Below the pieces are notes generated by a model, which had not been told where the DNA came from, searched no databases, and saw only the letters and a program-made list of their open reading frames with translations. Shown one piece after another: positions 1 through 64,000 of a stretch of DNA of 64,000 bases. The DNA lies in contig NZ_CP040330.1 of NCBI RefSeq assembly GCF_005576615.1, positions 1,364,001-1,428,000 of the forward strand. Direction: 5' to 3'. The position numbers and the translations under genes are program-made. Within the stretch, counting starts at the first letter, position 1; the number at the start of each line of letters is the position of its first letter. This stretch comes from Natrinema versiforme (lineage in GTDB: Archaea > Halobacteriota > Halobacteria > Halobacteriales > Natrialbaceae).

Positions 1-1874
1 TCGGCGGCGTCAACTTGGAGGACATCAAGGCGCCGGGCTGTTTCACCATCGAGGAGCGCCTGCGCGAGGAGATCGACATTCCCGTCTTCCACGACGACCA
101 GCACGGCACCGCGATCATCTCGGGTGCGGCGCTGCTCAACGCCGCCGACATCGCCGGAAAGAGCCTCGAGGAACTCGAGGTCGTCTTCTCCGGTGCCGGG
201 GCGAGCGCGATCGCGTCGGCCCGCTTCTACGAGTCACTCGGCGTACAGAAGGAAAACATCACGATGTGTGACTCCTCGGGGATCATCACCGAGGAGCGCG
301 CGGCCGAGGGCGACGTCAACGAGTACAAACAGCAGTTCGCTCGAGACCTCCCCGAAGGCGGCCTCGCGGACGCGATGGAAGGCGCGGACGTCTTCGTCGG
401 CCTCTCGATCGGCGGCATCGTCTCCCAGGAGATGATCCAGTCCATGGCCGAGGATCCGATCGTCTTCGCGATGGCCAACCCCGATCCCGAGATCGGCTAC
501 GAGGAGGCCAAGGCGGCCCGCGACGACACCGTCATCATGGCCACCGGCCGCTCGGACTACCCGAATCAGGTCAACAACGTCCTCGGCTTCCCCTTCATCT
601 TCCGCGGGGCGCTCGACGTGCGCGCGACCGAGATCAACGAGGAGATGAAGGTCGCCTGCGCCGAGGCGCTGGCCGAACTCGCCCGACAGGACGTGCCCGA
701 CGCGGTCGTCAAGGCCTACGGCGACGAGCCGATTCAGTACGGCCCCGACTACATCATCCCGAAGCCGGTCGATCCCCGCGTGCTCTTCCGCGTCGCGCCC
801 TCGATCGCCGAGGCCGCGATGGAGTCCGGTGCCGCTCGCACCGAAATCGACCTCGAGGAGTACGAGGAACAACTCGAGGCCCGCCTCGGAAAGTCCCGCG
901 AAATGATGCGCGTCGTCCTCAACAAGGCCAAGAGCGACCCCAAGACGGTCGCGCTCGCGGAGGGCGAAAACGAGAAGATGATCCGCGCGGCCTACCAGAT
1001 CCAGGAGCAGGGGATCGCCCTGCCGGTCCTGATCGGCGACGAGGACGAGATCAAGGGGACGGCCGCGAACCTCGGGCTGGACTTCGACCCGACCGTCGCC
1101 GATCCGTCCGTCGGTGACTACGAGGAGTACGCCGACCGGCTCCACGAACTCCGCGCCCGCAAGGGCATCACGCGCAGCGAGGCCGGCGAACTCATCGAAC
1201 GCGATACGAACTACTTCGGGAGCGTGATGGTCGAACAGGGCGACGCCGACGCCTTGCTGACCGGCCTCTCCCATCACTACCCCTCGGCACTCCGACCGCC
1301 GCTGCAGGTCGTCGGCACCGACGACGACGTCGACTACGCCGCCGGCGTCTACATGCTCACGTTCAAGAACCGCGTGATCTTCATCGCCGACGCGACGGTC
1401 AATCAGGACCCCGACGAGGAGGTCCTCGCCGAGGTCACCAAACAGACCGGCAAGCTGGCGCGACGGTTCAACATCGAGCCGCGGGCGGCCCTGCTCTCGT
1501 ACTCCAACTTCGGCAGCGTCGACAACGAGGGAACCCGAAAGCCGCGCAAGGCGGCCGCAATGTTACAGGACGACCCCGAAGTCGACTTCACGGTCGACGG
1601 CGAGATGCAGGCCGACACCGCCGTCGTCGAGGACATCCTCGAGGGCACCTACGGCTTCTCCGAACTCGACGAGCCCGCGAACGTGCTGGTCTTCCCGAAC
1701 CTCGAGTCGGGGAATATCGGCTACAAGCTGCTCCAGCGACTCGGCGGGGCCGACGCCATCGGCCCGATGCTGGTCGGCATGGACAAGCCGGTCCACGTCC
1801 TCCAGCGGGGCGACGAGGTCAAGGACATCGTGAATCTGGCGGGCGTGGCGGTCGTCGACGCCCAACAGGAGTAA
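1..1874 (+). CDS. maeB: NADP-dependent malic enzyme with C-terminal phosphotransacetylase-like domain (5' partial)
   Basis: Oxidative decarboxylation of malate to pyruvate in the cytoplasm. The frame is open from base 3 and the true start lies before the window. About 623 residues are visible; the family is usually about 750 residues, so roughly 130 N-terminal residues are missing. The first half has the malic-enzyme signature [10 protein letters not shown] and a Rossmann-type [10 protein letters not shown] segment. From about residue 290 the protein changes to a phosphate acetyltransferase-like domain ([25 protein letters not shown] onward in the family; [12 protein letters not shown] near the end), the standard MaeB fusion. 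That domain usually has a regulatory rather than catalytic role in MaeB. The next gene starts 4 bases after the stop. Confidence 0.93.
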
Positions 1875-1877
1875 CGC

Positions 1878-3371
1878 GTGAGCGAGGACGCCGCCGACCG
1901 CCGGGACGCCGACTCGAGTCCCGACCGCCGAGACGCCAACGCCGACGCCGATCGACCCTCGGCAACGGCCGTCGCGGAGCGACAGGGCCCTGACACTGGC
2001 GACACGCGGCTCTCGAGGCGGCGACTCCTCTGTACAGCAGGGACTGCCGGGACGATCGGGCTCGCCGGTTGTACCGGACGACGGTACCGCTCGCCACCGG
2101 ACTGTTCGTCGGTCGGTTCGGCCGCCGACGCGGACGGTTACGTCCCGCTCCCGGCGGACGACGACATCTCGATGTTTCGACGCGGCCTGCGCCGGTACGG
2201 CTACTACCCCGAGGAGACCGTTCCGGACGCGGTTCGCGTCGACTGGTCGTTCCCGACCAACGGGATCGGCCACACCGCGGCCAAGTCGACGCCCCGGCCG
2301 ACGCCGGACGGCGACACTATCCTTATCGCGAGCGACACCGGCCGAATCGACGCCGTTACGCCGACGGGCGAACGCCGCTGGCGCATCGATACTGGCGCGT
2401 CCAGAAGCCTCGGCTTTCACGGGACGCCGGCGATCGTCGACGGCACCGCCTACATCGGCGGGTACGACGGCGACTGCTACGCCATCGATATCGCCTCCGG
2501 CGACGTGATCTGGCGAACGTCGGCCCGCGAGTTCGGCAACGCGATCGCGATCGGCTCGAGTCCCGCCTACATCGACGGCAACCTGTACCTGCTCACCGAG
2601 CACAGCGATCCCGCCAGCGGCACGCTCTGGGAGATCGACGCCGCGACCGGGACCCCCACGTGGAGCGACGACCGCATCTGGGGGATGCCCCATCCCTCAC
2701 CAGCGATCGACTGCCGGGCCGGCCGACTCGTCACCGGCTCGAACGACGGCGTCGTCTATTGCTGGGAGTTTCCCTCCCTCGAGTTCGCGTGGTCGTTTCA
2801 GGCCGGCGGCGAGGGCGGTCCCGACGGCAAATCGATGGCGGGCGGCCGGTTCAACCTCGGCGCACAGATCAAAGGGACGATCCCGGTCTACGACGGCGCG
2901 GCCTTCGTCGGCTCGTGGGACGGCCGGTTCTACCGCCTCGATCTCGAGGACGGGAGCGAGGAGTGGTCGTTCCAAACGGACAACATCGTGATGTCGAATC
3001 CGGCGATCGATCCCGACGACGGAGTCGTCTACGTCGGAAGCGACGACCGCCGCGTGTACGCGCTCGACACCGACACCGGCGACGAACTGTGGTCGACGAA
3101 CGTCGGTGGCCGCGTCATCGGCTCGATAACAGCCACTGCGGACACGATCCTCGTCGGCACCTACGACACCCACCTGTACGCCCTCGATAGAGAGACCGGC
3201 GAGCGGCGCTGGCGGGTCGAAAACCGCGGCCACGTGACCAGCGGTGCGATCCCGCGAGACGGCCGCATCTACTACGCCGAACGGGGGGTCTTCTCGAACT
3301 ATTACGACGAGGAGGAGGAAACGGTGCTCGAGGAGCGCGGCCACGCCTACTGTTTGGTTCCGGACGAGTGA
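1878..3371 (+). CDS. PQQ-type beta-propeller repeat lipoprotein, Tat-exported
   Basis: A 497-residue exported protein. A hydrophilic 40-residue leader precedes a twin-arginine signal (SRRRLLCTAGTAG) that ends in a lipobox, GLAGC, so the mature protein is probably lipid-anchored outside the membrane. The rest is a run of PQQ/BamB-like blades with repeating motifs such as VYVGSDDRRVYALDTDTG and ILVGTYDTHLYALDRETG. No catalytic residues are recognisable, so binding or scaffolding is likely. The GTG start is 3 bases after the maeB stop, suggesting cotranscription, though a functional link is not obvious. An internal start nearer the RR motif is possible. Confidence 0.85.
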   Translation: MSEDAADRRDADSSPDRRDANADADRPSATAVAERQGPDTGDTRLSRRRLLCTAGTAGTIGLAGCTGRRYRSPPDCSSVGSAADADGYVPLPADDDISMFRRGLRRYGYYPEETVPDAVRVDWSFPTNGIGHTAAKSTPRPTPDGDTILIASDTGRIDAVTPTGERRWRIDTGASRSLGFHGTPAIVDGTAYIGGYDGDCYAIDIASGDVIWRTSAREFGNAIAIGSSPAYIDGNLYLLTEHSDPASGTLWEIDAATGTPTWSDDRIWGMPHPSPAIDCRAGRLVTGSNDGVVYCWEFPSLEFAWSFQAGGEGGPDGKSMAGGRFNLGAQIKGTIPVYDGAAFVGSWDGRFYRLDLEDGSEEWSFQTDNIVMSNPAIDPDDGVVYVGSDDRRVYALDTDTGDELWSTNVGGRVIGSITATADTILVGTYDTHLYALDRETGERRWRVENRGHVTSGAIPRDGRIYYAERGVFSNYYDEEEETVLEERGHAYCLVPDE

Positions 3372-3512
3372 TTAGCCCTCACGCAACTGAACGGTTTACC
3401 GGTGCGGTCTCACCGATCGCTACCGCGAGCGAAGCCGAAGGCTGAGTGAGCGGGCCGACGACTGACTCGACGCGAGTGAAACGAGCGGAGAGGAAGGAGG
3501 AGTGTTTTTAAT

Positions 3513-3584
3513 CGAAATTTTACCGAGGGACGCTGCGCTGTGTGGCGAAGCCACCAGCGCAGCAGACCGCAGAGTAAAATTTCG
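3513..3584 (+). repeat. Large nested inverted repeat upstream of rpS8e
   Basis: The 11-bp arms CGAAATTTTAC (3513-3523) and GTAAAATTTCG (3574-3584) are perfectly complementary. They enclose a second hairpin: GCTGCGCTG, a bulged T and GTGGC (3532-3546), then GAA, then GCCACCAGCGCAGC (3550-3563), giving 14 paired bases. A TATA-like TTTTTAAT lies just upstream (3504-3511). It could be a small RNA, a leader structure of S8e or a dispersed palindromic element. The flanking 3372-3512 stretch is low-complexity GAGCGAAG/GAGTGAAACGAGCG sequence with no gene seen. Confidence 0.75.
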
Positions 3585-3624
3585 TAGCAGTGCATTCAAG
3601 TATACGCCCGGATTTTTACCGGGT

Positions 3625-3996
3625 ATGCAAGATCAGGGACGCTCTACGCGCAAGCGAACCGGTGGTCGACTGAAGAACGTTCGGAAGCGCCGCAAGGACG
3701 AACTCGGTCGGCTCCCGACCGAGACGGAAGTCGGCGACCAGCGATTCCGAACCGTCGACGCTCGCGGGAACGTCACGAAGACGCGAGCACTCTCGACGGA
3801 CGTCGCGAGCGTCAACAAGGGCGGCGAGACGGTCTCCGCGGAGATCGAAGACGTCGTCGAGAACGACGCCAACCCGAACTACATCCGCCGGAACATCATC
3901 ACGAAGGGTGCCGTCATCGAGACGAGCGAAGGGCAGGCCCGCGTCACCTCCCGTCCCGGACAGACCGGTCAGGTCAACGCCGTTCTCCTCGAGTAG
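3625..3996 (+). CDS. rps8e: 30S ribosomal protein S8e
   Basis: A 123-residue small basic ribosomal protein of the archaeal/eukaryotic S8e family, part of the 30S subunit. It begins MQDQGRSTRKRTGGRLK and contains the family core NPNYIRRNIITKGAVIET. The frame is open about 40 codons further upstream, but those codons run through the 3513-3584 hairpin and do not resemble S8e, so ATG 3625 is the start. It stands alone, with a minus-strand aldo/keto reductase converging on it. The length matches the archaeal family. Confidence 0.96.
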   Translation: MQDQGRSTRKRTGGRLKNVRKRRKDELGRLPTETEVGDQRFRTVDARGNVTKTRALSTDVASVNKGGETVSAEIEDVVENDANPNYIRRNIITKGAVIETSEGQARVTSRPGQTGQVNAVLLE

Positions 3997-4083
3997 CGTC
4001 GCCCCCGTTTTCGATTCGCCGTAACTCGCGAGCGTACCGTCCGGTAGCGGCTCGTCTTTCAGCCGACGGTTCTCTGGCCTCGC

Positions 4084-5067
4084 TCAGATGTCCCCGATGT
4101 CGGGGTTCCAGACCGGTGTAATCGGTGCTTCGACTCGCTCGATCTCCTCGCTGCTGAGTTCGATCTCGAGCGCGCCGACGGCGTCCTCGAGGTGGTCGAT
4201 CGTCCGCGGGCCGACGATGGGTGCGTCGACGAGATCCTTGTGGAGCAACCACGCGAGCGCGACCTGTGCCGGCGTCGCGTCGCGGGAATCGGCGATGTCG
4301 CGGACGTGCTCGAGGGCCGCCCAGTTCTCGTCGGTGAAGCGTTTCCGCATGAACTCGTCTGTCGCGGCCCGGCCCGAATCAGGGTCCGCGTCTCGCTCGT
4401 ATTTGTCCGTCAGGAAGCCGCCGGCCAGCGGCGACCACGGGAGGACGCCGATATCCTGATCGGCACACAGCGGCAAGACGTTCGCCTCCTCGTGGCGATC
4501 GACGAGGTTGTACTCGCACTGCATCGAGACGAAGCGCTCGTGATTGTCGACGTCGGCCGCAGAGAGCGCCTTCATGAACTTCCACGCCGGCATCGTGCTC
4601 GCGCCGACGTAGCGCACGTCGCCCGCGTCGACGAGGGAATCGAGCGCCGAGAGCGTCTCCTCGATCGGCGTCTCGTCGTCCCAGCGGTGGATCTGGTAGA
4701 GGTCGATGTAGTCGGTTCCCAGCCGCTCGAGGCTCGCGTCGGCCTGCTCGAGGACGTGTTTGCGGGAGAGACCCTCCCCGTTCGGTCCCTTGTGCATCCG
4801 GCCGTACACCTTCGTCGCGACGACGAGTTCCGATCGATCGCGGTCGGAATCGGCGAGGGCCGCGCCCACGATGTCCTCGCTCTCGCCCTGTGAGTAGACG
4901 TTCGCGGTGTCGAAGACGTTGATTCCGAGTTCGAGGGCGCGGTCGATCACCGCGCGGGCCTGCTCGCGGTCGTGGACCATCCACGGCTGGTCGGTTCCGA
5001 AGTTCATGCAGCCGAGACAGAGTCGGGAGACTTCCAGCCCCGTCGCGCCGAGACGCGTGTACTCCAT
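4084..5067 (-). CDS. Aldo/keto reductase family oxidoreductase
   Basis: A 327-residue NADPH-dependent aldo/keto reductase. The start at 5067 gives MEYTRLGATGLEVSRLCLG, the usual N-terminus; a longer reading from 5106 adds 13 non-conserved residues. The catalytic tetrad can be assigned: Asp and Tyr in FDTANVYSQGESE, Lys in LVVATKVYG, His in LYQIHRWDD. The closing segment VGPRTIDHLEDAVGALE is the usual cofactor-phosphate loop. Similar to the YhdN/Gcy-type group acting on small aldehydes and ketones; the substrate cannot be deduced. Monocistronic. Confidence 0.92.
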   Translation of the reverse strand: MEYTRLGATGLEVSRLCLGCMNFGTDQPWMVHDREQARAVIDRALELGINVFDTANVYSQGESEDIVGAALADSDRDRSELVVATKVYGRMHKGPNGEGLSRKHVLEQADASLERLGTDYIDLYQIHRWDDETPIEETLSALDSLVDAGDVRYVGASTMPAWKFMKALSAADVDNHERFVSMQCEYNLVDRHEEANVLPLCADQDIGVLPWSPLAGGFLTDKYERDADPDSGRAATDEFMRKRFTDENWAALEHVRDIADSRDATPAQVALAWLLHKDLVDAPIVGPRTIDHLEDAVGALEIELSSEEIERVEAPITPVWNPDIGDI

Positions 5068-5172
5068 ACTGTCGTCTCTCGGTTCGGCGGTGGGTAAAGC
5101 CACCACGGATACCTTCGGAGACTGATACGACGGAAAACGAGTCCGCGGGTCCGCGTGATTTCCGAGCGCGGG

Positions 5173-6168
5173 TCAGGGCCGCGGTGCCGCCTTCTGTAAC
5201 GCCGTTTCGGCGATGTTGCCGCCGTAGTCGGCGCTTCTGGACAGCGAGTCGACGATCAGCCCCAGCGACTGGGCCTGTGCGGGCTCGAGATCGCGGAGCA
5301 TGTCGTCGATCTGGCGGGTGTGTTCGTCGATGTCGACGACGGCCGCGAGCGCGTCGTGGCCGAGCCGATTCGCTTCGTCGGCTTCCTCGGCGAACAGCGC
5401 GTCCATCGACTGCTCGAAGACGGTCGCGGCTTCGGCGTGAAGGCCGTGGATCGCGTCGGCCACGTCGGCGGGGAGGTCGTCGAGCTTGAGCGCGATGTCG
5501 CTGATCTTGACGGCGTGGTCGGCGATCCGCTCGAGTTGGCGAGCACTCGAGTGGAAGTCGAAACAGTCCTCGCGGGAGACGCCGAGTTCCTCGACTGCGC
5601 GGGGCGATCGCAGCGTCGCGCGGAAGATCCGCGAGACGACCAGCCAGAGGCGGTCGACGTCGTCGTCGCGATCGATCACGTCGTACGCGATGTCGTCGTC
5701 GTTCTCGATCAGTGCGGTCACCGCGTCTTCGAGCATCGATTGAGCGATCAGGCGCATGCGCGTGACGGCGTTGACGATCGACAACTCGGAGGAGTCGAGC
5801 AGGTCCTGAATGACCACGCTATCGCCCGTCTCCTCGAGGACTTCGACGCCGACGAGTCGCTGGGTCGCGTCGCGGATCGCGCTGCGCTGCTCGGTCGTGA
5901 TCCGGCCCGCCTCGAGTGAGATTACGTCGAACCCGCTGACGTACATCGTCATCACGGCTCGCATCAGTTCTTCGCCCTCGAGTCCCGAGACATCGATGGT
6001 CCCTTCCTCGCGGCGCGTCTCCTGTTCGGGCGTCAGGAGGAGTTCGTCCCCTTCGGGGTAGAATTCGACTGTGGTTCCGCTGCTGACATCGTTGTCCGTC
6101 GCCCAGGTCTTCGGCAACGAGACGGTGAAGGTCGACCCTCCCGTCACCTGAACCTTTCGCGTCTCCAT
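5173..6168 (-). CDS. Phosphate uptake regulator: AbrB DNA-binding domain fused to PhoU
   Basis: A 331-residue regulator. Residues 1-50 form a SpoVT/AbrB swapped-hairpin domain (METRKVQVTGGSTFTVSLPK). From about residue 110 onward the helical repeats of PhoU are seen (RQLERIADHAVKISDIA). PhoU proteins tune Pst phosphate transport and signalling; this archaeal fusion puts a DNA-binding domain on the sensor, so it probably regulates transcription directly. ATG 6168 is preferred over 6192 because METRKVQV is the conserved start and a TATA box sits about 25 bp upstream, making the message leaderless. Two abutting palindromes lie just beyond the TATA box. Close to ppk. Confidence 0.88.
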   Translation of the reverse strand: METRKVQVTGGSTFTVSLPKTWATDNDVSSGTTVEFYPEGDELLLTPEQETRREEGTIDVSGLEGEELMRAVMTMYVSGFDVISLEAGRITTEQRSAIRDATQRLVGVEVLEETGDSVVIQDLLDSSELSIVNAVTRMRLIAQSMLEDAVTALIENDDDIAYDVIDRDDDVDRLWLVVSRIFRATLRSPRAVEELGVSREDCFDFHSSARQLERIADHAVKISDIALKLDDLPADVADAIHGLHAEAATVFEQSMDALFAEEADEANRLGHDALAAVVDIDEHTRQIDDMLRDLEPAQAQSLGLIVDSLSRSADYGGNIAETALQKAAPRP

Positions 6169-6190
6169 ACGAACGGGTTCCGACTGGAAC

Positions 6191-6200
6191 AATATAAATC
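6191..6200 (-). promoter_or_regulatory. Predicted TATA box of the AbrB-PhoU gene
   Basis: Minus-strand reading GATTTATATT, about 25 bp upstream of the ATG at 6168, as expected for a leaderless haloarchaeal transcript. Confidence 0.6.
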
Positions 6201-6204
6201 CACT

Positions 6205-6226
6205 AGTCTATAGAGCCATATAGACT
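6205..6226. repeat. Perfect palindrome AGTCTATA-N6-TATAGACT, candidate operator
   Basis: Arms 6205-6212 and 6219-6226 are exact reverse complements. The site abuts the TATA box of the AbrB-PhoU gene on the upstream side, over the expected TFB-recognition element, so binding there would affect transcription. AbrB-type proteins often control their own promoters, but the identity of the binder is inferred. Confidence 0.65.
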
Positions 6227-6250
6227 GCCGATTTACCCCCGCAAATCGGC
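6227..6250. repeat. Perfect palindrome GCCGATTT-N8-AAATCGGC, second candidate operator
   Basis: Arms 6227-6234 and 6243-6250 are exact reverse complements. It begins on the base after the first palindrome ends, so the two form one 46-bp array upstream of the AbrB-PhoU promoter. It may also serve as a terminator hairpin for the tandem upstream gene. Confidence 0.6.
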
Positions 6251-6443
6251 TTCTTAGAGGCATTTTCGGTACCCATTGGTCAGTACACCTCAATCGATAA
6301 CGGTTGACGTATATAGAGATATATAGTGGATCCGGAGAGACGGAGATCGACTATCGAACCAGTCGAGTCCGAACCGTTGCACTCGAGAACGGCGAACCGA
6401 CGACCGGTCACTGGGACTCGATCCGAGACGGCACCGGACCGGA

Positions 6444-6671
6444 TTACCGCGTGTCAGCGAGGTCGACGACGACGTCGGTGTTCGCCGACAGCCAGGTCGT
6501 CATCCGCTCCGCCTCGGGACACTCACGCGGCGTGATCGTACACCGGTCGGGTCGGTTCTCGTATCGGACGACGATCGACTCGAGGTCGATCGTTTCGTCG
6601 GAGTACTGCGTGGCCGCGGCCAGTCGCTTTCGGGATGACTGATCGTCGTAATCGTTGGTGGATCCGGTCAT
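6444..6671 (-). CDS. Small conserved haloarchaeal protein (DUF7511-like)
   Basis: 75 residues. The core IVVRYENRPDRCTITPRE followed by ERMTTWLSANTDVVVDL resembles the short haloarchaeal DUF7511 family, of unknown function. No membrane segment and one Cys. It sits between ppk and the AbrB-PhoU regulator on the same strand, but the gaps of about 275 bp on both sides argue for its own promoter. The family call is from memory of the motif, not a search. Confidence 0.65.
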   Translation of the reverse strand: MTGSTNDYDDQSSRKRLAAATQYSDETIDLESIVVRYENRPDRCTITPRECPEAERMTTWLSANTDVVVDLADTR

Positions 6672-6948
6672 GGGTCGGGAGCAGTCGCGTATGCGAACCG
6701 ACCGAGGACACGTACAAAGCCACTGCTAATTGTGATATTGAGCGGTCCGTACTGATCATAGGCACTCCGTATCGGTGCCGGTCCCCGCCCGGAGCGCGGT
6801 GGTCGCCGACCGATCCATAGATCCAGCGGCGGGAATCGACGGCTGGCTCGTGCGTTCCGCCGGCTACCGCTGAGAACCGACGGACGAAAGCTCGCCGGAC
6901 CGAAAAACTGAGTCAGGGGCGCGGACCGCTCTCGCAACTCGGCGATCG

Positions 6949-9459
6949 CTACTTTCGAGCGCTGGTCCGCACGTCGTCGAGTGCGGACCGCATGAACGTC
7001 TCGTGGACGTTCGTCGTCGAGCCGCCCCCGGCGGGCTTGCACCGCTCGTAGCTCCCGTCCGATCGCATCACCCACCGGTTCTGATCGTCCGAGAGCAGCG
7101 TCTCGAGGATGCCGTTGAGCCGCCGTTGGAGTCGCGGATCGTCGATCGGCGTGATCGCTTCGACCCGATTGTCGAGATTGCGGGTCATCCAGTCGGCCGA
7201 GCCGATGTAGTATCGGTCGTCGCCCCCCGCTCGGAAGTAAAAGATCCGCGAGTGCTCGAGGAAGCGACCGACGACGCTGTAGACGTCGATCGTGTCGCTG
7301 ACCCCCTCGAGTCCGGGCCGGAGCCGACAGATGTCCCGGACGATGAGATCGATATCGACGCCGGCCATCGACGCTTCGTAGAGTTCCCGGACCATGTCCG
7401 GGTCCTCTAACCGGTTCATCTTGGCGACGATGCGCGCGTCTTCGCCGTTGCGTGCGCGCTCGGCTTCGGCGCGGACGAGATCGACGAAGCGATCGCGCAT
7501 GTTCCCGGGCGCGATAAGCAGTTCCCGGTAGTCCCGGTGCATCGAGTGACCGGTGAAGTAGTTAAAGAGCTTGACGAGGTCCTGTCCGATATCACGGTCG
7601 GCCGTCAGCAGTCCTAAATCCTCGTAGCTCTTCGCGGTCTCGGAGTGGTAGTTGCCGGTCCCGATGTGCGAGTAGAGCCGCACCCCGTCGGCTTCCTCGC
7701 GGACGACCAGCGAGGTCTTCGTGTGGGTCTTGTAGCCGATCGTCCCGTAGGCGACGTGGATCCCTTCCTCCTCGAGTTTCTTCGCCCACTCGAGGTTGTT
7801 CTCCTCGTCGAAGCGGGCCTTGAGTTCGACCATGACGGCGACCTGCTTGCCGTTGCGAGCGGCTTCGATCAGGCTCTCGATGATCTGTGAATCGCTCGCG
7901 GTGCGGTAGATCGCCGCCTTGATCGCGAGCACGTCGGGGTCGTTGGCCGCCGCCTCGAGGAACCGCTGGACGGTCGCCTCGAAGGAGTGATAGGGGTGGT
8001 GGACGAGCACGTCGTCGTCGCTGATCGCGTCGAACACGTTCGTCGCGTCCTCGCAGCGCCCCAGCCGCGGGTGGGGCTGTGGCGACCACTCGGGAAGTTT
8101 CAACGCGGGCCGATCGAGATCGGTCAGGTCGGCGAAGTCCCGATAGTCGAGCGGGCCCTCGAGGTCGAACATCTCCCGGTCGTCGAGATCCAACTCGCGC
8201 GTGAGGATCTCGCGGATCCGCTCGGGCGCGTCGGGCTCGATCTCGAGCCGGACGGCGGTGGCGAAGCGTCGTTCCTCGATGACTTCCTCGATCATCTCGA
8301 TCAGGTCCTCGGCGACCTCCTCGTCGCGGCGGACCTCGGCGTTGCGCGTCACCCGAAACAGGGCGGTGTCGACGACTTCGACGTCCGGGAAGAGCAGATC
8401 GAGGTTCGCCCGGACGATGTCCTCCAAGAGGACGTACCGGGTGTCGTCGCCGAACTGGACGAACCGGAGCTGGTTGCGCGGGATCTTCACGCGGGAGAAG
8501 GTCAGTTCCGCGCCGGGTCGTTCCCGCGTCAACACCGCGAGCGAGAGACTCTGATTCGAGATGAACGGGAACGGATGGGCCGGATCGAACGTCAGCGGGG
8601 TCAGGGTCGGCAGGACGGAACTCTCGAAGTACTCGCGCAGTTGCTGGCGCTCGACGACCGTGAGGTCGTCGTAGTCGACGATGTGGATTCCCGCGTCGGC
8701 CAGCGCCGGCTGGATCTCCTCGCGGTAACACGCGGCCTGCCGTTCGAACAGCAGCCGGGCCTCCTCGAGGGCCGCTTCCCACTGCTCGCGGGGCGTACGG
8801 CCGTCCGGCGTCTCCTCGGTGACGCCGGCCGCGATCTGTTGTTTCAGCCCGCCGACGCGCTTGCGGAAGAACTCGTCTAAGTTCGTCGTGACGATCGCGA
8901 GGAACTTCACGCGCTCTAACAGCGGGTTGTCCGCGTCCAGCACTTCGTGGAGAACGCGGCGCTGAAAGGCGAGTTCGCTGAGTTCGCGGTTCAGGTAGTA
9001 CGACGGGTCCGAGAGATCGACATCCGCCCGGGCCGTCTCCGCGTCGTCTGACCTGACGACCGGTAACTCGTTCCGATCCGGGTTCGCTTCCCAGTCGACT
9101 CCGTCGGTCGCATCGGAGCGCTCGATCTCGACGGTGTCGGTGGACTCGTCGGATTCGTCGATTTCCTCGGATTCCTCGAGTTCATCCGTCCCCGGAGTGG
9201 CATCGGTCGTTGCCTCGCCATCCGGCATCGAATCGGGGTCCAGTTCGACCCCGTCGGCTTCGGCGGCCGATTCGCTGTCCTCTCCCCACCCATCTCGAGC
9301 GGGCGAGCGGGCATCGGTCTCCGTGTCGTCTTCCGCGTCTCCGCCGTCGAATAACGACCGGAACGCGAACTCCGTGCGTCCGCTCGCCGCCTCGTCGGTT
9401 GCCTGTTCCTCCGTAGTCGATACTGCCTCGTCGTTTGCTCCCGAATCTCGTTCGTTCAT
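6949..9459 (-). CDS. ppk1: Polyphosphate kinase 1 with long acidic N-terminal extension
   Basis: 836 residues; reversible transfer of the ATP gamma-phosphate onto inorganic polyphosphate. Canonical PPK1 starts at about residue 145 (SYYLNRELSELAFQRRVL) and continues through the N, head and C1/C2 domains. GTGNYHSETAKSYEDLG near residue 595 matches the conserved catalytic region, which holds a candidate phospho-acceptor His. The first ~145 residues are a low-complexity Asp/Glu/Ser/Thr tail absent from bacterial enzymes, probably a disordered salt-adaptive extension. The upstream metallophosphoesterase ends 21 bp before this start, so the two are likely cotranscribed. The AbrB-PhoU regulator is close by. 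Confidence 0.93.
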   Translation of the reverse strand: MNERDSGANDEAVSTTEEQATDEAASGRTEFAFRSLFDGGDAEDDTETDARSPARDGWGEDSESAAEADGVELDPDSMPDGEATTDATPGTDELEESEEIDESDESTDTVEIERSDATDGVDWEANPDRNELPVVRSDDAETARADVDLSDPSYYLNRELSELAFQRRVLHEVLDADNPLLERVKFLAIVTTNLDEFFRKRVGGLKQQIAAGVTEETPDGRTPREQWEAALEEARLLFERQAACYREEIQPALADAGIHIVDYDDLTVVERQQLREYFESSVLPTLTPLTFDPAHPFPFISNQSLSLAVLTRERPGAELTFSRVKIPRNQLRFVQFGDDTRYVLLEDIVRANLDLLFPDVEVVDTALFRVTRNAEVRRDEEVAEDLIEMIEEVIEERRFATAVRLEIEPDAPERIREILTRELDLDDREMFDLEGPLDYRDFADLTDLDRPALKLPEWSPQPHPRLGRCEDATNVFDAISDDDVLVHHPYHSFEATVQRFLEAAANDPDVLAIKAAIYRTASDSQIIESLIEAARNGKQVAVMVELKARFDEENNLEWAKKLEEEGIHVAYGTIGYKTHTKTSLVVREEADGVRLYSHIGTGNYHSETAKSYEDLGLLTADRDIGQDLVKLFNYFTGHSMHRDYRELLIAPGNMRDRFVDLVRAEAERARNGEDARIVAKMNRLEDPDMVRELYEASMAGVDIDLIVRDICRLRPGLEGVSDTIDVYSVVGRFLEHSRIFYFRAGGDDRYYIGSADWMTRNLDNRVEAITPIDDPRLQRRLNGILETLLSDDQNRWVMRSDGSYERCKPAGGGSTTNVHETFMRSALDDVRTSARK

Positions 9460-9480
9460 CCCGAAATCCCCCCGTCGCGG

Positions 9481-10170
9481 TCAGCCATCTGCCGTGACGA
9501 ATTTCTCGGACGGCCGCTCCACGTGCCCCGTCCCGGAGACGCTGCGCAACTCGTCGCGGCGAACGTCGTAGGCCGTGAGGTCGCCGCCGTAGACACAGCC
9601 CGTATCGAGTCCGACCGCCCACTCCCGCTCGATCGGCTCCTCGAGGACCGTGTGGCCGAAAAAGACCCGCGGCGGCCCCTCGTAGGTCTCGAACCAGAAC
9701 GGGCCGTCGTAGCCGTCGCCGTCCGGCGACCGCATCGTCAGCACGTCGTCGCCCGAGTGCGCCGACAGCGGTCGGCTCGGATCGACCCCACCGTGGACGA
9801 CGAGTCCGCCGTCCCACGAAATCGCCGTCGGAAGCGACTCGATGTACTGGTAATCGACCGCGTCGAGCGCCGACAGCGAGGCGTCGCCCTCGAGCAGCTT
9901 TCGCTCGTTGTTGCCGCGGACCGAAATCAGCCGCGGCGACCGCCTGACGCGGTCGAGGACGGCCTTGCTCTCCGGCCCCTTTCGGACCAGATCGCCGACG
10001 AACACGGCGAGGTCGTTCGCGCCGAGGTCGAGCGTGCCCAGCAGCGCCTCGAGTTCGTCCAGACAGCCGTGGACGTCACCGACGACGTAGACGTCGTCTC
10101 GGTTCTCGAGGTCGATGTGCCGGTGGTCGAACGATACCGTGTCGTCGAACGCGGAGTTGGCGGTCGTCAC
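9481..10170 (-). CDS. Calcineurin-like metallophosphoesterase (PrpA/ApaH-like phosphatase)
   Basis: 229 residues with the dinuclear-metal signature in order: VVGDVHGCLDELE, VFVGDLVRKGPES and SVRGNNERK (the GDxHG, GDxxDRG-like and GNxE motifs), then VVHGGVDPS. Such enzymes dephosphorylate proteins or cleave diadenosine polyphosphates. In the second motif the usual GDLVDRG appears as GDLVRKG, the variant common in archaeal members. The 21-bp spacing to ppk1 suggests a shared transcript and a role in polyphosphate or phosphoprotein turnover, but the substrate is inferred from context only. Confidence 0.86.
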   Translation of the reverse strand: MTTANSAFDDTVSFDHRHIDLENRDDVYVVGDVHGCLDELEALLGTLDLGANDLAVFVGDLVRKGPESKAVLDRVRRSPRLISVRGNNERKLLEGDASLSALDAVDYQYIESLPTAISWDGGLVVHGGVDPSRPLSAHSGDDVLTMRSPDGDGYDGPFWFETYEGPPRVFFGHTVLEEPIEREWAVGLDTGCVYGGDLTAYDVRRDELRSVSGTGHVERPSEKFVTADG

Positions 10171-10204
10171 GTGTTATGCGTTCGAACCCTCAGCCGAAAC
10201 CGGA

Positions 10205-10245
10205 TAAGTCGTTTATATGTTCCGTATTGTACGCTATATAGCACC
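10205..10245. promoter_or_regulatory. Divergent promoter region between the phosphoesterase and riboflavin reductase genes
   Basis: AT-rich island in the gap between the two genes. CATATAAAC on the minus strand (about 10213-10221) suits the phosphoesterase start at 10170. GCTATATAGC (about 10235-10244) suits transcription toward 10345 with a leader of some 80 nt. Confidence 0.45.
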
Positions 10246-10344
10246 GCATAGCGGTCACGAGACGGCGAATTCGCGGCGTACGCCGCGTCGAACCGCGGTG
10301 TCGAGACCGGGGGATTTCTGTACGATCCCCGCCACAGCACGGAT

Positions 10345-11010
10345 ATGTACGTCATCGTCAACGCCGCCGCGAGCGCAGACGGCAAACTCTCCTCGCGCCG
10401 GCGCGAACAGCTCGCGATCAGCGGCGCGGACGACTTCGCGCGCGTCGATCGGCTGCGCGCCGAGAGCGACGCCGTCGCGGTCGGCGTCGGCACCGTCCTC
10501 GCGGACGATCCGCACCTGACCGTCAAAGACGACGACCTGCGGGCCCAGCGCCGCGAGGACGGCCGGCCGGCAAACCCCGCGCGGGTCGTCGTCGACTCGA
10601 GCGGGCGCACGCCGACCGACGCGGCGGTCCTCGACGACGCGGCGGCGACCTACGTCTGTCTGAGCGAGGCCGCACCCGTCGATCGCCGGATGGAACTCGC
10701 CGACAGCGCCGAGTTGATCACGGCCGGTGACGACCGGGTCGACCTCCTGCGCGCGTTCGCGACGCTGCAGGAGGCCGGCCTCGAGCAGATCATGGTCGAG
10801 GGCGGCGGCGAACTCATCTTCTCGCTGTTCGAGGCCGGACTGGTCGACGAGCTCCGGGTGTTCGTCGGCCCGAAAATCATCGGCGGCCGCGACGCACCGA
10901 CGCTGGCCGACGGCGAGGGGTTCGTCGCCGAGTTCCCGGCGCTCGACCTCGAGGCGGTCGACCGGCTCGACGACGGGGTCGTGCTCACGTGGCGCGTCGA
11001 CGACCGCTAA
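10345..11010 (+). CDS. 2,5-diamino-6-(ribosylamino)-4(3H)-pyrimidinone 5'-phosphate reductase
   Basis: 221 residues of the RibD C-terminal/dihydrofolate-reductase-like family. It reduces the ribosyl side chain in archaeal riboflavin and F420 precursor synthesis. Starts MYVIVNAAASADGKLSSRRREQ; the substrate segment RVDRLRAESDAVAVGVGTVLADDP and the glycine-rich IMVEGGGELIFSLFEAGLVDE are characteristic. Length agrees with stand-alone archaeal enzymes that lack the deaminase domain. Converges with the enoyl-CoA hydratase gene; the two stops are one base apart. Confidence 0.93.
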   Translation: MYVIVNAAASADGKLSSRRREQLAISGADDFARVDRLRAESDAVAVGVGTVLADDPHLTVKDDDLRAQRREDGRPANPARVVVDSSGRTPTDAAVLDDAAATYVCLSEAAPVDRRMELADSAELITAGDDRVDLLRAFATLQEAGLEQIMVEGGGELIFSLFEAGLVDELRVFVGPKIIGGRDAPTLADGEGFVAEFPALDLEAVDRLDDGVVLTWRVDDR

Positions 11011-11011
11011 G

Positions 11012-11782
11012 TTACTCGAACTCCGGCTCCCGGTCCTCGACGAACGCCGTCATCCCCTCGCGCTGGTCGTGCGTGCCGAAGAGGCTCGCGAAGGCGCGTT
11101 TCTCGTACGCGAGGCCGCTTTCCTGCGAGCCCTCGTAGCCCCGATTGAGCGCCTGCTTGGCGGTCCGCATCGCGAAGGCCGGTTTCGAAGCGAGTCGGTC
11201 GGCCAACTCGCCGGCGACCGTCTCGAGTTCGTCGTCCGCCACGACCTCGCCGAACAGGCCCGCCTCGGCGGCCGAGTCGGCGTCGAGGCGCTCGCCGAGG
11301 AAGATCATCCGGCGCGCGGTCGCGTCGCCGACCAGCCGCGGCAGCCGCTGGGTGGCTCCCCAGCCGGGGATGATCCCGAGATCGATCTCGGTGTTACCGA
11401 TCAGCGCCGACTCGCCGGCGACCCGCAGGTCACAGGCCAGCGCCATCTCGCAGCCGCCGCCGAACGCGTAGCCGTTGACCGCCGCGATCGTCGGCGCGGG
11501 AAACGCCTCGAGCGCGTCGGCCACGTCGTGGCCGAGTTCGCCCCACTCCTGTGCCGCCTCCGCGGAGAGGTCCTGCATGTAGGTGATGTCCGCGCCGGCG
11601 ATGAACGCGTCGCCGGCCCCCGTCAAGACGAGCGCCCGCGCGTCTTCCGCCGCCGCTTCCTCGAGGGCTTCGCCCATCGCCTCGAGCGTCGCGACGTTCA
11701 GGGCGTTGAGCGCGTCGGGTCGATCCACGGTCAGCGTCGCCACGTCGTCGTCCCACTCGAGTCGAACTGTGTCCCACGACAT
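11012..11782 (-). CDS. Enoyl-CoA hydratase/isomerase (crotonase) family protein
   Basis: 256 residues. Crotonase-fold features: NALNVATLEAMGEALEEA at the N-terminus, an oxyanion-hole segment ALVLTGAGDAFIAGADI, then AVNGYAFGGGCEMALACD and GIIPGWGATQRLPRLVG, which carries the catalytic Glu region. Probably hydrates enoyl-CoA in fatty-acid or branched-chain degradation. ATG 11782 (MSWDTVRLEWDDD) is preferred to a GTG-type reading from 11821 because the extra 13 residues are unrelated to the family. Partner beta-oxidation genes are not adjacent. Confidence 0.9.
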   Translation of the reverse strand: MSWDTVRLEWDDDVATLTVDRPDALNALNVATLEAMGEALEEAAAEDARALVLTGAGDAFIAGADITYMQDLSAEAAQEWGELGHDVADALEAFPAPTIAAVNGYAFGGGCEMALACDLRVAGESALIGNTEIDLGIIPGWGATQRLPRLVGDATARRMIFLGERLDADSAAEAGLFGEVVADDELETVAGELADRLASKPAFAMRTAKQALNRGYEGSQESGLAYEKRAFASLFGTHDQREGMTAFVEDREPEFE

Positions 11783-11902
11783 ACGCCGTCGTTTGCTAGC
11801 CTCCGTCAAATCAGTTCGCACGGCGGCGACCGCGACCAGTGTCGTCGCGCCGCCCGACGGCCACCCGTCACATCTTTCCTCGGTCGCGCCCTACGGGCGG
11901 CT

Positions 11903-12433
11903 ATGGAACGAGCCACGTTCGGCGGTGGGTGTTTCTGGTGTACCGAAGCGGCGATGAAGGAACTCGAGGGCGTCGACTCGGTCACGTCCGGCTACGCCGG
12001 TGGACACGCCGACGATCCCACCTACCGCGAGGTCTGTTCCGGAAACACCGGCCACGCGGAGGTCGTCCAGGTCGAGTACGATTCCAACGCGATCAGCTAT
12101 GACGAACTGCTCGAGGTGTTCTTCGCGACCCACGACCCGACGCAACTCAATCGACAGGGACCGGACGTCGGAACCCAGTACCGCTCCATCGTCCTGTATC
12201 ACGACGACGACCAACGGACCCAGGCCGAGGCCTACATCGACGCGCTCGACTCCGAGTATGATGACGACGTGGTGACCGAGTTGGAACCGCTCGGGACGTT
12301 CTACCGCGCCGAGGAGAAACATCAGGACTACTTCGAGAAGAATCCCAACGACGCCTACTGTACGATGCACGCGGCCCCGAAAGTCGAGAAGGTCCGCGAG
12401 AAGTTCGCCGAGAACGTCGCCGCGGAACACTAG
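11903..12433 (+). CDS. msrA: Peptide-methionine (S)-S-oxide reductase MsrA
   Basis: 176 residues; repairs oxidised methionine in proteins using a thiol reductant. The catalytic Cys lies in ATFGGGCFWCTEAAMKE at the N-terminus, followed by GYAGGHADDPTYREVCSGNTGHAE and FFATHDPTQLNRQGPDVGTQYRS. A resolving-Cys candidate is in NDAYCTMHA. The reading frame is open for about 390 codons upstream, through the antisense of the neighbouring gene; ATG 11903 gives the family N-terminus. No MsrB is adjacent. Confidence 0.95.
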   Translation: MERATFGGGCFWCTEAAMKELEGVDSVTSGYAGGHADDPTYREVCSGNTGHAEVVQVEYDSNAISYDELLEVFFATHDPTQLNRQGPDVGTQYRSIVLYHDDDQRTQAEAYIDALDSEYDDDVVTELEPLGTFYRAEEKHQDYFEKNPNDAYCTMHAAPKVEKVREKFAENVAAEH

Positions 12434-12593
12434 GGAGACCGTCAGCGGAGACGGATACCCAGTGGCGTGATCCCGAAAACTCGGAACGGAGTTTCCCACT
12501 CTTCTTCGAGAAACCGGAGGCGACGATTCTCTCAGTGCTTGCCGATCCACCCCGACACTATATCGGACTTCGCCGATACGCTCTAGCGTGGGA

Positions 12594-13613
12594 ATGCCGC
12601 TCACAAAATATTCGCTGGGGAGCGTTCGGAGAGGGCTCCGCAACCCCGACCTCGTCTGGACGGAGCTTTGCAAGTACCTCTGGTCGGCCCATCGGACCGC
12701 CTACGAGCTCCGCCACGGGGACGGCGTCGACGTAATGGCGGAAGACTGGGACGACCTGCTGATACTCGACGCCTGTCGATACGACGCCTTTGCGGCCCAG
12801 AATCGGATTGACGGCACCCTCGAGTCCCGGCTGTCCGCCGGCTCGAGCAGCCCGGGATGGATCGACGCGAACTTCTCGGGAGAGACCCATCACGATACCG
12901 TCTACGTCAGCGGGAACGCGTTCACGGCCGACATCGGCGACGACGTGTTTCACGCGATTTACACGGTTCCGCCCGAACCGGTCACGGAGGCCGAAGCCGT
13001 CGACGCGGACGCGATCACGAACCCCGAGATACTGGCGGACAGTTACGTCATCCGTCCGGAAACCGTCGTCGAGAAGGCGATCGAAGCCCACGAGCGGCAT
13101 CCGCGAAAGCGGCTGATCGTCCACTTCCTCCAGCCACATGTTCCACTCATCGGCGAGACGGGACTAGAGATCTACCAGCAGATCGCGTCCGAGGGCGATC
13201 TCTCGTCGCTTTCACGCGGCGGTCGCGGGAATCGGTTCGGCGCGTTGAACGTGCAACTGTACCGCGTCGTCGAGGACGACGCGTTCGATATCGACGTTGC
13301 TGACCTCCGGCAAGCGTACGCCGAAACCCTCGACCTCGTGCTTCCGTACGCCGAGCAGTTGACCCGAGAGCTCCCCGGAAAATCCGTTATCTCCGCCGAC
13401 CACGGCGAGCTGCTGGGTGAACGGCTCCTGCCGTTCACGGACAGAAAATACGGCCACTTCGAGTACCTGGCGGCCGACGAGTTGCGACGGGTCCCGTGGC
13501 ACATCGTCGACAGCGACGATCGGAGACGGACCGTCGAAGAGGCGCCGATCGAGTCCGCTCGGATGGACGAAGAAGAAGTGACCGAAAAGCTCCGAGTACT
13601 GGGGTACCGGTGA
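12594..13613 (+). CDS. Sulfatase-like / alkaline-phosphatase-superfamily protein
   Basis: 339 residues. LLILDACRYDAF near residue 60 matches the first metal-binding strand of sulfatase-like proteins, and SADHGELLGERL near residue 265 the C-terminal metal site. No signal peptide, so it probably acts inside or at the membrane. Haloarchaeal proteins of this type sit in glycan and N-glycosylation loci, possibly transferring or removing sulfate or phosphate groups. A GTG two codons upstream (12588) is an alternative start. The last residues, VTEKLRVLGYR, resemble the end of the phosphodiesterase at 53529-55157. Substrate unknown. Confidence 0.75.
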   Translation: MPLTKYSLGSVRRGLRNPDLVWTELCKYLWSAHRTAYELRHGDGVDVMAEDWDDLLILDACRYDAFAAQNRIDGTLESRLSAGSSSPGWIDANFSGETHHDTVYVSGNAFTADIGDDVFHAIYTVPPEPVTEAEAVDADAITNPEILADSYVIRPETVVEKAIEAHERHPRKRLIVHFLQPHVPLIGETGLEIYQQIASEGDLSSLSRGGRGNRFGALNVQLYRVVEDDAFDIDVADLRQAYAETLDLVLPYAEQLTRELPGKSVISADHGELLGERLLPFTDRKYGHFEYLAADELRRVPWHIVDSDDRRRTVEEAPIESARMDEEEVTEKLRVLGYR

Positions 13614-13702
13614 CGAGCGGTCGGTTCACACTCGAGTCGGAGGATGGTTTCGCTTGAAAGCTCACCACTGAAGACCGAGCCGGGCGTCGGTCGATCCGAA
13701 CC

Positions 13703-14128
13703 ATGTCCGTCGGCAAACTCGGCCCCCAAGACGTCGTCACGACCAGTCCCGACAGCCAGCTCGAGGAGGTTACCCAACGGCTCGAGGCGGAAAACGTCGG
13801 CTCGGTCATCGTCACCGAGAACGACGAACCGATCGGAATGCTCACCGACCGCGACGCCGCGCTCGCGATCCACGACCACGACGATGTCGGGTCGGTATCG
13901 GTCGCGGACGTGATGACCGAACGGCCGGTGACGGTCCACGAGGACGACGACCCGGTCACCATCTCGGAGGCGATTCGCGACAACAACGTCCGCCGGTTCC
14001 CGATCGTCGACGACGACGGCGAACTGGCCGGCGTCGCGACGCTCGACGATCTGGTCGCCACGATCGGCGAGCAACTCGATAACGTCGCCGATACGATCGA
14101 AGCCCAGTCGCCGGACTACAGCCCGTAG
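13703..14128 (+). CDS. CBS-domain pair protein
   Basis: 141 residues consisting of two CBS motifs and little else. The first (MSVGKLGPQDVVTTSPDS through IGMLTDRDAALAI) and second (VADVMTERPVTVHEDD through ELAGVATLDDLVATIGEQ) form one Bateman module, which typically binds adenosine nucleotides and reports energy state. Neighbours give no clear partner. Stand-alone CBS proteins of this size are common in haloarchaea. Confidence 0.9.
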   Translation: MSVGKLGPQDVVTTSPDSQLEEVTQRLEAENVGSVIVTENDEPIGMLTDRDAALAIHDHDDVGSVSVADVMTERPVTVHEDDDPVTISEAIRDNNVRRFPIVDDDGELAGVATLDDLVATIGEQLDNVADTIEAQSPDYSP

Positions 14129-14256
14129 TCCCGTCGTCGAGCGCGGACAGCTCGAGACGAAACGAGACGATTCGATCTCGCCGACATCCGAGACGTTTCT
14201 TCGGAGTTCGGCCCGAGTAGTGAAAGGTACGTCAGTCTGGGCGTCCTCGCTCGAGT

Positions 14257-15477
14257 ATGGACAGTGAAACGGGCGTTCTCGTGATCGGCGGCGGCGCTAC
14301 CGGAGCGGGAATCGCCAGAGACCTCGCGCTCAGGGGCGTCGACGTCACGCTCGTCGATCGGAACGGGCTCGCGTCGGGAACGTCGGGCCGCTCGCACGGG
14401 TTGCTCCACAGCGGCGCGCGCTACGCCGAGGCCGACGGCCCGGAGGCTCGAGAGTGCCTCGCGGAGAACCGGATCCTGCGCCGGATCGGGGGCGCGTGCG
14501 TTCGGGAGACCGAGGGGCTCTTCGTACAACTCGCCGAGGACGATCCGGCCTATTTCGACGCGAAACGCGACGCCTGCGAGGACGTTGGGATTCCGACCGA
14601 AGTCGTCGACGGAGACACCGCCCGCGAGGCGGTTCCGGATCTCTCCGACGATGTCGCTCGCGCGATGTGGGTCCCCGACGGCGTGGTCCTCCCGTCGCGG
14701 TTGGTCGCCGCCAACGCGGCCGACGCTCGAGAACACGGGGCGGATATTCGTCCTCACGCACCGGTCGAGTCGATACGCCGCGAGAACGGGCAGGTCACGG
14801 CGGTCGCACTCGGCGGCGATGCCAACGAGACGGTGCGGCCGAGCTACGTCGTGAACGCGACCGGCCCGTACGCGGGGCAGATCGCCGAGATGGCGGGCGT
14901 GTCCGTCGAGATGCGCCCGACCCGCGGCGTCATGGTCTCGGTCGAGTACGACGGCCTCGAGCCGGTGTGCAACCGGTGTCGCGAGCCCGACGACGGCGAC
15001 ATCGTCGTCCCGCACGGCGGCGAAGCCGTCCTCGGGACGACGAGCGTTCCGGTCGGCGATCCGGACGACTACGAACGGGCCGACTGGGAGATCGAGGAGA
15101 CGGTCACCGAATGTGCGGCGATGCTCCCGCCGGTCGCCGACGCCGACCGCGTCCGAACGTGGTGGGGCGTCCGCCCGCTGTACGAACCCGACGAGGCCGC
15201 TCGCGGCGGCCGCGGGATCTCGCGCGGTTTTCACCTGCTCGACCACGCGGACGAGGACCTCGAGAATAGCTGTAGTGTCGTCGGCGGGAAGCTAACGACG
15301 TACCGCAGGATGGCCGAAGCCGCTGCGGATCTCGTCTGTGATCGACTCGGCGTCGACGCCGACTGTGTTACCGCCGACGAGCGGCTTCCGGGCGCGTCGG
15401 ATCCGGCCCGGCTCGACGAGTTCGTCCGGCAGTTCGACGGGCAGGGACCGACCGACGCCGACATCGTCGGAAAATAG
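14257..15477 (+). CDS. FAD-dependent oxidoreductase, GlpA-like (anaerobic glycerol-3-phosphate dehydrogenase A family)
   Basis: 406 residues. The N-terminal dinucleotide fold VLVIGGGATGAGIARDLALRG, followed by DRNGLASGTSGRSHGLLHSGARYA, is typical of GlpA/GlpD flavoproteins, and VVGGKLTTYRRMAEAAADLVC closes the FAD domain. Full-length haloarchaeal GlpA is about 580 residues with an extra C-terminal [2Fe-2S]/Bfd-like part, which is absent here. No glpB, glpC or glpK is nearby, so this may be a paralogue oxidising glycerol-3-phosphate or another hydroxyacid. Family certain, substrate uncertain. Confidence 0.82.
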   Translation: MDSETGVLVIGGGATGAGIARDLALRGVDVTLVDRNGLASGTSGRSHGLLHSGARYAEADGPEARECLAENRILRRIGGACVRETEGLFVQLAEDDPAYFDAKRDACEDVGIPTEVVDGDTAREAVPDLSDDVARAMWVPDGVVLPSRLVAANAADAREHGADIRPHAPVESIRRENGQVTAVALGGDANETVRPSYVVNATGPYAGQIAEMAGVSVEMRPTRGVMVSVEYDGLEPVCNRCREPDDGDIVVPHGGEAVLGTTSVPVGDPDDYERADWEIEETVTECAAMLPPVADADRVRTWWGVRPLYEPDEAARGGRGISRGFHLLDHADEDLENSCSVVGGKLTTYRRMAEAAADLVCDRLGVDADCVTADERLPGASDPARLDEFVRQFDGQGPTDADIVGK

Positions 15478-15519
15478 CAGCAGCGTTGGCTCTCGAGCCG
15501 AGCGGGCGACAGAACTGCC

Positions 15520-15879
15520 TCAGAATTCGCGGTTGAGTTCCGACCAGAAGTCGTGCTCCGTCGAGCGGTCGATATCGACGCGCAACTCGTTTGCGTCGTC
15601 GAGGTCGATCGAGATCCGCTCGAGATTGGCGACGTACCGGGCCTTCTGATGGCGACCCTCGCGGACGCCGGCGGCTTCCTTGACCAGCCCGGCCTCCGTC
15701 AGGCAGTCGAGTTTTCGGTAGGTCGTCGAGAGCGGGCGGTCCGCCGCCTCGGCGATGTCGTCGACCGTCATCGGCTCCTCGAGCACCGCGATAATCTCCC
15801 GGCAGGCACCGTCGTCGAGTGCGGCGATCACGCGCTCGAACTCCGGGGAGCCGTCGGACGAGGAGAACTCGAGGGACAT
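15520..15879 (-). CDS. Winged helix-turn-helix transcriptional regulator
   Basis: 119 residues. The ArsR-type segment AALDDGACREIIAVLEEPMTVDDIAEAADRPLSTTYRKL carries the DNA-binding helix; a short C-terminal acidic part contains the effector or dimer surface. It starts divergently from cobO with about 130 bp between them, so it may regulate itself or the cobalamin gene. No metal-binding Cys cluster is visible, which argues against a metal sensor. Confidence 0.8.
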   Translation of the reverse strand: MSLEFSSSDGSPEFERVIAALDDGACREIIAVLEEPMTVDDIAEAADRPLSTTYRKLDCLTEAGLVKEAAGVREGRHQKARYVANLERISIDLDDANELRVDIDRSTEHDFWSELNREF

Positions 15880-16008
15880 TGGGTGCAGCCACGTTAGGAG
15901 CGAGGCCTAAAGACACGTTTGGTTGGGGGTGTCACTGGCTGGACGCGACCCGACACGGAGGGAATCGGATGGAGCAACTACATGTGCGACGGGGCCGACC
16001 GACCCCGT

Positions 16009-16698
16009 ATGAGCGACGATCAACCGCCCGAATCCGCGGTCGAGAACACGCCGGGGCAGGGCCGAACGCCCGAAGCCGAGCGAATCGAACCCGCCGCCCC
16101 CGAGGAGTTCGGCCTCGTCCAGGTCTGGTGGGGAGACGGAAAGGGAAAGACGACGGCCGCCCTCGGCATGGGGATGCGAGCCGCGGGCCACGGTTACCGG
16201 GTCCACATGCTCCAGTTCATGAAAGGCGGGGCCTCGAGCGTCGACGCAGTCCGGGGCGAGTACAACGCGATGGCCGCGCTGCCGGGGATCAGTTACGAGA
16301 ACCTCGGCCACTACGGCTGGCACGGGATGGCGGACGAGAGCGACGAGGCCGACCACGAGGCCGAGGCCCAAGCAGGCCTCGAGCGCGCCCGCGAGTTACT
16401 CGAGGCGGCACGCGACGCCGATCTCGGCGCGCCCATCGATCTCGACGCGCCGCCGGAGGCGGGGATGCACATGCTGATTCTGGACGAAGTGCTCTACGCC
16501 GCGGATCGCGACCTGATCAGTGAAGGCGACGTCCTCGATCTCATCGAACGGAAACCCGACGACCTCGAACTCGTCGTCTGTGGCAGTCACGCCGAGCCGA
16601 CGTACCTCGAGGAGCGGGCCGACCTGATCACGAACGTTCGAAAGGTGACGCACCCGATCGACGAGGGACAGCGGGCGCGGCGCGGAACCGAGTTCTGA
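16009..16698 (+). CDS. cobO: Cob(I)alamin adenosyltransferase (CobO/BtuR type)
   Basis: 229 residues; adenosylates corrinoids during coenzyme B12 salvage. The P-loop GDGKGKTTAALGMGMRAAG is followed by HMLQFMKGG, and MLILDEVLYA with LVVCGSHAEPTYLEE matches the CobO Walker-B and base-binding regions; it ends in the typical RRGTEF. ATG 16009 is chosen because the open upstream frame is not conserved, leaving an acidic tail of about 40 residues before the P-loop. cobQ lies 2.5 kb downstream on the same strand, with an ABC transporter pair between. Confidence 0.92.
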   Translation: MSDDQPPESAVENTPGQGRTPEAERIEPAAPEEFGLVQVWWGDGKGKTTAALGMGMRAAGHGYRVHMLQFMKGGASSVDAVRGEYNAMAALPGISYENLGHYGWHGMADESDEADHEAEAQAGLERARELLEAARDADLGAPIDLDAPPEAGMHMLILDEVLYAADRDLISEGDVLDLIERKPDDLELVVCGSHAEPTYLEERADLITNVRKVTHPIDEGQRARRGTEF

Positions 16699-16794
16699 TC
16701 GGCCGTCGCCGCGGTAATCGACGGCGGCCGCGGCATGTCACTATTCGCCGACCAACACAGTTATTATCAGATCGTGAGAAAGATCCGGCGTTCA

Positions 16795-17550
16795 ATGGGT
16801 GCGATTCACGTAGACGGGCTGCGGAAGTCCTACGGATCTATCACTGCTGTGGACGGAATGGAATTCACCGTCGATCGGGGGGAGCTGTACGGGTTTCTCG
16901 GTCCGAACGGCGCCGGCAAGACGACCACGATCCGAGTGCTGACCGGCCAGATTCAGCCGGACTCGGGCGACGTGACCGTTCTCGGTACGGACCCGGTCGC
17001 GGAGCCGATCGAGACGCGTCGGAAGGTCGGTATCCTGCCGGAACAGGGGTCGCCGCCGAGCTTTCTCACGCCCCGCGAGTACCTCGAGTTCGTCGGCGAA
17101 GTGCGCGACCTCGAGCCGGAGCGGGTCGCCGACCAGACCGCGATGTGGGCCGAACGTCTCGGATTCGAGAGTAAACTCGACACGCTGCACACCGACCTCT
17201 CTCGAGGCCAGCAACAGAAGGTGATGATCGCGCAGGCGTTCGTCCACGAGCCCGACGTGGTGTTCATCGACGAGCCGCTGGCGAACCTCGACCCGCTCGT
17301 CCAGGAACAGGTCAAGCGCTTTCTCGTCTCCTACGCGGCCGGCGACAACGCCGTCTTCGTCTCGACGCACAACATCGACGTCGCCGAGGAGATCTGTACC
17401 CGCGTCGGCATCGTCGCCGACGGGCAACTCGTGACCGAGCGCTCGCTCGCGGACGACGACGGCGACGAGTCGCTGCTCAAGGTGTTCCTCGACCGCGTCG
17501 AAGGCGAGGACGCGCGAGATACCCCGACGCTCGAGCACGTAGACGTATGA
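16795..17550 (+). CDS. ABC transporter ATP-binding protein
   Basis: 251 residues. Walker A GFLGPNGAGKTTTIR, Q-loop region VGILPEQGSP, signature LSRGQQQKVMIAQAF, Walker B DVVFIDEPLANLDP and an H-loop VSTHNIDV are all present, so the ATPase should be active. It resembles the CcmA/NatA group that drives ABC-2 exporters. ATG 16795 follows a TATA-like TTATTATC by about 30 bp; an upstream start at 16735 would run through that element. The downstream permease overlaps by four bases (ATGA), so the two proteins form one complex. Confidence 0.93.
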   Translation: MGAIHVDGLRKSYGSITAVDGMEFTVDRGELYGFLGPNGAGKTTTIRVLTGQIQPDSGDVTVLGTDPVAEPIETRRKVGILPEQGSPPSFLTPREYLEFVGEVRDLEPERVADQTAMWAERLGFESKLDTLHTDLSRGQQQKVMIAQAFVHEPDVVFIDEPLANLDPLVQEQVKRFLVSYAAGDNAVFVSTHNIDVAEEICTRVGIVADGQLVTERSLADDDGDESLLKVFLDRVEGEDARDTPTLEHVDV

Positions 17551-19019
17551 CGGAGGCCGCGACCACCGAGCCGGCCGGGTCGGAACGAACGGGCTCGGGG
17601 CTCTCGACGCGGCGATTGCTCGCGGTGCTCTTCCGGGAGGAGTGGCGACTTCACACCCAGTTGTTCGGCGGTTGGCGGTTCGCGCTGTTCCCGTTCGTCA
17701 TCGCACTGCTGGCCGTGAGCGGGACCGTGGCGCTCGTCGAGACCGGCACCGCGACGGAGACCGTCGTTGGCGGCCTGCACATCCTCGCGTTCGCGTTCGG
17801 GCTCTACAGCGGCACCGCGGGCTTCGCCGGCTCGGACATGCTCGAGAACGTGTTCGGCCGGCTGTCGCTGCTGCTCTCGTCGTCGACGACGCTGCCGCTC
17901 TCGCGCCGGCGGCTACTGGGCGCGTTCCTCCTGAAGGACGCGCTGTTTTACGGCGTCGCGTTCGTGCTGCCGATGGCGCTGGGGAGCGTGGCCGTCGACG
18001 GCCTCTCGGCGATGACGCCGCTTTCGGTCGGACTGTTCTGGCTCTCGCTGTGTCTCGTCTTCGCGGTCGGGATGGCGACGACCGTCGCGCTGATCGCCGT
18101 CCGCACCCGCGGCGCGCCACCGTGGGCGATCGGACTGGCAATCGCGGTCGCCGTCGGCGGTATCTGGGCAACCGGCGGGCTCGGCACCCTCCGGTCCGTT
18201 CTCGTCCCGATCGACGGCTCCGCGGTCACCGCCGGCGGACTGGCCGCCGTCACCCTCGTCGTCGCCGCGGGGTCGCTCCTGCTGTACGATCCGACCGACG
18301 GCCGCCCCTCGCGGACCGCGACCGACCGCTTCGCCGGGCTCAGCGAGGTCCTCCCCATCGACAACGCGGCGCTGGTCACGAAGTCACTGCTCGATCTCGC
18401 GCGCTCGTCGGGCGGCGTCTGGAAACCGTTCGTCTCGGCCGGTATCCTGCTCGCGCTCGTGGCCGCGCTCGTCGGCGTCGTCGACTCGATCACTGGCATC
18501 GCGCCCGCGCCCGGGATCTTTTTCGGTGGCGTCCTCGCCCTCTCGGCCTTCACGACGTACAACTGGTTGACCCAGTTCGACTCGCTCGAGGCCTACCTCA
18601 CCTACCCGGTCTCGATCGAGGACGTCTTCCGCGCGAAGCGGCTCGCGTTCGTCCTGGTCGGCGCGCCGACGGTCGCCGTGCCCTATCTGGCGGCCGTGCT
18701 CTGGTTCGAGGCCACGCTGCCTGACGCCGTCGTCGGAGCGATACTGCTGGCCGGCTACGCGCTGTACTACTACGGGCTGACCGTCTACATCGCCGGCTTC
18801 GATCCCAACGAGTTCCTCTTCGACGCCGTCCGCTTCGCGACGTTTACCCTCGGCGTCGCCGTCGCGCTCGTGCCGACGCTGGTCGCTGGCTTTGTCGTCG
18901 TCCCGCCGTCGCTCGAACTCGTCGCCGGTCTCGGCGTCGCCGGGATCGGGCTGGGCGTCGTCGGGATCGTCCTCTCGAGTCGCGCCGGACCGCGCTGGGA
19001 CGCGCGATACGGAACGTAG
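17547..19019 (+). CDS. ABC-2 type transporter permease
   Basis: 490 residues with about ten or more hydrophobic segments distributed along the length, such as [37 protein letters not shown] and [20 protein letters not shown] cytoplasmic N-terminus carries [13 protein letters not shown], an ABC-2 coupling-helix-like segment. Its start overlaps the stop of the ATPase gene by four bases, so the pair is translationally coupled. Cargo is unknown: it lies between cobO and cobQ, but ABC-2 systems usually export rather than import, so a corrinoid role is only a possibility. Confidence 0.87.
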
Positions 19020-19107
19020 CGGCTCGAATCGGGACAATATCGAGAGTTCGCGTTCGCGATCTCGTCGTCCGCTCGACGAGGGACGAAACGAGTCCGCCGC
19101 GAAGGAA

Positions 19108-19128
19108 CCGATAGGACGATACTATCGG
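19108..19128. promoter_or_regulatory. Small hairpin just upstream of cobQ
   Basis: CCGATAG (19108-19114) and CTATCGG (19122-19128) are perfectly complementary around a 7-nt loop, 24 bp before the cobQ start. The 133-bp gap after the permease gene shows no other feature. It could be a leader hairpin or terminator; it is far too small for a known cobalamin riboswitch. Confidence 0.35.
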
Positions 19129-19152
19129 CAGCGCGAATGCGTCCTAACGCGG

Positions 19153-20763
19153 ATGACCAGAACCCTTCTCGTCGCCGGAACTGCGAGCCACGTCGGCAAG
19201 TCGACGGTCGCCGCCGGTCTCTGTCGGCTGCTCGCCGACCGCGGCGTCGCCGTCGCCCCGTTCAAGGGCCAGAACATGAGCAACAACGCCCGCGTCGTCG
19301 TCCGCCCGGACGGCGGCGAGGGAGCCGACGACGGGACCGGAGCGAGCGCCGACGCCCAATGGGGAGAAATCGGCGTCTCCCAGTTCGTACAGGCTCGAGC
19401 GGCCCGAACCACGCCGACTACCGACTGCAATCCCGTGCTCCTCAAGCCCCGGGGCGACGGCGAGAGCCAACTGGTGCTGCAGGGCGAGGCCCACGATCAC
19501 GTCCCCGCCGGCACCTACTACGAGGAGTACTGGGAGCGAGCGCGCGAGGCCGCCGAGGCATCCTACCGCAGGCTGGCGGCCGACAACGACGTGGTCGTCG
19601 CCGAGGGCGCGGGCAGCATCGGCGAGATAAACCTCCACGATCGAGATCTCGCGAACGTCGAGACCGCCCACTTCGCCGACGCCGACATCCTCCTGTTGGT
19701 CGACATCGAACGCGGCGGGGCCTTCGCCAGCCTCTACGGGACCATCGAACTCGTCCCCGACGCGATCCGCGACCGCATCGTCGGCGCGCTCATCACGAAG
19801 TTCCGCGGGGATCCGTCGCTGCTCGAGCCCGGTATCGAGGAGATCGAAACGGAGACCGGCGTCCCGATTCTGGGCGTGTTACCCTACGACGACCCCGGAC
19901 TGCCGGAGGAAGACAGCGTCGGCCTCCCCGGTACCGAAGAGCGGGGCGTCGTCGGCGACGACGACGGCGTCCCGGACGATCGCCGCATCCGGATCGCCGT
20001 CCCCCGGCTCCCCCGAATCTCGAACGCGACCGATCTCGAGGCGCTGGCGGCCGAACCCGGCGTCTCGGTGGTCTACGTGCCGGTCGACGGCGACCGGCGG
20101 GGCGACCCGCTCGCGGGCGTCGACGCCGACGCCGTCGTGGTGCCGGGCACGAAGAACACGGTCGACGACCTGCTGATGCTTCACGAAGCCGGCTTCGCCG
20201 ACGCGCTCGCAGCCTTCGACGGGCCGGTCGTCGGCGTCTGCGGCGGCTACCAGATGCTCGGCGAGCGGATCACCAACGCCGCGCTCGAGGGAACAGGCGA
20301 GGACGACATCGTCGAGGGATTGGGATTACTGCCGGTCGAGACCCGCTTTGCGGGCGACAAGCGCCTCGAGCGGACGACGGTTCCCGTCGACGGCACCGCC
20401 TCGCCGCTGCTTTCGGGGGCCGACGGCTCCGCGTCGGGGTACGAGATCCACGCCGGTCGGACGCAGGCGCTCGAGGACGTGGGCCGGCCGCTCGGCGACT
20501 CGAGTGCGGCCGCCGGACGGGTGCTCGGGACGTACCTGCACGGCCTGTTCGACAACGAATCGGTTCGGACGGCGTTTCTCGACGCCGTTGCGGAGCGGGC
20601 GGGCGTCGACCGGCCGACAGCCGAGGAGTCGGCGGCCTCGTCGATGGCGGGAGACGAAACCGGATCGACGCCGTCCGACCGGGCGGCGCGGCTCGTTCGC
20701 GAGCACGTCGATCTGGATGCACTCGGCGAGCCGTTCGGTGCAGAAGACGGAGAGGCGGAGTGA
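19153..20763 (+). CDS. cobQ: Cobyric acid synthase
   Basis: 536 residues; amidates four side-chain carboxylates of adenosylcobyrinate a,c-diamide using glutamine and ATP. The dethiobiotin-synthetase-like ATPase domain begins [20 protein letters not shown], and [12 protein letters not shown] is diagnostic for CobQ. The C-terminal class I glutaminase domain has the nucleophile Cys in [13 protein letters not shown] and the catalytic His in YEIHAGRTQ. Somewhat longer than bacterial CobQ because of acidic insertions (about residues 50-65 and near the C-terminus). ATG 19153 follows a small hairpin. Confidence 0.95.
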
Positions 20764-20808
20764 GGCAATCTGCAGCGGCTACAGCGGCTACAGAATCCGT
20801 TCGATCGA

Positions 20809-21198
20809 TTATGCCGAATCGCCGCGGTAGGTACCGAGCAGTTCCTCGAGGATGATACACTCCTGATCGGTCTCCTCATAGTGGGTATCGATGAACCGTT
20901 CGGCGGCCTCGTAGTTGCCGCGCAGGCCGTGCTTTCGGACGTTGATCACGGCGTCGAGGAAGAACGTTCCACCGTCGGCCCCGAGCGCTTTCGCGTGGTC
21001 TTCGTCGCTGATATCGAGTTCCGACTTGATCTCGTCGAAGTTGAACGTCTTCACCTCGTGATCGGAGTCGATCAGGGCGAGAACGTACTCCGCGGAGAAG
21101 CGATAGAACTCGGATTTGCTTTCGAACATACCGTCTTCGACGAGCGAGTCGATCTCTTCGACCACGTCGTCGGGGTACCTGACGGTATCTTTCGCCAT
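20809..21198 (-). CDS. Ribbon-helix-helix (CopG-type) regulator with C-terminal extension
   Basis: 129 residues. Residues 1-45 (DTVRYPDDVVEEIDSLVEDG, then SKSEFYRFSAEYVLALID) fit the ribbon-helix-helix fold: a beta strand followed by two helices. The remaining ~80 residues, including DAVINVRKHGLRGNYEAAERFIDTHYEE, form a helical domain I cannot assign; it could mediate oligomerisation or ligand sensing. Leaderless from a TATA-like AATAATTAG about 25 bp upstream. It converges with cobQ, 45 bp apart. Confidence 0.78.
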   Translation of the reverse strand: MAKDTVRYPDDVVEEIDSLVEDGMFESKSEFYRFSAEYVLALIDSDHEVKTFNFDEIKSELDISDEDHAKALGADGGTFFLDAVINVRKHGLRGNYEAAERFIDTHYEETDQECIILEELLGTYRGDSA

Positions 21199-21221
21199 GT
21201 CCGGATACTGCTCGCTACTGA

Positions 21222-21231
21222 CTAATTATTG
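21222..21231 (-). promoter_or_regulatory. Predicted TATA box of the ribbon-helix-helix regulator
   Basis: AT-rich stretch (CAATAATTAG on the minus strand), 24-33 bp upstream of the start codon at 21198. Confidence 0.5.
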
Positions 21232-21373
21232 TTTCTACTGTTCAGCGTATGTGTCGGTGTGGGTATGTGACAGATCACGGCGCAGTGCCCGCAGTCTCGA
21301 GCGATTCGGCAGGTCCGTATCGAGTCTCGAAACGGAACGAACGTTAAAGGGATCGGACCGGGTTCACTCTGAC

Positions 21374-22147
21374 GTGTGGATCGACGTGTATCCCGGCGTT
21401 CTCCTCAGTTCCCTCCCGTGGTGGATCGCAGCGCCGCTGGTCCAGCTCGCGGTGCTGGTGTTCGGGATGGCGCTCGACGAGACCTACGTCAATCGAACGA
21501 CGGTGCTGACGGGTGCGATCGCGGTCCACATCCACGGCTTCGTCGCCGGCGAGGTCGGACTACTGGTCGGGCTCTACGCCGATCTCGGCCTGCTCGTCGG
21601 CGCGTACGGCGTGTACGCCTACGTCGTCGACGCCTACGTCGGGAACGCCTTTCGGCTCGTTGCGTTCCTCGTCTACTCGCCGCTCTCGGTCTTCCTCGTG
21701 ATCCTGACGGCAGGACCGACGCTGTTCGGGATCGAACCGCTGTTCGTCCCCGCGCTCGCGCTGGCCGGGTACGGAAACATCCAGCTCCGGGAGTATCTAT
21801 CCCCGAGCGATCCCTACTACTTCGGCCCCGAATCGGAGGCGGCGTTCGAGTCCGCCGTCGAAGCCACCGCCGAAACGGACGCAGGGTCGGGAATGAACGA
21901 GCACGCGACGACGGGGACCGATACCGCAACCACGGGGACCGACGCCGCAACCACGGAAACCGACGCCGCGACGCCGACGGAAAGCGACACCGGGACAGCG
22001 GCCGCTGCGAGTGCTGACGGCTCGGATCCCGACCCGTTCGCCGAGGCTCGCGACGACGGCGGGACCGACCGTCCCGCCGGCGAACCGGCCGCGGCCGCCG
22101 ACTCGAGCGAGCGGGGGATTCTCCCCGAGTTCATGCGCCGGCTCTGA
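21374..22147 (+). CDS. Polytopic membrane protein with acidic low-complexity tail
   Basis: 257 residues, family not recognised. The first ~150 residues contain four or five hydrophobic segments (VQLAVLVFGMALDETY, LTGAIAVHIHGFVAGEVGLL, LVAFLVYSPLSVFLVIL, LFVPALALAGYG). The C-terminal ~100 residues are Ala/Thr/Asp-rich, with the near-repeat TTGTDTATTGTDAATTETDA encoded by tandem 18-bp-scale repeats around 21906-21965, followed by an acidic linker ending in FMRRL. GTG 21374 (VWIDVYPG) is chosen because upstream codons overlap the divergent regulator. No operon partners. Confidence 0.68.
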   Translation: MWIDVYPGVLLSSLPWWIAAPLVQLAVLVFGMALDETYVNRTTVLTGAIAVHIHGFVAGEVGLLVGLYADLGLLVGAYGVYAYVVDAYVGNAFRLVAFLVYSPLSVFLVILTAGPTLFGIEPLFVPALALAGYGNIQLREYLSPSDPYYFGPESEAAFESAVEATAETDAGSGMNEHATTGTDTATTGTDAATTETDAATPTESDTGTAAAASADGSDPDPFAEARDDGGTDRPAGEPAAAADSSERGILPEFMRRL

Positions 22148-22237
22148 TCAACCGGCCGCCGAGTCGCAACCGGCGGCTCTGCTCCGTTCGCGCCCACCTG
22201 CAGCTTTATTATTTCGGGCCCCGAATCGCGGTACGTA

Positions 22238-22489
22238 ATGGCAGACGAAGCCGAACTCCGCGAGCAGATGATCGACGCCTTCGAGGACGCCGACTATCCA
22301 GTCTCGGGGCCGATGGACCTCGTCCCGGCGCTGCCGAACGGTCCCGGGACGACGTTCGAATCCGGTGACTTCTCGATGACTGCGATGGAACTGAACACCA
22401 AGACCTCCGGCGGTGACTTTCCGTACGAAGACGTCGAGTCGCTCGTCGACGACCTGCTCGCACAGCTCCGGGAGCGAGGCGAGTTGTGA
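22238..22489 (+). CDS. MTH865-family small protein
   Basis: 83 residues. Resembles the archaeal MTH865 family (short helical EF-hand-like fold, function unknown): ELREQMIDAFEDADYPV, then LVPALPNGPGTTFESGDF and a C-terminal helix VESLVDDLLAQLRERG. Length and order of motifs match the family throughout. Preceded by a TATA-like TTTATTATTT about 28 bp upstream of the ATG, so it is probably leaderless and monocistronic. Confidence 0.85.
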   Translation: MADEAELREQMIDAFEDADYPVSGPMDLVPALPNGPGTTFESGDFSMTAMELNTKTSGGDFPYEDVESLVDDLLAQLRERGEL

Positions 22490-22636
22490 GCCGGCGGCTC
22501 TCGGACGGCGGTTCCCGACGGCGTCCCGTCGACGGGTGAGGAACGACCAGCAGGCTTTTATTCCGAATCCGCGTTGGTAGAACGGAGCGCGGTGACGGAC
22601 AGAAACGACCGAAGCCGAGCAAACAGGGGGTAACGG

Positions 22637-24754
22637 ATGACCGGAACGCACCGATCGGAATCGATCGTCGTCGTGACAGATACTCGAGCGGGAGAGAGCT
22701 ATCTCCGGCCGCGCCTCGAGAAGGCGATCGAGCACGACGTTCGAACGGTCCCCGCATCCGGCGACCTCGAGAGCGTCCTCGGATCTGTGCCATCGAACGG
22801 GAACGCCGACGCCGACGGGGCGACCGATTCGAACCGCGAGGACGGGGAGACGGAAGTATCAGACGGTGGCGAGACCGCCCCGGAGAGCACGGCGTCGGCG
22901 GACGACGGCGAGGCGGCGTCGGCTCCACCGTGTGCCGTCGTCCTCGAACTCGACTGTCCCGGCGAGATACAGACGGTTCTCCGGCGCGTCCACGCGACGT
23001 TCCCGGACGTTCCGACTATCGTCGCGCCACGGGAGGGCAGCGAACGGCTCGCTACCGTCGCGCTCAGGGCCGACGCGACGGAGTACGTCCCGACCGAACG
23101 CGACGAGGACCCGATCGATCGGATCGTCTCGACGGTTCGGTCACAACCCCAGCCGCCGTCGGACGGCGACGACGGCCGATACCACCGCATTCTCGCCAAC
23201 GAACTGCCCGACGAGGCCTTCGTCATCGGCGAGGACGGCACGTATCTCGAGGCGAAGGTCCGACCCGACTCGGCCGACCTGTACTCGACGGCCGTCGACG
23301 AGCTTCCCGGAACGCAACTCGAGGACGCGTTTCCCGATCAGGTCGCCGCGAAACTGCAGGACTGTCTCGATCGGGCGATCAGGACCGACGACGTCCAATC
23401 GGTCGAGTACGACGCGAAGACGACCGACGGCCGCCGTCGGTTCGAGGCCCGCGTCGTCCCGATCGACCAGCGAATTCGGGGCCGACGGGCCGTCGTCTGG
23501 CTGGCGCGAGACATCACCGAACGGGTCCGGCGCGAACGGAAACTCCGCTCGCGACAGGCCCAACTCGAGACGCTCAACCGGATCAACGCGGTCGTCAGGC
23601 AGGTGATCGAGACGCTGGTCGAGGCACCGGCCCGCGACGCGATCGAGCGCGAGGTCTGCGAGCAACTCGTCGACTCGGAGCTGTACTGCGGGTCGTGGAT
23701 CGCCGAGCGGACCGGCGACGGCCGACTATCCTTCCGGACCGGAGCCGGCGAGGCCGAGACCTACCTCGACCGCGTCCGCGATCTCGACGGCGACCACGAG
23801 CGTCCGGCCATGCGGGCGATCCAGACCGGCGAGATCCGGACGACGAACCGGATTCTCGAGGACGAGACGGTCCCGGAGCCGCTACAGGAAGCCGCCCGCG
23901 CGGACGATGTCCGATCCGCAATCGCCGTCCCGATCACCCACGAGGACGCGACCTACGGCGTGCTCACCGTCCTCGCGAGTCGAGACGACGCGTTCAGCGA
24001 ACGCGAGCGGGCCGGGTTCAGGCTGCTCGGCGAGACGATCGGGTTCACGATCATGGCCGTCAAGAACCGCCAACTGCTCTTTGCCGACACCGTCGTCGAA
24101 CTCGAGTTTCGGATCGACGGCGGCGACACGTTCGCGTTCGATCTCTCCGAGGAGTACGGCTGTATCTGCTCGCTCGAGTGGGCAGGCACCACGGCGAACG
24201 GGCGGACCTTTCAGTACGTCACGATCGACGGACTTGACGGCGAGACGGTCCTCGCGGCGGCGAGTGAGCACGAGTCCGTCGAGGAGTGTCGACTCATTCA
24301 CGACGGCGAGGAGAGCTGTACGATCGAGATGCGGCTGGCGAAGTCGGGGGTCCGGACGCTCACGAATCACGGCGCGACGATCCGGGATGTCACGGTCGAG
24401 AACGGCGTCGGGACCTATCTGGTCGAGGTCTCCCAGGACGCCGATGTCCGAGAGATCGCGGAGGCGCTGACGCTCGTCTACGAGACCACTGAACTCGTCG
24501 CTCGGCGGGAGGTTGATCGACCGGTTCGGACGGCGGCCCAGCGCAGAAACCGGATCCTCGATCGGCTCACCGACCGCCAGCTCACGACGCTGCGACTCGC
24601 GTACTACGGCGGCTTCTTCGACTGGCCGCGCGAGAGCACCGGCGAGGAGATCGCCGAGGCGATGGACATCTCGCCGCCGACGATGCACCAGCACCTGCGG
24701 AAGGGGCTCAAGGCGATTCTCGGCGAGTTCTTCGAGGGCGGCGGACACAGCTAG
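22637..24754 (+). CDS. Bacterio-opsin activator-type multidomain regulator (receiver-like, PAS, GAF, HTH-10)
   Basis: 705 residues. Residues 1-165 look like a receiver fold interrupted by an acidic insert. A PAS-like domain follows (about 170-290, ending RAVVWLARDITERVRRERK), then a GAF domain (about 310-460, with AIAVPITHEDATYGVLTVLA), the Bat sensor-like domain (465-620) and a C-terminal HTH-10 domain (LTDRQLTTLRLAYYGGFFDWPRE, then EEIAEAMDISPPTMHQHLRKG). These proteins sense redox, light or small molecules and activate nearby or distant promoters. Cytoplasmic; no histidine-kinase core. Target genes cannot be told from context. Confidence 0.9.
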   Translation: MTGTHRSESIVVVTDTRAGESYLRPRLEKAIEHDVRTVPASGDLESVLGSVPSNGNADADGATDSNREDGETEVSDGGETAPESTASADDGEAASAPPCAVVLELDCPGEIQTVLRRVHATFPDVPTIVAPREGSERLATVALRADATEYVPTERDEDPIDRIVSTVRSQPQPPSDGDDGRYHRILANELPDEAFVIGEDGTYLEAKVRPDSADLYSTAVDELPGTQLEDAFPDQVAAKLQDCLDRAIRTDDVQSVEYDAKTTDGRRRFEARVVPIDQRIRGRRAVVWLARDITERVRRERKLRSRQAQLETLNRINAVVRQVIETLVEAPARDAIEREVCEQLVDSELYCGSWIAERTGDGRLSFRTGAGEAETYLDRVRDLDGDHERPAMRAIQTGEIRTTNRILEDETVPEPLQEAARADDVRSAIAVPITHEDATYGVLTVLASRDDAFSERERAGFRLLGETIGFTIMAVKNRQLLFADTVVELEFRIDGGDTFAFDLSEEYGCICSLEWAGTTANGRTFQYVTIDGLDGETVLAAASEHESVEECRLIHDGEESCTIEMRLAKSGVRTLTNHGATIRDVTVENGVGTYLVEVSQDADVREIAEALTLVYETTELVARREVDRPVRTAAQRRNRILDRLTDRQLTTLRLAYYGGFFDWPRESTGEEIAEAMDISPPTMHQHLRKGLKAILGEFFEGGGHS

Positions 24755-24967
24755 CCGGCCTCGAGCCGTCCTGCCGTCGGCGATTGCGCCGTGCGAGCCC
24801 GGCGACCCGTGGCTCACGGGACTCGCGGTTCGATTTCGGGACCGAATTCAGGCTGGAGTGACTCTCACGTTTTCTTAAAAGTTGACCATATGAACCCCAG
24901 TAGCGATGCGGGTGACGGCCGATCGATCGGGTAGGAATGACGACCGTCTGGGGGACGCAGTTCGGCT

Positions 24968-25321
24968 GTGGATGGCGGGGAGGCGTGGGGCGAGATTGAC
25001 GTGGTAGCAGTACCGTTCAGGGCCCTCTTCGAGGGGTCGAATAACCGGTACTACACCGACTGGCAGGTCAGGCGGCGGCTGCGGACCGGCGCGTGGGCGC
25101 TCTGTATGCGACAGCGAGCGCCGGCCCGGTGGCTGGTCGAAACCAAAGCCGAGGCGTTGCTCTCGCTCGCGCCGATCGAGCCCGCCGAGTTGCCGACCGG
25201 GGTCGAAATCCGCGTCGCCGACGATCGCGCTCGAGTCGTCGACCCTCGAGACAGATCGCCGACGACGGGCTCGAATCGAACGGCCACCGACGAGGGCGAG
25301 ACGGCACCGACCGAGAGGTAA
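24968..25321 (+). CDS. Hypothetical protein upstream of the metzincin
   Basis: 117 residues from GTG 24968; GTG 25001 is an alternative. Family not recognised. The central part is compact (VAVPFRALFEGSNNRYYTDWQ, then GAWALCMRQRAPARWLVE) and the last ~35 residues are charged and low in complexity. Codon use follows the haloarchaeal GC3 bias, which supports coding. A promoter-like TTTTCTTAAAAG occurs at 24868-24879, about 90 bp upstream. The metzincin gene starts 44 bp after its stop, so the two may be cotranscribed. Confidence 0.5.
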   Translation: MDGGEAWGEIDVVAVPFRALFEGSNNRYYTDWQVRRRLRTGAWALCMRQRAPARWLVETKAEALLSLAPIEPAELPTGVEIRVADDRARVVDPRDRSPTTGSNRTATDEGETAPTER

Positions 25322-25365
25322 TACGTGTCGTCATTCACCCGCGAACACTGGGTCTCACCCGACCG

Positions 25366-26184
25366 ATGTCGCCCGTGAAGCGTCGCGTGTTCCTCGGAAC
25401 GGTCGGGTCGATGGCCTCGCTCGGCACGTTAGCGTACGCGACGCGCGACCCGGACGAGACGCTCGCGGTCCGGATCTGGTTCTCGGAACGGGCCGCGACC
25501 TACGACGGGGTCGCCGATCGCATCCTCGAGTATCTCGAGGAGGTGTTCGCCCTCGAGTACTGGACACTCGACGTCTCTATCGGCGGCTCCGTCTCGGTCT
25601 CGACCGAGGATGCCGCGCGACTCACCATCCGCGGCGAGTGGCCGAGGGCCGTCGCTGCGGGCGCGCTCGGCCGCCGCGACCTCGAACCGGTGTCGGACGT
25701 CAACCTGCTGGTGACCGACGGGGAGATGGAACGAGCACCGACCGGATACGGAATCCCCCACATCGCATCGGTCGGCGGGGCCCGACACATCGCCGCGCTC
25801 GAGTCGTTCGACGAACTGGTCGACGACGACGCGCGCTTGATCGTTCCGTACGCGACGCCGACGCGGTCGATTCAGGTGCTCGTCCACGAGATCGGACACG
25901 CGCTCGGACTGGAACACGAACACGGCGTCGCGTTCCGCCGCGATGGGGCCGTGATCGCGACGCCGATGCTCAGCAGCTACGCGTGGGATCCGTCGTACGA
26001 TACCGACCGCCCGCACTGTGGGACGGCGATTCCGAGCACGGACGACCGAAAACGGAAACTCAGCCTCGCCTTTTCGTCGTGTGCCCGCCGCGAACTCGCG
26101 GCCTACGAGGGCGGGCTTTTCTCGAACGGCACCGCTCGGCGAACCGACCGATCGCTCCCGGAGCGACGAAACAGGACGCGGTGA
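25366..26184 (+). CDS. Tat-exported metzincin-type zinc protease
   Basis: 272 residues. A short twin-arginine-like signal (KRRVFLGTVGSMASLGTLAYA) predicts export. The zinc site is complete: HEIGHALGLEHEHG near residue 180 fits HExxHxxGxxH, giving three His ligands and the catalytic Glu. A Met-turn candidate is in ATPMLSSYAWD downstream. This places it with matrixin/archaemetzincin-type proteases acting outside the membrane. The preceding ~140 residues are a pro- or substrate domain of no clear family. An in-frame upstream extension to 25093 lacks a signal and overlaps the previous gene, so it is rejected. Confidence 0.82.
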   Translation: MSPVKRRVFLGTVGSMASLGTLAYATRDPDETLAVRIWFSERAATYDGVADRILEYLEEVFALEYWTLDVSIGGSVSVSTEDAARLTIRGEWPRAVAAGALGRRDLEPVSDVNLLVTDGEMERAPTGYGIPHIASVGGARHIAALESFDELVDDDARLIVPYATPTRSIQVLVHEIGHALGLEHEHGVAFRRDGAVIATPMLSSYAWDPSYDTDRPHCGTAIPSTDDRKRKLSLAFSSCARRELAAYEGGLFSNGTARRTDRSLPERRNRTR

Positions 26185-26231
26185 CGACCGGCCGGCGACG
26201 GAATCGAGACGACGTCGAGTCGCTCGTCTCG

Positions 26232-26585
26232 TTACTCCTCGGTTTCGTCGTCGTCGTCCTCACCGCGGGCGAAACTGGCCTGTGGCTCGCCCTCCTGGTC
26301 CGTGCCGGCGTTTGGCCCTTCGATGAGCGCCTCGAAGTCGTCGACCTCGTCGTACTGATCTCGGTACACCAGCGCCGCTTTCCCCGCGGAGCTGATCTCG
26401 TAGAGCCCGGACCGCTCGGCGGGTCCGATCTTGTTGACGAGCCCGTAGTCCTCGAGCACCGGCAGTCTGGTGTTGATGTTCTTCCGGCTCTTTCCCGTGT
26501 GTGCAGCCAGATTCGTTGCGACGTTTCGTCCCTTGTCCTCGAGCGCCTCGAGGATCAGGAAATCAGTTGGTTGGCGGAGTTTCAC
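26232..26585 (-). CDS. PhiH1-repressor-like winged-helix regulator
   Basis: 117 residues. MKLRQPTDFLILEALEDKG, followed by NLAAHTGKSRKNINTRLPVLEDYGLV and IGPAERSGLYEI, closely follows the haloarchaeal winged-helix family related to the phage PhiH1 repressor. The C-terminal 25 residues are acidic and disordered. Although phage-named, the family is widespread on chromosomes and no prophage genes are seen nearby. A TATA box about 25 bp upstream makes it leaderless. Confidence 0.85.
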   Translation of the reverse strand: MKLRQPTDFLILEALEDKGRNVATNLAAHTGKSRKNINTRLPVLEDYGLVNKIGPAERSGLYEISSAGKAALVYRDQYDEVDDFEALIEGPNAGTDQEGEPQASFARGEDDDDETEE

Positions 26586-26942
26586 TCTCGTTCACTCTCG
26601 TACCGGTCTATATTTCCAGTGGTAACTAATACTTTCGGCTCGAGACGTGGTGTTTTCGATGGTAATTGCCACCCACAATATTAAATAGAGGCATAACGTA
26701 TGCCCGATCGGGTGGGTCGAGCGACCCCCAGACGGATCCCCACCGTCGCAGTCGAACCGAGCCCGATTCACGAACCGCTGCTCCCCGGTATCGGGTTCGG
26801 TCACCACCTGCCCGTACTCGGCTCCCACCCGCTCCCTACAGCCGTCCTCCTTCGTCGGACACCACACAGGAGCGAGCCGACGGCACGGACAACGAATCGG
26901 TCGATCGAAGCCAGGACGACGCCACCGTCCCGTCCGTCGTCG
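26586..26942. other. Intergenic region between the winged-helix regulator and otsB (357 bp)
   Basis: Holds the promoter of the regulator (minus-strand AAATATAG, about 26606-26614) and a second AT-rich promoter-like stretch, CAATATTAAATAGAG (26683-26697), that could drive transcription in either direction. Short open frames exist on both strands but none shows a family motif or convincing codon bias. No structure stands out otherwise. Confidence 0.5.
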
Positions 26943-27779
26943 TCAGTCGACGGTCGCGGTCGGGCGGGGACCGTCGACCAGTTCGGCACCGGTCGAGCCG
27001 AGCCACGAGAGAAACGACGCGACCTCCGCGGGTGACTCGACCCGACAGGAGGCACTCGAGGGATCGTCGCCGCCGACGCGGACCCCGATCCCGTCCGGTT
27101 CGACCGCTCGGAACGCCGACTCGTCGGTGACGTCGTCCCCGACGTAGACGACGGTCGTCGCCGGCGGCTCGTCGGCCGCGATCAACTCGACCGCGTTCCC
27201 CTTCCCCCACGGGAAGTCCGGTCCGATCTCGAGGATCCGTTTGCCGGTCGAAACCTCGACGGCGTCGCCGCCGAACCGGTCGACCACCTCGCGCGTGATC
27301 CGCCGGGCGATCGGTTCGGCGGCCGGCGGCACGGACCGGAAGTGAACCGTTCCCGTCAGGCGCTTGTTTTCGATCCGGCAGTTCGGGACCGACGAGAGCG
27401 CGGTCTCGAGGATCGAGCAGAGACGGTCGATCCGGGTAGCGCGTTTGCGCGCGATTGGGTGGACGGCGACGGAGCCGTTGCGGGCGAGTTCGAGCCCGTG
27501 GTTGCCGGCGTAGATCGCCGGGCCGTCGACGCGCTCGCGGACGTCCGCCAGCGCGCGGCCGCTGACGACCGCCGTCGTTATCGCCGCGGTTTCCGCGAGG
27601 GCAGCCACCGCGTCCCGGTTTCGCTCGGTCGGTGCCGCGGCGTCCGGATCCTCGACGATCGGCGCGAGCGTCCCATCGAAGTCCAGACAGACGAGCAGTC
27701 CAGCGGCGTCCTCGAGCCGGTCCCGGAGTCGCGGCTTCCGCTCCTCGAGCGGCCGCGGCTGTGACTCGGTTCCGGCCAT
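26943..27779 (-). CDS. otsB: Trehalose-6-phosphate phosphatase
   Basis: 278 residues; removes phosphate from trehalose-6-phosphate to give the compatible solute trehalose. HAD-superfamily motif I is LLVCLDFDGTLAPI (the nucleophile is the first Asp of DFDGT); VVSGRALADVRERV and FPWGKGNAVELI, then VYVGDDVTDESAFRAV supply motifs II-IV. Its ATG lies 3 bp after the otsA stop, so translation is coupled and both steps are made together. Confidence 0.95.
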   Translation of the reverse strand: MAGTESQPRPLEERKPRLRDRLEDAAGLLVCLDFDGTLAPIVEDPDAAAPTERNRDAVAALAETAAITTAVVSGRALADVRERVDGPAIYAGNHGLELARNGSVAVHPIARKRATRIDRLCSILETALSSVPNCRIENKRLTGTVHFRSVPPAAEPIARRITREVVDRFGGDAVEVSTGKRILEIGPDFPWGKGNAVELIAADEPPATTVVYVGDDVTDESAFRAVEPDGIGVRVGGDDPSSASCRVESPAEVASFLSWLGSTGAELVDGPRPTATVD

Positions 27780-27782
27780 CGG

Positions 27783-29498
27783 CTACGCTGGCGGCGTCGG
27801 TTCTTTCGAGTCGGAGCCCGAGTCCGAGCCGGAGCCAGAGCCGGTTTCCGCGCTCGCGTCGCCGGGCCGCCGGTCGCCGTGGACGCGTCTGATCCAGTCG
27901 AACTGCGTGTCCATCCACGATTCGATGTCGCCGTTGAAGACGCGCTGGCGAAGCGTGTTCATCCGCCGTCGGCGCTCGTACGGCGGCATCGAGAGCGCGT
28001 GCTCGAGTTGGGACGCCACCCCGTCAGTGTCGGTCGGATCGATCGTCAGGGCGTGCGAGCCCAGCCGATCGTGTGCGCCGGTCCGATCGCTCAGCAGCAA
28101 CGCGCCGTCGCCGTCGACGCTGGCGGCGATGTACTCCTGTGCGACCAGATTCATGCCGTCGATCAACGGGCTCACGACCATTACGTCCGCGCGCCGGTAG
28201 AGCGCATAGAGGTCTTCCTCGGGCAGGACGTCCTCGGTGTAGACGATCGGCTGCCAGTCGTCGGTCTCGAAGCGGCGATTGATCCGCTTTACTTCGCTGC
28301 GAACGAGTTCGCCGTACTCCTCGTAGGTGTCGATCTCCGTGCGCGACGGCGTCGCCTTCTGGACGAACGTAAACTCGCCGCGCCAGTCCGGATTCCGCTC
28401 GAAGAACCGCTCGAGGGCCGCCAACCGCTCGGGGATCCCCTTGCTGTAGTCGAGGCGGTCCAGCCCCAGTCCGAGCATCGTTCCCTGCGGAATCCCGTAC
28501 TCTTCGAACAGCGCGGAGAGCCGGTCCGGGTCGGTCGACCGCGCTCCCCGGTCGTACGATTCGGCGTCGACGCCCATCGGGGTCGCGACGACCCGCGTCG
28601 TCGTCCCCTCGTACCGGACCGTTCGGCGAGCGTAATCGACGGTCGCTCCCGGCAGGAACCGGTCGACGCAGTCCAGGAACTGATCGGCATACCGCTCGAC
28701 GTGGAAGCCGAGCAGGTCGTTGCCGAGCAGCCCCTCGAGGATGTGACCGCCGGCCGGGCAGTACCGAAACGTCGACGGCGACGGCCACGGGATGTGCCAG
28801 AACTGGGCGACGGTCGCGCCGGCGGGGACCGACTCCCGGATCATCCGCGGCGCGAGCGCGAGGTGGTAGTCCTGCAGCCAGATGACGGAGTCGTCGGTCG
28901 CGTGGTCGGCGACCGCCTCGGCGAACCGCTCGTTGACCGTCCGATACCACTCGAAGTCGTTCGATCGGTCCTCGATCAGGTCGGGAAAGCCGTGACAGAG
29001 CGGCCAGAGGACCCGATTGCTGAAGCCGTAGTAGTAGGAGTCGACCGCCTCCTCGGAGAGATCGAGGCGGTGCAGCGTGTAGGCTTCCTCGTCCGGCGGG
29101 ACGGCGACGCAGTTCCGCTCGTCCGTCACGTCGAAATCGGCCTCGCCGTCGCCCCACGCGATCCACGTCCCGTTGGTCTGTTGGACCACGGGATCGAGAC
29201 CGGCCGTCAGGCCGCCGGTCGGTTCGTCGACCGTGATCGATCGCGCGTCGGCCGTCGAACGAGCGCCGCCGTCGGCACCCGTTGGCGGGGAGCCGTCGCC
29301 GCTCGCGGAATCGGCGTCCGCCGCCGGAGCGTCGTCTTCGTACTCGTGACGATACGGTTGCCGGTTCGAAACCACGATCAACGAACCGGGACAGGTCGGG
29401 CCGCTCGAGCCGAATTCCTCGTCCGTTCGACCGCGGCCGTCGGCCCGTCGCTGTCGTTTGCGTACAGTCGTCGACGACAACCGCTCGGTAACTCGCAT
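27783..29498 (-). CDS. otsA: Trehalose-6-phosphate synthase (GT20)
   Basis: 571 residues; joins UDP-glucose (or another NDP-glucose) and glucose-6-phosphate. GT20 landmarks: LIVVSNRQPYRHEYED near the N-terminus, VIWLQDYHLALAPRMIRE, FWHIPWPSPSTFRYCP and DGMNLVAQEYIA. An insert of about 45 acidic residues after the first motif, and a Ser/Gly/Asp-rich tail of about 25 residues, are haloarchaeal additions. ATG 29498 gives MRVTERLSS; a non-ATG start at 29513 and starts closer to the catalytic core remain possible. First gene of the otsA-otsB operon; a TATA-like GTATTAACC lies about 60 bp upstream. Confidence 0.93.
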   Translation of the reverse strand: MRVTERLSSTTVRKRQRRADGRGRTDEEFGSSGPTCPGSLIVVSNRQPYRHEYEDDAPAADADSASGDGSPPTGADGGARSTADARSITVDEPTGGLTAGLDPVVQQTNGTWIAWGDGEADFDVTDERNCVAVPPDEEAYTLHRLDLSEEAVDSYYYGFSNRVLWPLCHGFPDLIEDRSNDFEWYRTVNERFAEAVADHATDDSVIWLQDYHLALAPRMIRESVPAGATVAQFWHIPWPSPSTFRYCPAGGHILEGLLGNDLLGFHVERYADQFLDCVDRFLPGATVDYARRTVRYEGTTTRVVATPMGVDAESYDRGARSTDPDRLSALFEEYGIPQGTMLGLGLDRLDYSKGIPERLAALERFFERNPDWRGEFTFVQKATPSRTEIDTYEEYGELVRSEVKRINRRFETDDWQPIVYTEDVLPEEDLYALYRRADVMVVSPLIDGMNLVAQEYIAASVDGDGALLLSDRTGAHDRLGSHALTIDPTDTDGVASQLEHALSMPPYERRRRMNTLRQRVFNGDIESWMDTQFDWIRRVHGDRRPGDASAETGSGSGSDSGSDSKEPTPPA

Positions 29499-29724
29499 TC
29501 GCTGAAATACCACAGCGTCCCCACGGGTTGCCTCGCGGCCTGCGATCGCCGGGGGGTTAATACCTTCCTGCTAGCAATCGCAGTATCCCGACTGTTCAAT
29601 CTCCGTGAGAATCGCGAGGCGAGACCGCCAAGAGAGACGGAGAGCGACGAAACGCTCCGACCCGATCATCACGCGACCGCTTTCCAACCAAACGTTGATT
29701 TCCCGCTCGAGCGAACCGTCCCCC

Positions 29725-30873
29725 ATGCAATCCCCGTTCGATCGCCGGATCGCGGCCTGTCAGCGTCGACTCGAGCGCGCCGACGCCGATCTGGTCGTCT
29801 GCTTTCCGAGTCCGAACCTGACCTATCTGACCGGCTTCGAGGAATCGCCGTCCGAACGGCACCTGTTACTGTTCGTTCCCGACACCGGTGATCCCGCGCT
29901 GGTCGCGCCGGCGATGTACGAGGACCAGCTGTCCGAGCTTCCGATTGCGGACCTTCGACTGCGCTGCTGGACCGACGCGGACGACCCGCTCGAGACTGCC
30001 GAGAACGTACTGGCGGGCTATTCGCTCGACGGGACGGAGCCGGCGACCGTCCTCGTCGACGATCGAATGTGGGCGACGTTCACGCAGGATCTCCGGGAGC
30101 TACTGCCTGACGCCGAGTTCGGCCTCGCGAGTGCCGCCCTCGAGCCGCTACGAATCCGCAAGGACGACGTCGAACTCGCGGCGCTCCGGCGGGCCGGCGA
30201 ACTCGCGGACCGCATCTCGCTCGAGATCCGCACGCGTGGGGACGACCTCGTCGGCATGACCGAATCGGAACTGGCGAGCGAGATCGATCGACTGCTCGCC
30301 GCGGTGGGCGGCGAGGAGCCGGCCTTCGAGACCATCGTCGCCGCCGGGCCGAACGGTGCCCGACCCCACCACCACGGCGGCTCGCGGGAGATCGAGGCCG
30401 GTGAGCCGATCGTCCTGGACTTCGGCGCGTTCGTCGACGCCGATCTCGAGGCCGGAACGGGCCGATATCCCGGCGACCAGACGCGGACGATCGTCGTCGG
30501 CGAGCCGCCCGCCGAGTACGAGCGGGTCCACGACACCGTCAAAGAGGCTCAACAGGCCGCGATCGACGCGATCGATCCGGGCGTTACGGCCGGGTCGGTC
30601 GACCGCGCGGCCAGAGCGGTCATCGAGGACGCCGGCTACGGCGACGCCTTCGTCCACCGAACCGGCCACGGGGTCGGCCTCGAGGTCCACGAACCGCCCT
30701 ATATCGTCGCGGGCAACGATCGCGAACTCGAGCCCGGCATGGTCTTCAGCGTCGAGCCGGGCGTCTACCTCGAGGGTCAGTTCGGCGTCCGGATCGAGGA
30801 CCTCGTTGCGGTGACCGAGGACGGTGCCGAGCGACTGAACGACACGCCGCGCGGCTGGGAGGCCGGCCGCTGA
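29725..30873 (+). CDS. M24 family metallopeptidase (Xaa-Pro aminopeptidase/prolidase type)
   Basis: 382 residues. The creatinase-like N-domain (about 1-130, including NLTYLTGFEESPSERH) is followed by the pita-bread catalytic domain. Metal ligands can be placed: Asp residues in VLDFGAFVDADLE and PGDQTRT, His in HRTGHGVGLEVHE, Glu in VFSVEPGVYLEGQFGVRIED. It removes N-terminal residues before proline or splits Xaa-Pro dipeptides. ATG 29725 is chosen over the long open frame upstream because MQSPFDRRI begins the conserved domain. An 18-bp tandem repeat begins four bases before its stop codon. Confidence 0.92.
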   Translation: MQSPFDRRIAACQRRLERADADLVVCFPSPNLTYLTGFEESPSERHLLLFVPDTGDPALVAPAMYEDQLSELPIADLRLRCWTDADDPLETAENVLAGYSLDGTEPATVLVDDRMWATFTQDLRELLPDAEFGLASAALEPLRIRKDDVELAALRRAGELADRISLEIRTRGDDLVGMTESELASEIDRLLAAVGGEEPAFETIVAAGPNGARPHHHGGSREIEAGEPIVLDFGAFVDADLEAGTGRYPGDQTRTIVVGEPPAEYERVHDTVKEAQQAAIDAIDPGVTAGSVDRAARAVIEDAGYGDAFVHRTGHGVGLEVHEPPYIVAGNDRELEPGMVFSVEPGVYLEGQFGVRIEDLVAVTEDGAERLNDTPRGWEAGR

Positions 30874-30956
30874 GCGAGAAGTCGCCGCTGAGTGGGGAAC
30901 CACCGCTGAGTGGGAAGCCGCCGTTGAGTGGTGAGCCACTGTTGCGTAGGGAGTGA
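30867..30956. repeat. 18-bp tandem repeat, about five copies, at the 3' end of the M24 peptidase gene
   Basis: Copies begin at 30867, 30885, 30903, 30921 and 30939 (the last degenerate), each close to CCGCTGAGTGGGAAGCCG. The first copy contains the stop codon of the peptidase gene. The period is exactly six codons; read in the +1 frame relative to the gene it encodes repeated PLSGEP/PLSGKP hexapeptides ending at a TGA. It lies between the gene and the outermost origin box. Confidence 0.75.
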
Positions 30957-30990
30957 CACGCCGTCGGCTCGAGGCGGTGTCGAACGGGGA

Positions 30991-31010
30991 CACCGGGTTT
31001 CCGGTGAAAT
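30991..31010 (-). repeat. Origin recognition box 1 (downstream of orc1/cdc6)
   Basis: CACCGGGTTTCCGGTGAAAT; minus orientation, 61 bp beyond the stop of orc1/cdc6. Confidence 0.85.
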
Positions 31011-31071
31011 GTCGGCGCGTTGCCCACGGAAATATGCTGATTTCGGCGAAATGAACCGGCGGTTGGCGGCC

Positions 31072-32277
31072 CTACGATTCGTCGGTCTCGACGAGGACCG
31101 TCCGGACGACCTCCGGATCCTCGAGTAACTGGTGTTCGGTGTAACTGCCTTCGGCGCTGCCGCCGCTCCGGCGGGCCTGCTCCAAGATGTCGAGGAACGC
31201 GTGTTCTTTCAGCAGGTCGCGGACCCGCCGGAGCGAGAGTGGATCGGAGCGCTCCTGGCGACAGATCTCCTCGTAGACGTCGTAGATCTTCGTCGTCCGG
31301 AACCCGTCTTCCTCGGTCGCGTTGAGCGAGAGGACTGCAAGCGCCTGTAGGACGTACCGCGAGTGCGGGGTCGAGCCGCGGATGAGTTCCCGGAATCGAT
31401 CGGTCTCGGCCCGCTCGCGGGCCTGTACGACGAACTCCTCTCGGACCGTTTCGCTGCCCTTCGACTGGGCGATCTCCCCGGCGTAGCGGAGGATGTCGAT
31501 CGCCTTCCGCGCGTCGCCGTGCTCGCGGGCGGCCAGCGCCGCGGCCCGGGGGATCACCGACGGCTCGAGGACGCCGTCCTTGAACGCGTCGCTGCGGGCC
31601 TGCATGATGTCCCTGAGCTGGTTCGCGTCGTAGGGCGGAAAGACGAACTCGCGCTCACAGAGGCTGGACTTGACCCGCTCGTCCAACCGATCCTTGTACT
31701 TGATCTTGTTACTGATGCCGATCACCCCGATCTTGCACGACTCGAGCTTGCCGGCCTCGCCCGCACGCGAGAGTTGCATGAGAATGTCGTCGTCGTCGAG
31801 TTTGTCGACCTCGTCCAGAATCACGAGGACGACATCGTACTGGGAGTCGAGTACTTTCCAGAGACGCTTGTAGTACGTCGAGGTGCTGAGCCCCTTATCG
31901 GGGATTCGCACGTCGGTGCGTGCCGGTTCGTTCAGCGCGTGGGCGATCGTCTGGACGGCTTGGGTCTCCGTGTTGTCCTGTGCGCAGTCGACGTAGGCAA
32001 AGGCCGAGGTGACGTCCTCGTCGCCCGCGACGCGGACGGCCCGTTCCGAGATGTACTTCGCACAGAGGGACTTTCCCGTACCTGTCTTGCCGTAGATGAG
32101 GAGGTTACTCGGGCTCTGACCGAAAATCGCGGGGTTGACCGCGTTCGCGAGTTCCGAAATCTCGTCGTCCCGGCCGACGATTCGCCCCTCCGCGGGGAGA
32201 TGATTGATCTCGAGCAGTTCCTTGTTCTCGAAGATCGGATCGTCGCGCGTGAACAGGTCGTCGCCGGAACTCGACAT
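31072..32277 (-). CDS. orc1: Orc1/Cdc6-type DNA replication initiator
   Basis: 401 residues. Binds origin recognition boxes and loads MCM. The N-terminal motif DPIFENKELLEINHLPAEGRIVGRD precedes an AAA+ ATPase with Walker A LLIYGKTGTGKSLCAKY, Walker B LVILDEVDKLDDDDILMQ, sensor-1 IGVIGISNKIKY and sensor-2 in EHGDARKAIDILRYAGEIA. The C-terminal ~90 residues form the winged helix (HSRYVLQALAVLS, then TTKIYDVYEEICRQE). ATG 32277 is chosen because the open frame upstream runs through an origin box. That box lies 7 bp before the start, so the protein probably represses or modulates its own promoter. Confidence 0.97.
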   Translation of the reverse strand: MSSSGDDLFTRDDPIFENKELLEINHLPAEGRIVGRDDEISELANAVNPAIFGQSPSNLLIYGKTGTGKSLCAKYISERAVRVAGDEDVTSAFAYVDCAQDNTETQAVQTIAHALNEPARTDVRIPDKGLSTSTYYKRLWKVLDSQYDVVLVILDEVDKLDDDDILMQLSRAGEAGKLESCKIGVIGISNKIKYKDRLDERVKSSLCEREFVFPPYDANQLRDIMQARSDAFKDGVLEPSVIPRAAALAAREHGDARKAIDILRYAGEIAQSKGSETVREEFVVQARERAETDRFRELIRGSTPHSRYVLQALAVLSLNATEEDGFRTTKIYDVYEEICRQERSDPLSLRRVRDLLKEHAFLDILEQARRSGGSAEGSYTEHQLLEDPEVVRTVLVETDES

Positions 32278-32283
32278 GGTCGA

Positions 32284-32304
32284 ACACCGGGTTTCCGGTG
32301 AAAT
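32284..32304 (-). repeat. Origin recognition box 2, at the orc1/cdc6 promoter
   Basis: Carries CACCGGGTTTCCGGTGAAAT at 32285-32304; minus orientation, ending 7 bp upstream of the orc1/cdc6 start codon. Confidence 0.9.
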
Positions 32305-32457
32305 AGTGTTTCCGTTTGGCAGCGCGGGCTCGAGCGCGGACGGGAAAGCACCGCAGATGGCGTCAAGCGGTGTGTTTTCGGCCATTTCGTTTTCGTTCGG
32401 TAACCTCGAGGGGTTCCCGCTCGTCGAACGATGTCGGTGAACGAGCGGGCGTGGACA

Positions 32458-32478
32458 CACACCGTGTTTCCGGTGAAA
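32458..32478 (-). repeat. Origin recognition box 3
   Basis: CACCGTGTTTCCGGTGAAA core at 32460-32478, one centre mismatch from boxes 1 and 2; minus orientation, left of the AT-rich element. Confidence 0.88.
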
Positions 32479-32522
32479 CGGGGAAACGACGGGTGAGGGG
32501 TGCAGTTGAAACGGAGGTTCTG

Positions 32523-32542
32523 TCATCGGAAACCCGATGTGC
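32523..32542 (+). repeat. Degenerate origin recognition box with paired symmetric changes
   Basis: TCATCGGAAACCCGATGTGC. Relative to the consensus, CACCGG has become CATCGG and CCGGTG has become CCGATG, so the dyad symmetry is preserved. Plus orientation, although it lies on the left side of the AT-rich element. Confidence 0.5.
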
Positions 32543-32640
32543 AGTACGATATCTCCCGTGCCGGCGAGAGTCGATAGCCGTCATCGGAGCCGAATTGGCC
32601 CATCAGAACAAGTGCGCTCCTTTTCTCGACTTCTCGTCGA

Positions 32641-32703
32641 AAGGTATCTCGATCTACTTAGTGGACTTTACTCATAACATGAATTTATATATTTCTATAG
32701 ATG
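32641..32703. other. AT-rich DNA unwinding element of the origin
   Basis: The longest AT-rich run near the origin, with ATGAATTTATATATTTCTAT at its right end (32679-32698), lies between inward-facing groups of origin boxes. It is strongly AT-biased against the ~65% GC of the surroundings, as expected for the site of initial melting. Confidence 0.75.
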
Positions 32704-32803
32704 GCGAGAGAGGCGTCCGAAGAAGGGGTGGCCGTAGCGGAGTCGACCACATCGGTCGTCCGATATCGAGACGCGATTCGCAGAGGGGTTCACCCGTCGA
32801 CGG

Positions 32804-32825
32804 ATTTCACCGGAAACCCGGTGTG
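32804..32825 (+). repeat. Origin recognition box 4
   Basis: TTCACCGGAAACCCGGTGTG at 32806-32825, consensus copy; plus orientation, first box right of the AT-rich element. Confidence 0.92.
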
Positions 32826-32945
32826 TGACTGCTGAATCACGCTTCCGGTTCCTCGACCAGTTCCACGCCCAACCGCGCGCTACGATTCGCCCGTGGATTT
32901 CTGAACTGGCTTTCGGTCTGCAGTATCGACCGCCCCGTCCGTCCC

Positions 32946-32967
32946 ATTTCACCGGAAATACGGTGTG
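32946..32967 (+). repeat. Origin recognition box 5
   Basis: TTCACCGGAAATACGGTGTG at 32948-32967; plus orientation, two centre changes. Confidence 0.9.
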
Positions 32968-33036
32968 AGCGCAATCTTCGAACCATTGCCGTTCGGTCGG
33001 GTCACTCGAGACAGGTCCACCGGCCGGCGAGGCACT

Positions 33037-33058
33037 GATTCACCGGAAACCCGGTGTG
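33037..33058 (+). repeat. Origin recognition box 6
   Basis: TTCACCGGAAACCCGGTGTG at 33039-33058, consensus copy; plus orientation. Confidence 0.92.
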
Positions 33059-33263
33059 TCCGCTTACTGGAGTTCCGTTCGGCACAGATGCGTTCGGACA
33101 CGACTCGTTCAGCACGGATCCGTCCGGGACAGTATGGCAGCTGTTCCGGGACACGTCTCCACGCCCACGAGCGATTCTCTACACTGATCCGCAGAACTCG
33201 AGTCCGACGATCACTACGTTTCCGATCGCTCGAGGTCGACCCGGCCCCCGGATGCGCTCGAAT

Positions 33264-33281
33264 ACACCGGAAATACGGTGT
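33264..33281 (+). repeat. Origin recognition box 7 (shorter match)
   Basis: ACACCGGAAATACGGTGT; plus orientation. It lacks the TT before the left arm and the final G, so it may be a weaker site. Confidence 0.8.
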
Positions 33282-33344
33282 CCGCGAACCGATCTCTCTC
33301 TCCCATCGATTACGGCGACAGTCTCGGAACCCAATCGCGGTTCT

Positions 33345-33365
33345 GTTCACCGGAAACACGGTGTG
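33345..33365 (+). repeat. Origin recognition box 8
   Basis: TTCACCGGAAACACGGTGTG at 33346-33365; plus orientation, one change from consensus. Confidence 0.9.
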
Positions 33366-33406
33366 TCACACTCCCGTGACCCACCGCCGTCTCACTGACC
33401 CGATAC

Positions 33407-33428
33407 ATTTCACCGGAAACCCGGTGTG
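33407..33428 (+). repeat. Origin recognition box 9 (outermost right)
   Basis: TTCACCGGAAACCCGGTGTG at 33409-33428, consensus copy; plus orientation, 62 bp from box 8. Confidence 0.92.
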
Positions 33429-33630
33429 GGCCGCCTCTCACGCTCGAGTCGCGATCTCTCTATCTCTCTCGAGAAAGCGATGGACGTTACCGGCGGGAAC
33501 CGCCGCTCAGTGTTCGGAGAGTTGCCGTCGCTCAGTGTTCGGAGACATCGCCGCTCGGCGGGCGACGATATTCGACTCTCGCGCGTTGGGCAGTCCGGTG
33601 AGACCGGGAGCCGATTCCGGTTGTCCCGGG

Positions 33631-33648
33631 CCGGACTCAGTAGTCCGG
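33631..33648. terminator. Hairpin after the zinc-ribbon microprotein gene
   Basis: CCGGACT (33631-33637), CAGT loop, AGTCCGG (33642-33648), perfect 7-bp stem. It lies 8 bp beyond the minus-strand stop codon. No T run follows, so termination is only a possibility. Confidence 0.4.
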
Positions 33649-33655
33649 TCCGGAT

Positions 33656-33832
33656 TCAGTAGTAGTAGAGTTCGAGTTCGTGACCGCAGTTCCGGCACCG
33701 GGTTTCCTTCCCCAGCAGTCGGTTCGAGTCGCTCTCCGCGTGGATCCCCGGACCCGGGGGAACGGACGCGTCGACCGTTGCGTCACACTCCGGACAGCCG
33801 ATATGCATATCTGCATGATCTGTGCGAGACAT
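33656..33832 (-). CDS. Zinc-ribbon microprotein
   Basis: 58 residues. Two Cys pairs, CPEC (about residue 13) and CRNCGH (about residue 46), make a likely zinc ribbon, and the protein ends in ELELYYY. ATG 33832 gives MSRTDHADMHIGCPEC; a start six codons upstream is possible. Small two-CPxCG proteins of this kind are frequent in haloarchaea and affect stress, motility or biofilm phenotypes in some species. It lies just outside the origin; no operon partner. Confidence 0.65.
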   Translation of the reverse strand: MSRTDHADMHIGCPECDATVDASVPPGPGIHAESDSNRLLGKETRCRNCGHELELYYY

Positions 33833-34078
33833 CGCTCGAGCATAGTCCACGGTCCCCGATAGTTATCGAAGCCGTACGAGAACGCTGGCAGTCCCTTCCG
33901 ATCGTTCGATCGCTATATAGGCGGATTTACGCGCCGGATCGGCAGGGTCGAGAAGCGAGTCCCCCATCGATCGCTCGCCGTTCGTTTGAACCCGCCTGAA
34001 GACTGTTGCCGTCCGAAAGCCGTGATTTCCGTGCCGAAATCGACCGCCGATCGCGCTATCTTCTTCCAGCGAGAGAAT
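33833..34078. other. Intergenic stretch between the zinc-ribbon gene and the insertion element
   Basis: About 250 bp (about 370 bp up to the tnpA start). A TATA-like GCTATATAGG occurs at 33911-33920 with no convincing gene behind it. No repeats or structured RNA seen before the element's left-end hairpin. Confidence 0.4.
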
Positions 34079-34146
34079 CCCGCCGTTCACGGCGGGCGTG
34101 AATCGCGAAATCCCGGTGCAACAATCCACTCGGGTCTGCCCCGCTG

Positions 34147-34184
34147 AATACCCAATGGCACAAGAATTATTGGAATTGGGTATT
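34147..34184. repeat. 10-bp inverted repeat in front of tnpA
   Basis: AATACCCAAT (34147-34156) and ATTGGGTATT (34175-34184) are exact reverse complements with an 18-nt spacer, just before the tnpA start. It could sequester the start region in an RNA hairpin and dampen transposase translation, a known control style in IS200-type elements. A promoter-like TATTTTATATTTG overlaps the right arm. Confidence 0.6.
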
Positions 34185-34203
34185 TTATATTTGATGAGGC
34201 CAA

Positions 34204-34595
34204 ATGGAGTATCACCTGCAATCTGGGCCGCACACAGTCTACGCGCTCCAATATCACTTCGTGACCGTCACGAAGTATCGAGCCGACATCCTCACAGATG
34301 AGCGGCTAGAGCGCGTAGCCGAAGTCGGTCACGAGATTGCAGACGACTTCGAGGCCGAATTAAGAGCGTGGACGGCGGGGCCGACCATGTTCACATCCTG
34401 TTCACGACCAAACCCACCACAGACCTCACGAAGTTCATCAACTCGCTCAAGGGTGTCACCTCGCGCCGGATTCGCAAGGAGTACCCCGAAGTGAAAGACC
34501 GTCTCGAAGATGCGTTCTGGCAACCGGGGTACTTCCTCGCCACGACCGGACAGGTGAGCATTGACGTACTGATGGACTACGTGGCCGACCAGTAG
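34204..34595 (+). pseudogene. tnpA: IS200-type HUH transposase TnpA, frameshifted
   Basis: Frame 1 (34204 to about 34362) gives SGPHTVYALQYHFVTVTKYRAD, the N-terminus of Y1 transposases. The remainder, with the HUH motif GADHVHILFTT and catalytic Tyr in PGYFLATTGQ, is read in another frame to the stop at 34595. One base is missing around 34362-34366, near GAATTAAGAGCG. The frame-0 codons there would read SVDGGADHVH. Both halves are otherwise intact, so the loss is recent. Without frameshifting no active enzyme is made. Confidence 0.88.
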
Positions 34596-34596
34596 C

Positions 34597-35852
34597 ATGA
34601 CCGCCACAACCACGAAACCGCTGGAGGCCACGCTCGTCCCGCCGACTGCCCACAAAGAGCGCAAACTGTGTGACCTGCTCAATAGCTACCGGGCAGGACT
34701 CCACGAGGCGTTCGAGGCAGGATGCGAGACGATGACCGCCACCAGCGACGTGGTGACGCCCTACGACCTGCCGTATCAGGCGAAAGCAGCCCTGTGCAAC
34801 TACGTCCCGCAACTCCATGGCACCTACGATGCACAGGAGTTGGACGACGACCATCCCGTGCGACTCACCAACCAAGCCGCCGAGTTCGATCACTCGTCGG
34901 AACGCGATTACGAGTTCACGTGGTGGGTGCCACAGCCCGGTCGCGGGACGAACTTCTGGATTCCACTTCGGATTAACCCGGCCCAAGAGGGACTGTGGCA
35001 CGACCTCCTGGATGGTGAGGCGTCAGCAGGGCAACTCCGCCTGCAACGTCACCGCACGTCGTGGACGCTCCACGTCACCGTCAAATTCTCCGTCGAACAA
35101 CCGGACTACGAACCGACCGACGACGATGTAACACCAGTCGGCTTCGACATTGGCGAAGCACACCTGCTCGCGGGCTGTGCCTGCGAGCAGGGTACTCCGG
35201 CTGATCCACTGCTCATCAACGGCGGACGCGCTCGTTCCCTTCGCAAAGAGATGTTCACGACGCTGAAGCGACTCCAAGAGCGTGACGCCGCCCAGTGGCG
35301 AATTGACGACCGATTCGACCACTACCAGAACGCACTCACCGACATCATCGAGAAGGCGTCCGACGTGGCGTCGAGTACGCCCAACGCTTTGAGAAGCCAG
35401 TCATCGTACTGGAAGACCTCTCGGACATCCGCGACAACCTCGATTATGGGGAGTGGATGAACCGACGCCTCCACGCATGGGCGTTCGCTCGCTTGCAGGA
35501 GCGCATCGAGGACAAAGCGCGAGAGGCTGGCATCCCGATCGAGTACATCGAGCCATCCTACACGAGTCAGACATGTCATGAGTGCGGGCACATCGGGTAT
35601 CGGGACGGCGACGAGTTCCGGTGCCAAAACGGCGAGTGTTGGGTCACGGAGTATCACGCAGACATTAACGCGGCGGTCACCATCGCTGACCGCCACGACC
35701 CGTGGGGTGAGAGCCTGCCGCTGAAACCGACGGGCGATGACATCTCACGGGATAGGAGTGCCTGTGACAGCGCCACGACCCCCACCGAGCAGAGCCAACC
35801 ACGGCAGATGACGCTCGGAGAGGACGGGTCGGAACCCACTTCCGGTAGGTAA
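34597..35852 (+). pseudogene. tnpB: TnpB RNA-guided nuclease homologue, frameshifted
   Basis: Starts one base after tnpA. The first ~255 codons include the WED/REC-like region and the RuvC-I Asp in VGFDIGEAHLLAG. A one-base loss near 35362-35364 moves the rest into another frame: KPVIVLEDLSDIR (RuvC-II Glu), the zinc ribbon CHECGHIGYRDG with CQNGEC, and YHADINAAVTIA (RuvC-III Asp), ending at 35852. All three catalytic acids survive, so this was a functional TnpB until recently. Intact relatives cut DNA using a guide RNA made from the element's 3' end. Confidence 0.88.
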
Positions 35853-35963
35853 CTGGTATTCCCATGCAGGGAAGCCGCGCCGTTCACGGCGCGGAGGATG
35901 TCACGTATTCCTTGTTCCGAGCCCCGACGGCATACCCCCGTTGCTCGAGCCGCCGCGACGCGA

Positions 35964-37091
35964 CTAGACGGTGTACGTGATGTCTTCGAACTCGAAGAAC
36001 GCCGTCTCGTAGCCGTCGTGGCGGGAGACCTGCGGCGGCGCGTCGACGGTGACCGTCACGCGGTCCCCCGTCGCGAGTTCGTCGACCGCGAGCCCGTAGT
36101 GGTATCCGAGCTCGTCGTCGAGCGCCTGCGCGAGCGATCCCTCGCCGACGACAGTGCCGTCGCGTTCGACGGTCGCGGACAGCGACGTGAGCGGGATGAG
36201 AACGTCGTTGTATGGCGTTCTGGGAGACACTGCCAGGTACGATCCGCCGTCGGCGAACCGATCGGCGTCGGTCACGAGCGCGGCGAACGCCGCGTCGCCG
36301 CTGCGTTCGGTGCCCAGCGACTCCCCGGGGAGGTCCTCGAGGGCTGGGGCCTGTCCCATCGGTGGCGGGCCGACGTCGCCGTCGCCGTGTCCGGACTCGT
36401 GATCGCCGCCGTCACCGTGGTCCATCAGCGACAGCGCGCCCTCGTCGCCCCACCGATTCTCGTCGATCGTCTGGAACGAGAGGTCGTTGATGTCCGACCG
36501 GGTGTACTCGAAGTCGACCTCGAGCGATCCCTGCGATTCCAGTCGGCCCTCGAACCCGCCGGTTCGCTCGAGGTCGCCCCCGACCGGACCGGATCGAACG
36601 CGGACCGTGTATTCGCCCTCGCCGGGGAGCCGGACGTTGTCACCGTAGTGAAACCCCATCCGCTGGGAGATCATGGGCCACGGCGAGGAGATGCCGTCGT
36701 CGATCGGGGAGCCGTCCTGTCGGATCTCGAGTTGCATGTCCACCGGAAGGACGGTGCGCGTCTCGCGGTCCCAGACGGTGGTCATGAGGTGGAGGCTATC
36801 GTCGGTGCTGACCTCGACGAGTTCCGTCTCGTCGCCGTTGACGAGCCAGAACCGGTGTGGGAAGGTATACGAGAGCGCGACCGCGTAGTCGCCGTCGGCA
36901 GCCATTCCGTAGCTCCGCATCTCCTCGCGCGAGGAGGGGAGATAGACCGCGTCGGGGCGATTCTCCACGAGCGGCGGGTTCGCCCACGCGGACTCTTCTT
37001 CGAATCCGAGCCGCTCGAGACAGCCCGCGAGCCCGGCGGCTCCGACGGCTCCGATTCCGGCAGTACCACGGAGGAAACCCCGACGATTCAT
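35964..37091 (-). CDS. Lipoprotein with P19/Tp34-like metal-binding fold features
   Basis: 375 residues. Twin-arginine signal and lipobox (MNRRGFLRGTAGIGAVGAAG, then LAGC) predict an externally anchored lipoprotein. HLMTTVWDRETRTVLPVD and WPMISQRMGFHYGDNV resemble the P19/Tp34 family of periplasmic iron/copper-binding proteins. A His/Met-rich stretch, MDHGDGGDHESGHGDGD, near residue 225 is a further metal-ligand candidate. The C-terminal ~120 residues form another beta domain. Divergent from the SCO1-TlpA-CcdA operon, which suggests a joint role in metal, probably copper, handling. The family call is by motif only. Confidence 0.7.
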   Translation of the reverse strand: MNRRGFLRGTAGIGAVGAAGLAGCLERLGFEEESAWANPPLVENRPDAVYLPSSREEMRSYGMAADGDYAVALSYTFPHRFWLVNGDETELVEVSTDDSLHLMTTVWDRETRTVLPVDMQLEIRQDGSPIDDGISSPWPMISQRMGFHYGDNVRLPGEGEYTVRVRSGPVGGDLERTGGFEGRLESQGSLEVDFEYTRSDINDLSFQTIDENRWGDEGALSLMDHGDGGDHESGHGDGDVGPPPMGQAPALEDLPGESLGTERSGDAAFAALVTDADRFADGGSYLAVSPRTPYNDVLIPLTSLSATVERDGTVVGEGSLAQALDDELGYHYGLAVDELATGDRVTVTVDAPPQVSRHDGYETAFFEFEDITYTV

Positions 37092-37274
37092 TAGCGGCCG
37101 TTGGGCACCGGTGACAAAACGCCTGTTGGTTCGCCGCTCGAACGGGCGGCAAGGCCCGCGGTCGTCTCACCGTCCGCCGAACGGTTCGGTCGATCCGGTG
37201 GAACCTCTCGATGAACGCGCCCCTTCGTGAACCGAACCAATGAACCTTTGATTCGGCGTTCCTACGATCTATAC

Positions 37275-38036
37275 ATGGACCGGCGGACATACCTCGGAAC
37301 GGCCGGAATCGCAGGGTTGACTAGCGTTGCCGGCTGCCTCGGCGGGGACGGCGAGAACACGGGCGATACGGACGACACTGATACCGTCCTCGGTAACCCG
37401 GACGTGCGACGAGGCGATCCCTCGTATCCGATTCACGGCGAGGAGTTCCCGTCGTTCTCCCTCCAGGATCCGATCGCGGAGGAGACCGTCTCGCTCGAGG
37501 ACTTCGTCGGCGAGCGTCCGTTCGTGATTACGTACTTCTATTCGTCTTGCCCGGACGGCATGTGCCAGCAGCTCCTCCAACACTTCCATCGAATACAGGA
37601 AGACGCCATGGACAGCGACTATGCGGACGAGCTCGGGTTGCTCGCGGTGACGTTCGATCCCGACCGGGACACCGCCGACCCCCTCCGGTCGTACGGGACG
37701 CAGATGGGGATCGACGTCGATGCAGACCACTGGCACTTCCTCCGACCGGCGGACAACGAGACGGCCAAAACTCTCCTCAAAGAGACGTTCGGACTCCCGC
37801 TCGAGCGAGACGACGAGCAGTCGGAGGGGTCGGCGAACGAATCGACGAACGAATCGGCGAACGAGTCGTCCGATTCCGGCGGCGAGTACACGTTCACGCA
37901 TTCTGCCCTCGTCCAACTCGTCAACGATCGCGGCATCGTCGAGCGTGCCTACCCGAGAGCATCCAACCAGCGCGAAACTGTCAACACGCAGGTGATGGTC
38001 GAGGACGCGCGAACGGTCGTGGGGGTGACCGAATAG
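37275..38036 (+). CDS. SCO1/SenC-type copper chaperone-like thioredoxin-fold lipoprotein
   Basis: 253 residues. MDRRTYLGTAGIAGLTSVAG is a Tat-type signal with lipobox VAGC. The SCO core follows: FVITYFYSSCPDGMCQQLL holds the two Cys, and YTFTHSALVQLVND the conserved His that completes the copper site. The Cys spacing here is CX4C, one residue longer than the usual CX3C of SCO proteins. A Glu/Asn/Ser-rich insert (about residues 180-200) contains repeated NESTNESANES. ATG 37275 gives the RR signal directly. It is 1 bp upstream of the TlpA-like gene. Confidence 0.88.
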   Translation: MDRRTYLGTAGIAGLTSVAGCLGGDGENTGDTDDTDTVLGNPDVRRGDPSYPIHGEEFPSFSLQDPIAEETVSLEDFVGERPFVITYFYSSCPDGMCQQLLQHFHRIQEDAMDSDYADELGLLAVTFDPDRDTADPLRSYGTQMGIDVDADHWHFLRPADNETAKTLLKETFGLPLERDDEQSEGSANESTNESANESSDSGGEYTFTHSALVQLVNDRGIVERAYPRASNQRETVNTQVMVEDARTVVGVTE

Positions 38037-38037
38037 G

Positions 38038-38628
38038 ATGCGGCGACGCGATCTCCTCGCCGGCATCGGCAGTGCGGGCGTGCTCGTCAGCGGCGGTGCC
38101 GTCGCCGCGTTCGGTATCCCGTCCCCCAGTGACTCCAGTACCGGGGAGGACGACTCCGACGGGTCGTCCGGCATCGTCGGGAAGCGCCGTGACCCCCTCG
38201 AGATCGAGACGGCCGACGCGCCCGGGAGCGAGGCCGGTACCGTTCGTGTTCCGGCATCGGATCGGCCGACCTTCGTCGACTTCTTCGCGACGTGGTGTGC
38301 GCCCTGTAAGAAACAGATGGACGCGCTCGTCGAGGCACACCAACGGGTCGGCGACGAGGTCCGCTTTCTGTCCGTGACGAGCGAATCGATCAGCGAGAGC
38401 GAACTCGCCGCGTGGTGGGACGACCACGACGGCAACTGGACGATCGGTCTCGATCCGACCGCGGAACTCACCTCCCTCTACTGGGGGACGCCCTACCCTT
38501 CCGCCGTATCGATCGACGCCTCGGGGCGCGTTCGGTGGGCCGAGACCGGCGTCAAGACCGCGGACGAACTCGTCGCCGGGATCGAACGGGCCCTCGAGGA
38601 CGGCGACGCTGCCGACGGGGACGAATAG
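38038..38628 (+). CDS. TlpA/ResA-like thioredoxin-fold protein, exported
   Basis: 196 residues. N-terminal MRRRDLLAGIGSAGVLVSGG is a Tat-like signal; the mature domain carries the redox site FFATWCAPCKKQMDAL and a cis-Pro loop in YWGTPYPSAVSID. Such proteins reduce apocytochromes or cupredoxin and SCO cysteines outside the membrane. Starts one base after the SCO1 stop and ends one base before ccdA, so the three are an operon in which CcdA supplies electrons to this protein. Confidence 0.9.
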   Translation: MRRRDLLAGIGSAGVLVSGGAVAAFGIPSPSDSSTGEDDSDGSSGIVGKRRDPLEIETADAPGSEAGTVRVPASDRPTFVDFFATWCAPCKKQMDALVEAHQRVGDEVRFLSVTSESISESELAAWWDDHDGNWTIGLDPTAELTSLYWGTPYPSAVSIDASGRVRWAETGVKTADELVAGIERALEDGDAADGDE

Positions 38629-38629
38629 C

Positions 38630-39358
38630 ATGATTGATTCGGCGCTCGTGATGTCGATCTCGTTCGGATTGATATCCGGGATTGCGACCTTTTTCTCGCC
38701 GTGTTCTTACCCGCTCCTTCCGGGATACGTCGGCTTTTACGTCAGCCAGACTGACGGCGATCGGGCGTCGCTGGGCGGTGCGCTAAGTCGCGGGCTGGTC
38801 GCCGGTCTCGGCGTGCTCGTCACCTTCGGCGTCCTGCTCGGAGCGACGTTCTGGGTCGGATACGAGACGCTGTCGGCCGTCACGTGGTTCGAACTCGTCG
38901 CCGGGATCGTCCTGATCGCGTTCGGGCTTCTGGTCGTCTCCGGCCGTGCGCCGTCGCCGTCGATCGCGCTTCCGAAGCGACGCTCGAGCGTGCTCGGGTT
39001 CGCGATCTTCGGCGTCGGCTACGCGCTGGCGGCGGCGGGCTGTGTCGCACCGGTTTTCTTCGGCGTGGTCACCCGCGCGCTCTCGCTCCCGACGACCTCG
39101 GCGGCGATCCTCCTCGGAACGTACGTCGGGAGTTTCGTCGTGCTCATGGTTTCGCTGACTGTCGCAACGGGGATGGGGCTCGTTGCCAGTGCCGGCCGAC
39201 TCGCGGCCTATACTGGCACGCTCAAGCGCATCGCGGGCGCGGTCATGATCGTCGCCGGCATCGGACAACTGTATCTCGCCATCGTCGTCCTCGATGTCAT
39301 CAATGTCATCGATGTCGTCAGGCAACTGTATCCCACCATCGTCGTCCTCGTCCCCTGA
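38630..39358 (+). CDS. ccdA: Cytochrome c biogenesis protein CcdA/DsbD-family electron transporter
   Basis: 242 residues with six hydrophobic segments. The two redox Cys occur in FFSPCSYPLLPGYVGFY (first segment) and ALAAAGCVAPVFFG (fourth), the CcdA pattern that passes electrons from cytoplasmic thioredoxin to exported partners. Partner proteins are encoded immediately upstream with 1-bp spacings. The C-terminal 30 residues contain an internal duplication (QLYLAIVVLDV and QLYPTIVVLVP), so the last segment is longer than usual. Confidence 0.92.
   Translation: MIDSALVMSISFGLISGIATFFSPCSYPLLPGYVGFYVSQTDGDRASLGGALSRGLVAGLGVLVTFGVLLGATFWVGYETLSAVTWFELVAGIVLIAFGLLVVSGRAPSPSIALPKRRSSVLGFAIFGVGYALAAAGCVAPVFFGVVTRALSLPTTSAAILLGTYVGSFVVLMVSLTVATGMGLVASAGRLAAYTGTLKRIAGAVMIVAGIGQLYLAIVVLDVINVIDVVRQLYPTIVVLVP
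39266..39350 (+). repeat. Direct duplication inside the 3' end of ccdA
   Basis: Two 28-bp copies at 39266-39293 and 39323-39350, differing at two positions and offset by 57 bp (19 codons). In frame, they repeat QLYxxIVVL. This extends the final membrane helix. Confidence 0.8.
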
Positions 39359-39482
39359 TCGCGGTGTGCGGAGCCCACATTCGTCGTTCGAAGCCGTCCG
39401 ACTCGTCCGAAGCTGTCTGATCCCGTAACCGATATCGACGAGGCAGTATTGAACCTGTCATTTTCGCTTCTTAATCCAAATT

Positions 39483-39659
39483 ATGAGGGTGATTGCTTTA
39501 TCGCCGATCACGTACAGGGTCCGGCTCGTGAGCCGATATCGGTGCCCGAACTGCCTCGAGGAGTCGGGAGTGGAGGTCGATCGATCGGTGACAGATGACG
39601 GGTTGAAGCGACAGTTCGAGTGTCGGAACTGCGGGCACGTCTGGGACGTCGTCTTTTGA
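39483..39659 (+). CDS. Zinc-ribbon microprotein
   Basis: 58 residues from ATG 39483. GTG 39528 (VSRYRCPNC) is an alternative that would drop a 15-residue leader. Pairs CPNC (residues 21-24) and CRNCGH (residues 47-52) form a probable zinc ribbon, and the end is VWDVVF. No other domain. It lies alone between ccdA and a UspA gene. Supported by Cys pattern and codon bias; function unknown. Confidence 0.6.
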   Translation: MRVIALSPITYRVRLVSRYRCPNCLEESGVEVDRSVTDDGLKRQFECRNCGHVWDVVF

Positions 39660-39727
39660 GAATCGGGTCGCGGGTCCCGGCAGGCAACGGCAGGTCAGGA
39701 ACCTATCCCGCCGTCTCCCGAACGAGT

Positions 39728-40159
39728 ATGCAAGCGATGTATCAGGATTTGCTGCTCGCGACGGACGGGAGCGACGCCGCCGAACGGGCGACCGATCACG
39801 CGATCGAACTGGCGAGCGGACTCGACGCGACCCTGCACGTCCTGTCCGTCTCCGAGGACGGGCCACAGGCCGCGAACAAGGAGGATAAGTTGCGCTCGGA
39901 TCCGGAAAGCGAAGCCGAGCGGGCCGCCGAACACGCCAGAGACGCGGCGTCGCAAAACGGCGTCGAGGTGACCGCGGACATCCGCCACGGCGTCCCGCAG
40001 GAACAGGTCGTCGACTTCGCGGAGACGAACCCGGTCGATATGGTCATCGTCGGGACGGCCGGCCGGTCCGGGCTCGATCACCTGATCTCGGGCAGCGTCG
40101 CCGAGGAAATCGTCCGGAACGCGCCGGTGCCGGTCCTCACCGTTCGCGAACGACCCTGA
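39728..40159 (+). CDS. Universal stress protein (UspA family)
   Basis: 143 residues. MYQDLLLATDGSDAAERATDHA is the UspA N-terminus and VIVGTAGRSGLDHLISGSVAE contains the GxxG-x9-G(S/T) ATP-binding motif, so it is of the nucleotide-binding kind. A frame open further upstream (to 39620) overlaps the intergenic region and is not conserved; ATG 39728, or ATG 39737 three codons later, is the start. Monocistronic. Confidence 0.93.
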   Translation: MQAMYQDLLLATDGSDAAERATDHAIELASGLDATLHVLSVSEDGPQAANKEDKLRSDPESEAERAAEHARDAASQNGVEVTADIRHGVPQEQVVDFAETNPVDMVIVGTAGRSGLDHLISGSVAEEIVRNAPVPVLTVRERP

Positions 40160-40423
40160 CGATCGTCGGGCCGATAGCGTGACCGAATCGGTGACGCGGA
40201 CTCCTACTCCCGTGTTACTCGCGAGTACGAAACAGATACTTAATCGGCGAGCGGGCGATGCGGCCGCTATCATGGCCGCTCGTCACGCAGGCGCGCCCGT
40301 CAGCTCGCAGACACAGAGCGGTCAGTCGAAGCGATCTCGTCAGCCGACGCTCCCGGCCGGATACGCGTCCATGCGTGTCTCCGTACTCGAGTCCCGCGAA
40401 CGACTTCCCGAGGTGGTCATCCC

Positions 40424-43400
40424 GTGAGCGACGGCACCGCGACCGTCGTCGGCGACGCGCTGTGCGTGCTGGTCGCCGGCGACTCCGACCCGGCCGACGA
40501 TGCGATGGCCGCGCTCGCAGCGCGATTCGACGGCGTCTCGCTGCTCAGGGAACGAACGCTCGAGGGAGCCCGCCAGCGACTCGCCGACCGGGAGGTACAC
40601 TGCGTCGTCTGCCCGTTCGCGCCGACCGGCGACGGATCGACGCCGGCCGACGCGACGCTCGAGCGGCTCGCGGCCCGAATCGGCGACCGCCCGATCATCG
40701 CCGTCACGGACGGGGAAGCCGCCGACAGAGCGCTCGAGGCCGGGGCGAGCGACGTCGTCGACCGCGACGCGTCCGCGGCGGTACTCGCCGCGCGCGTCGA
40801 AAACGCCGCCGAGCGAGAACGGTATCGGCTGGCCGCCGAGAAATCGGACCGCCGCCACCGATCGATCCTCGAGCACGCCGCGGCGGTCGTCTGGGTCTGT
40901 GACGCCGCCGGGGAGATCGAGTACGCGAGCCCGGCGGTCGAGTCGCGGATGGGGTACACGCCGACCGAACTCGAGCGAACGACGATCGCTCGGCTCGTCC
41001 ACCCGGACGATCGCGAGGCGGCTCGCGAGGCGCTCGCGTCCGTCGCCGCGGCCCCGGTCGGGACGACCGAACGGGTCACGGTCCGACTGGGCCACGCCGA
41101 CGGCACGTGGCGCGTCGCGGACCTGACCTGTACGAACCGGCTCGAGGACCCGGCCGTCGAGGGGGTCGTCGTCACCCGGGCCGGCGCGGGTGCGGCGACC
41201 GACGCGGCCGGCAGCGAGGACGCTCGAGCGGGGCTCGACCGGCTCGAAGACGCGTTTTTCACCCTCGGTCCGCGGGGCGAGATCCGGTTCGCCAATCGAG
41301 CGGCCGGTCGGCTGCTCGCCGACCTCGCGGAGCGATCGCTCGACGGCGATCTCCCGACGGGAACGGTCGTCTGGGAGCTGCTTCCCGACGGGGTCGGCAC
41401 GACGCTCGCCGATCGGGTCCGCGAGGCCGAAACGACGGACTCGGTGGTCGAGTTCGAGACGGACGCTCCCGCCCTCGAGGCCCGGCTCGTCGTCGCCGTC
41501 CATCCCGGCGACGACGGCGTCTCGGTCCACGCGCGAGAGGTGGTACCCGACGCCGCGTCCGGCGCGGCCGCGACGGACCGAGACCGCCTTGCGCTTCTCG
41601 AGTCGGTCGTCGACGCGCTGGACGAGGGCATCGCCGTCCTCGAGGACTCGACGGTCCGGCTGGCGAACCCGGCCCTGCTGGACCTCGCCGGGACGGACTC
41701 GCTCGTCGGCCGGGACCTCGAGGCGGTGTTCGACGACGACCTCGCGGCGACGATCCGAGAGCGGGCCCGCTCGCCGGTCGTCAGGTGGATGGACCCCGTC
41801 GCGGGCGAGTTCGCGACCGACGCGACCGTCTCCGTCGACGTGTTCGTCGCGCCGCTGCCGGATCCCGACCGAACGCTCTGTGTCGTCCGCGACAGGCGGG
41901 ACTCCCGTGCCGCCGCGCTGTCGACGATCCGGCGGACCGTCGCGACGCTTCGCCGCGCCGAGACACCGTCCGCCGTTCGACAGGCGGTCACCGACGCCGT
42001 CCGCGAGTGTGCCGACGCCGACGCGGCCGTCTGGTATCTCGTCGACGACGACCGGCTCCGACCGGCGACGGTGACGACGAGGGAGACGACGGCGACGGAG
42101 CAGCCTCCCGGCGGCGACCGGCCAGCGATCGAGCCGCCGCCGATCGAGCCCGACGACACGCCGCTTTCGGGGCTCCTCGAGAGCGGCGAGCCGACCGTCT
42201 ACGATCGCGCGGAACTCGGCGACGCGCTCTCCCGCACCGGTCTCCGCGCTGAGCGAGTCCTCGCTGTCCCGGTCGCGAACCGAGGGCTCGTCCTCGCGAC
42301 GAGTACGGAGCCGATGGCGTTCGACGGGATCGATACGGAGTCGATCGAAATCCTCTCGGACACCGCCGGGACGGCACTCGATGGCCTCGAGCGCGCCGAG
42401 ACGCTCCGAACGTGCCGGCGCGACCGGGATCGGCTGCAGGCCGTCGCGGAGCGGACGGAACGCGTGTGGGAGGAATCGAAGTCACTGCTAGACGCCGAGA
42501 CGCGCGACGGAGTCGAACGGCGGCTCTGTGAGGCGATCGTCTCCCTCGAGGCGGCCGGTCGAGCGGACGGGATCGAACTCGCGTGGGTTGGCCGCGCGGA
42601 CGACGGCCGCGAGCGGATCGTCCCCGAAACGTGGGCCGGTCGCGACGGCGAGTTCCTCGAGTCGATGACGGTCCCGCTGGATCGGACCGCCGATTCGCCG
42701 ACCGGGACCGCCGCTTGCGTCCGCGAATCAGTCGTCCTCGAGACTCTCGATACCGACACCGACACCACCACCAACACTCTTAGCCGGTCGGCGGATTTCG
42801 ACGGAGAGGACTGGCGACACCGCCCGCTCGAGCGGGGTTTTCGGGCCGTACTGAGTGTCCCGATCGAATCGGGCGACCTCCGCTACGGAACGCTTACCGC
42901 GTACGCGGAGCGGTCGTCGGCGTTCGACGACACCACCCGCCGCGCCTGCGAACACCTCGCGGCGATCGCCGGCGAGGCCATCGCCGCGATCGAGACGAGA
43001 CGCGCGCTCCTCGCCGATCGCGTCACCGAACTCGAGGTCGTTCTCCGGGACGGCTCGGAACCGCTCTCGGCGATCGCTCACCGGCTCGGCCGACGGGTCG
43101 ACGTTCGGGCCGTGATTCCCCGATCGTCGGGCGGTTCGACGGTGTTCTGCTCGGTCGCCGACGCCGAGGACGACGCGGATACGGACGCGGTTCCCGAGAC
43201 CGTCGGCTCGCTGCCGGCGGTCGACTCGGTCTCGGTCGCCGGTCGCGGACCCGGCGACACCGTCCTCGAGATCGGAGTCGCCGAGGCCGCCGAGCCGTCC
43301 GTCGCGCGGACGATCGCGGAGTACGGCGGCGTCCTCCGGTCGCTCGCGCCGGTCGACGATCGGACCAGACTCGTGATCGACCTCGGGGACCCGGTCGGCG

Positions 43401-43705
43401 TCCGCTCGTTTCTCCGGGCGCTCGAGGCGGTTCATCCCGGAACGGAACTGGTCGCGCGCCGGGAGCGGGACCGGCCGCCGCGTTCCGCGCGGCCGTTCGA
43501 GAGGCTGGCCGAGGACCTCTCGGAGCGACAGCGTCGGACGCTCGAGGCGGCCTACCACGGCGGCTTCTTCGAGTGGCCCCGCGAGCGCACCGGCGAGGAG
43601 GTCGCCGAGTCGCTCGGCGTCTCGCAGCCGACGTTCAGCCGGCACCTCCGGATCGCCCAGCGGAAACTGTTCGCGTTGCTGTTCGACGAACGCGCCGGCG
43701 AGTGA
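40424..43705 (+). CDS. Very large Bat-type sensor-regulator (pseudo-receiver, PAS repeats, GAF repeats, HTH-10)
   Basis: 1093 residues from GTG 40424. Order by eye: receiver-like domain (about 1-125), PAS (about 145-265, VWVCDAAGEIEYASPAVESRMGY), two further PAS-like units (275-385 and 400-515), a GAF-like domain (530-690), a second GAF (715-870, VLSVPIESGDLRYGTLTAYA), a Bat sensor domain (880-1020), and HTH-10 (LSERQRRTLEAAYHGGFFEW, then EEVAESLGVSQPTFSRHLR). The receiver-like unit lacks an acceptor Asp at the expected strand end (HCVVCPFAPTG), so it is unlikely to be phosphorylated. A soluble one-component transcription factor; ligand and targets unknown. Confidence 0.87.
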   Translation: MSDGTATVVGDALCVLVAGDSDPADDAMAALAARFDGVSLLRERTLEGARQRLADREVHCVVCPFAPTGDGSTPADATLERLAARIGDRPIIAVTDGEAADRALEAGASDVVDRDASAAVLAARVENAAERERYRLAAEKSDRRHRSILEHAAAVVWVCDAAGEIEYASPAVESRMGYTPTELERTTIARLVHPDDREAAREALASVAAAPVGTTERVTVRLGHADGTWRVADLTCTNRLEDPAVEGVVVTRAGAGAATDAAGSEDARAGLDRLEDAFFTLGPRGEIRFANRAAGRLLADLAERSLDGDLPTGTVVWELLPDGVGTTLADRVREAETTDSVVEFETDAPALEARLVVAVHPGDDGVSVHAREVVPDAASGAAATDRDRLALLESVVDALDEGIAVLEDSTVRLANPALLDLAGTDSLVGRDLEAVFDDDLAATIRERARSPVVRWMDPVAGEFATDATVSVDVFVAPLPDPDRTLCVVRDRRDSRAAALSTIRRTVATLRRAETPSAVRQAVTDAVRECADADAAVWYLVDDDRLRPATVTTRETTATEQPPGGDRPAIEPPPIEPDDTPLSGLLESGEPTVYDRAELGDALSRTGLRAERVLAVPVANRGLVLATSTEPMAFDGIDTESIEILSDTAGTALDGLERAETLRTCRRDRDRLQAVAERTERVWEESKSLLDAETRDGVERRLCEAIVSLEAAGRADGIELAWVGRADDGRERIVPETWAGRDGEFLESMTVPLDRTADSPTGTAACVRESVVLETLDTDTDTTTNTLSRSADFDGEDWRHRPLERGFRAVLSVPIESGDLRYGTLTAYAERSSAFDDTTRRACEHLAAIAGEAIAAIETRRALLADRVTELEVVLRDGSEPLSAIAHRLGRRVDVRAVIPRSSGGSTVFCSVADAEDDADTDAVPETVGSLPAVDSVSVAGRGPGDTVLEIGVAEAAEPSVARTIAEYGGVLRSLAPVDDRTRLVIDLGDPVGVRSFLRALEAVHPGTELVARRERDRPPRSARPFERLAEDLSERQRRTLEAAYHGGFFEWPRERTGEEVAESLGVSQPTFSRHLRIAQRKLFALLFDERAGE

Positions 43706-43931
43706 GCCGCGACGACCGACCGGTATCGAGTTCTTACCGGCTATTTCGTCGCGATAATTCGCCCTTTCCGTATCAACGAAAACGGACGACTATCTGACGG
43801 ATGAATCAATATAGCGGTCGAATCCGGCGTGGGTTCCGTGTATAGCGTCCACGACCATGTAGTCGGCTCGTAATACGTTGTTCAATGAGTGCGTTCGAGG
43901 TAAGAAGCAATTACGACGGTCATCTCTCCGG

Positions 43932-44702
43932 ATGGCGGATGGTCAGATGAGCATCGATATCGCCGACGCCGAAGATGTGGCCGAGACCGAGGGTGTGACC
44001 GACGCCGCGACCGAGACCGTCGCTGACACCGGCAACCGGTCCGAGATCCGATCGGAGGCCGAGGGCGGAATCGTCGCTCAGCTCCGACTCGATCACCCGG
44101 AACTGTTCCTGCGCTCGACGCTGCGACACGCCTCGGATGTCACCGTCGAACCCGAGTACTGGACCGCCGTCGAACCGGGGCGAACCCTCGTCTTCGTCAC
44201 CGCCTACGGCTCCGACTTCGACGACTTCGAAACCGGGCTCGAGACGGACCCCACCGTCACCGATCCGGTCCTCGTCGACCGCTACCCCGATAGGCGAGTG
44301 TACCGCGTCGCGATCACCGACTGCGCGCGCACCTTTACCGCCGAAACCGCCGCCGTCGGCGGCCGAGTTCTCCAACTCTCGAGCGCTCGGGACGGCTGGC
44401 TCGTCCAGCTTCGGTTCCCCGACCGCGAGCGCCTCGTCGCGTTCAACGAGTACTGTCGCGAACGGGATATCTCGGTCACGGTCGATCACCTCCGCGTCTC
44501 CGACGACGAGGACGACGGCGTCGTCGCCCTGACCGACAAACAACAGGAGTTACTCGTCGTCGCCCACGAGGAGGGGTACTTCGACGTTCCGCGCGGCATC
44601 TCCCAGGACGAACTCGCGGACCGACTCGACGTCTCGAAGTCGGCCGTCTCCCAGCGGCTCCGGCGGGCGATCGGCGAACTCTGTGCGGCGACGCTCTCCT
44701 GA
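43932..44702 (+). CDS. HTH-10 (Bat-family) transcriptional regulator
   Basis: 256 residues from ATG 43932; ATG 43947 is an alternative. An acidic leader of about 45 residues precedes a Bat sensor-like domain (VAQLRLDHPELFLRSTLRHAS through VTVDHLRV) and a C-terminal HTH-10 (LTDKQQELLVVAHEEGYFDVP, then DELADRLDVSKSAVSQRLRRA). It lacks the PAS and GAF domains of the large neighbour and probably binds a ligand in the shorter sensor part. About 225 bp separate the two genes, so it has its own promoter. Confidence 0.87.
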   Translation: MADGQMSIDIADAEDVAETEGVTDAATETVADTGNRSEIRSEAEGGIVAQLRLDHPELFLRSTLRHASDVTVEPEYWTAVEPGRTLVFVTAYGSDFDDFETGLETDPTVTDPVLVDRYPDRRVYRVAITDCARTFTAETAAVGGRVLQLSSARDGWLVQLRFPDRERLVAFNEYCRERDISVTVDHLRVSDDEDDGVVALTDKQQELLVVAHEEGYFDVPRGISQDELADRLDVSKSAVSQRLRRAIGELCAATLS

Positions 44703-44891
44703 GCGCCGACCCGCACCGTTAGATTCCGTTTCTCGATCTCGAGACGAGCCGTCCCGATCGCTCCGCGTCGAGTCGGAAATGAGAAAATCAAACCACTGAC
44801 CGTGCCGATCGGAGTCGGAATCGAGGTCTCGAGACGGCGTCGCGCGAGTGCGGCCGGGCTCGCATCGACGCCGCCCCGTCCCCCGATGGAC

Positions 44892-45074
44892 TTATTCTTC
44901 GTCCTCGTCGTCTTTCATCGATCCGAGCTGATCGACTAGCTCGTCCGTCGAGACGTCGGACTCGAACGACATTTCGCCCTGATGTTCGTTTTCGTGGACG
45001 TTAACGGCCTCTACGTCCTCGTCGTCGGTCGTCTGCTCTTGTTGTTCGGATTCGTCGTAGCTACCAAAACCCAT
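44892..45074 (-). CDS. Small acidic protein (DUF5786-like)
   Basis: 60 residues. Begins MGFGSYDESEQQEQTTDDED and ends with a helix, STDELVDQLGSMKDDEDEE, the layout of the haloarchaeal DUF5786 family, of unknown function. ATG 45074 is used because the 27 upstream residues of the open frame are not conserved. Very acidic, no Cys, probably soluble. Confidence 0.78.
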   Translation of the reverse strand: MGFGSYDESEQQEQTTDDEDVEAVNVHENEHQGEMSFESDVSTDELVDQLGSMKDDEDEE

Positions 45075-45720
45075 ACTCGATACTCCCGTGCCACTGCAAA
45101 AGGTGTGGCGGTTTGTTCCATCTCGGTACTCGCTGCTCGCTCCGCGGCGGGCCACGCGGGGCGACCGCTCTGCTCGAGGTCCGCTCGAGGCTCGATCGAA
45201 CCCGTTTCGAACTCCCGATTGACCCTCGTTCAGCGCGACGGTTCGATGTCGCCTGTTTCCGTTCCCTACCGCTAGTTGGCAGCAAATACCGCCCGTTCGT
45301 CGCTTCGTACTCGAATGGCCGTCGGCTGTTCGGTCGGCATACGATTCGGACGACCGCGTCAGACGCCGGAAATTCGGCTCGAGCGGGCCGCTGAGAGATT
45401 TGCGAATGGAAATAATGGATAGAAATAACGTCAGCTCTCAGCATGTGATACTCCTGTCACTGCCAGTCAGCGGCGGAGTACACGCGGACTACGGGATTCA
45501 GTAGTCCGTCTATAGTAATGGGTTCGGGAGGTTTGAAATGCTCTCATGGTTGCGTACCGTCCACCCTCTCGACCAATCGCGATGGATCACCGGGCCGCCC
45601 CGTTGGATCTCCTTTCTCCGCCGGAGACCGGTCGGTCCGACGACGCGTCGTCCGCGGGAACTACTATCGTGTCCGGGCCACACGACCGTCTCGAACGGCC
45701 CGACGGTCGGTGATCAGCAG
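45075..45720. other. Long intergenic region upstream of glmS (646 bp)
   Basis: Holds the DUF5786-gene promoter on the left, an inverted repeat CGGACTAC-N8-GTAGTCCG (45485-45508), and a promoter-like TCTATAGTAATGG (45509-45521) that would give glmS a leader of about 180 nt. The frame upstream of glmS stays open for 61 codons from an ATG at 45538, but GlmS needs Cys directly after Met, so this is probably untranslated or cleaved. Short frames elsewhere show no motif. Confidence 0.5.
45485..45508. repeat. Inverted repeat beside the glmS promoter
   Basis: CGGACTAC (45485-45492) and GTAGTCCG (45501-45508), exact reverse complements with an 8-nt spacer, adjoining the TATA-like TCTATAGTAA. Candidate operator; the binder is unknown. 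Confidence 0.55.
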
Positions 45721-47532
45721 ATGTGTGGAATTATCGGCCGCGTCGGCGACGGCAACGCACTCGAGCCGCTTCTGACCGGACTGGAGAACCTCGAGTATCG
45801 GGGCTACGACTCGGCCGGCGTCGCCGTCCAGAACGGCTCCGGTATCAAGGTCCAGAAACGGTCCGGGCGGGTCGAGGAACTGAAGGAATCGATCGGCGAA
45901 CCGCTCTCGGGCGAAGTCGGAATCGGCCACACGCGCTGGTCGACCCACGGGCCGCCGACCGACGCGAACGCCCACCCGCACACGGACGAGAGCGAGGACG
46001 TCGCGGTCGTCCACAACGGGATCATCGAGAACTACGCCGCGCTCCGGGAACGGCTGGCGGCGAACGGGTACGAGTTCACGAGCGACACCGACACCGAGGT
46101 CATCCCCCACCTCGTCCAGTACTACCTCGACGCGGGATACGACAGCGAGTCGGCGTTCCGACAGGCGATCGACGAACTCGAGGGGAGCTACGCCGTCACC
46201 GCGATGGTCTCCGGCGAACACGTCCTCTACGCCGCCCGACAGGGCTCCCCGCTCGTCGTCGGCATGGAAGACGGCGAGTACTTCCTCGCGAGCGACGTGC
46301 CCGCCTTCCTCGAGTACACCGACAGCGTGGTCTACCTCGAGGACGGCGACGTGGTCATCGTCGACGAGGACGGCGTCGAGTTCACCGACCTCGAGGGCGA
46401 CTCCGTCGTGCGCACGCCCGAGACGGTCGAGTGGGACCCCGAGCAGGCGGGGAAAGGCGAGTACGACCACTTCATGCTCAAGGAGATCAACGAACAGCCG
46501 ACGTCGCTGGCCCAGGCGATCGAGGGGCGGGTCGATTCCGCGATCGAGCGGATCGCCCTGTCCGATTTCGAACCCGGCACCTTCGACGACATCGACAGCG
46601 TCCAGTTCGTCGCCTGTGGTACCTCCTACCACGCCGCGCTGTACGGCTCGCTCACGCTGAATCAGGCCGGCGTGCAGTCGACCGCGCTGCTCGCGAACGA
46701 GTACAGCGTGTCCGCGCCGCCGATCGATGACGACACGCTGGTGATCGCAGTCACCCAGAGCGGCGAGACGGCCGACACGCTCAACGCGCTTCGGCGAGCC
46801 GAGGCCGAGGGCGCTCGCACGCTCACGGTGACGAACGTCGTCGGCTCGACGGCCGCCCGCGAGGCCGATGACGCGCTCTTCATCCGCGCCGGCCCGGAGA
46901 TCGGCGTCGCCGCGACGAAGACGTTCTCCTCGCAGGCCGTCATGCTCACGCTGCTCGGCCAGCGCATCGCCGGCGATCTCCGGGACGAGCCGCCGGCCGA
47001 CCTCGAGTCGCTGCTCCCCGAACTCGAGTCGATGCCCGGACGGATCGACGACCTGCTCGCGGAGTCGACCGCCGAGTCGATCGCCGAGCGCTACAGCGAC
47101 AGTCAGTCGTACTTCTTCATCGGCCGCGGCCTCGGCTACCCCGTGGCGCTCGAGGGGGCACTGAAGTTCAAAGAGATCACCTACGAGCACGCCGAAGGCT
47201 TCGCCTCCGGTGAACTCAAACACGGGCCGCTGGCGCTGGTCACGCCCGAGACGCCGGTGTTCGCGATCTTCACCGGCGAAGAGGACGAGAAGACGCTGAA
47301 AAACGCCGAGGAGGCCCAGACCCGCGGCGCACCCGTTATCGCGGTCTGTCCGGACGACCACCCGGCCGTCGAGGCCGCCGACGAGCACCTCTCGATTCCC
47401 GAGACCGAGCCGGATCTGGCGGGACTGCTCGCGAACGTCCAGCTCCAGCTGGTCTCCTACTACGCGGCCGACCTCCTCGGCCGGCCGATCGACAAGCCGC
47501 GGAACCTCGCGAAGAGCGTCACCGTCGAATAG
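45721..47532 (+). CDS. glmS: Glutamine-fructose-6-phosphate aminotransferase
   Basis: 603 residues; makes glucosamine-6-phosphate, the first step to UDP-GlcNAc for surface glycans. The N-terminal class II glutaminase begins MCGIIGRVGDGNALEPLL, with Cys2 as nucleophile, and has GIGHTRWSTHGPPTDANAHPH. Two SIS sugar-isomerase domains follow (FVACGTSYHAALYGS and AVTQSGETADTLNALR; then FIGRGLGYPVALEGALKFKE). The C-terminus KPRNLAKSVTVE is canonical. ATG 45721 is fixed by the catalytic Cys. glmU and glmM lie downstream on the opposite strand. Confidence 0.97.
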   Translation: MCGIIGRVGDGNALEPLLTGLENLEYRGYDSAGVAVQNGSGIKVQKRSGRVEELKESIGEPLSGEVGIGHTRWSTHGPPTDANAHPHTDESEDVAVVHNGIIENYAALRERLAANGYEFTSDTDTEVIPHLVQYYLDAGYDSESAFRQAIDELEGSYAVTAMVSGEHVLYAARQGSPLVVGMEDGEYFLASDVPAFLEYTDSVVYLEDGDVVIVDEDGVEFTDLEGDSVVRTPETVEWDPEQAGKGEYDHFMLKEINEQPTSLAQAIEGRVDSAIERIALSDFEPGTFDDIDSVQFVACGTSYHAALYGSLTLNQAGVQSTALLANEYSVSAPPIDDDTLVIAVTQSGETADTLNALRRAEAEGARTLTVTNVVGSTAAREADDALFIRAGPEIGVAATKTFSSQAVMLTLLGQRIAGDLRDEPPADLESLLPELESMPGRIDDLLAESTAESIAERYSDSQSYFFIGRGLGYPVALEGALKFKEITYEHAEGFASGELKHGPLALVTPETPVFAIFTGEEDEKTLKNAEEAQTRGAPVIAVCPDDHPAVEAADEHLSIPETEPDLAGLLANVQLQLVSYYAADLLGRPIDKPRNLAKSVTVE

Positions 47533-47792
47533 CGCCGGAGCACAGTCCGGTTCCGCCGCTCGACTCTTTTCGTTGCCGGCATCTTCGCGCTTCGATCCGC
47601 TGGGCTCGAGTCACAGTTCCGTTTCGTCTCCAAGACCGACTGCTCCCGGATTAGTTCGTATCGGCGGCACGGCAGAACGACAATCGGACTCGAGTAGGGG
47701 TCATCGAGGCCGCAGGACGAGACCACCCCCGTAGTCCGGTCCGCACGGCGTCGGTGTACGACCCGTACTCGAACGATGTCGGAATCGAACGT

Positions 47793-47865
47793 GGAGGGTC
47801 ACTCTGGCGATCGAACGTCCCGGTGGCGACGCCACCGGACTCGTGGGTATCGACCGATACCCTCC
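47793..47865 (-). ncRNA. Candidate structured small RNA, about 73 nt, between glmS and glmU
   Basis: On the minus strand GGAGGGT (47865-47859) can pair with ACCCTCC (47799-47793), closing a ~73-nt unit. Inside is a strong hairpin formed by the two halves of CCGGTGGCGTCGCCACCGG. The GGGT of the closing stem can instead join GGGTATC-GGTC-GATACCC, so two folds compete. CCTTTATATCGC on the minus strand (TATA centred near 47890) lies about 25 bp before the first stem base. The size recalls tRNA, but no T-arm or anticodon arm fits. Identity unknown. Confidence 0.45.
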
Positions 47866-47884
47866 AGTTAGGCTAGGAGTTCGA

Positions 47885-47894
47885 CGCGATATAA
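47885..47894 (-). promoter_or_regulatory. TATA-like box in the glmS-glmU convergent gap
   Basis: Minus-strand CTTTATATCG in a region where both neighbouring genes terminate. It would start transcription at about 47865, the first base of the structured unit. Confidence 0.5.
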
Positions 47895-47982
47895 AGGGCA
47901 CACCTGATAGCTATGGTATATCAACGAACCAACTATATCAGGGGTCGGCCGAGAACTCGAGGCGACCGATTCGAACCGGATC

Positions 47983-49164
47983 TTACCGGTCCTGCTCGAC
48001 GGTTTCGCCGGGCTCGGTCATCGCGCCGGTGTCGAGTTTCAGGCCGGGTGTGAGACTCGTATTGATGCCGGTCTTGACTCCGTCGCCGGCGACGACGCCG
48101 AACTTCCGGCGGCCGGTCGAGACGCGCTCGCCTTTGACGGTGACCGAGATGTCCGCATCGTCGTGACGGAGGTTCGCGACGTTCGTCCCCGCGCCGAAGT
48201 TGACGTCTCGCCCGAGGACGCTGTCCCCGACGTACGAGAGGTGACTGACCGACGTGCCCCGCGAGAGGACGCTGTTTTTCACTTCGACGCCGTTGCCGAC
48301 CGAGACGTCTTCCCCGATCAGCGTCGCGCCGCGGACGTAGGCGTTCGGCCCGACGGTCGCGCCCGACCGGATCAGCACCGGGCCCTCGATCACGGCACCG
48401 GGCTCAACTGTCGCGCCCTCCTCGACGACCACCCGCCCCTCGAGGTGGGCCGCGTCGCTGACCGCGCCGTCGATCCGGCGCTCGAGGGCGGCGAGTTTCC
48501 ACTCGTTCGCCTCGAGTAGTTCCCACGGCCGGCCCACGTCCAGCCACCGCTCGAGGGTCACCGGCGTGACTGCGTACTGCTCGATGACCCGCGCGAGTAC
48601 GTCCGTAATCTCGCGTTCGCCCCGCTCGCTCGCGGGGACCTCGAGCCATTCTTTCGCGTCCGCCGGGAAGGCGTACGCGCCGGCGTTGGCGAGGTTCGTC
48701 GGCGGTTCCTCGGGCTTTTCGACGATGTCGATGACGGTGTCGTCGGTCGTGCTGAGGACGCCGTAGTTCCGCGGGTCGGCGACTTCGGCGGCACAGACTG
48801 CCGGACACTCCGTGAATAGGCGGTCGATCGCCGCCGGGTCGTACAGGTTGTCGCCGTTCAGCACGGCGAAGGGACCGTCGATGTGTTCGCGGGCGGCGTT
48901 GACGGCGTGGGCCGTCCCCGCCTGTTCCGTCTGGACGGCGTAGGAGACCGGCACGCCCCGATACTCAGCGCCGAAGTAGTCTCTGACCGTCTGGCCCTCG
49001 TAGCCGACCACGAGGACGATTTCGTCCGCACCGGCGTCGACGGCGGTATCGACCGTTTGCGCGGCGAGTGGCCGATCGGCGACCGGGAGCATCGGTTTCG
49101 GACGGGACGCGGAGAGCGGCCTGATCCGTGTACCCTGTCCTGCGGCGAGAACGATGGCTTTCAT
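47983..49164 (-). CDS. glmU: Bifunctional glucosamine-1-phosphate acetyltransferase / UDP-GlcNAc pyrophosphorylase (archaeal GlmU type)
   Basis: 393 residues. The N-terminal nucleotidyltransferase starts MKAIVLAAGQGTRIRPLS, with RPKPMLPVADRP, and has the metal-binding GDNLYD; the C-terminal ~150 residues are hexapeptide repeats of a left-handed beta-helix (VVVEEGATVEPGAVIEGPVL, RKFGVVAGDGVKTGINTSL). The order is that of archaeal sugar-1-phosphate nucleotidylyl/acetyltransferases such as ST0452. With GlmS and GlmM it completes UDP-GlcNAc synthesis. ATG 49164 is the family start; the TATA at 49191-49207 makes the transcript nearly leaderless. Confidence 0.9.
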   Translation of the reverse strand: MKAIVLAAGQGTRIRPLSASRPKPMLPVADRPLAAQTVDTAVDAGADEIVLVVGYEGQTVRDYFGAEYRGVPVSYAVQTEQAGTAHAVNAAREHIDGPFAVLNGDNLYDPAAIDRLFTECPAVCAAEVADPRNYGVLSTTDDTVIDIVEKPEEPPTNLANAGAYAFPADAKEWLEVPASERGEREITDVLARVIEQYAVTPVTLERWLDVGRPWELLEANEWKLAALERRIDGAVSDAAHLEGRVVVEEGATVEPGAVIEGPVLIRSGATVGPNAYVRGATLIGEDVSVGNGVEVKNSVLSRGTSVSHLSYVGDSVLGRDVNFGAGTNVANLRHDDADISVTVKGERVSTGRRKFGVVAGDGVKTGINTSLTPGLKLDTGAMTEPGETVEQDR

Positions 49165-49190
49165 CACGCTCACGTACCCCGATCCGGCGG

Positions 49191-49207
49191 ATAATTATAT
49201 AGTTATT
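49191..49207 (-). promoter_or_regulatory. Predicted promoter of glmU
   Basis: AT-only stretch ATAATTATATAGTTATT; its minus-strand CTATATAAT lies 27-35 bp from the start codon at 49164. Confidence 0.6.
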
Positions 49208-49588
49208 ACAGCTACGGACCAGAACTAATCGGTTTTCTGACCACTTTCCGCGTCGACGACGGTCCTGATTTCGCGTTCGGTCCCGGTCGCGCTCGAACCC
49301 GAGTCGCACTCGAGTCACCGCTCTCGCCGGTCCCGACCGACATCGCCCGATCTACCAGTCAATCTGCCATTCATCGCCGGTGAAATACTATATTACCGTC
49401 TCGAAATATCTCATTTCTCACGAAAGAGCCCTCGAAACTCTCGATATCGGAACTGTCTCTCACACCGGTCGATCGCCGCCGAAATACTCGACTAACGGTC
49501 TCGAGGCGAATTATGCGGTCTATAGTAAATACCGTTCTGTCGCTACGGGTTGTTGATGTCGACGGATTCATCCGCCAAGTGGACGCCC
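49208..49588. other. Intergenic region upstream of the CxxC microprotein (about 380 bp)
   Basis: Relatively AT-rich at 49371-49450 and around 49508-49530. TCTATAGTAAATACC (49513-49527) is promoter-like and shares its first ten bases with the element in front of glmS. No gene or structured RNA is evident in the remainder. Confidence 0.45.
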
Positions 49589-49762
49589 ATGACGTCCGGC
49601 CAGCAAACGACCGCCCCTCGATGTGTCAACTGTGGCAACCAGGTGACGCGTCAGTTCGCTCGCGTTTTCGGCGACAACCGCGATGTCGTCCACGCCTGTC
49701 CCGACTGTGCGACGTACCGTGAGATGAAGACCTCCGATTTCATCCCGAAAGAAGCGAGATAA
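49589..49762 (+). CDS. CxxC zinc microprotein (DUF7563-like)
   Basis: 57 residues from ATG 49589; ATG 49556 is an in-frame alternative and fits the promoter at 49513 better. CVNCG near residue 12 and CPDC near residue 35 form a probable zinc ribbon; ends KTSDFIPKEAR. The sequence matches a short family widely seen in haloarchaea, with no assigned function. It lies tail-to-tail with glmM. Confidence 0.72.
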   Translation: MTSGQQTTAPRCVNCGNQVTRQFARVFGDNRDVVHACPDCATYREMKTSDFIPKEAR

Positions 49763-49845
49763 GTTTCGTCCCCCGCTGACTCGAGCGCCGTCGAAGTCTT
49801 CGCTCGCCGTCGATTCGTAGCTCTCGTGGGACAGCACGCCCCCTT

Positions 49846-51171
49846 TCAGGCGTCCACCGCGACCGTCTCGGTGACGAGCGCCCGTGCGGTCTCGAACAGT
49901 TCCTCGGCGTCGGCCGCCGACCGCGCCTCCGCGGTCACGCGGATCAGCGGCTGCGTGCCGCTCGCACGGAGCAGGAACCAGCCGCTCTCGGTCTCGACTC
50001 TGACGCCGTCGAGGGTTTCGATCTCGTCGTATCGCTCGCGAACCCGGTCGGCCACGTCGGCCATCACCCTCGTTTTGTCCTCGACTTCGATCGATGTTCG
50101 CCGGATCGGATACTGCTCGATATCGGCGACGAGTTCGGACAGCGATCCCCGCTCGGCGACCAGTTCGACCAGCTTACAGGCCGCGAGCGGGCCGTCCGGA
50201 CAGCGCGTCTCCGCGGGCCAGATCCACGCGCCGCTGGGCTCGCCGCCGAAGACGACATCGGGCTCGGTCGTCCGCTCCGCGACGTAAACGTCCCCGACCT
50301 GTGTGCGCGTCAGCGACGCGCCGACGCCGGCCAGCGCGTCGTCGACGGCGAGACTGGTATCGACCGGCGCGGCGACGCGGTCCCCCTCACCCGCCGCTTC
50401 GCGGGCGAACAGGGCGAGTAACGCGTCTTTCGGCACGAAGGCTCCGGTCCCGTCGACCGCAAGCATCCGATCGGCATCGCCGTCGTGGGCGACCCCCAGT
50501 TCGGCGTCCGTCGCCGCGACCAGCGTCGACAGCGTCTCGAGGGTCTCCTCGGTCGGCTCGCTGGGCCGTCCGGGAAACGAGCCGTCTTCCTGTCCGTTCA
50601 GGGTCCGCACCTGACAGCCGAGATCGTCGAGCACCGCCGCCGTGATCCCGCCGGCACCGTTGCCCACGTCGACGACGACGCTGGGCTCGCGCTCGAGGTC
50701 GACCGCTCCCCGGAGCGCGTCGGCGTGGTGGTCCCGGACGCCGTCGCGACGAGAGCGGCCGCCGACGCCGTCCCAGTCGGCCAGTTCGTAGTCGTCCTCG
50801 CGAATCCGCCGCTCGATCGCCTCGCGCTGGTCGGGCCCGAACGCCTTCCCCGACGGATTCCAGAGCTTGATTCCGTTGTCCGTCGCCGGGTTGTGCGAGG
50901 CCGTCACGACGACGCCCGCGTCGGCCTCGAGGTGGTCGATCGCGCGAGCGATCGTCGGCGTCGCCTCGACGTCGACCGTCAGCACGTCCGCGCCGCACTC
51001 GCGCAGTCCCGCGCCGACCGCGTCGACGAACATCGATCCGCTCTCGCGAACGTCGCGACCGACGACGACGCGCTCGTGTCCCTCCGAGGCGACCGCGCGG
51101 CCGACCGACAGCGCCAACGCCGCCGTCACCTCGCTTCCGACCCGTCCGCGGATACCGCTGGTTCCGAACAT
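49846..51171 (-). CDS. glmM: Phosphoglucosamine mutase
   Basis: 441 residues; converts glucosamine-6-phosphate to glucosamine-1-phosphate. N-terminus MFGTSGIRGRVGSEVTAALAL, the phosphoserine loop GVVVTASHNPATDNGIKL, the metal-binding LGVAHDGDADRMLAVDG, sugar loop FGGEPSGAW and phosphate-binding RASGTQPLIRVTAEA appear in order. ATG 51171 is chosen; the open frame continues 72 codons upstream with no homology. Together with glmS and glmU within 5.5 kb it gives a complete UDP-GlcNAc route. A paralogous phosphomannomutase function cannot be fully excluded. Confidence 0.92.
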   Translation of the reverse strand: MFGTSGIRGRVGSEVTAALALSVGRAVASEGHERVVVGRDVRESGSMFVDAVGAGLRECGADVLTVDVEATPTIARAIDHLEADAGVVVTASHNPATDNGIKLWNPSGKAFGPDQREAIERRIREDDYELADWDGVGGRSRRDGVRDHHADALRGAVDLEREPSVVVDVGNGAGGITAAVLDDLGCQVRTLNGQEDGSFPGRPSEPTEETLETLSTLVAATDAELGVAHDGDADRMLAVDGTGAFVPKDALLALFAREAAGEGDRVAAPVDTSLAVDDALAGVGASLTRTQVGDVYVAERTTEPDVVFGGEPSGAWIWPAETRCPDGPLAACKLVELVAERGSLSELVADIEQYPIRRTSIEVEDKTRVMADVADRVRERYDEIETLDGVRVETESGWFLLRASGTQPLIRVTAEARSAADAEELFETARALVTETVAVDA

Positions 51172-51547
51172 ACCTCCTCCTGACAGGGGCGAGCGCCTTA
51201 CTATGCACGGGTTAATCCGATTGGCTGTCCGCAACGGAGCCAGACCTCGATATCGCCGCCGCTCCGCCATCGCACGCGGCGTTCGACAGCGACCGCTCGC
51301 GGCGACGGCCGCGACTGCGAGGCCGATCGACCGATCGTTAGTATCTCCCTGTATTTCTGAACTGTCGGTGCCGTATATATGAGTCACACCGGTACGCTCG
51401 AGTGAGAATGAAACCGGTACAGCATGCCGCCGACGGACGGACTCGGATCGCCGACGAGAGTGCGACTCGGCTCCGGCCGACCGCGAGACGCGTCGATCGA
51501 GCGCCGCGATCCGAACCCGAACCGGCCGCCCCCATCGGATACCGCCT
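51172..51547. other. Intergenic region between glmM and the MarR-type regulator (376 bp)
   Basis: Promoter-like CCGTATATATGAG (51371-51383) points toward the regulator gene, giving a leader of about 150 nt. No clear promoter for glmM beyond weak AT-rich bases near 51196-51206. Nothing else is seen. Confidence 0.45.
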
Positions 51548-51841
51548 ATGAGTGCGACCGAACCCGACCGCGAGATCGACGAGGCCGCCGAGTCCGGCGA
51601 GAGTAGCGGCGACGACGGGACCGGCGACGGAACGCTCGCCGAACTCCCGCCCAGCGCGAAACTGGTCTACAAGGTCCTCGAGTACGAGGCCCCGCTGACA
51701 CAGGAGGGGATCGCGGCCGAGTCCCGACTGTGTCCCCGGACCGTTCGCTACGCGCTCGGCAAGTTAGCGGATCAGGACCTCGTCACCAGCCGGGTCTGTC
51801 TCGAGGACGCCCGACAGTCGAAGTATCGGCTCGCCGAGTGA
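51548..51841 (+). CDS. MarR-type winged-helix regulator
   Basis: 97 residues. An acidic, Gly-rich leader of about 35 residues is followed by LPPSAKLVYKVLEYEAPLTQ, EGIAAESRLCPRTVRYALGKL and DQDLVTSRVCLEDARQSKYRL: one winged helix with the recognition helix in the second segment. Related to TrmB/MarR-like haloarchaeal proteins. No ligand domain, so partner binding or constitutive DNA binding is likely. It is the gene upstream of a structured intergenic region. Confidence 0.85.
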   Translation: MSATEPDREIDEAAESGESSGDDGTGDGTLAELPPSAKLVYKVLEYEAPLTQEGIAAESRLCPRTVRYALGKLADQDLVTSRVCLEDARQSKYRLAE

Positions 51842-51890
51842 GTTTCACGTCGCATTCGAGCGGCCCGCCGTACTCCGACCTGCAGAATCC

Positions 51891-51904
51891 ATTAGTTATA
51901 AGAC
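51891..51904 (+). promoter_or_regulatory. Promoter-like TATA box of the candidate small RNA
   Basis: ATTAGTTATAAGAC, centred about 27 bp before the first stem base at 51926. Confidence 0.5.
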
Positions 51905-51925
51905 ACTAACGAGCCGACATTTAGG

Positions 51926-52061
51926 TGGAAGTCAGCTCCAACGAGCGAGGGGGCATGCGTTGAAATGCCCCGGGTGATAGGACACCCGAGACTGGCTTCC
52001 AAGCCATTCCCGGCTTTGCAAGCCATGTTGCACTTGTTCCTACCGAGACATAAACGTCTCG
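51926..52061 (+). ncRNA. Candidate structured small RNA
   Basis: TGGAAGTCAG (51926-51935) can pair with CTGGCTTCCA (51992-52001), a 10-bp stem with one G-U. It encloses GGGGCAT-GCGTTGAA-ATGCCCC (about 51951-51972 region) and GGGTG-ATAGGA-CACCC (about 51972-51987). Downstream are GGCTT-TGC-AAGCC (52012-52024) and CGAGAC-ATAAAC-GTCTCG (52044-52061). The element has its own TATA box. TGATAG with GAGA suggests a possible kink-turn and ACATAA a possible ACA box, so an H/ACA guide RNA is one hypothesis. No tRNA, 5S, SRP or RNase P signature is present. Confidence 0.5.
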
Positions 52062-52146
52062 CACGACGACAGTATCGCGTTCGAACATCGAGCAGACGCC
52101 AGTGGTCACACCGTGGGCCGGTCCCCGCTCGCAGTGGGAGGGACGG

Positions 52147-52389
52147 ATGAGCGACGACACTGAGCCGTCCGCCGATTCTGAGTCATCCGCGGACGACGAA
52201 CTCACGCTCGACGGCGACTCGATCGCTGCGAACACCTCACAGACGGGACGACAACCGGTCCGCTGTCCGCGCTGTGACGCGCCCATCGCGCTGGTCGTGA
52301 GCTACGGCCCTACGACCCACGAGGCCAGCCCCTGCGGCTGTCGCGTTCCCGGCAACCTCCTCGAGCGGAGCGGCGACGGCTCCGAGTGA
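52147..52389 (+). CDS. Small zinc-binding protein
   Basis: 80 residues. The first ~40 are Ser/Asp/Glu-rich and disordered; the rest carries CPRCDAPIALVV and, 17 residues on, PCGCRVPG, a compact Cys3-4 metal site. It ends in ERSGDGSE. ATG 52147 is chosen over an in-frame codon at 52102 that overlaps the structured RNA. No family recalled. Lies downstream of the candidate small RNA and could be translated from the same transcript. Confidence 0.6.
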   Translation: MSDDTEPSADSESSADDELTLDGDSIAANTSQTGRQPVRCPRCDAPIALVVSYGPTTHEASPCGCRVPGNLLERSGDGSE

Positions 52390-52521
52390 GGGCACTGGGG
52401 TACGACGGGACCTCGTTTTTTGCTGCGATTCCGACCCGACAGTACCGGACTCTCGAGGACGCGATCGCTCTCTCGGATGCGTGGTGCGGAGAAGACGACG
52501 CGTTCGCCGACAGGGACCGTG

Positions 52522-53532
52522 CTATCGGTGTTTCTGATACCGGTCGACCAGCAGGTCGACCCCGAAGGAACCGGACGTGATCTCGTAGTGGGTCTCGAGG
52601 CGCGGGTTGAACTTCGCCTTGTACCGGTTGATGCTCGGCACGCCGGCCCCGACGAGATCGTACTCCTCGACCGAGCCGTGGAGGCCGTCGCGCATGACGT
52701 GCCAGTCGAGGAGGTCGTTGATCGCGATATCGACATCGGTGTCCGGTTTGACGCCGCCCTGCCACCGGTACCGCGTCCGGTCGGACTCGACGACCAAAAT
52801 GCCGCCGAGGAACTCGCCGTCGACGCGACAGACGTAGGGCCGGATCGCCCCGTCGGGAAGCGTTTCGTAGACCGAGCGAGCGAAGTCGGTACTCAGCCGG
52901 AACGGTTGGCCCTGGCTCTCGTATCGTTCCCTGACCTTCTCGACGATGCGCTCGACGTCGTCGGCGTCGCCCTCCTCGATCGTGTACCCGCCCTCGTCGG
53001 CGTTCCGGATATTGCTCCGGGCGTCGCTGCTGAACCGCTTCAATAGGTCGTCCTCGCTGCCCTCGAGATCGACGACGTACGTGTGTCCGGGGTCGACGTC
53101 GTACTCGCTCCAGACGAACGGCCGGATGTCGTCGAACTCCGCCGTGACGAACTTGCAGTACAGCGGCGATATCTCGTCGTCGATCCACTCGAGACAGCCC
53201 TCGATGAACCGCTTGGTCCGGCGGTCGGCCTTACGCTGTTTCAGCTTGTCGACGTTCAGCAGGGAGGGGCCGAGGTACGAGGTCCACGAGTGGGGAGCCG
53301 GCGAGAACGCACCGGTGACCGGTCCCTTGGTGTACTCGAAGACCGGGAAGACGCCGACCGGTTCCTGGCCTTTGAAGCCGGCGAGGAGGTGCGGCGTCGA
53401 TCCGGTGTCCTCGGCCTGCAACCGGATCGCGTCGGCCCGGAAGAACGGGTTCGTTCCGTCGGATCGTTCGACGTAGCGGTTCCACTCGTCTGCATCGGTT
53501 CGCGGATCAAGGACGCGTATCTCGATACTCAT
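52522..53532 (-). CDS. FemAB/GNAT-type transferase
   Basis: 336 residues. Begins MSIEIRVLDPRTDADEWNRYVE and contains NPFFRADAIRLQAED, FSPAPHSWTSYLGPSLL, FSSDARSNIRNADEGGYTIEE and LVGAGVPSINRYKAKFNP, the layout of FemAB/Mur ligase-like acyltransferases with two GNAT halves. In bacteria these add amino acids to cell-wall precursors; in archaea lacking peptidoglycan the acceptor is probably a glycan or lipid. ATG 53532 overlaps the upstream phosphodiesterase stop by four bases (ATGA), so the two are translated together. A longer frame upstream is antisense noise. Confidence 0.82.
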   Translation of the reverse strand: MSIEIRVLDPRTDADEWNRYVERSDGTNPFFRADAIRLQAEDTGSTPHLLAGFKGQEPVGVFPVFEYTKGPVTGAFSPAPHSWTSYLGPSLLNVDKLKQRKADRRTKRFIEGCLEWIDDEISPLYCKFVTAEFDDIRPFVWSEYDVDPGHTYVVDLEGSEDDLLKRFSSDARSNIRNADEGGYTIEEGDADDVERIVEKVRERYESQGQPFRLSTDFARSVYETLPDGAIRPYVCRVDGEFLGGILVVESDRTRYRWQGGVKPDTDVDIAINDLLDWHVMRDGLHGSVEEYDLVGAGVPSINRYKAKFNPRLETHYEITSGSFGVDLLVDRYQKHR

Positions 53533-55157
53533 AGATAACCAAGGTCGGACAGTCGGTCTTCGACGGTCCCGTCGTCGGTCGCCGTGATCGTCTCCCGGTC
53601 GTAGGCCGGGTACGCTCGCTCCGCGCTCCCGTCGACCACCGGGAGCGGGTCGCCGTCCATCGCGGCGTCGACCGGCACGTCGAACAGCGAACAGATCGTC
53701 GGTGCGACGTCGAAAATCGACGCGTCCTCCAGAGCGGCGGACGCGTCGAATGCCGGTCCAGCGGCCGCGACGACGCCGGTTCGCTTGTGATTCCACGATT
53801 CCATCGGCTCGCCGAACCGTGCCTTGCCGAGATCGGCGTCGAGCGCGTTGTCGAACCCCGCCGGCACCGTCACGATATCGGGAGCGTCGTCGACGTGGTC
53901 CCCCTCGAAGTACCGTTCGCGGGGTTCGACGGCGTCGAACATCGGCTCACCGTCGGGCGTCCGCACAGCCGATAACGTCTCGATGAGTTCCTCGCGGACG
54001 GTCTCGTACTCCGATTCGGGAACCTGCCCGTTCGGTTCCCGCCCGGCGAGGTTGATGCGGACGCCGAGTTCGCTCTTCGAGCGGACGTAGGCCCGGGACG
54101 CCGGGAAGTCGACCTGTTCGCTCGCCGCCCGGATCATGTCGTTGGGCACCCGCGTGCCGATCGCCTCTTTCAGGCCCACGCGGTCGAGCGCGCTCGCGAC
54201 GCGCTGAGTCGTGAGCCCGGCCGTCGCGGCGAGGTTCATCGCCCGCTCGAGCGGCCTCGACTCGTGGTCGCCGGCCTCGGCCCCCTCGAGGAGGTCGTTC
54301 TCCCAGGACTTCGACCAGTTCGGCATCCCCTCGCCGCCGCTCCGAGAGTGCACGTAGCCCTCGTCTCGGAGGAACTCGTTGATCCGGAACGCGTCGCCGG
54401 AGACTTTCCCCATGCCGTGGTCGCTGACCACGAGGACGTTGTCGGGGTCGGTCCGCTCGAGCGTCTCCGCCAGCTGGCGGTCGACCTCGCGGTAGACCGC
54501 CTCGATCGCCTTCTTGTCCCCGGGTCGCTCGTGGAACACGGAGTCGGTCTGCTGGAACTGCAGAAAACCGAAGTCGGGCGCGATCCGGCGGCAGAGATAC
54601 CGGAACGCCTTCCCCCGGAGTTCGATCGTCCGTTCGTACCCCTCGATCGAGCGGGCCGGTGCCGGCCCGCTCCGGGGGTAGAGCCAGTAATCGCCGCCAC
54701 AGGCCAGTTTGACGTCCTCGAGGATTCCGTCCGGATGGCAGTCCGGGTCCTCGGGGGCGGTCAGCCCGGGAATCAACGCGCCGTCGAACGCCCGTGCGGG
54801 ATGGGTCACGGGAACGTTGACGACGACGCTCGAGAGCCCGTGATCGCTCAGGAGCTCCCAGACCGGGCGCTCCCGGACGTGGGTCCCGTTGACGACGCTC
54901 CAGTCGTAGCCGTCGAACGAGAGGAAATCGTAGACACCGTGTTTGCCCGGATTCTTGCCGGTGTACAGCGATGGCCACGCGCTCGCCGTCCACGGCGGAA
55001 TCTGGGACTCGAGGGGGCCCGCCGTCCCGCGCTCGAACAGCCCCCGAAGGGTAGGAAGTTCGCCCGACTCGAACAACGGCTCGAGCACCGGCCGACAGCC
55101 GGCGTCCAGCCCAACGACGAGCAGACGAAGGTCTTTGTCGTCGGTCGAACCTGCCAT
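53529..55157 (-). CDS. Alkaline-phosphatase-superfamily phosphodiesterase
   Basis: 542 residues. RLLVVGLDAGCRPVLEPLF provides the first metal Asp; PPWTASAWPSLYTGKNPGKHG the Thr/Ser nucleophile region; NVLVVSDHGMGKVSGDAF and HKRTGVVAAAGPAF the later metal ligands. It belongs to the type I phosphodiesterase/nucleotide pyrophosphatase branch. No signal peptide. Probably acts on nucleotide- or lipid-linked intermediates in surface polymer synthesis, given the coupled FemAB-like gene and the nearby aminotransferase. It ends VEDRLSDLGYL, similar to the end of the sulfatase-like protein at 12594-13613. Confidence 0.85.
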   Translation of the reverse strand: MAGSTDDKDLRLLVVGLDAGCRPVLEPLFESGELPTLRGLFERGTAGPLESQIPPWTASAWPSLYTGKNPGKHGVYDFLSFDGYDWSVVNGTHVRERPVWELLSDHGLSSVVVNVPVTHPARAFDGALIPGLTAPEDPDCHPDGILEDVKLACGGDYWLYPRSGPAPARSIEGYERTIELRGKAFRYLCRRIAPDFGFLQFQQTDSVFHERPGDKKAIEAVYREVDRQLAETLERTDPDNVLVVSDHGMGKVSGDAFRINEFLRDEGYVHSRSGGEGMPNWSKSWENDLLEGAEAGDHESRPLERAMNLAATAGLTTQRVASALDRVGLKEAIGTRVPNDMIRAASEQVDFPASRAYVRSKSELGVRINLAGREPNGQVPESEYETVREELIETLSAVRTPDGEPMFDAVEPRERYFEGDHVDDAPDIVTVPAGFDNALDADLGKARFGEPMESWNHKRTGVVAAAGPAFDASAALEDASIFDVAPTICSLFDVPVDAAMDGDPLPVVDGSAERAYPAYDRETITATDDGTVEDRLSDLGYL

Positions 55158-55403
55158 GGAAGCGTTGTCCGGTCGGTTCGGCTTTGTTATGCAACGTGCT
55201 TGCGGGCCGTAAGCTCGCGCTGCCGGCTCTACGGTCGGAATAGTAGTTCAGCCCGCGTGATTGTCAGGATCGAGCGATTCGTGTACGCGCGGATTTCCGC
55301 GCGATCGCGAGCTGTACCGTCCGTATCACTAAGGCCCCGCTCGTCACCGTATTACGCCGATGCTCGTCGCTACTGCCACCGTCTCTTCACACCGATCTCA
55401 CGC

Positions 55404-56525
55404 ATGATCAGCGCTACCCCCTCCGTATTCGACGTTGCAGTCTCGCAATCGGGGTCCGGGATCGATCCGTTCGTCGATCGGCACGCACCGGACAGCACGC
55501 ACACCTACTACGGTGCCGGGAAAGTCGCGCTCCGGGACGGGCTCGCGGGCCTCGTCGACTCCGGCGAGAACGTCCTCGTTCCCGCCTACCTCTCTCCCGC
55601 CGTCGTCGAGCCGTTCCACGACCTCGGACTCGAGTCGCGGTTCTACGCCGTCGAGGAGACCCTCGCGCCGGATTTCGCCGATCTCGAGTCACGGATCGAC
55701 GATGACACCGCCGCCGTCATGTCGGTCAACTACTTCGGGTTCCCACAGCCCGGCCTCGAGCGAATCGCGTCGCTTTCCGACGAGTACGACTGCTATCACG
55801 TCGACGACAACGCCCACTCGCCGCTCAGCGTCTGCGACGGAACGCTGCTCGGAACCCACGGCGACCTCGGCATCACGACGCTGCGGAAACTGCTGCCGGT
55901 CCCCGACGGCGCGTTGCTCTACTGCACCGACGACGAGGTCAAATCGCAGTTCTCCCCCTCCTCGCTGGCCGGCCGTTCCGGCCGGATCGCGGCCGGCGAC
56001 TGCCGGTTCGTGGCCGCCTCGGTCGCCGAACGCGTCCTCGAGACCAGCCCGTCGCTCCATCGGTCGGTCGAGGCGGTCCTCTCCGACGGAGCCGAGGACT
56101 CGTCGTCCGTCGATCCGAGCGGCCGCTACGAGGCCGCGAAAGTCCCCATGTCGCGGTTCTCTGCGGCCGTCGCGGACGCCGCTGACCCCGACGCGATCCG
56201 GGCCGCCCGCCGGGAGAACTTCCGGGCGTGGCAGGAGATCGTGGACGGTCGCAACGACCTGACTCCGCTCTTCAAACGGCTGCCGGCGGGAATCAGTCCG
56301 TACGAGTTCCCCGTGCGGACGAGCGAGTCGGAAGCGTTCCTTGCGGAACTCGAGGACTGTGGCGTCGTCGGTGCCCACACGTGGCCGATACTCCGTCAAA
56401 ATGTCCGCGAGGACGAGACCTACGAAACGTCGATCCGGCTCGCGGACGAACTCGTCGCGCTGCCGGTTCATCAGGGGATCGAGCCGTCGGCGATCGAGAC
56501 AGTCGGCGATCGATTACGGCGGTGA
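55404..56525 (+). CDS. DegT/DnrJ/EryC1-like PLP-dependent sugar aminotransferase
   Basis: 373 residues. TYYGAGKVALRDGLAGLVDSG is the N-terminal PLP phosphate-site region; YHVDDNAHSPLSV holds the Asp that contacts the pyridine ring; GDLGITTLRKLLPVPDG supplies a Lys candidate for the Schiff base. Family members aminate nucleotide-linked keto sugars used for surface glycans. ATG 55404 gives MISATPSVFDVAV; the long open frame upstream is antisense to the phosphodiesterase. It is divergent from the phosphodiesterase/FemAB pair, with about 250 bp between. Confidence 0.78.
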   Translation: MISATPSVFDVAVSQSGSGIDPFVDRHAPDSTHTYYGAGKVALRDGLAGLVDSGENVLVPAYLSPAVVEPFHDLGLESRFYAVEETLAPDFADLESRIDDDTAAVMSVNYFGFPQPGLERIASLSDEYDCYHVDDNAHSPLSVCDGTLLGTHGDLGITTLRKLLPVPDGALLYCTDDEVKSQFSPSSLAGRSGRIAAGDCRFVAASVAERVLETSPSLHRSVEAVLSDGAEDSSSVDPSGRYEAAKVPMSRFSAAVADAADPDAIRAARRENFRAWQEIVDGRNDLTPLFKRLPAGISPYEFPVRTSESEAFLAELEDCGVVGAHTWPILRQNVREDETYETSIRLADELVALPVHQGIEPSAIETVGDRLRR

Positions 56526-56595
56526 GATCGTCTTCTTTCTCTCGTCAGTCGATCGGACGCGAGTTCCGTCCGGTCGACCGAACGCGAGTTCCGCG

Positions 56596-58317
56596 CTACT
56601 GATCGGCAGCCGTCGCCGACAGTTCCGCGCGAACGTCGTCGCTCAGCGCGTACGTCCGTTCGGCCGATCGCTCGAGCAGCCCCTCCGTGCGAAGCTCCGA
56701 GACGAGACTCTGGACGGCGACCCGCGAGCGGTCGACTCGAGCGGCGACGGTCTCCGTCCGGAGCCGGCCCTCCGTCGCGAACAGACCCAGAATCGCCTCG
56801 GCCGTTTCGGCCGAACACTGCGATCCCTCGCACGCGCGAGCGACCCGATCGCTGATCCACTGGACCTCGAGGAGGTCCGCCAGTTCGCGCTCTTCGTCCG
56901 CGACGACGAATCCCGATTCGTCGTCCGCCGCCGTCTCCCGATCGGGCTCCTCGTCGGCGGGCGTGTAGCCGAACTCGATATCGTCGCCGCCGGCTTGGAC
57001 GATCGACGCCGAATCGTCGTCGCTTGCAGCGTTCTCGTCGGTCGCCGATTCGCTTTCGTCGCTCTCGAGGTCGCGGACGACCGCGCGTAACTGCTCGTTC
57101 TCCGATCGGAGGCGATCGACTTCCGCCGACTGTCCCGCGAGTCGGTCTTCGAGACTCTCGATTCGCTCGTCGCGTGACTCGAGTTCTTCCTGTAGCTCGT
57201 CCCGCTCGGCCTCGAGATCGGCGATCTCCTCGTGGAGCCGGCGCAGATCCTCGCCCTCGCCGGGGAGTTGCGACTGGACGGTGTCCGTGTTGCTCAGCGC
57301 GTCGGCCATCTGTCTGGCCGCACTCGAGACGTCCCGCGCCGACGAGAGTTCGTCTTCGAGGGTCTCGATGCGTTTTTCCTTTTTCTCGAGTTCGGTCTCG
57401 AGTTCGTTGATCCGGTCCTGTTCGCGCTCCTTGCGCTCGGAGATGTTCTGGAGGTCGCCGACCAGCGCGTCGGAGACGGACTTGAGTTCGGGGCGTTCGA
57501 AGTCGTCAAGGCCGGGGGTCGCGCCCGCGTCGAAGGTCCGTTTGCGGCGGAACTGGATCTTCCGGACGTCGACTTCGGTCCAGTCGGTCTGGACGAACGC
57601 CTGTCCGTCGTCGAGGTCGGAGACGAGTTCCTTGTACTCGGTGTCGATGATCCGGCCGACGACCTTCGTGTCGTTGTCCCAGGTCAGCCGGTGCCAGACG
57701 AGCCAGTTCGCCTGCGTGATGAAGTCCTTCTTCACGTCGGCCGGGCGCTGGCTGATCCCCACGATGCCGAGGCCGTGTTTGCGCCCGCGCTTGCTGATCT
57801 TGATCAGCAGGTTGCCGGTCTCGCCGACGCCGCCGCCCTCGGGGATATACTCGTGGACCTCCTCGACGACCAGCAGGAACGGCTTCTTCATCTTCTTCTC
57901 CTTGACGAACAGCTGCCGGGCAACCTCCCGAAGTAACTCGTCTGCCACGTCCTCGTCGAGATAGCCCGAGACGTCGAGGATGACGGGCACGTTCTCCTCG
58001 AGGGCGATCGTGGCCATCTGCTCGGCGTGTTCCGGCCCGATCTGGATGTCACACTCCTCGTCGGCCCCCGCGTGGAGCATCTCGTACTCCTCTTTGAGCC
58101 CGTAGTACTCGCCGTCCGTGTCGACGATGAGGAGGGGGTAGCCGGCCTCGAGCAGTTCCTCGGCGATCACCGACGCGGTGTTCGATTTGCCGGAGCCCGA
58201 TTTCCCCGTCACGAATCCGCGACCGGTGAGCAGTTCGACGACGGGCAGCTTGAGGTCGGCACCGCTATCGGTCTCGCCGACGAGTATCTGTCGCTGCTTG
58301 GACTCCTCGTCGCTCAC
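56596..58317 (-). CDS. HerA-type DNA translocase-like ATPase with coiled coil and C-terminal winged helix
   Basis: 573 residues. Walker A GFVTGKSGSGKSNTASVIAE lies at about residue 38, far closer to the N-terminus than in classic HerA, so the ~100-residue HAS barrel is missing. Walker B PFLLVVEEVHEYIPEGG and the arginine/sensor segment VGISQRPADVKKDFITQANW follow. Residues about 285-425 are a long coiled coil (REQDRINELETELEKKEKRI), then an acidic linker, then a winged helix (GLFATEGRLRTETVAARVDR). Members resect or translocate DNA with NurA, which is not adjacent here. Lies 129 bp downstream of an XPB-like helicase. Confidence 0.85.
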   Translation of the reverse strand: MSDEESKQRQILVGETDSGADLKLPVVELLTGRGFVTGKSGSGKSNTASVIAEELLEAGYPLLIVDTDGEYYGLKEEYEMLHAGADEECDIQIGPEHAEQMATIALEENVPVILDVSGYLDEDVADELLREVARQLFVKEKKMKKPFLLVVEEVHEYIPEGGGVGETGNLLIKISKRGRKHGLGIVGISQRPADVKKDFITQANWLVWHRLTWDNDTKVVGRIIDTEYKELVSDLDDGQAFVQTDWTEVDVRKIQFRRKRTFDAGATPGLDDFERPELKSVSDALVGDLQNISERKEREQDRINELETELEKKEKRIETLEDELSSARDVSSAARQMADALSNTDTVQSQLPGEGEDLRRLHEEIADLEAERDELQEELESRDERIESLEDRLAGQSAEVDRLRSENEQLRAVVRDLESDESESATDENAASDDDSASIVQAGGDDIEFGYTPADEEPDRETAADDESGFVVADEERELADLLEVQWISDRVARACEGSQCSAETAEAILGLFATEGRLRTETVAARVDRSRVAVQSLVSELRTEGLLERSAERTYALSDDVRAELSATAADQ

Positions 58318-58446
58318 TGGCCCACCACCTCGCGTCCGCGCGGTTCGTTCATACTATCCGTACAGTTCGAACCCGCAACCTTGAATATTGGCCTCGGCTC
58401 AGTCTCGATAGCCGCCGGATCGCGGGGTCCCTCAAGACCGGCCCGC

Positions 58447-60372
58447 TCAGTCCTCGTCGCGCTCGACCGTCTGCTCGCGGACTGTCATCCCCTTGCGACC
58501 GAGGTGCTGGAGCTGTTTCCGGGCGAAATCCTCCTCGCGCGTGCCCCGCGTCGCGAGCACGTAGACGAGCGCGCCGCCGGCGGGTCGCATCGTCCGCCCG
58601 GCCCGCTGGGTGCCCTGCCGGCGGCTCCCGCCGAGCCCGGAGGCGACGATCGCCAGATCGGCCGTCGGCAGGTCGATCCCCTCGTCGCCGACCCGCGAGA
58701 TGAGCAACAGATCGCGCTCGTTCCGCCGGAACTCGTCCAACAGCCGCCGGCGCTCATGGTGGGGCGTCTCGCCGCTGAGGAACGGGACCTCGAGCGCCTC
58801 GGAGAGTTCCCGGCCCTGTTCGAGGTAGTCGACGAAGACGATGGCTTTCGAGTCGGGGTGGGCCGACAGCAGGTAGCGGACCTCGTCGATCTTGCCCCGG
58901 TTGCGCGCGGCGATCCGGTACTTCTCCCGTCCGTCGGCCGAGCCGTAGGCGTTTGCCTGCTCGTCGTCGCCCCACGGCACGTAGCGGATCTCGAGTTCGG
59001 GTTCGGCCACGTGGCCCGCGTCGAACAGCGCCTCCCAGTCGGTGCCGATCGGCGGTCCGACGAGGGTGAAGATCTCGGTCTGGCGGTCGTCCTCCCGAAT
59101 GGGGCTGGCCGACAGTCCGAGCCGGTGTTTGGACTGCAGGTGCGTACTGCGCCGGTAGACGTCCGAGGGGACGTGCTGGCACTCGTCGAAGACCACCAGC
59201 CCCCACTCGCGGTCGTCGAACAGCGAGCGGTGGCGATCCATCCCCGCGATCTGGTAGGTTGCGATCGTCACCGGGCGGACCTCCTTGCGGCCGCCGTGGT
59301 ACTGCCCGATCTGGTGGGGCTCGAGCGAGGTGTACTCGATGATCGTATCAGCCCACTGCTGGGCGAGGTCGCGGCTCGGTACGAGTACGAGCGTCTCGCC
59401 CTCGACGTGGGCCATCGCGCCCATCGCGGCGACGGTCTTCCCGCTGCCCGGCGGGCCGACGAAGACGCCCTCGCCGGCCTCGGCGAAGCGGTCGACCCAC
59501 GTCCGCTGGTAGTCCCGCAGCGACACCTCGAGATCGATCGGCAGTTCCTCGCCGGACTCGAGTTCGCGGTGGTCCTGAACCGGATAGCCGGCCTCGTAGA
59601 GGATCCGCTTGATCGCGGCTTCCGAGCCCTCCTGGACCCAGTCTTCGGTCTCGGAGATCGGCGCGTGGACGTGTTCCTCGTCGAGTTTCTGGCGGGCGAC
59701 GTTGCCCATGATCTCCGCGCTCTGGCCCTCGAGGACGGTGTAGCCGTCGTCGTGGGTCACAAGCCGGAACTGGTGGGCCCGGTCCCACTGGCTCTCGACC
59801 CAGTCCTCGAGTCGCTCCGAGCGCTGGCCCAGCGCCTGCCGCATCGTCCGCGCGAGGTCGTCGAAGGAGTCGTGTGGCGTCCCCCAGATGTCCTCCGGCC
59901 GGACGACGTAGCGATAGCCCTGCTCGCCGTTCCCGTCCGCGAGGTGGGCGAACTGCGAGAGTTGCGCGCGCGTGAACTGGTCGGGTCGATCGACGATGAT
60001 CTCCCGACGCTTCGGGAAGATGACCACCCGCTCGCGATCGGTCAGGTCCTCGAGTTCGGTCGGATACCAGACCACCGGATCGGTCGAGACCGCGTGGCGC
60101 TGTAGCTCGCCCCGCTCGGCGAGGGTCTCGAGCCGATCGTTGGCGTCGTCGTGGGGGATCTCGAGGGCGCGGGAGACGGCCGCGGCGGTGAGAACTGGGC
60201 GGCCCTCCCGCTGGCTGGCGTCGTGGAAGTCGGCGATCGTGAACTCGTCGCCGTCGTCGCTCGAGTCGCCGGTCTCGTTCTCCTCGCCGGTGTCGGTCGC
60301 CGCCGCGTCGGTCGGGTCCGCGGGCTCGCTTCGCTGTTCGTCGGTGGGCGTCGAAGAACGTTCGTCGGTCAC
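58447..60372 (-). CDS. XPB/Rad25-like DNA helicase
   Basis: 641 residues. The N-terminal ~210 residues include an acidic tail and XPB-type damage-recognition and thumb-like parts. Helicase motifs: GVFVGPPGSGKTVAAMGA (I), LVVFDECQHVPSDVY (II, DECQ), LGLSASPIREDDR (III), FVDYLEQG and LLLISRVGDEGIDLPTADLAI (IV-V), and QGTQRAGRTMRPAGG (VI). Archaeal XPB unwinds DNA during repair, often with the Bax1 nuclease, not adjacent here. GTG 60372 (VTDERSSTP) is used; the frame stays open 144 codons upstream without homology. Probably cotranscribed with the HerA-type ATPase. Confidence 0.9.
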   Translation of the reverse strand: MTDERSSTPTDEQRSEPADPTDAAATDTGEENETGDSSDDGDEFTIADFHDASQREGRPVLTAAAVSRALEIPHDDANDRLETLAERGELQRHAVSTDPVVWYPTELEDLTDRERVVIFPKRREIIVDRPDQFTRAQLSQFAHLADGNGEQGYRYVVRPEDIWGTPHDSFDDLARTMRQALGQRSERLEDWVESQWDRAHQFRLVTHDDGYTVLEGQSAEIMGNVARQKLDEEHVHAPISETEDWVQEGSEAAIKRILYEAGYPVQDHRELESGEELPIDLEVSLRDYQRTWVDRFAEAGEGVFVGPPGSGKTVAAMGAMAHVEGETLVLVPSRDLAQQWADTIIEYTSLEPHQIGQYHGGRKEVRPVTIATYQIAGMDRHRSLFDDREWGLVVFDECQHVPSDVYRRSTHLQSKHRLGLSASPIREDDRQTEIFTLVGPPIGTDWEALFDAGHVAEPELEIRYVPWGDDEQANAYGSADGREKYRIAARNRGKIDEVRYLLSAHPDSKAIVFVDYLEQGRELSEALEVPFLSGETPHHERRRLLDEFRRNERDLLLISRVGDEGIDLPTADLAIVASGLGGSRRQGTQRAGRTMRPAGGALVYVLATRGTREEDFARKQLQHLGRKGMTVREQTVERDED

Positions 60373-60474
60373 TGGCGAGTCGTAGCGGCGGTGCGGGTAA
60401 ACCGATTTCGCTCGCCGGCGGTGTTCGCCGACCGCGCTCCCGCGACGTGTCCGTCGCTCTCTCGAGCCCGGATA

Positions 60475-60483
60475 GCTATATTT
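60475..60483 (+). promoter_or_regulatory. Predicted TATA box of the small protein at 60508
   Basis: GCTATATTT, about 28 bp before the ATG; suggests a leaderless transcript. Confidence 0.55.
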
Positions 60484-60507
60484 GACTGGACGGTGTGGGG
60501 TTTCAGT

Positions 60508-60696
60508 ATGTATCGCGCGATCCTCCCCGAGGGACAGATCGAATGCGAACGGTACGACCGGGCCGAGAACGGCGTCGACCTCTACGACGGTGACGACGAG
60601 TTCATTGCGTTCGTCCCCTACGCCAACCTCCACGCGCTGGCCGACGAGGAACTCTACACCGGAGACACAACCGAGGACGAGCGCTCGATCATGTAG
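60508..60696 (+). CDS. Small conserved haloarchaeal-type protein
   Basis: 62 residues: MYRAILPEGQIECERYDRAE, then GDDEFIAFVPYANLHALADE and a short acidic tail. The layout of a short beta-rich domain followed by a helix is familiar among unnamed haloarchaeal proteins, but no function is known. ATG 60508 follows a TATA box by about 28 bp. Its 3' end overlaps that of the TFB gene by eight bases in convergent orientation. Confidence 0.7.
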   Translation: MYRAILPEGQIECERYDRAENGVDLYDGDDEFIAFVPYANLHALADEELYTGDTTEDERSIM

Positions 60697-61648
60697 CGGG
60701 CTGCTGATCGATCGCCTCGAGTTGCTCGCGATACCGATTCCGAACAGTGACGACGGTCGTCTGGGCGGTGTCGGCGACCGCGCGTTGCGGGATGGTCTCG
60801 TCACAGAGCAGGCCGGCGGCGTAGATGGCCGCGGCGGCGAACCCCGTCGGCGACTTGCCGGAGTGCAGCCCCTGCTCGGTCGTCCGATCGATGATGTCGA
60901 TGGCTTTGGTTTCGACGTCCTTGTCGACGTCTAACTCCGAGCAAAACCGCGGGACGAACTGTCGGGGGTTCGTCGGCTCCAAGTTGATGTCCAACTCGTC
61001 CGCGATGTAGCGGTAGGTCCGACCGATCTCTCGCTGGTCGACGCGTGAAACGGACGTTACTTCCTCGAGGCTCCGGGGAATGTCCTCCTTACGACACGCG
61101 GTGTAGAGCGCGCTGGTTGCGACGCCCTCGATCGAGCGGCCGCGGATGAGATCCTGCTCGAGCGCCTGCCGGTAGATGACGCTTGCAGTCTCTTTGACCG
61201 GCTTGGGGACGCCTAACGCGCTTACCATGCGGTCGATCTCCGAGAGGGCGTACTTGAGGTTGCGTTCGCCCGCGTTTTTCGTTCGGATTCGTTCCTGCCA
61301 GACCCGGAGTCGATGGAGTTGGCCGTGTTTGTCGGCCGACATCGAGTGGCCGTTCGCGTCCTTGTTTCGCCAGTCGATGGTCGTCGTCAGCCCCCGGTCG
61401 TGCATCGACTGGGTCAGCGGCGCGCCGACGCGGGACAGCTCGTCGTGTTCCTGTGCGTTGAACGCGCGCCATTCCGGCCCATAATCGATGGGATCTTCGG
61501 TAAGGACGAGGCCACACTCCGCACAAACCTGTTCCCCGCGATCCGGATCGTGAACGATCGTGTCGGTCTCGCAGTCGGGACACAGACCGGTCTCAACCTC
61601 CTCGGCCTGTGATTCGGTGCTGTGTTGATCGATGATAGACCGCGTCAT
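60689..61648 (-). CDS. tfb: Transcription initiation factor TFB (TFIIB homologue)
   Basis: 319 residues; bridges TBP at the promoter and RNA polymerase. The zinc ribbon (CPDC and CAECG, about residues 23-46), the B-reader/linker (DYGPEWRAFNAQEHDELSRVGAPLTQS) and two cyclin-like repeats (SALGVPKPVKETASVIYRQAL; and YIADELDINLEPTNPRQFVPRF through TGFAAAAIYAAGLL) are all present. ATG 61648 gives MTRSIIDQHS. Haloarchaea carry several TFBs with different promoter preferences; which subgroup this is cannot be decided here. A TATA-like CCCTTACAG lies about 30 bp upstream. Confidence 0.96.
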   Translation of the reverse strand: MTRSIIDQHSTESQAEEVETGLCPDCETDTIVHDPDRGEQVCAECGLVLTEDPIDYGPEWRAFNAQEHDELSRVGAPLTQSMHDRGLTTTIDWRNKDANGHSMSADKHGQLHRLRVWQERIRTKNAGERNLKYALSEIDRMVSALGVPKPVKETASVIYRQALEQDLIRGRSIEGVATSALYTACRKEDIPRSLEEVTSVSRVDQREIGRTYRYIADELDINLEPTNPRQFVPRFCSELDVDKDVETKAIDIIDRTTEQGLHSGKSPTGFAAAAIYAAGLLCDETIPQRAVADTAQTTVVTVRNRYREQLEAIDQQPAT

Positions 61649-62470
61649 CAGTACCGGAGGAAAGTCATGCCGCCACTGTAAGGGGTTCACATGGTTTCGC
61701 GGGAAACACCGACTTACGAGAGCGCCGGTCGGCAGTCAGTGTGTCGATTCAGCGGACCGATCACGGCGACTCATATACCGGGAGTCGTTGATCGTCTCCC
61801 GACGATACCACCGAAGAGAGGTAGATGAACGATACGACCGTCAGCTGCCTCGAGCAAACAGGTGCGACGGTCGTATCGAGACCGTGTCCCATCGGTCGTG
61901 ACCGGGTGAAACGGCCGTCGATCGCCCGTTTCGACCCACCATGACCAATGTGTACGTGCCACATGAAATCTAGCGATCGTTGCGTCGAGCTGATTCCGTA
62001 AATCGCTGCTTCACGGAGTAAATCCGTCGTTCGGCTGTGAACTGTCGTTCGACTTTATCTTGGTCGGTTCGAACGTTCGGTACCAGTGCCGTGTTTGGAA
62101 CCAGTCCGCCGGGCCGCACCAACGTCGGGTTCCGCCGCCGACGGGGCGTCCGTACGCCGCCGATATACGCCCGCAATCAGTCGATACCGATCGGCTTCGA
62201 CGGCGGCCGGAATCGCCCGTCCCAGCGGCGGTCAGGCGTCGCGACGGCACCCTCCCGAAGTCGTTCCGTACCTCCTTTGCAGACGGTGCGAAACGTGGCT
62301 GTGCTTAAGAGTATCTCTGTTGGTGTTCAACTTGGTGTGTCAATCGTGATTTCGACCCGCCGTTCGAACGTACAGCGGTCGCCGGCGAGCCGACGCTTCG
62401 GGACGACGAAGCCTCGGCGTCAGGGGACCCGCAGCTCGAATGGAGTCTATACAGCCGGAGGGACGGCCTA
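61649..62470. other. Long intergenic region between TFB and the DUF7344-type gene (822 bp)
   Basis: The left end holds the TFB promoter; the right end has a promoter-like GTGCTTAAGAGTATC (62302-62316) for the downstream gene, about 155 bp before its ATG. Between them, scattered short frames on both strands lack any family motif and their codon bias is weak. An AT-richer patch lies at 61962-62060. No tRNA, repeat array or insertion-sequence remnant was recognised. Confidence 0.45.
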
Positions 62471-63067
62471 ATGTCCTCGATCGATACGTCGCTCCCGGAC
62501 GAGATCGCGTCGGTCGCCGACGCCGACGAGGATGAACGGCTCTCCAAGGACGTTATTTTCGAGCTCTTAAAGAACCGCCGTCGCCGGGAAGTCCTCGCGT
62601 ACTTGCTGGAAGCCGACGAAACGGTGACCCTCGGCGAACTCGCCGAACAGATCGCGGCGTGGGAAAACGATACCGAGGTCAACGCGCTCAGTTCCGACCA
62701 ACGCAAACGGGTCTACGTCGCCCTCTACCAGACCCACCTGCCGAAGATGGACGACGCCGGGATCGTCGAGTACGATCAGGATCGCGGGCTGATCTCGCTC
62801 GCGGACAACGCCGATCTGCTGATGATGTACCTCGATACGGACACCCATCGTCAGGACCGCTGGGATCGATGGTACGCCGGGCTCAGCGTGGTCGGTACTG
62901 CCCTCCTCGGCGCAGCGGTTCTCGGCGCGCCGCTGCTGTCGACCGTGCCGCTTGCCGCCCTCGCGGGCGTCGTCGTCGCCGCTTTCCTCTGTCTCTCGAC
63001 CGCACACGTCGTCCGGAACCGGTCCCAAGAACGCAACGTCGACGGCAAACTCTCTCGGATCGAGTGA
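62471..63067 (+). CDS. Winged-helix membrane regulator (DUF7344-like)
   Basis: 198 residues. The N-terminal half is a winged-helix domain (LSKDVIFELLKNRRRREVLAYLLE, TVTLGELAEQIAAWEND, KRVYVALYQTHLPKMDDAGIVEYD), which matches haloarchaeal DUF7344 proteins. Residues about 130-185 form two membrane helices (LSVVGTALLGAAVLGAP, LAALAGVVVAAFLCLSTAHVV). A membrane-tethered DNA-binding regulator is the natural reading; the signal is unknown. Monocistronic. Confidence 0.83.
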   Translation: MSSIDTSLPDEIASVADADEDERLSKDVIFELLKNRRRREVLAYLLEADETVTLGELAEQIAAWENDTEVNALSSDQRKRVYVALYQTHLPKMDDAGIVEYDQDRGLISLADNADLLMMYLDTDTHRQDRWDRWYAGLSVVGTALLGAAVLGAPLLSTVPLAALAGVVVAAFLCLSTAHVVRNRSQERNVDGKLSRIE

Positions 63068-63568
63068 TCCACCGTTCACGGCGACGGTCCGAATCGTAAC
63101 CCACGACAACCGGTCGGAGTACTTCTGTCGTTCCGCATCCACATACCAGCGCCAGCAGCTGCGGTAGCTGTCCGTTCGTCGATCGATCCCACACGGGCCG
63201 TTGTTGTCGGACCGTTGAGAAGGGTTTTTACCACCCGATTGCGTACGTTCACATGGCTCCCGACGACCGTCATCCAGTACCGGAACAGTCGCGTGCCAGC
63301 AGCTGTTCCCGGCGCGGGAGCCGCCTCTTCGAAACTACATCCTCGAGAGCCATCGCCTGACTCGAGCGCGACTCGCTCGAGCGGAGCGCAGGTCCCGTCG
63401 GATGCCGGTGTCGGCGGGTCGATCTCGGGTCTCATCGCGTCGGGCTGTCGAAAGTGATGATCGTCAGTATCAGTAACGGGTCCATACTCGGCCGGCGTGC
63501 CGAGGGATAGTTGGCGCTCGTGAAGTAATCGGACTAAAACTAATGATCGGAGTACTGTCCGCTCTGTC
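63068..63568. other. Intergenic region before the Gfo/Idh/MocA dehydrogenase (501 bp)
   Basis: GGGTTTTTACC (63222-63232) and GGACTAAAACTAATG (63531-63545) are promoter-like; the second probably drives the dehydrogenase from about 25-35 bp upstream of its ATG. A 35-codon frame begins at ATG 63253 after the first box, but it has no recognisable motif. No repeats seen. Confidence 0.4.
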
Positions 63569-64000
63569 ATGGTCGTTCGAACCGCAGTCGTCGGCGCAGG
63601 AACGGTCTCGCGAGCGCATCTCGCGGGCGCCCAGAACAACCCTGACATGGAACTGGTCGCGGTCTGTGATCTCGACGAGGAACTGGCTCGGGAACGGGCC
63701 CGGGAGTTCGGGACGATGGCCGTCACGGACTTCACCGAACTCCTCGACGAACTCGATTGTCTCCACGTGTGTACGCCGGTCCAGACCCATTTCGAGATCG
63801 CTCGCCAGGCGATCGAGGCCGGGGTCGGCGTCATCATCGAGAAGCCCGCGACCGTCACGGCCGAGGAGGTCGAGCAGCTGCAGACCCTCTCGCGCGAACA
63901 CGACACGCCCGTCACGGTCATCCACAACCACCTGTTCTATCCGGCGGTCCGCAAGGCTCGAGAGCTAATCGACGCCGGCGAACTCGGCCACGTCAAGTCC
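63569..64000 (+). CDS. Gfo/Idh/MocA family NAD(P)-dependent dehydrogenase (3' partial)
   Basis: 144 residues are visible from ATG 63569; the frame runs off the end of the window. MVVRTAVVGAGTVSRAHLAGA is the Rossmann start, AVCDLDEELARERAREFG binds the adenosine ribose, and HVCTPVQTHFEIARQAIEAG followed by VIIEKPATVTAEEVEQL is the EKP signature with its catalytic-site Lys. These enzymes oxidise sugars, inositol or nucleotide sugars such as UDP-GlcNAc derivatives. With the aminotransferase and GlmSMU genes in this window, a surface-sugar role is possible but unproven. Confidence 0.9.
   Translation, partial: MVVRTAVVGAGTVSRAHLAGAQNNPDMELVAVCDLDEELARERAREFGTMAVTDFTELLDELDCLHVCTPVQTHFEIARQAIEAGVGVIIEKPATVTAEEVEQLQTLSREHDTPVTVIHNHLFYPAVRKARELIDAGELGHVKS

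Follow-up and report, generated by a model that had tools for sequence, protein, structure and literature searches.

A putative bistable 5' leader with mutually exclusive helices precedes overlapping basic-peptide and zinc-microprotein genes in haloarchaea

In the 64,000-nucleotide stretch of DNA analyzed here (the window), positions 51923 to 52024 are likely to be the folded 5' leader of a two-gene mRNA with its own TATA promoter. The sequence predicts two helices, P1 and P4, which are mutually exclusive because the 3' strand of P1 (strand b) also pairs with a strand ending at an AUG; both helices covary across several haloarchaeal families. We think it probable, to the same degree, that the leader is bistable and switches translation of a small upstream open reading frame (uORF) and, through coupling, of a zinc microprotein. 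The features of the locus are as follows.

51548-51841, forward strand: winged-helix-like ORF directly upstream of the leader, scoring below Pfam cut-offs
51888-51902, forward strand: promoter as read from the sequence, TCCATTAG plus TATA box TTATAAG (51896-51902)
51923-52024, forward strand: structured 5' leader (putative switch domain), P1 to P4
51926-51935, forward strand: strand a of P1, a 10-bp stem with 51992-52001 that closes a 76-nt domain (51926-52001)
51950-51971, forward strand: hairpin P2 (stem 51951-51956/51965-51970), inside the 76-nt domain
51971-51988, forward strand: hairpin P3 (stem 51971-51976/51983-51988, 6-nt loop), inside the 76-nt domain
51992-52002, forward strand: common strand b, partner of a (P1) or of c (P4)
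52016-52025, forward strand: strand c of P4 (51993-52002/52016-52025), its last base being the A of the AUG
52025-52150, forward strand: conserved basic uORF, 41 aa, MLHLFLPRHKRLARRQYR..., starting at the AUG that ends P4
52044-52061, forward strand: hairpin P5 (stem 52044-52049/52056-52061), within the uORF
52137-52141, forward strand: GGAGG, from its sequence a possible Shine-Dalgarno motif for reinitiation at the microprotein AUG
52147-52389, forward strand: zinc microprotein, 80 aa, CPRC...PCGC, with an ATGA overlap between its start and the uORF stop

The original prediction described a TATA box at 51896, a 10-bp stem closing a 76-nt domain with two internal hairpins, and two further hairpins; all of these are present. 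Its view that the region encodes a structured RNA with its own promoter agrees with the TATA box, with a folding z-score of -4.15 for the leader region (0 of 200 shuffles were equally stable), and with the many BLAST matches in relatives given below. As it also proposed, the RNA does not appear to be a tRNA, 5S, SRP, or RNase P RNA: Rfam gave no match at the gathering score in the window and none even at E<=5 in 51860-52160, and the tRNA scan was empty. New to that description are the use of strand b by both P1 and P4, the ORF from 52025, and the position of P5 within this ORF. A descriptor of P1+P2+P3+P4-ATG, its thresholds chosen with the family already seen, matched once in the window (both strands), exactly at the leader, and not at all in five Markov shuffles.

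Both helices that use strand b are conserved as pairings. Among 30 copies, 96% of cells are paired in P1 (a:b) and 92% in P4 (b:c), and in 39 leaders drawn from several families, whose alignment was trimmed and fitted to the structure, changes on both sides were seen at 10/10 pairs of P1, 6/6 of P2, and 7/8 of P4. Taken as sets in the same alignment, P1+P2+P3 has such changes at 20 of 22 pairs and P2+P3+P4 at 17 of 20, each matched by 0 of 500 shuffles. Strand swapping among 23 distant leaders, a test independent of column alignment, gave P1 an own sum of 580, and none of 5000 permutations exceeded 472; for P4 the own sum was 406 against at most 345, with start codons chosen by eye as those after strand c, a choice that favors P4 somewhat. 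The original prediction had named a 10-bp stem lacking compensatory changes as its refutation; such changes occur at all 10 pairs, and strand swapping agrees. Distant loci retrieved with covariance model R2, which comprises P2, P3, P4, and P5 and holds neither the P1 pairing nor the promoter, nonetheless show P1, in differing sequences. Automatic parsing succeeded for 42 of 44 hand-chosen leaders from distant and closer loci, the exceptions being L094 and L106. The third pair of P5 is compensatory in 97 of 107 copies (A-U in 40, G-C in 57; 18:12 in the 30-copy set). Outside the loops of P2 and P3, strongly conserved unpaired bases are few.

Many haloarchaeal mRNAs are leaderless. Here the string TCCARTAG..TATAAG was found again in most of the 30 aligned copies, and a TATA-like string lies 25-32 nt 5' of strand a in 39 of the 42 parsed leaders (two candidates or more in L097 and L111); our motif list recognized none in the other three, L096, L100, and L108. 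The spacing is mostly the same in the distant loci found with R2. Because of this spacing, the RNA probably starts just 5' of strand a, near 51922-51926. Palindromic repeats surround the TATA box in L104, L105, and L385 (e.g., CCATTAGACATACGACTAATGG in L104) and may be operators.

That the region might be a cis-acting leader of the gene at 52147 was one option of the original prediction, and this is the one that the surrounding sequence favors. The uORF is present at 109 loci. At 104 of these the leader continues directly into the conserved basic uORF and an ORF with the cysteine motif of the zinc microprotein, and at these 104 the two ORFs overlap or lie a few bases apart, as in translationally coupled pairs: the offset between uORF stop and second start is +1 (ATGA) in 65, +5 in 29, +8 in 7, and another value in 3. 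Over 4050 codons the uORF frame shows 0 stops, compared with 121 and 124 for the remaining frames; loci were chosen as open to a nearby stop, so that the absence of stops is partly by construction, whereas the consistent overlap is not. At codons 2, 4, and 5 hydrophobic residues are kept and the bases vary, and codons 8-14 hardly change, synonymous sites included, which fits hairpin P5; past about residue 18 the peptide is poorly conserved. We also considered the whole leader as coding (ORF 51965-52150) and rejected this, as the copies differ ahead of the AUG by indels whose lengths are not divisible by three, which breaks the frame.

From the overlapping ATGA, translation of the zinc microprotein may be coupled to that of the uORF by termination-reinitiation. 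Coupling at ATGA gene pairs has been tested in Haloferax, where dependence of the second ORF on the first was shown for other pairs (PMC6728339). The Haloferax volcanii pairs have the same stop-start overlap; here a GGAGG also precedes the second start, a structured leader stands before the first gene, which encodes a basic peptide, and the coupling is predicted.

CPxC and PCGC are invariant in 34 microprotein sequences, giving the two paired-cysteine motifs of a zinc-ribbon microprotein, and these motifs suggest zinc binding. No Pfam, NCBIfam, or PHROGs family reached its cut-off for the microprotein, and a structure search with its AlphaFold model, which has a small confident beta core (pLDDT about 90), gave no match at E<=0.001. 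The C(P)XCG zinc-finger microproteins of Haloferax volcanii are likewise small, with two cysteine-pair motifs (PMC6562870, PMC10716476, PMC11241148); the family described here is likened to them by motif only and differs in its pattern (CPxC...GP..PCGC), in having its own leader, and in reaching no Pfam or NCBIfam cut-off. PMC11241148 reports that several of the Haloferax proteins do not bind zinc. In our judgment, the RNA and the microprotein are new relative to Rfam 15, Pfam, NCBIfam, and the open-access literature, subscription papers being outside the search.

A BLAST search with 301 bases gave about 145 matches, distributed over 20 of 41 close genomes that all belong to the window's genus, with up to 18 per genome, and the first 30 copies, once oriented, all lie upstream of one zinc microprotein family. 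Of 194 genomes in the class, 58 were listed with matches to R2: 37 of the 50 in the window's family and 21 from others (a per-genome count of 15 means at least 15). In each of 18 genomes that were searched again, 16 of which belong to other families in the same order, R2 matched at E<=0.01. The trimmed model R3 is less sensitive than R2, and its low tally is not a distribution. By organism name, a separate scan placed leader matches in Natrinema, Natrialba, Natronorubrum, Halopiger, Halovivax, and Natronoglomus. Seven clear microprotein genes, all of them adjoining a leader match, occur in the window's genome, along with a weak eighth match in a long frame. Nine genomes of the window's family in which no leader was matched are also without the microprotein, and four others with no leader match have one or two microprotein genes each; in three of these four the copies read (L375, L377, and L380) had no leader recognizable by eye, and the same holds for copy L376.

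The genes after the leader vary. Genus g21 has this leader and a related basic ORF (..RQKGLAR..) ahead of another kind of zinc protein, and there, too, the genes overlap. In other families, PadR (E 7.5e-16) is among the first ORFs after the leader, as are a SWIM-like protein that stays under the cut-off (E 0.0036), small cysteine proteins, and ORFs that carry no zinc motif. The leader lies before genes annotated as SWIM on Haladaptatus plasmids, and the isolated virus HJTV-4, whose host is Natrinema thermotolerans A29, carries it (R2 E 1e-4) before gp35, a small cysteine protein whose gene overlaps gp34 at its end (L385 2363-2639). A plasmid search with the window's own sequence matched 13 records, and a phage BLAST with that sequence gave no match. 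Viral pattern scans yielded mostly chance matches; L361, L365, and L250 kept the architecture.

Several further loci were recorded in passing. In L104, L105, L106, and L108, the leader is followed by a cysteine-motif ORF, and in L104 and L106 the next ORF has a GGARNFGAG motif reminiscent of Cas7/RAMP proteins; the L104 ORF pair had no Pfam, NCBIfam, or PADLOC match, and PADLOC returned nothing for three ORFs. Genome G203, from another family, has ten leader matches (L095, L112, and L116-L123), nine of which share an ORF, MKGITLRYCNPVVSS..., that runs into a cysteine motif (CARCGQPVARPRAHATGCPSW in L095); L123 differs.

The mechanism that we propose has two states. In state 1, a:b pairing (P1) would enclose P2 and P3 in a three-way junction right at the 5' end and leave the uORF start codon free; in state 2, b:c pairing (P4), a helix ending at the AUG, should block initiation. 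P1 would thus be ON and P4 OFF, and control would be translational rather than transcriptional. The trigger that would shift the P1/P4 balance, and with it translation of the basic ORF, could be a ligand, an ion, or a protein, for instance the zinc protein encoded here, and the overlapping ATGA could relay the shift to the zinc microprotein by termination-reinitiation. In Haloferax, hairpins that mask the AUG can control translation, and a synthetic riboswitch of this kind works there (PMC8241225). Predicted energies of the two states are close, with a median P1-P4 difference of -2.8 kcal/mol and a wide spread, and the folding program strongly prefers one state in some members (L119, -14.8 kcal/mol; L097, +10.8 kcal/mol); the calculation assumes 37°C and does not model molar KCl.

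As to the trigger, one of the two encoded products, the upstream peptide or the zinc microprotein, may bind the junction or P5 and repress its own translation. This autoregulation is a special case of the bistable leader that names its trigger, so our estimates for the two overlap; we regard it as a tentative proposal, well short of an even chance. The leader stands repeatedly before small zinc proteins from unrelated families, P5 is conserved as RNA inside an ORF, and weak Foldseek matches of the zinc-ribbon model, none significant, are mostly ribosomal proteins; against it, PadR and SWIM genes follow the leader as well, as do ORFs that lack a zinc motif. Autoregulatory leaders of ribosomal-protein genes, among them the S15 candidate of haloarchaea (PMC7247131), are likewise cis-acting, found in Halobacteria, and maybe protein-bound, whereas the genes here are not ribosomal and the leader has no Rfam match.

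Slightly more doubtful is that the leader represents a natural ligand- or ion-sensing class of translational riboswitch in haloarchaea, spread by plasmids and viruses and present in more than 10 copies per Natrialbaceae genome before basic-peptide/zinc-microprotein operons. A structured 5' leader with exclusive helices at the site of expression, by which a riboswitch would be recognized, is found here. Small-molecule aptamers usually have more conserved unpaired bases; because few such bases are strongly conserved in this leader, a classical small-molecule aptamer is somewhat disfavored, which leaves room for control by a protein or an ion. Like translational riboswitches, the leader is a folded 5' element in which alternative pairing can expose or hide a start codon; unlike them, it stands before genes for zinc microproteins and genes of mobile elements. 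PMC8241225 names the Thermococcus kodakarensis fluoride riboswitch as the sole natural archaeal riboswitch determined experimentally as of 2021; the present leader differs from it in fold, in having no known ligand, in being haloarchaeal, and in having no Rfam match.

A static leader, in which P1-P2-P3 protects the 5' end or fixes the translation level and P4 is a mere start-codon hairpin, is unlikely. It would account for the frequent energetic preference for one state, for the scarcity of conserved unpaired bases, and for the lack of a known ligand or regulator, yet b:a and b:c are both kept complementary by covariation, and a fixed structure needs just one of them. Less likely still is a mobile or selfish module, e.g., one resembling a toxin-antitoxin system, in which an RNA would control a basic peptide and an acidic zinc protein; the many scattered copies per genome, carriage by plasmids and a virus, and overlapping small genes of opposite charge point that way, but many unrelated genes follow the leader, the upstream peptide is poorly conserved beyond about residue 18, and at least one copy appears syntenic between two genomes (L001/L002).

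The main proposal of the original prediction, a separate small RNA gene, does not hold up well. A trans-acting RNA upstream of the zinc gene by chance would have its own promoter and a compact fold, as seen here, and processing could free the 5' domain; however, nearly all recognized Natrialbaceae copies run into the same conserved ORF pair, and in distant families, too, the architecture ends at an AUG, so we give this reading very little weight. An H/ACA guide RNA, suggested by two hairpins and the string ACATAA, is almost certainly wrong, as the TGATAG of the supposed kink-turn is not conserved in the 30-copy alignment, the ACA string lies in ORF codons in the P5 loop and is replaced by ATATAA in some copies, and Rfam has no match.

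For gene catalogs, the finding bears on two of the 13 plasmid records, whose gene tables, stated to be incomplete, list no gene at the match and lack the two small genes. It links a set of zinc microproteins to one common mode of expression. If the bistable leader is real, archaea would have in it a widespread class of riboswitch-like elements, and haloarchaea would gain an RNA-based control layer of their own, common to chromosomes, plasmids, and viruses, with a test system ready at hand.
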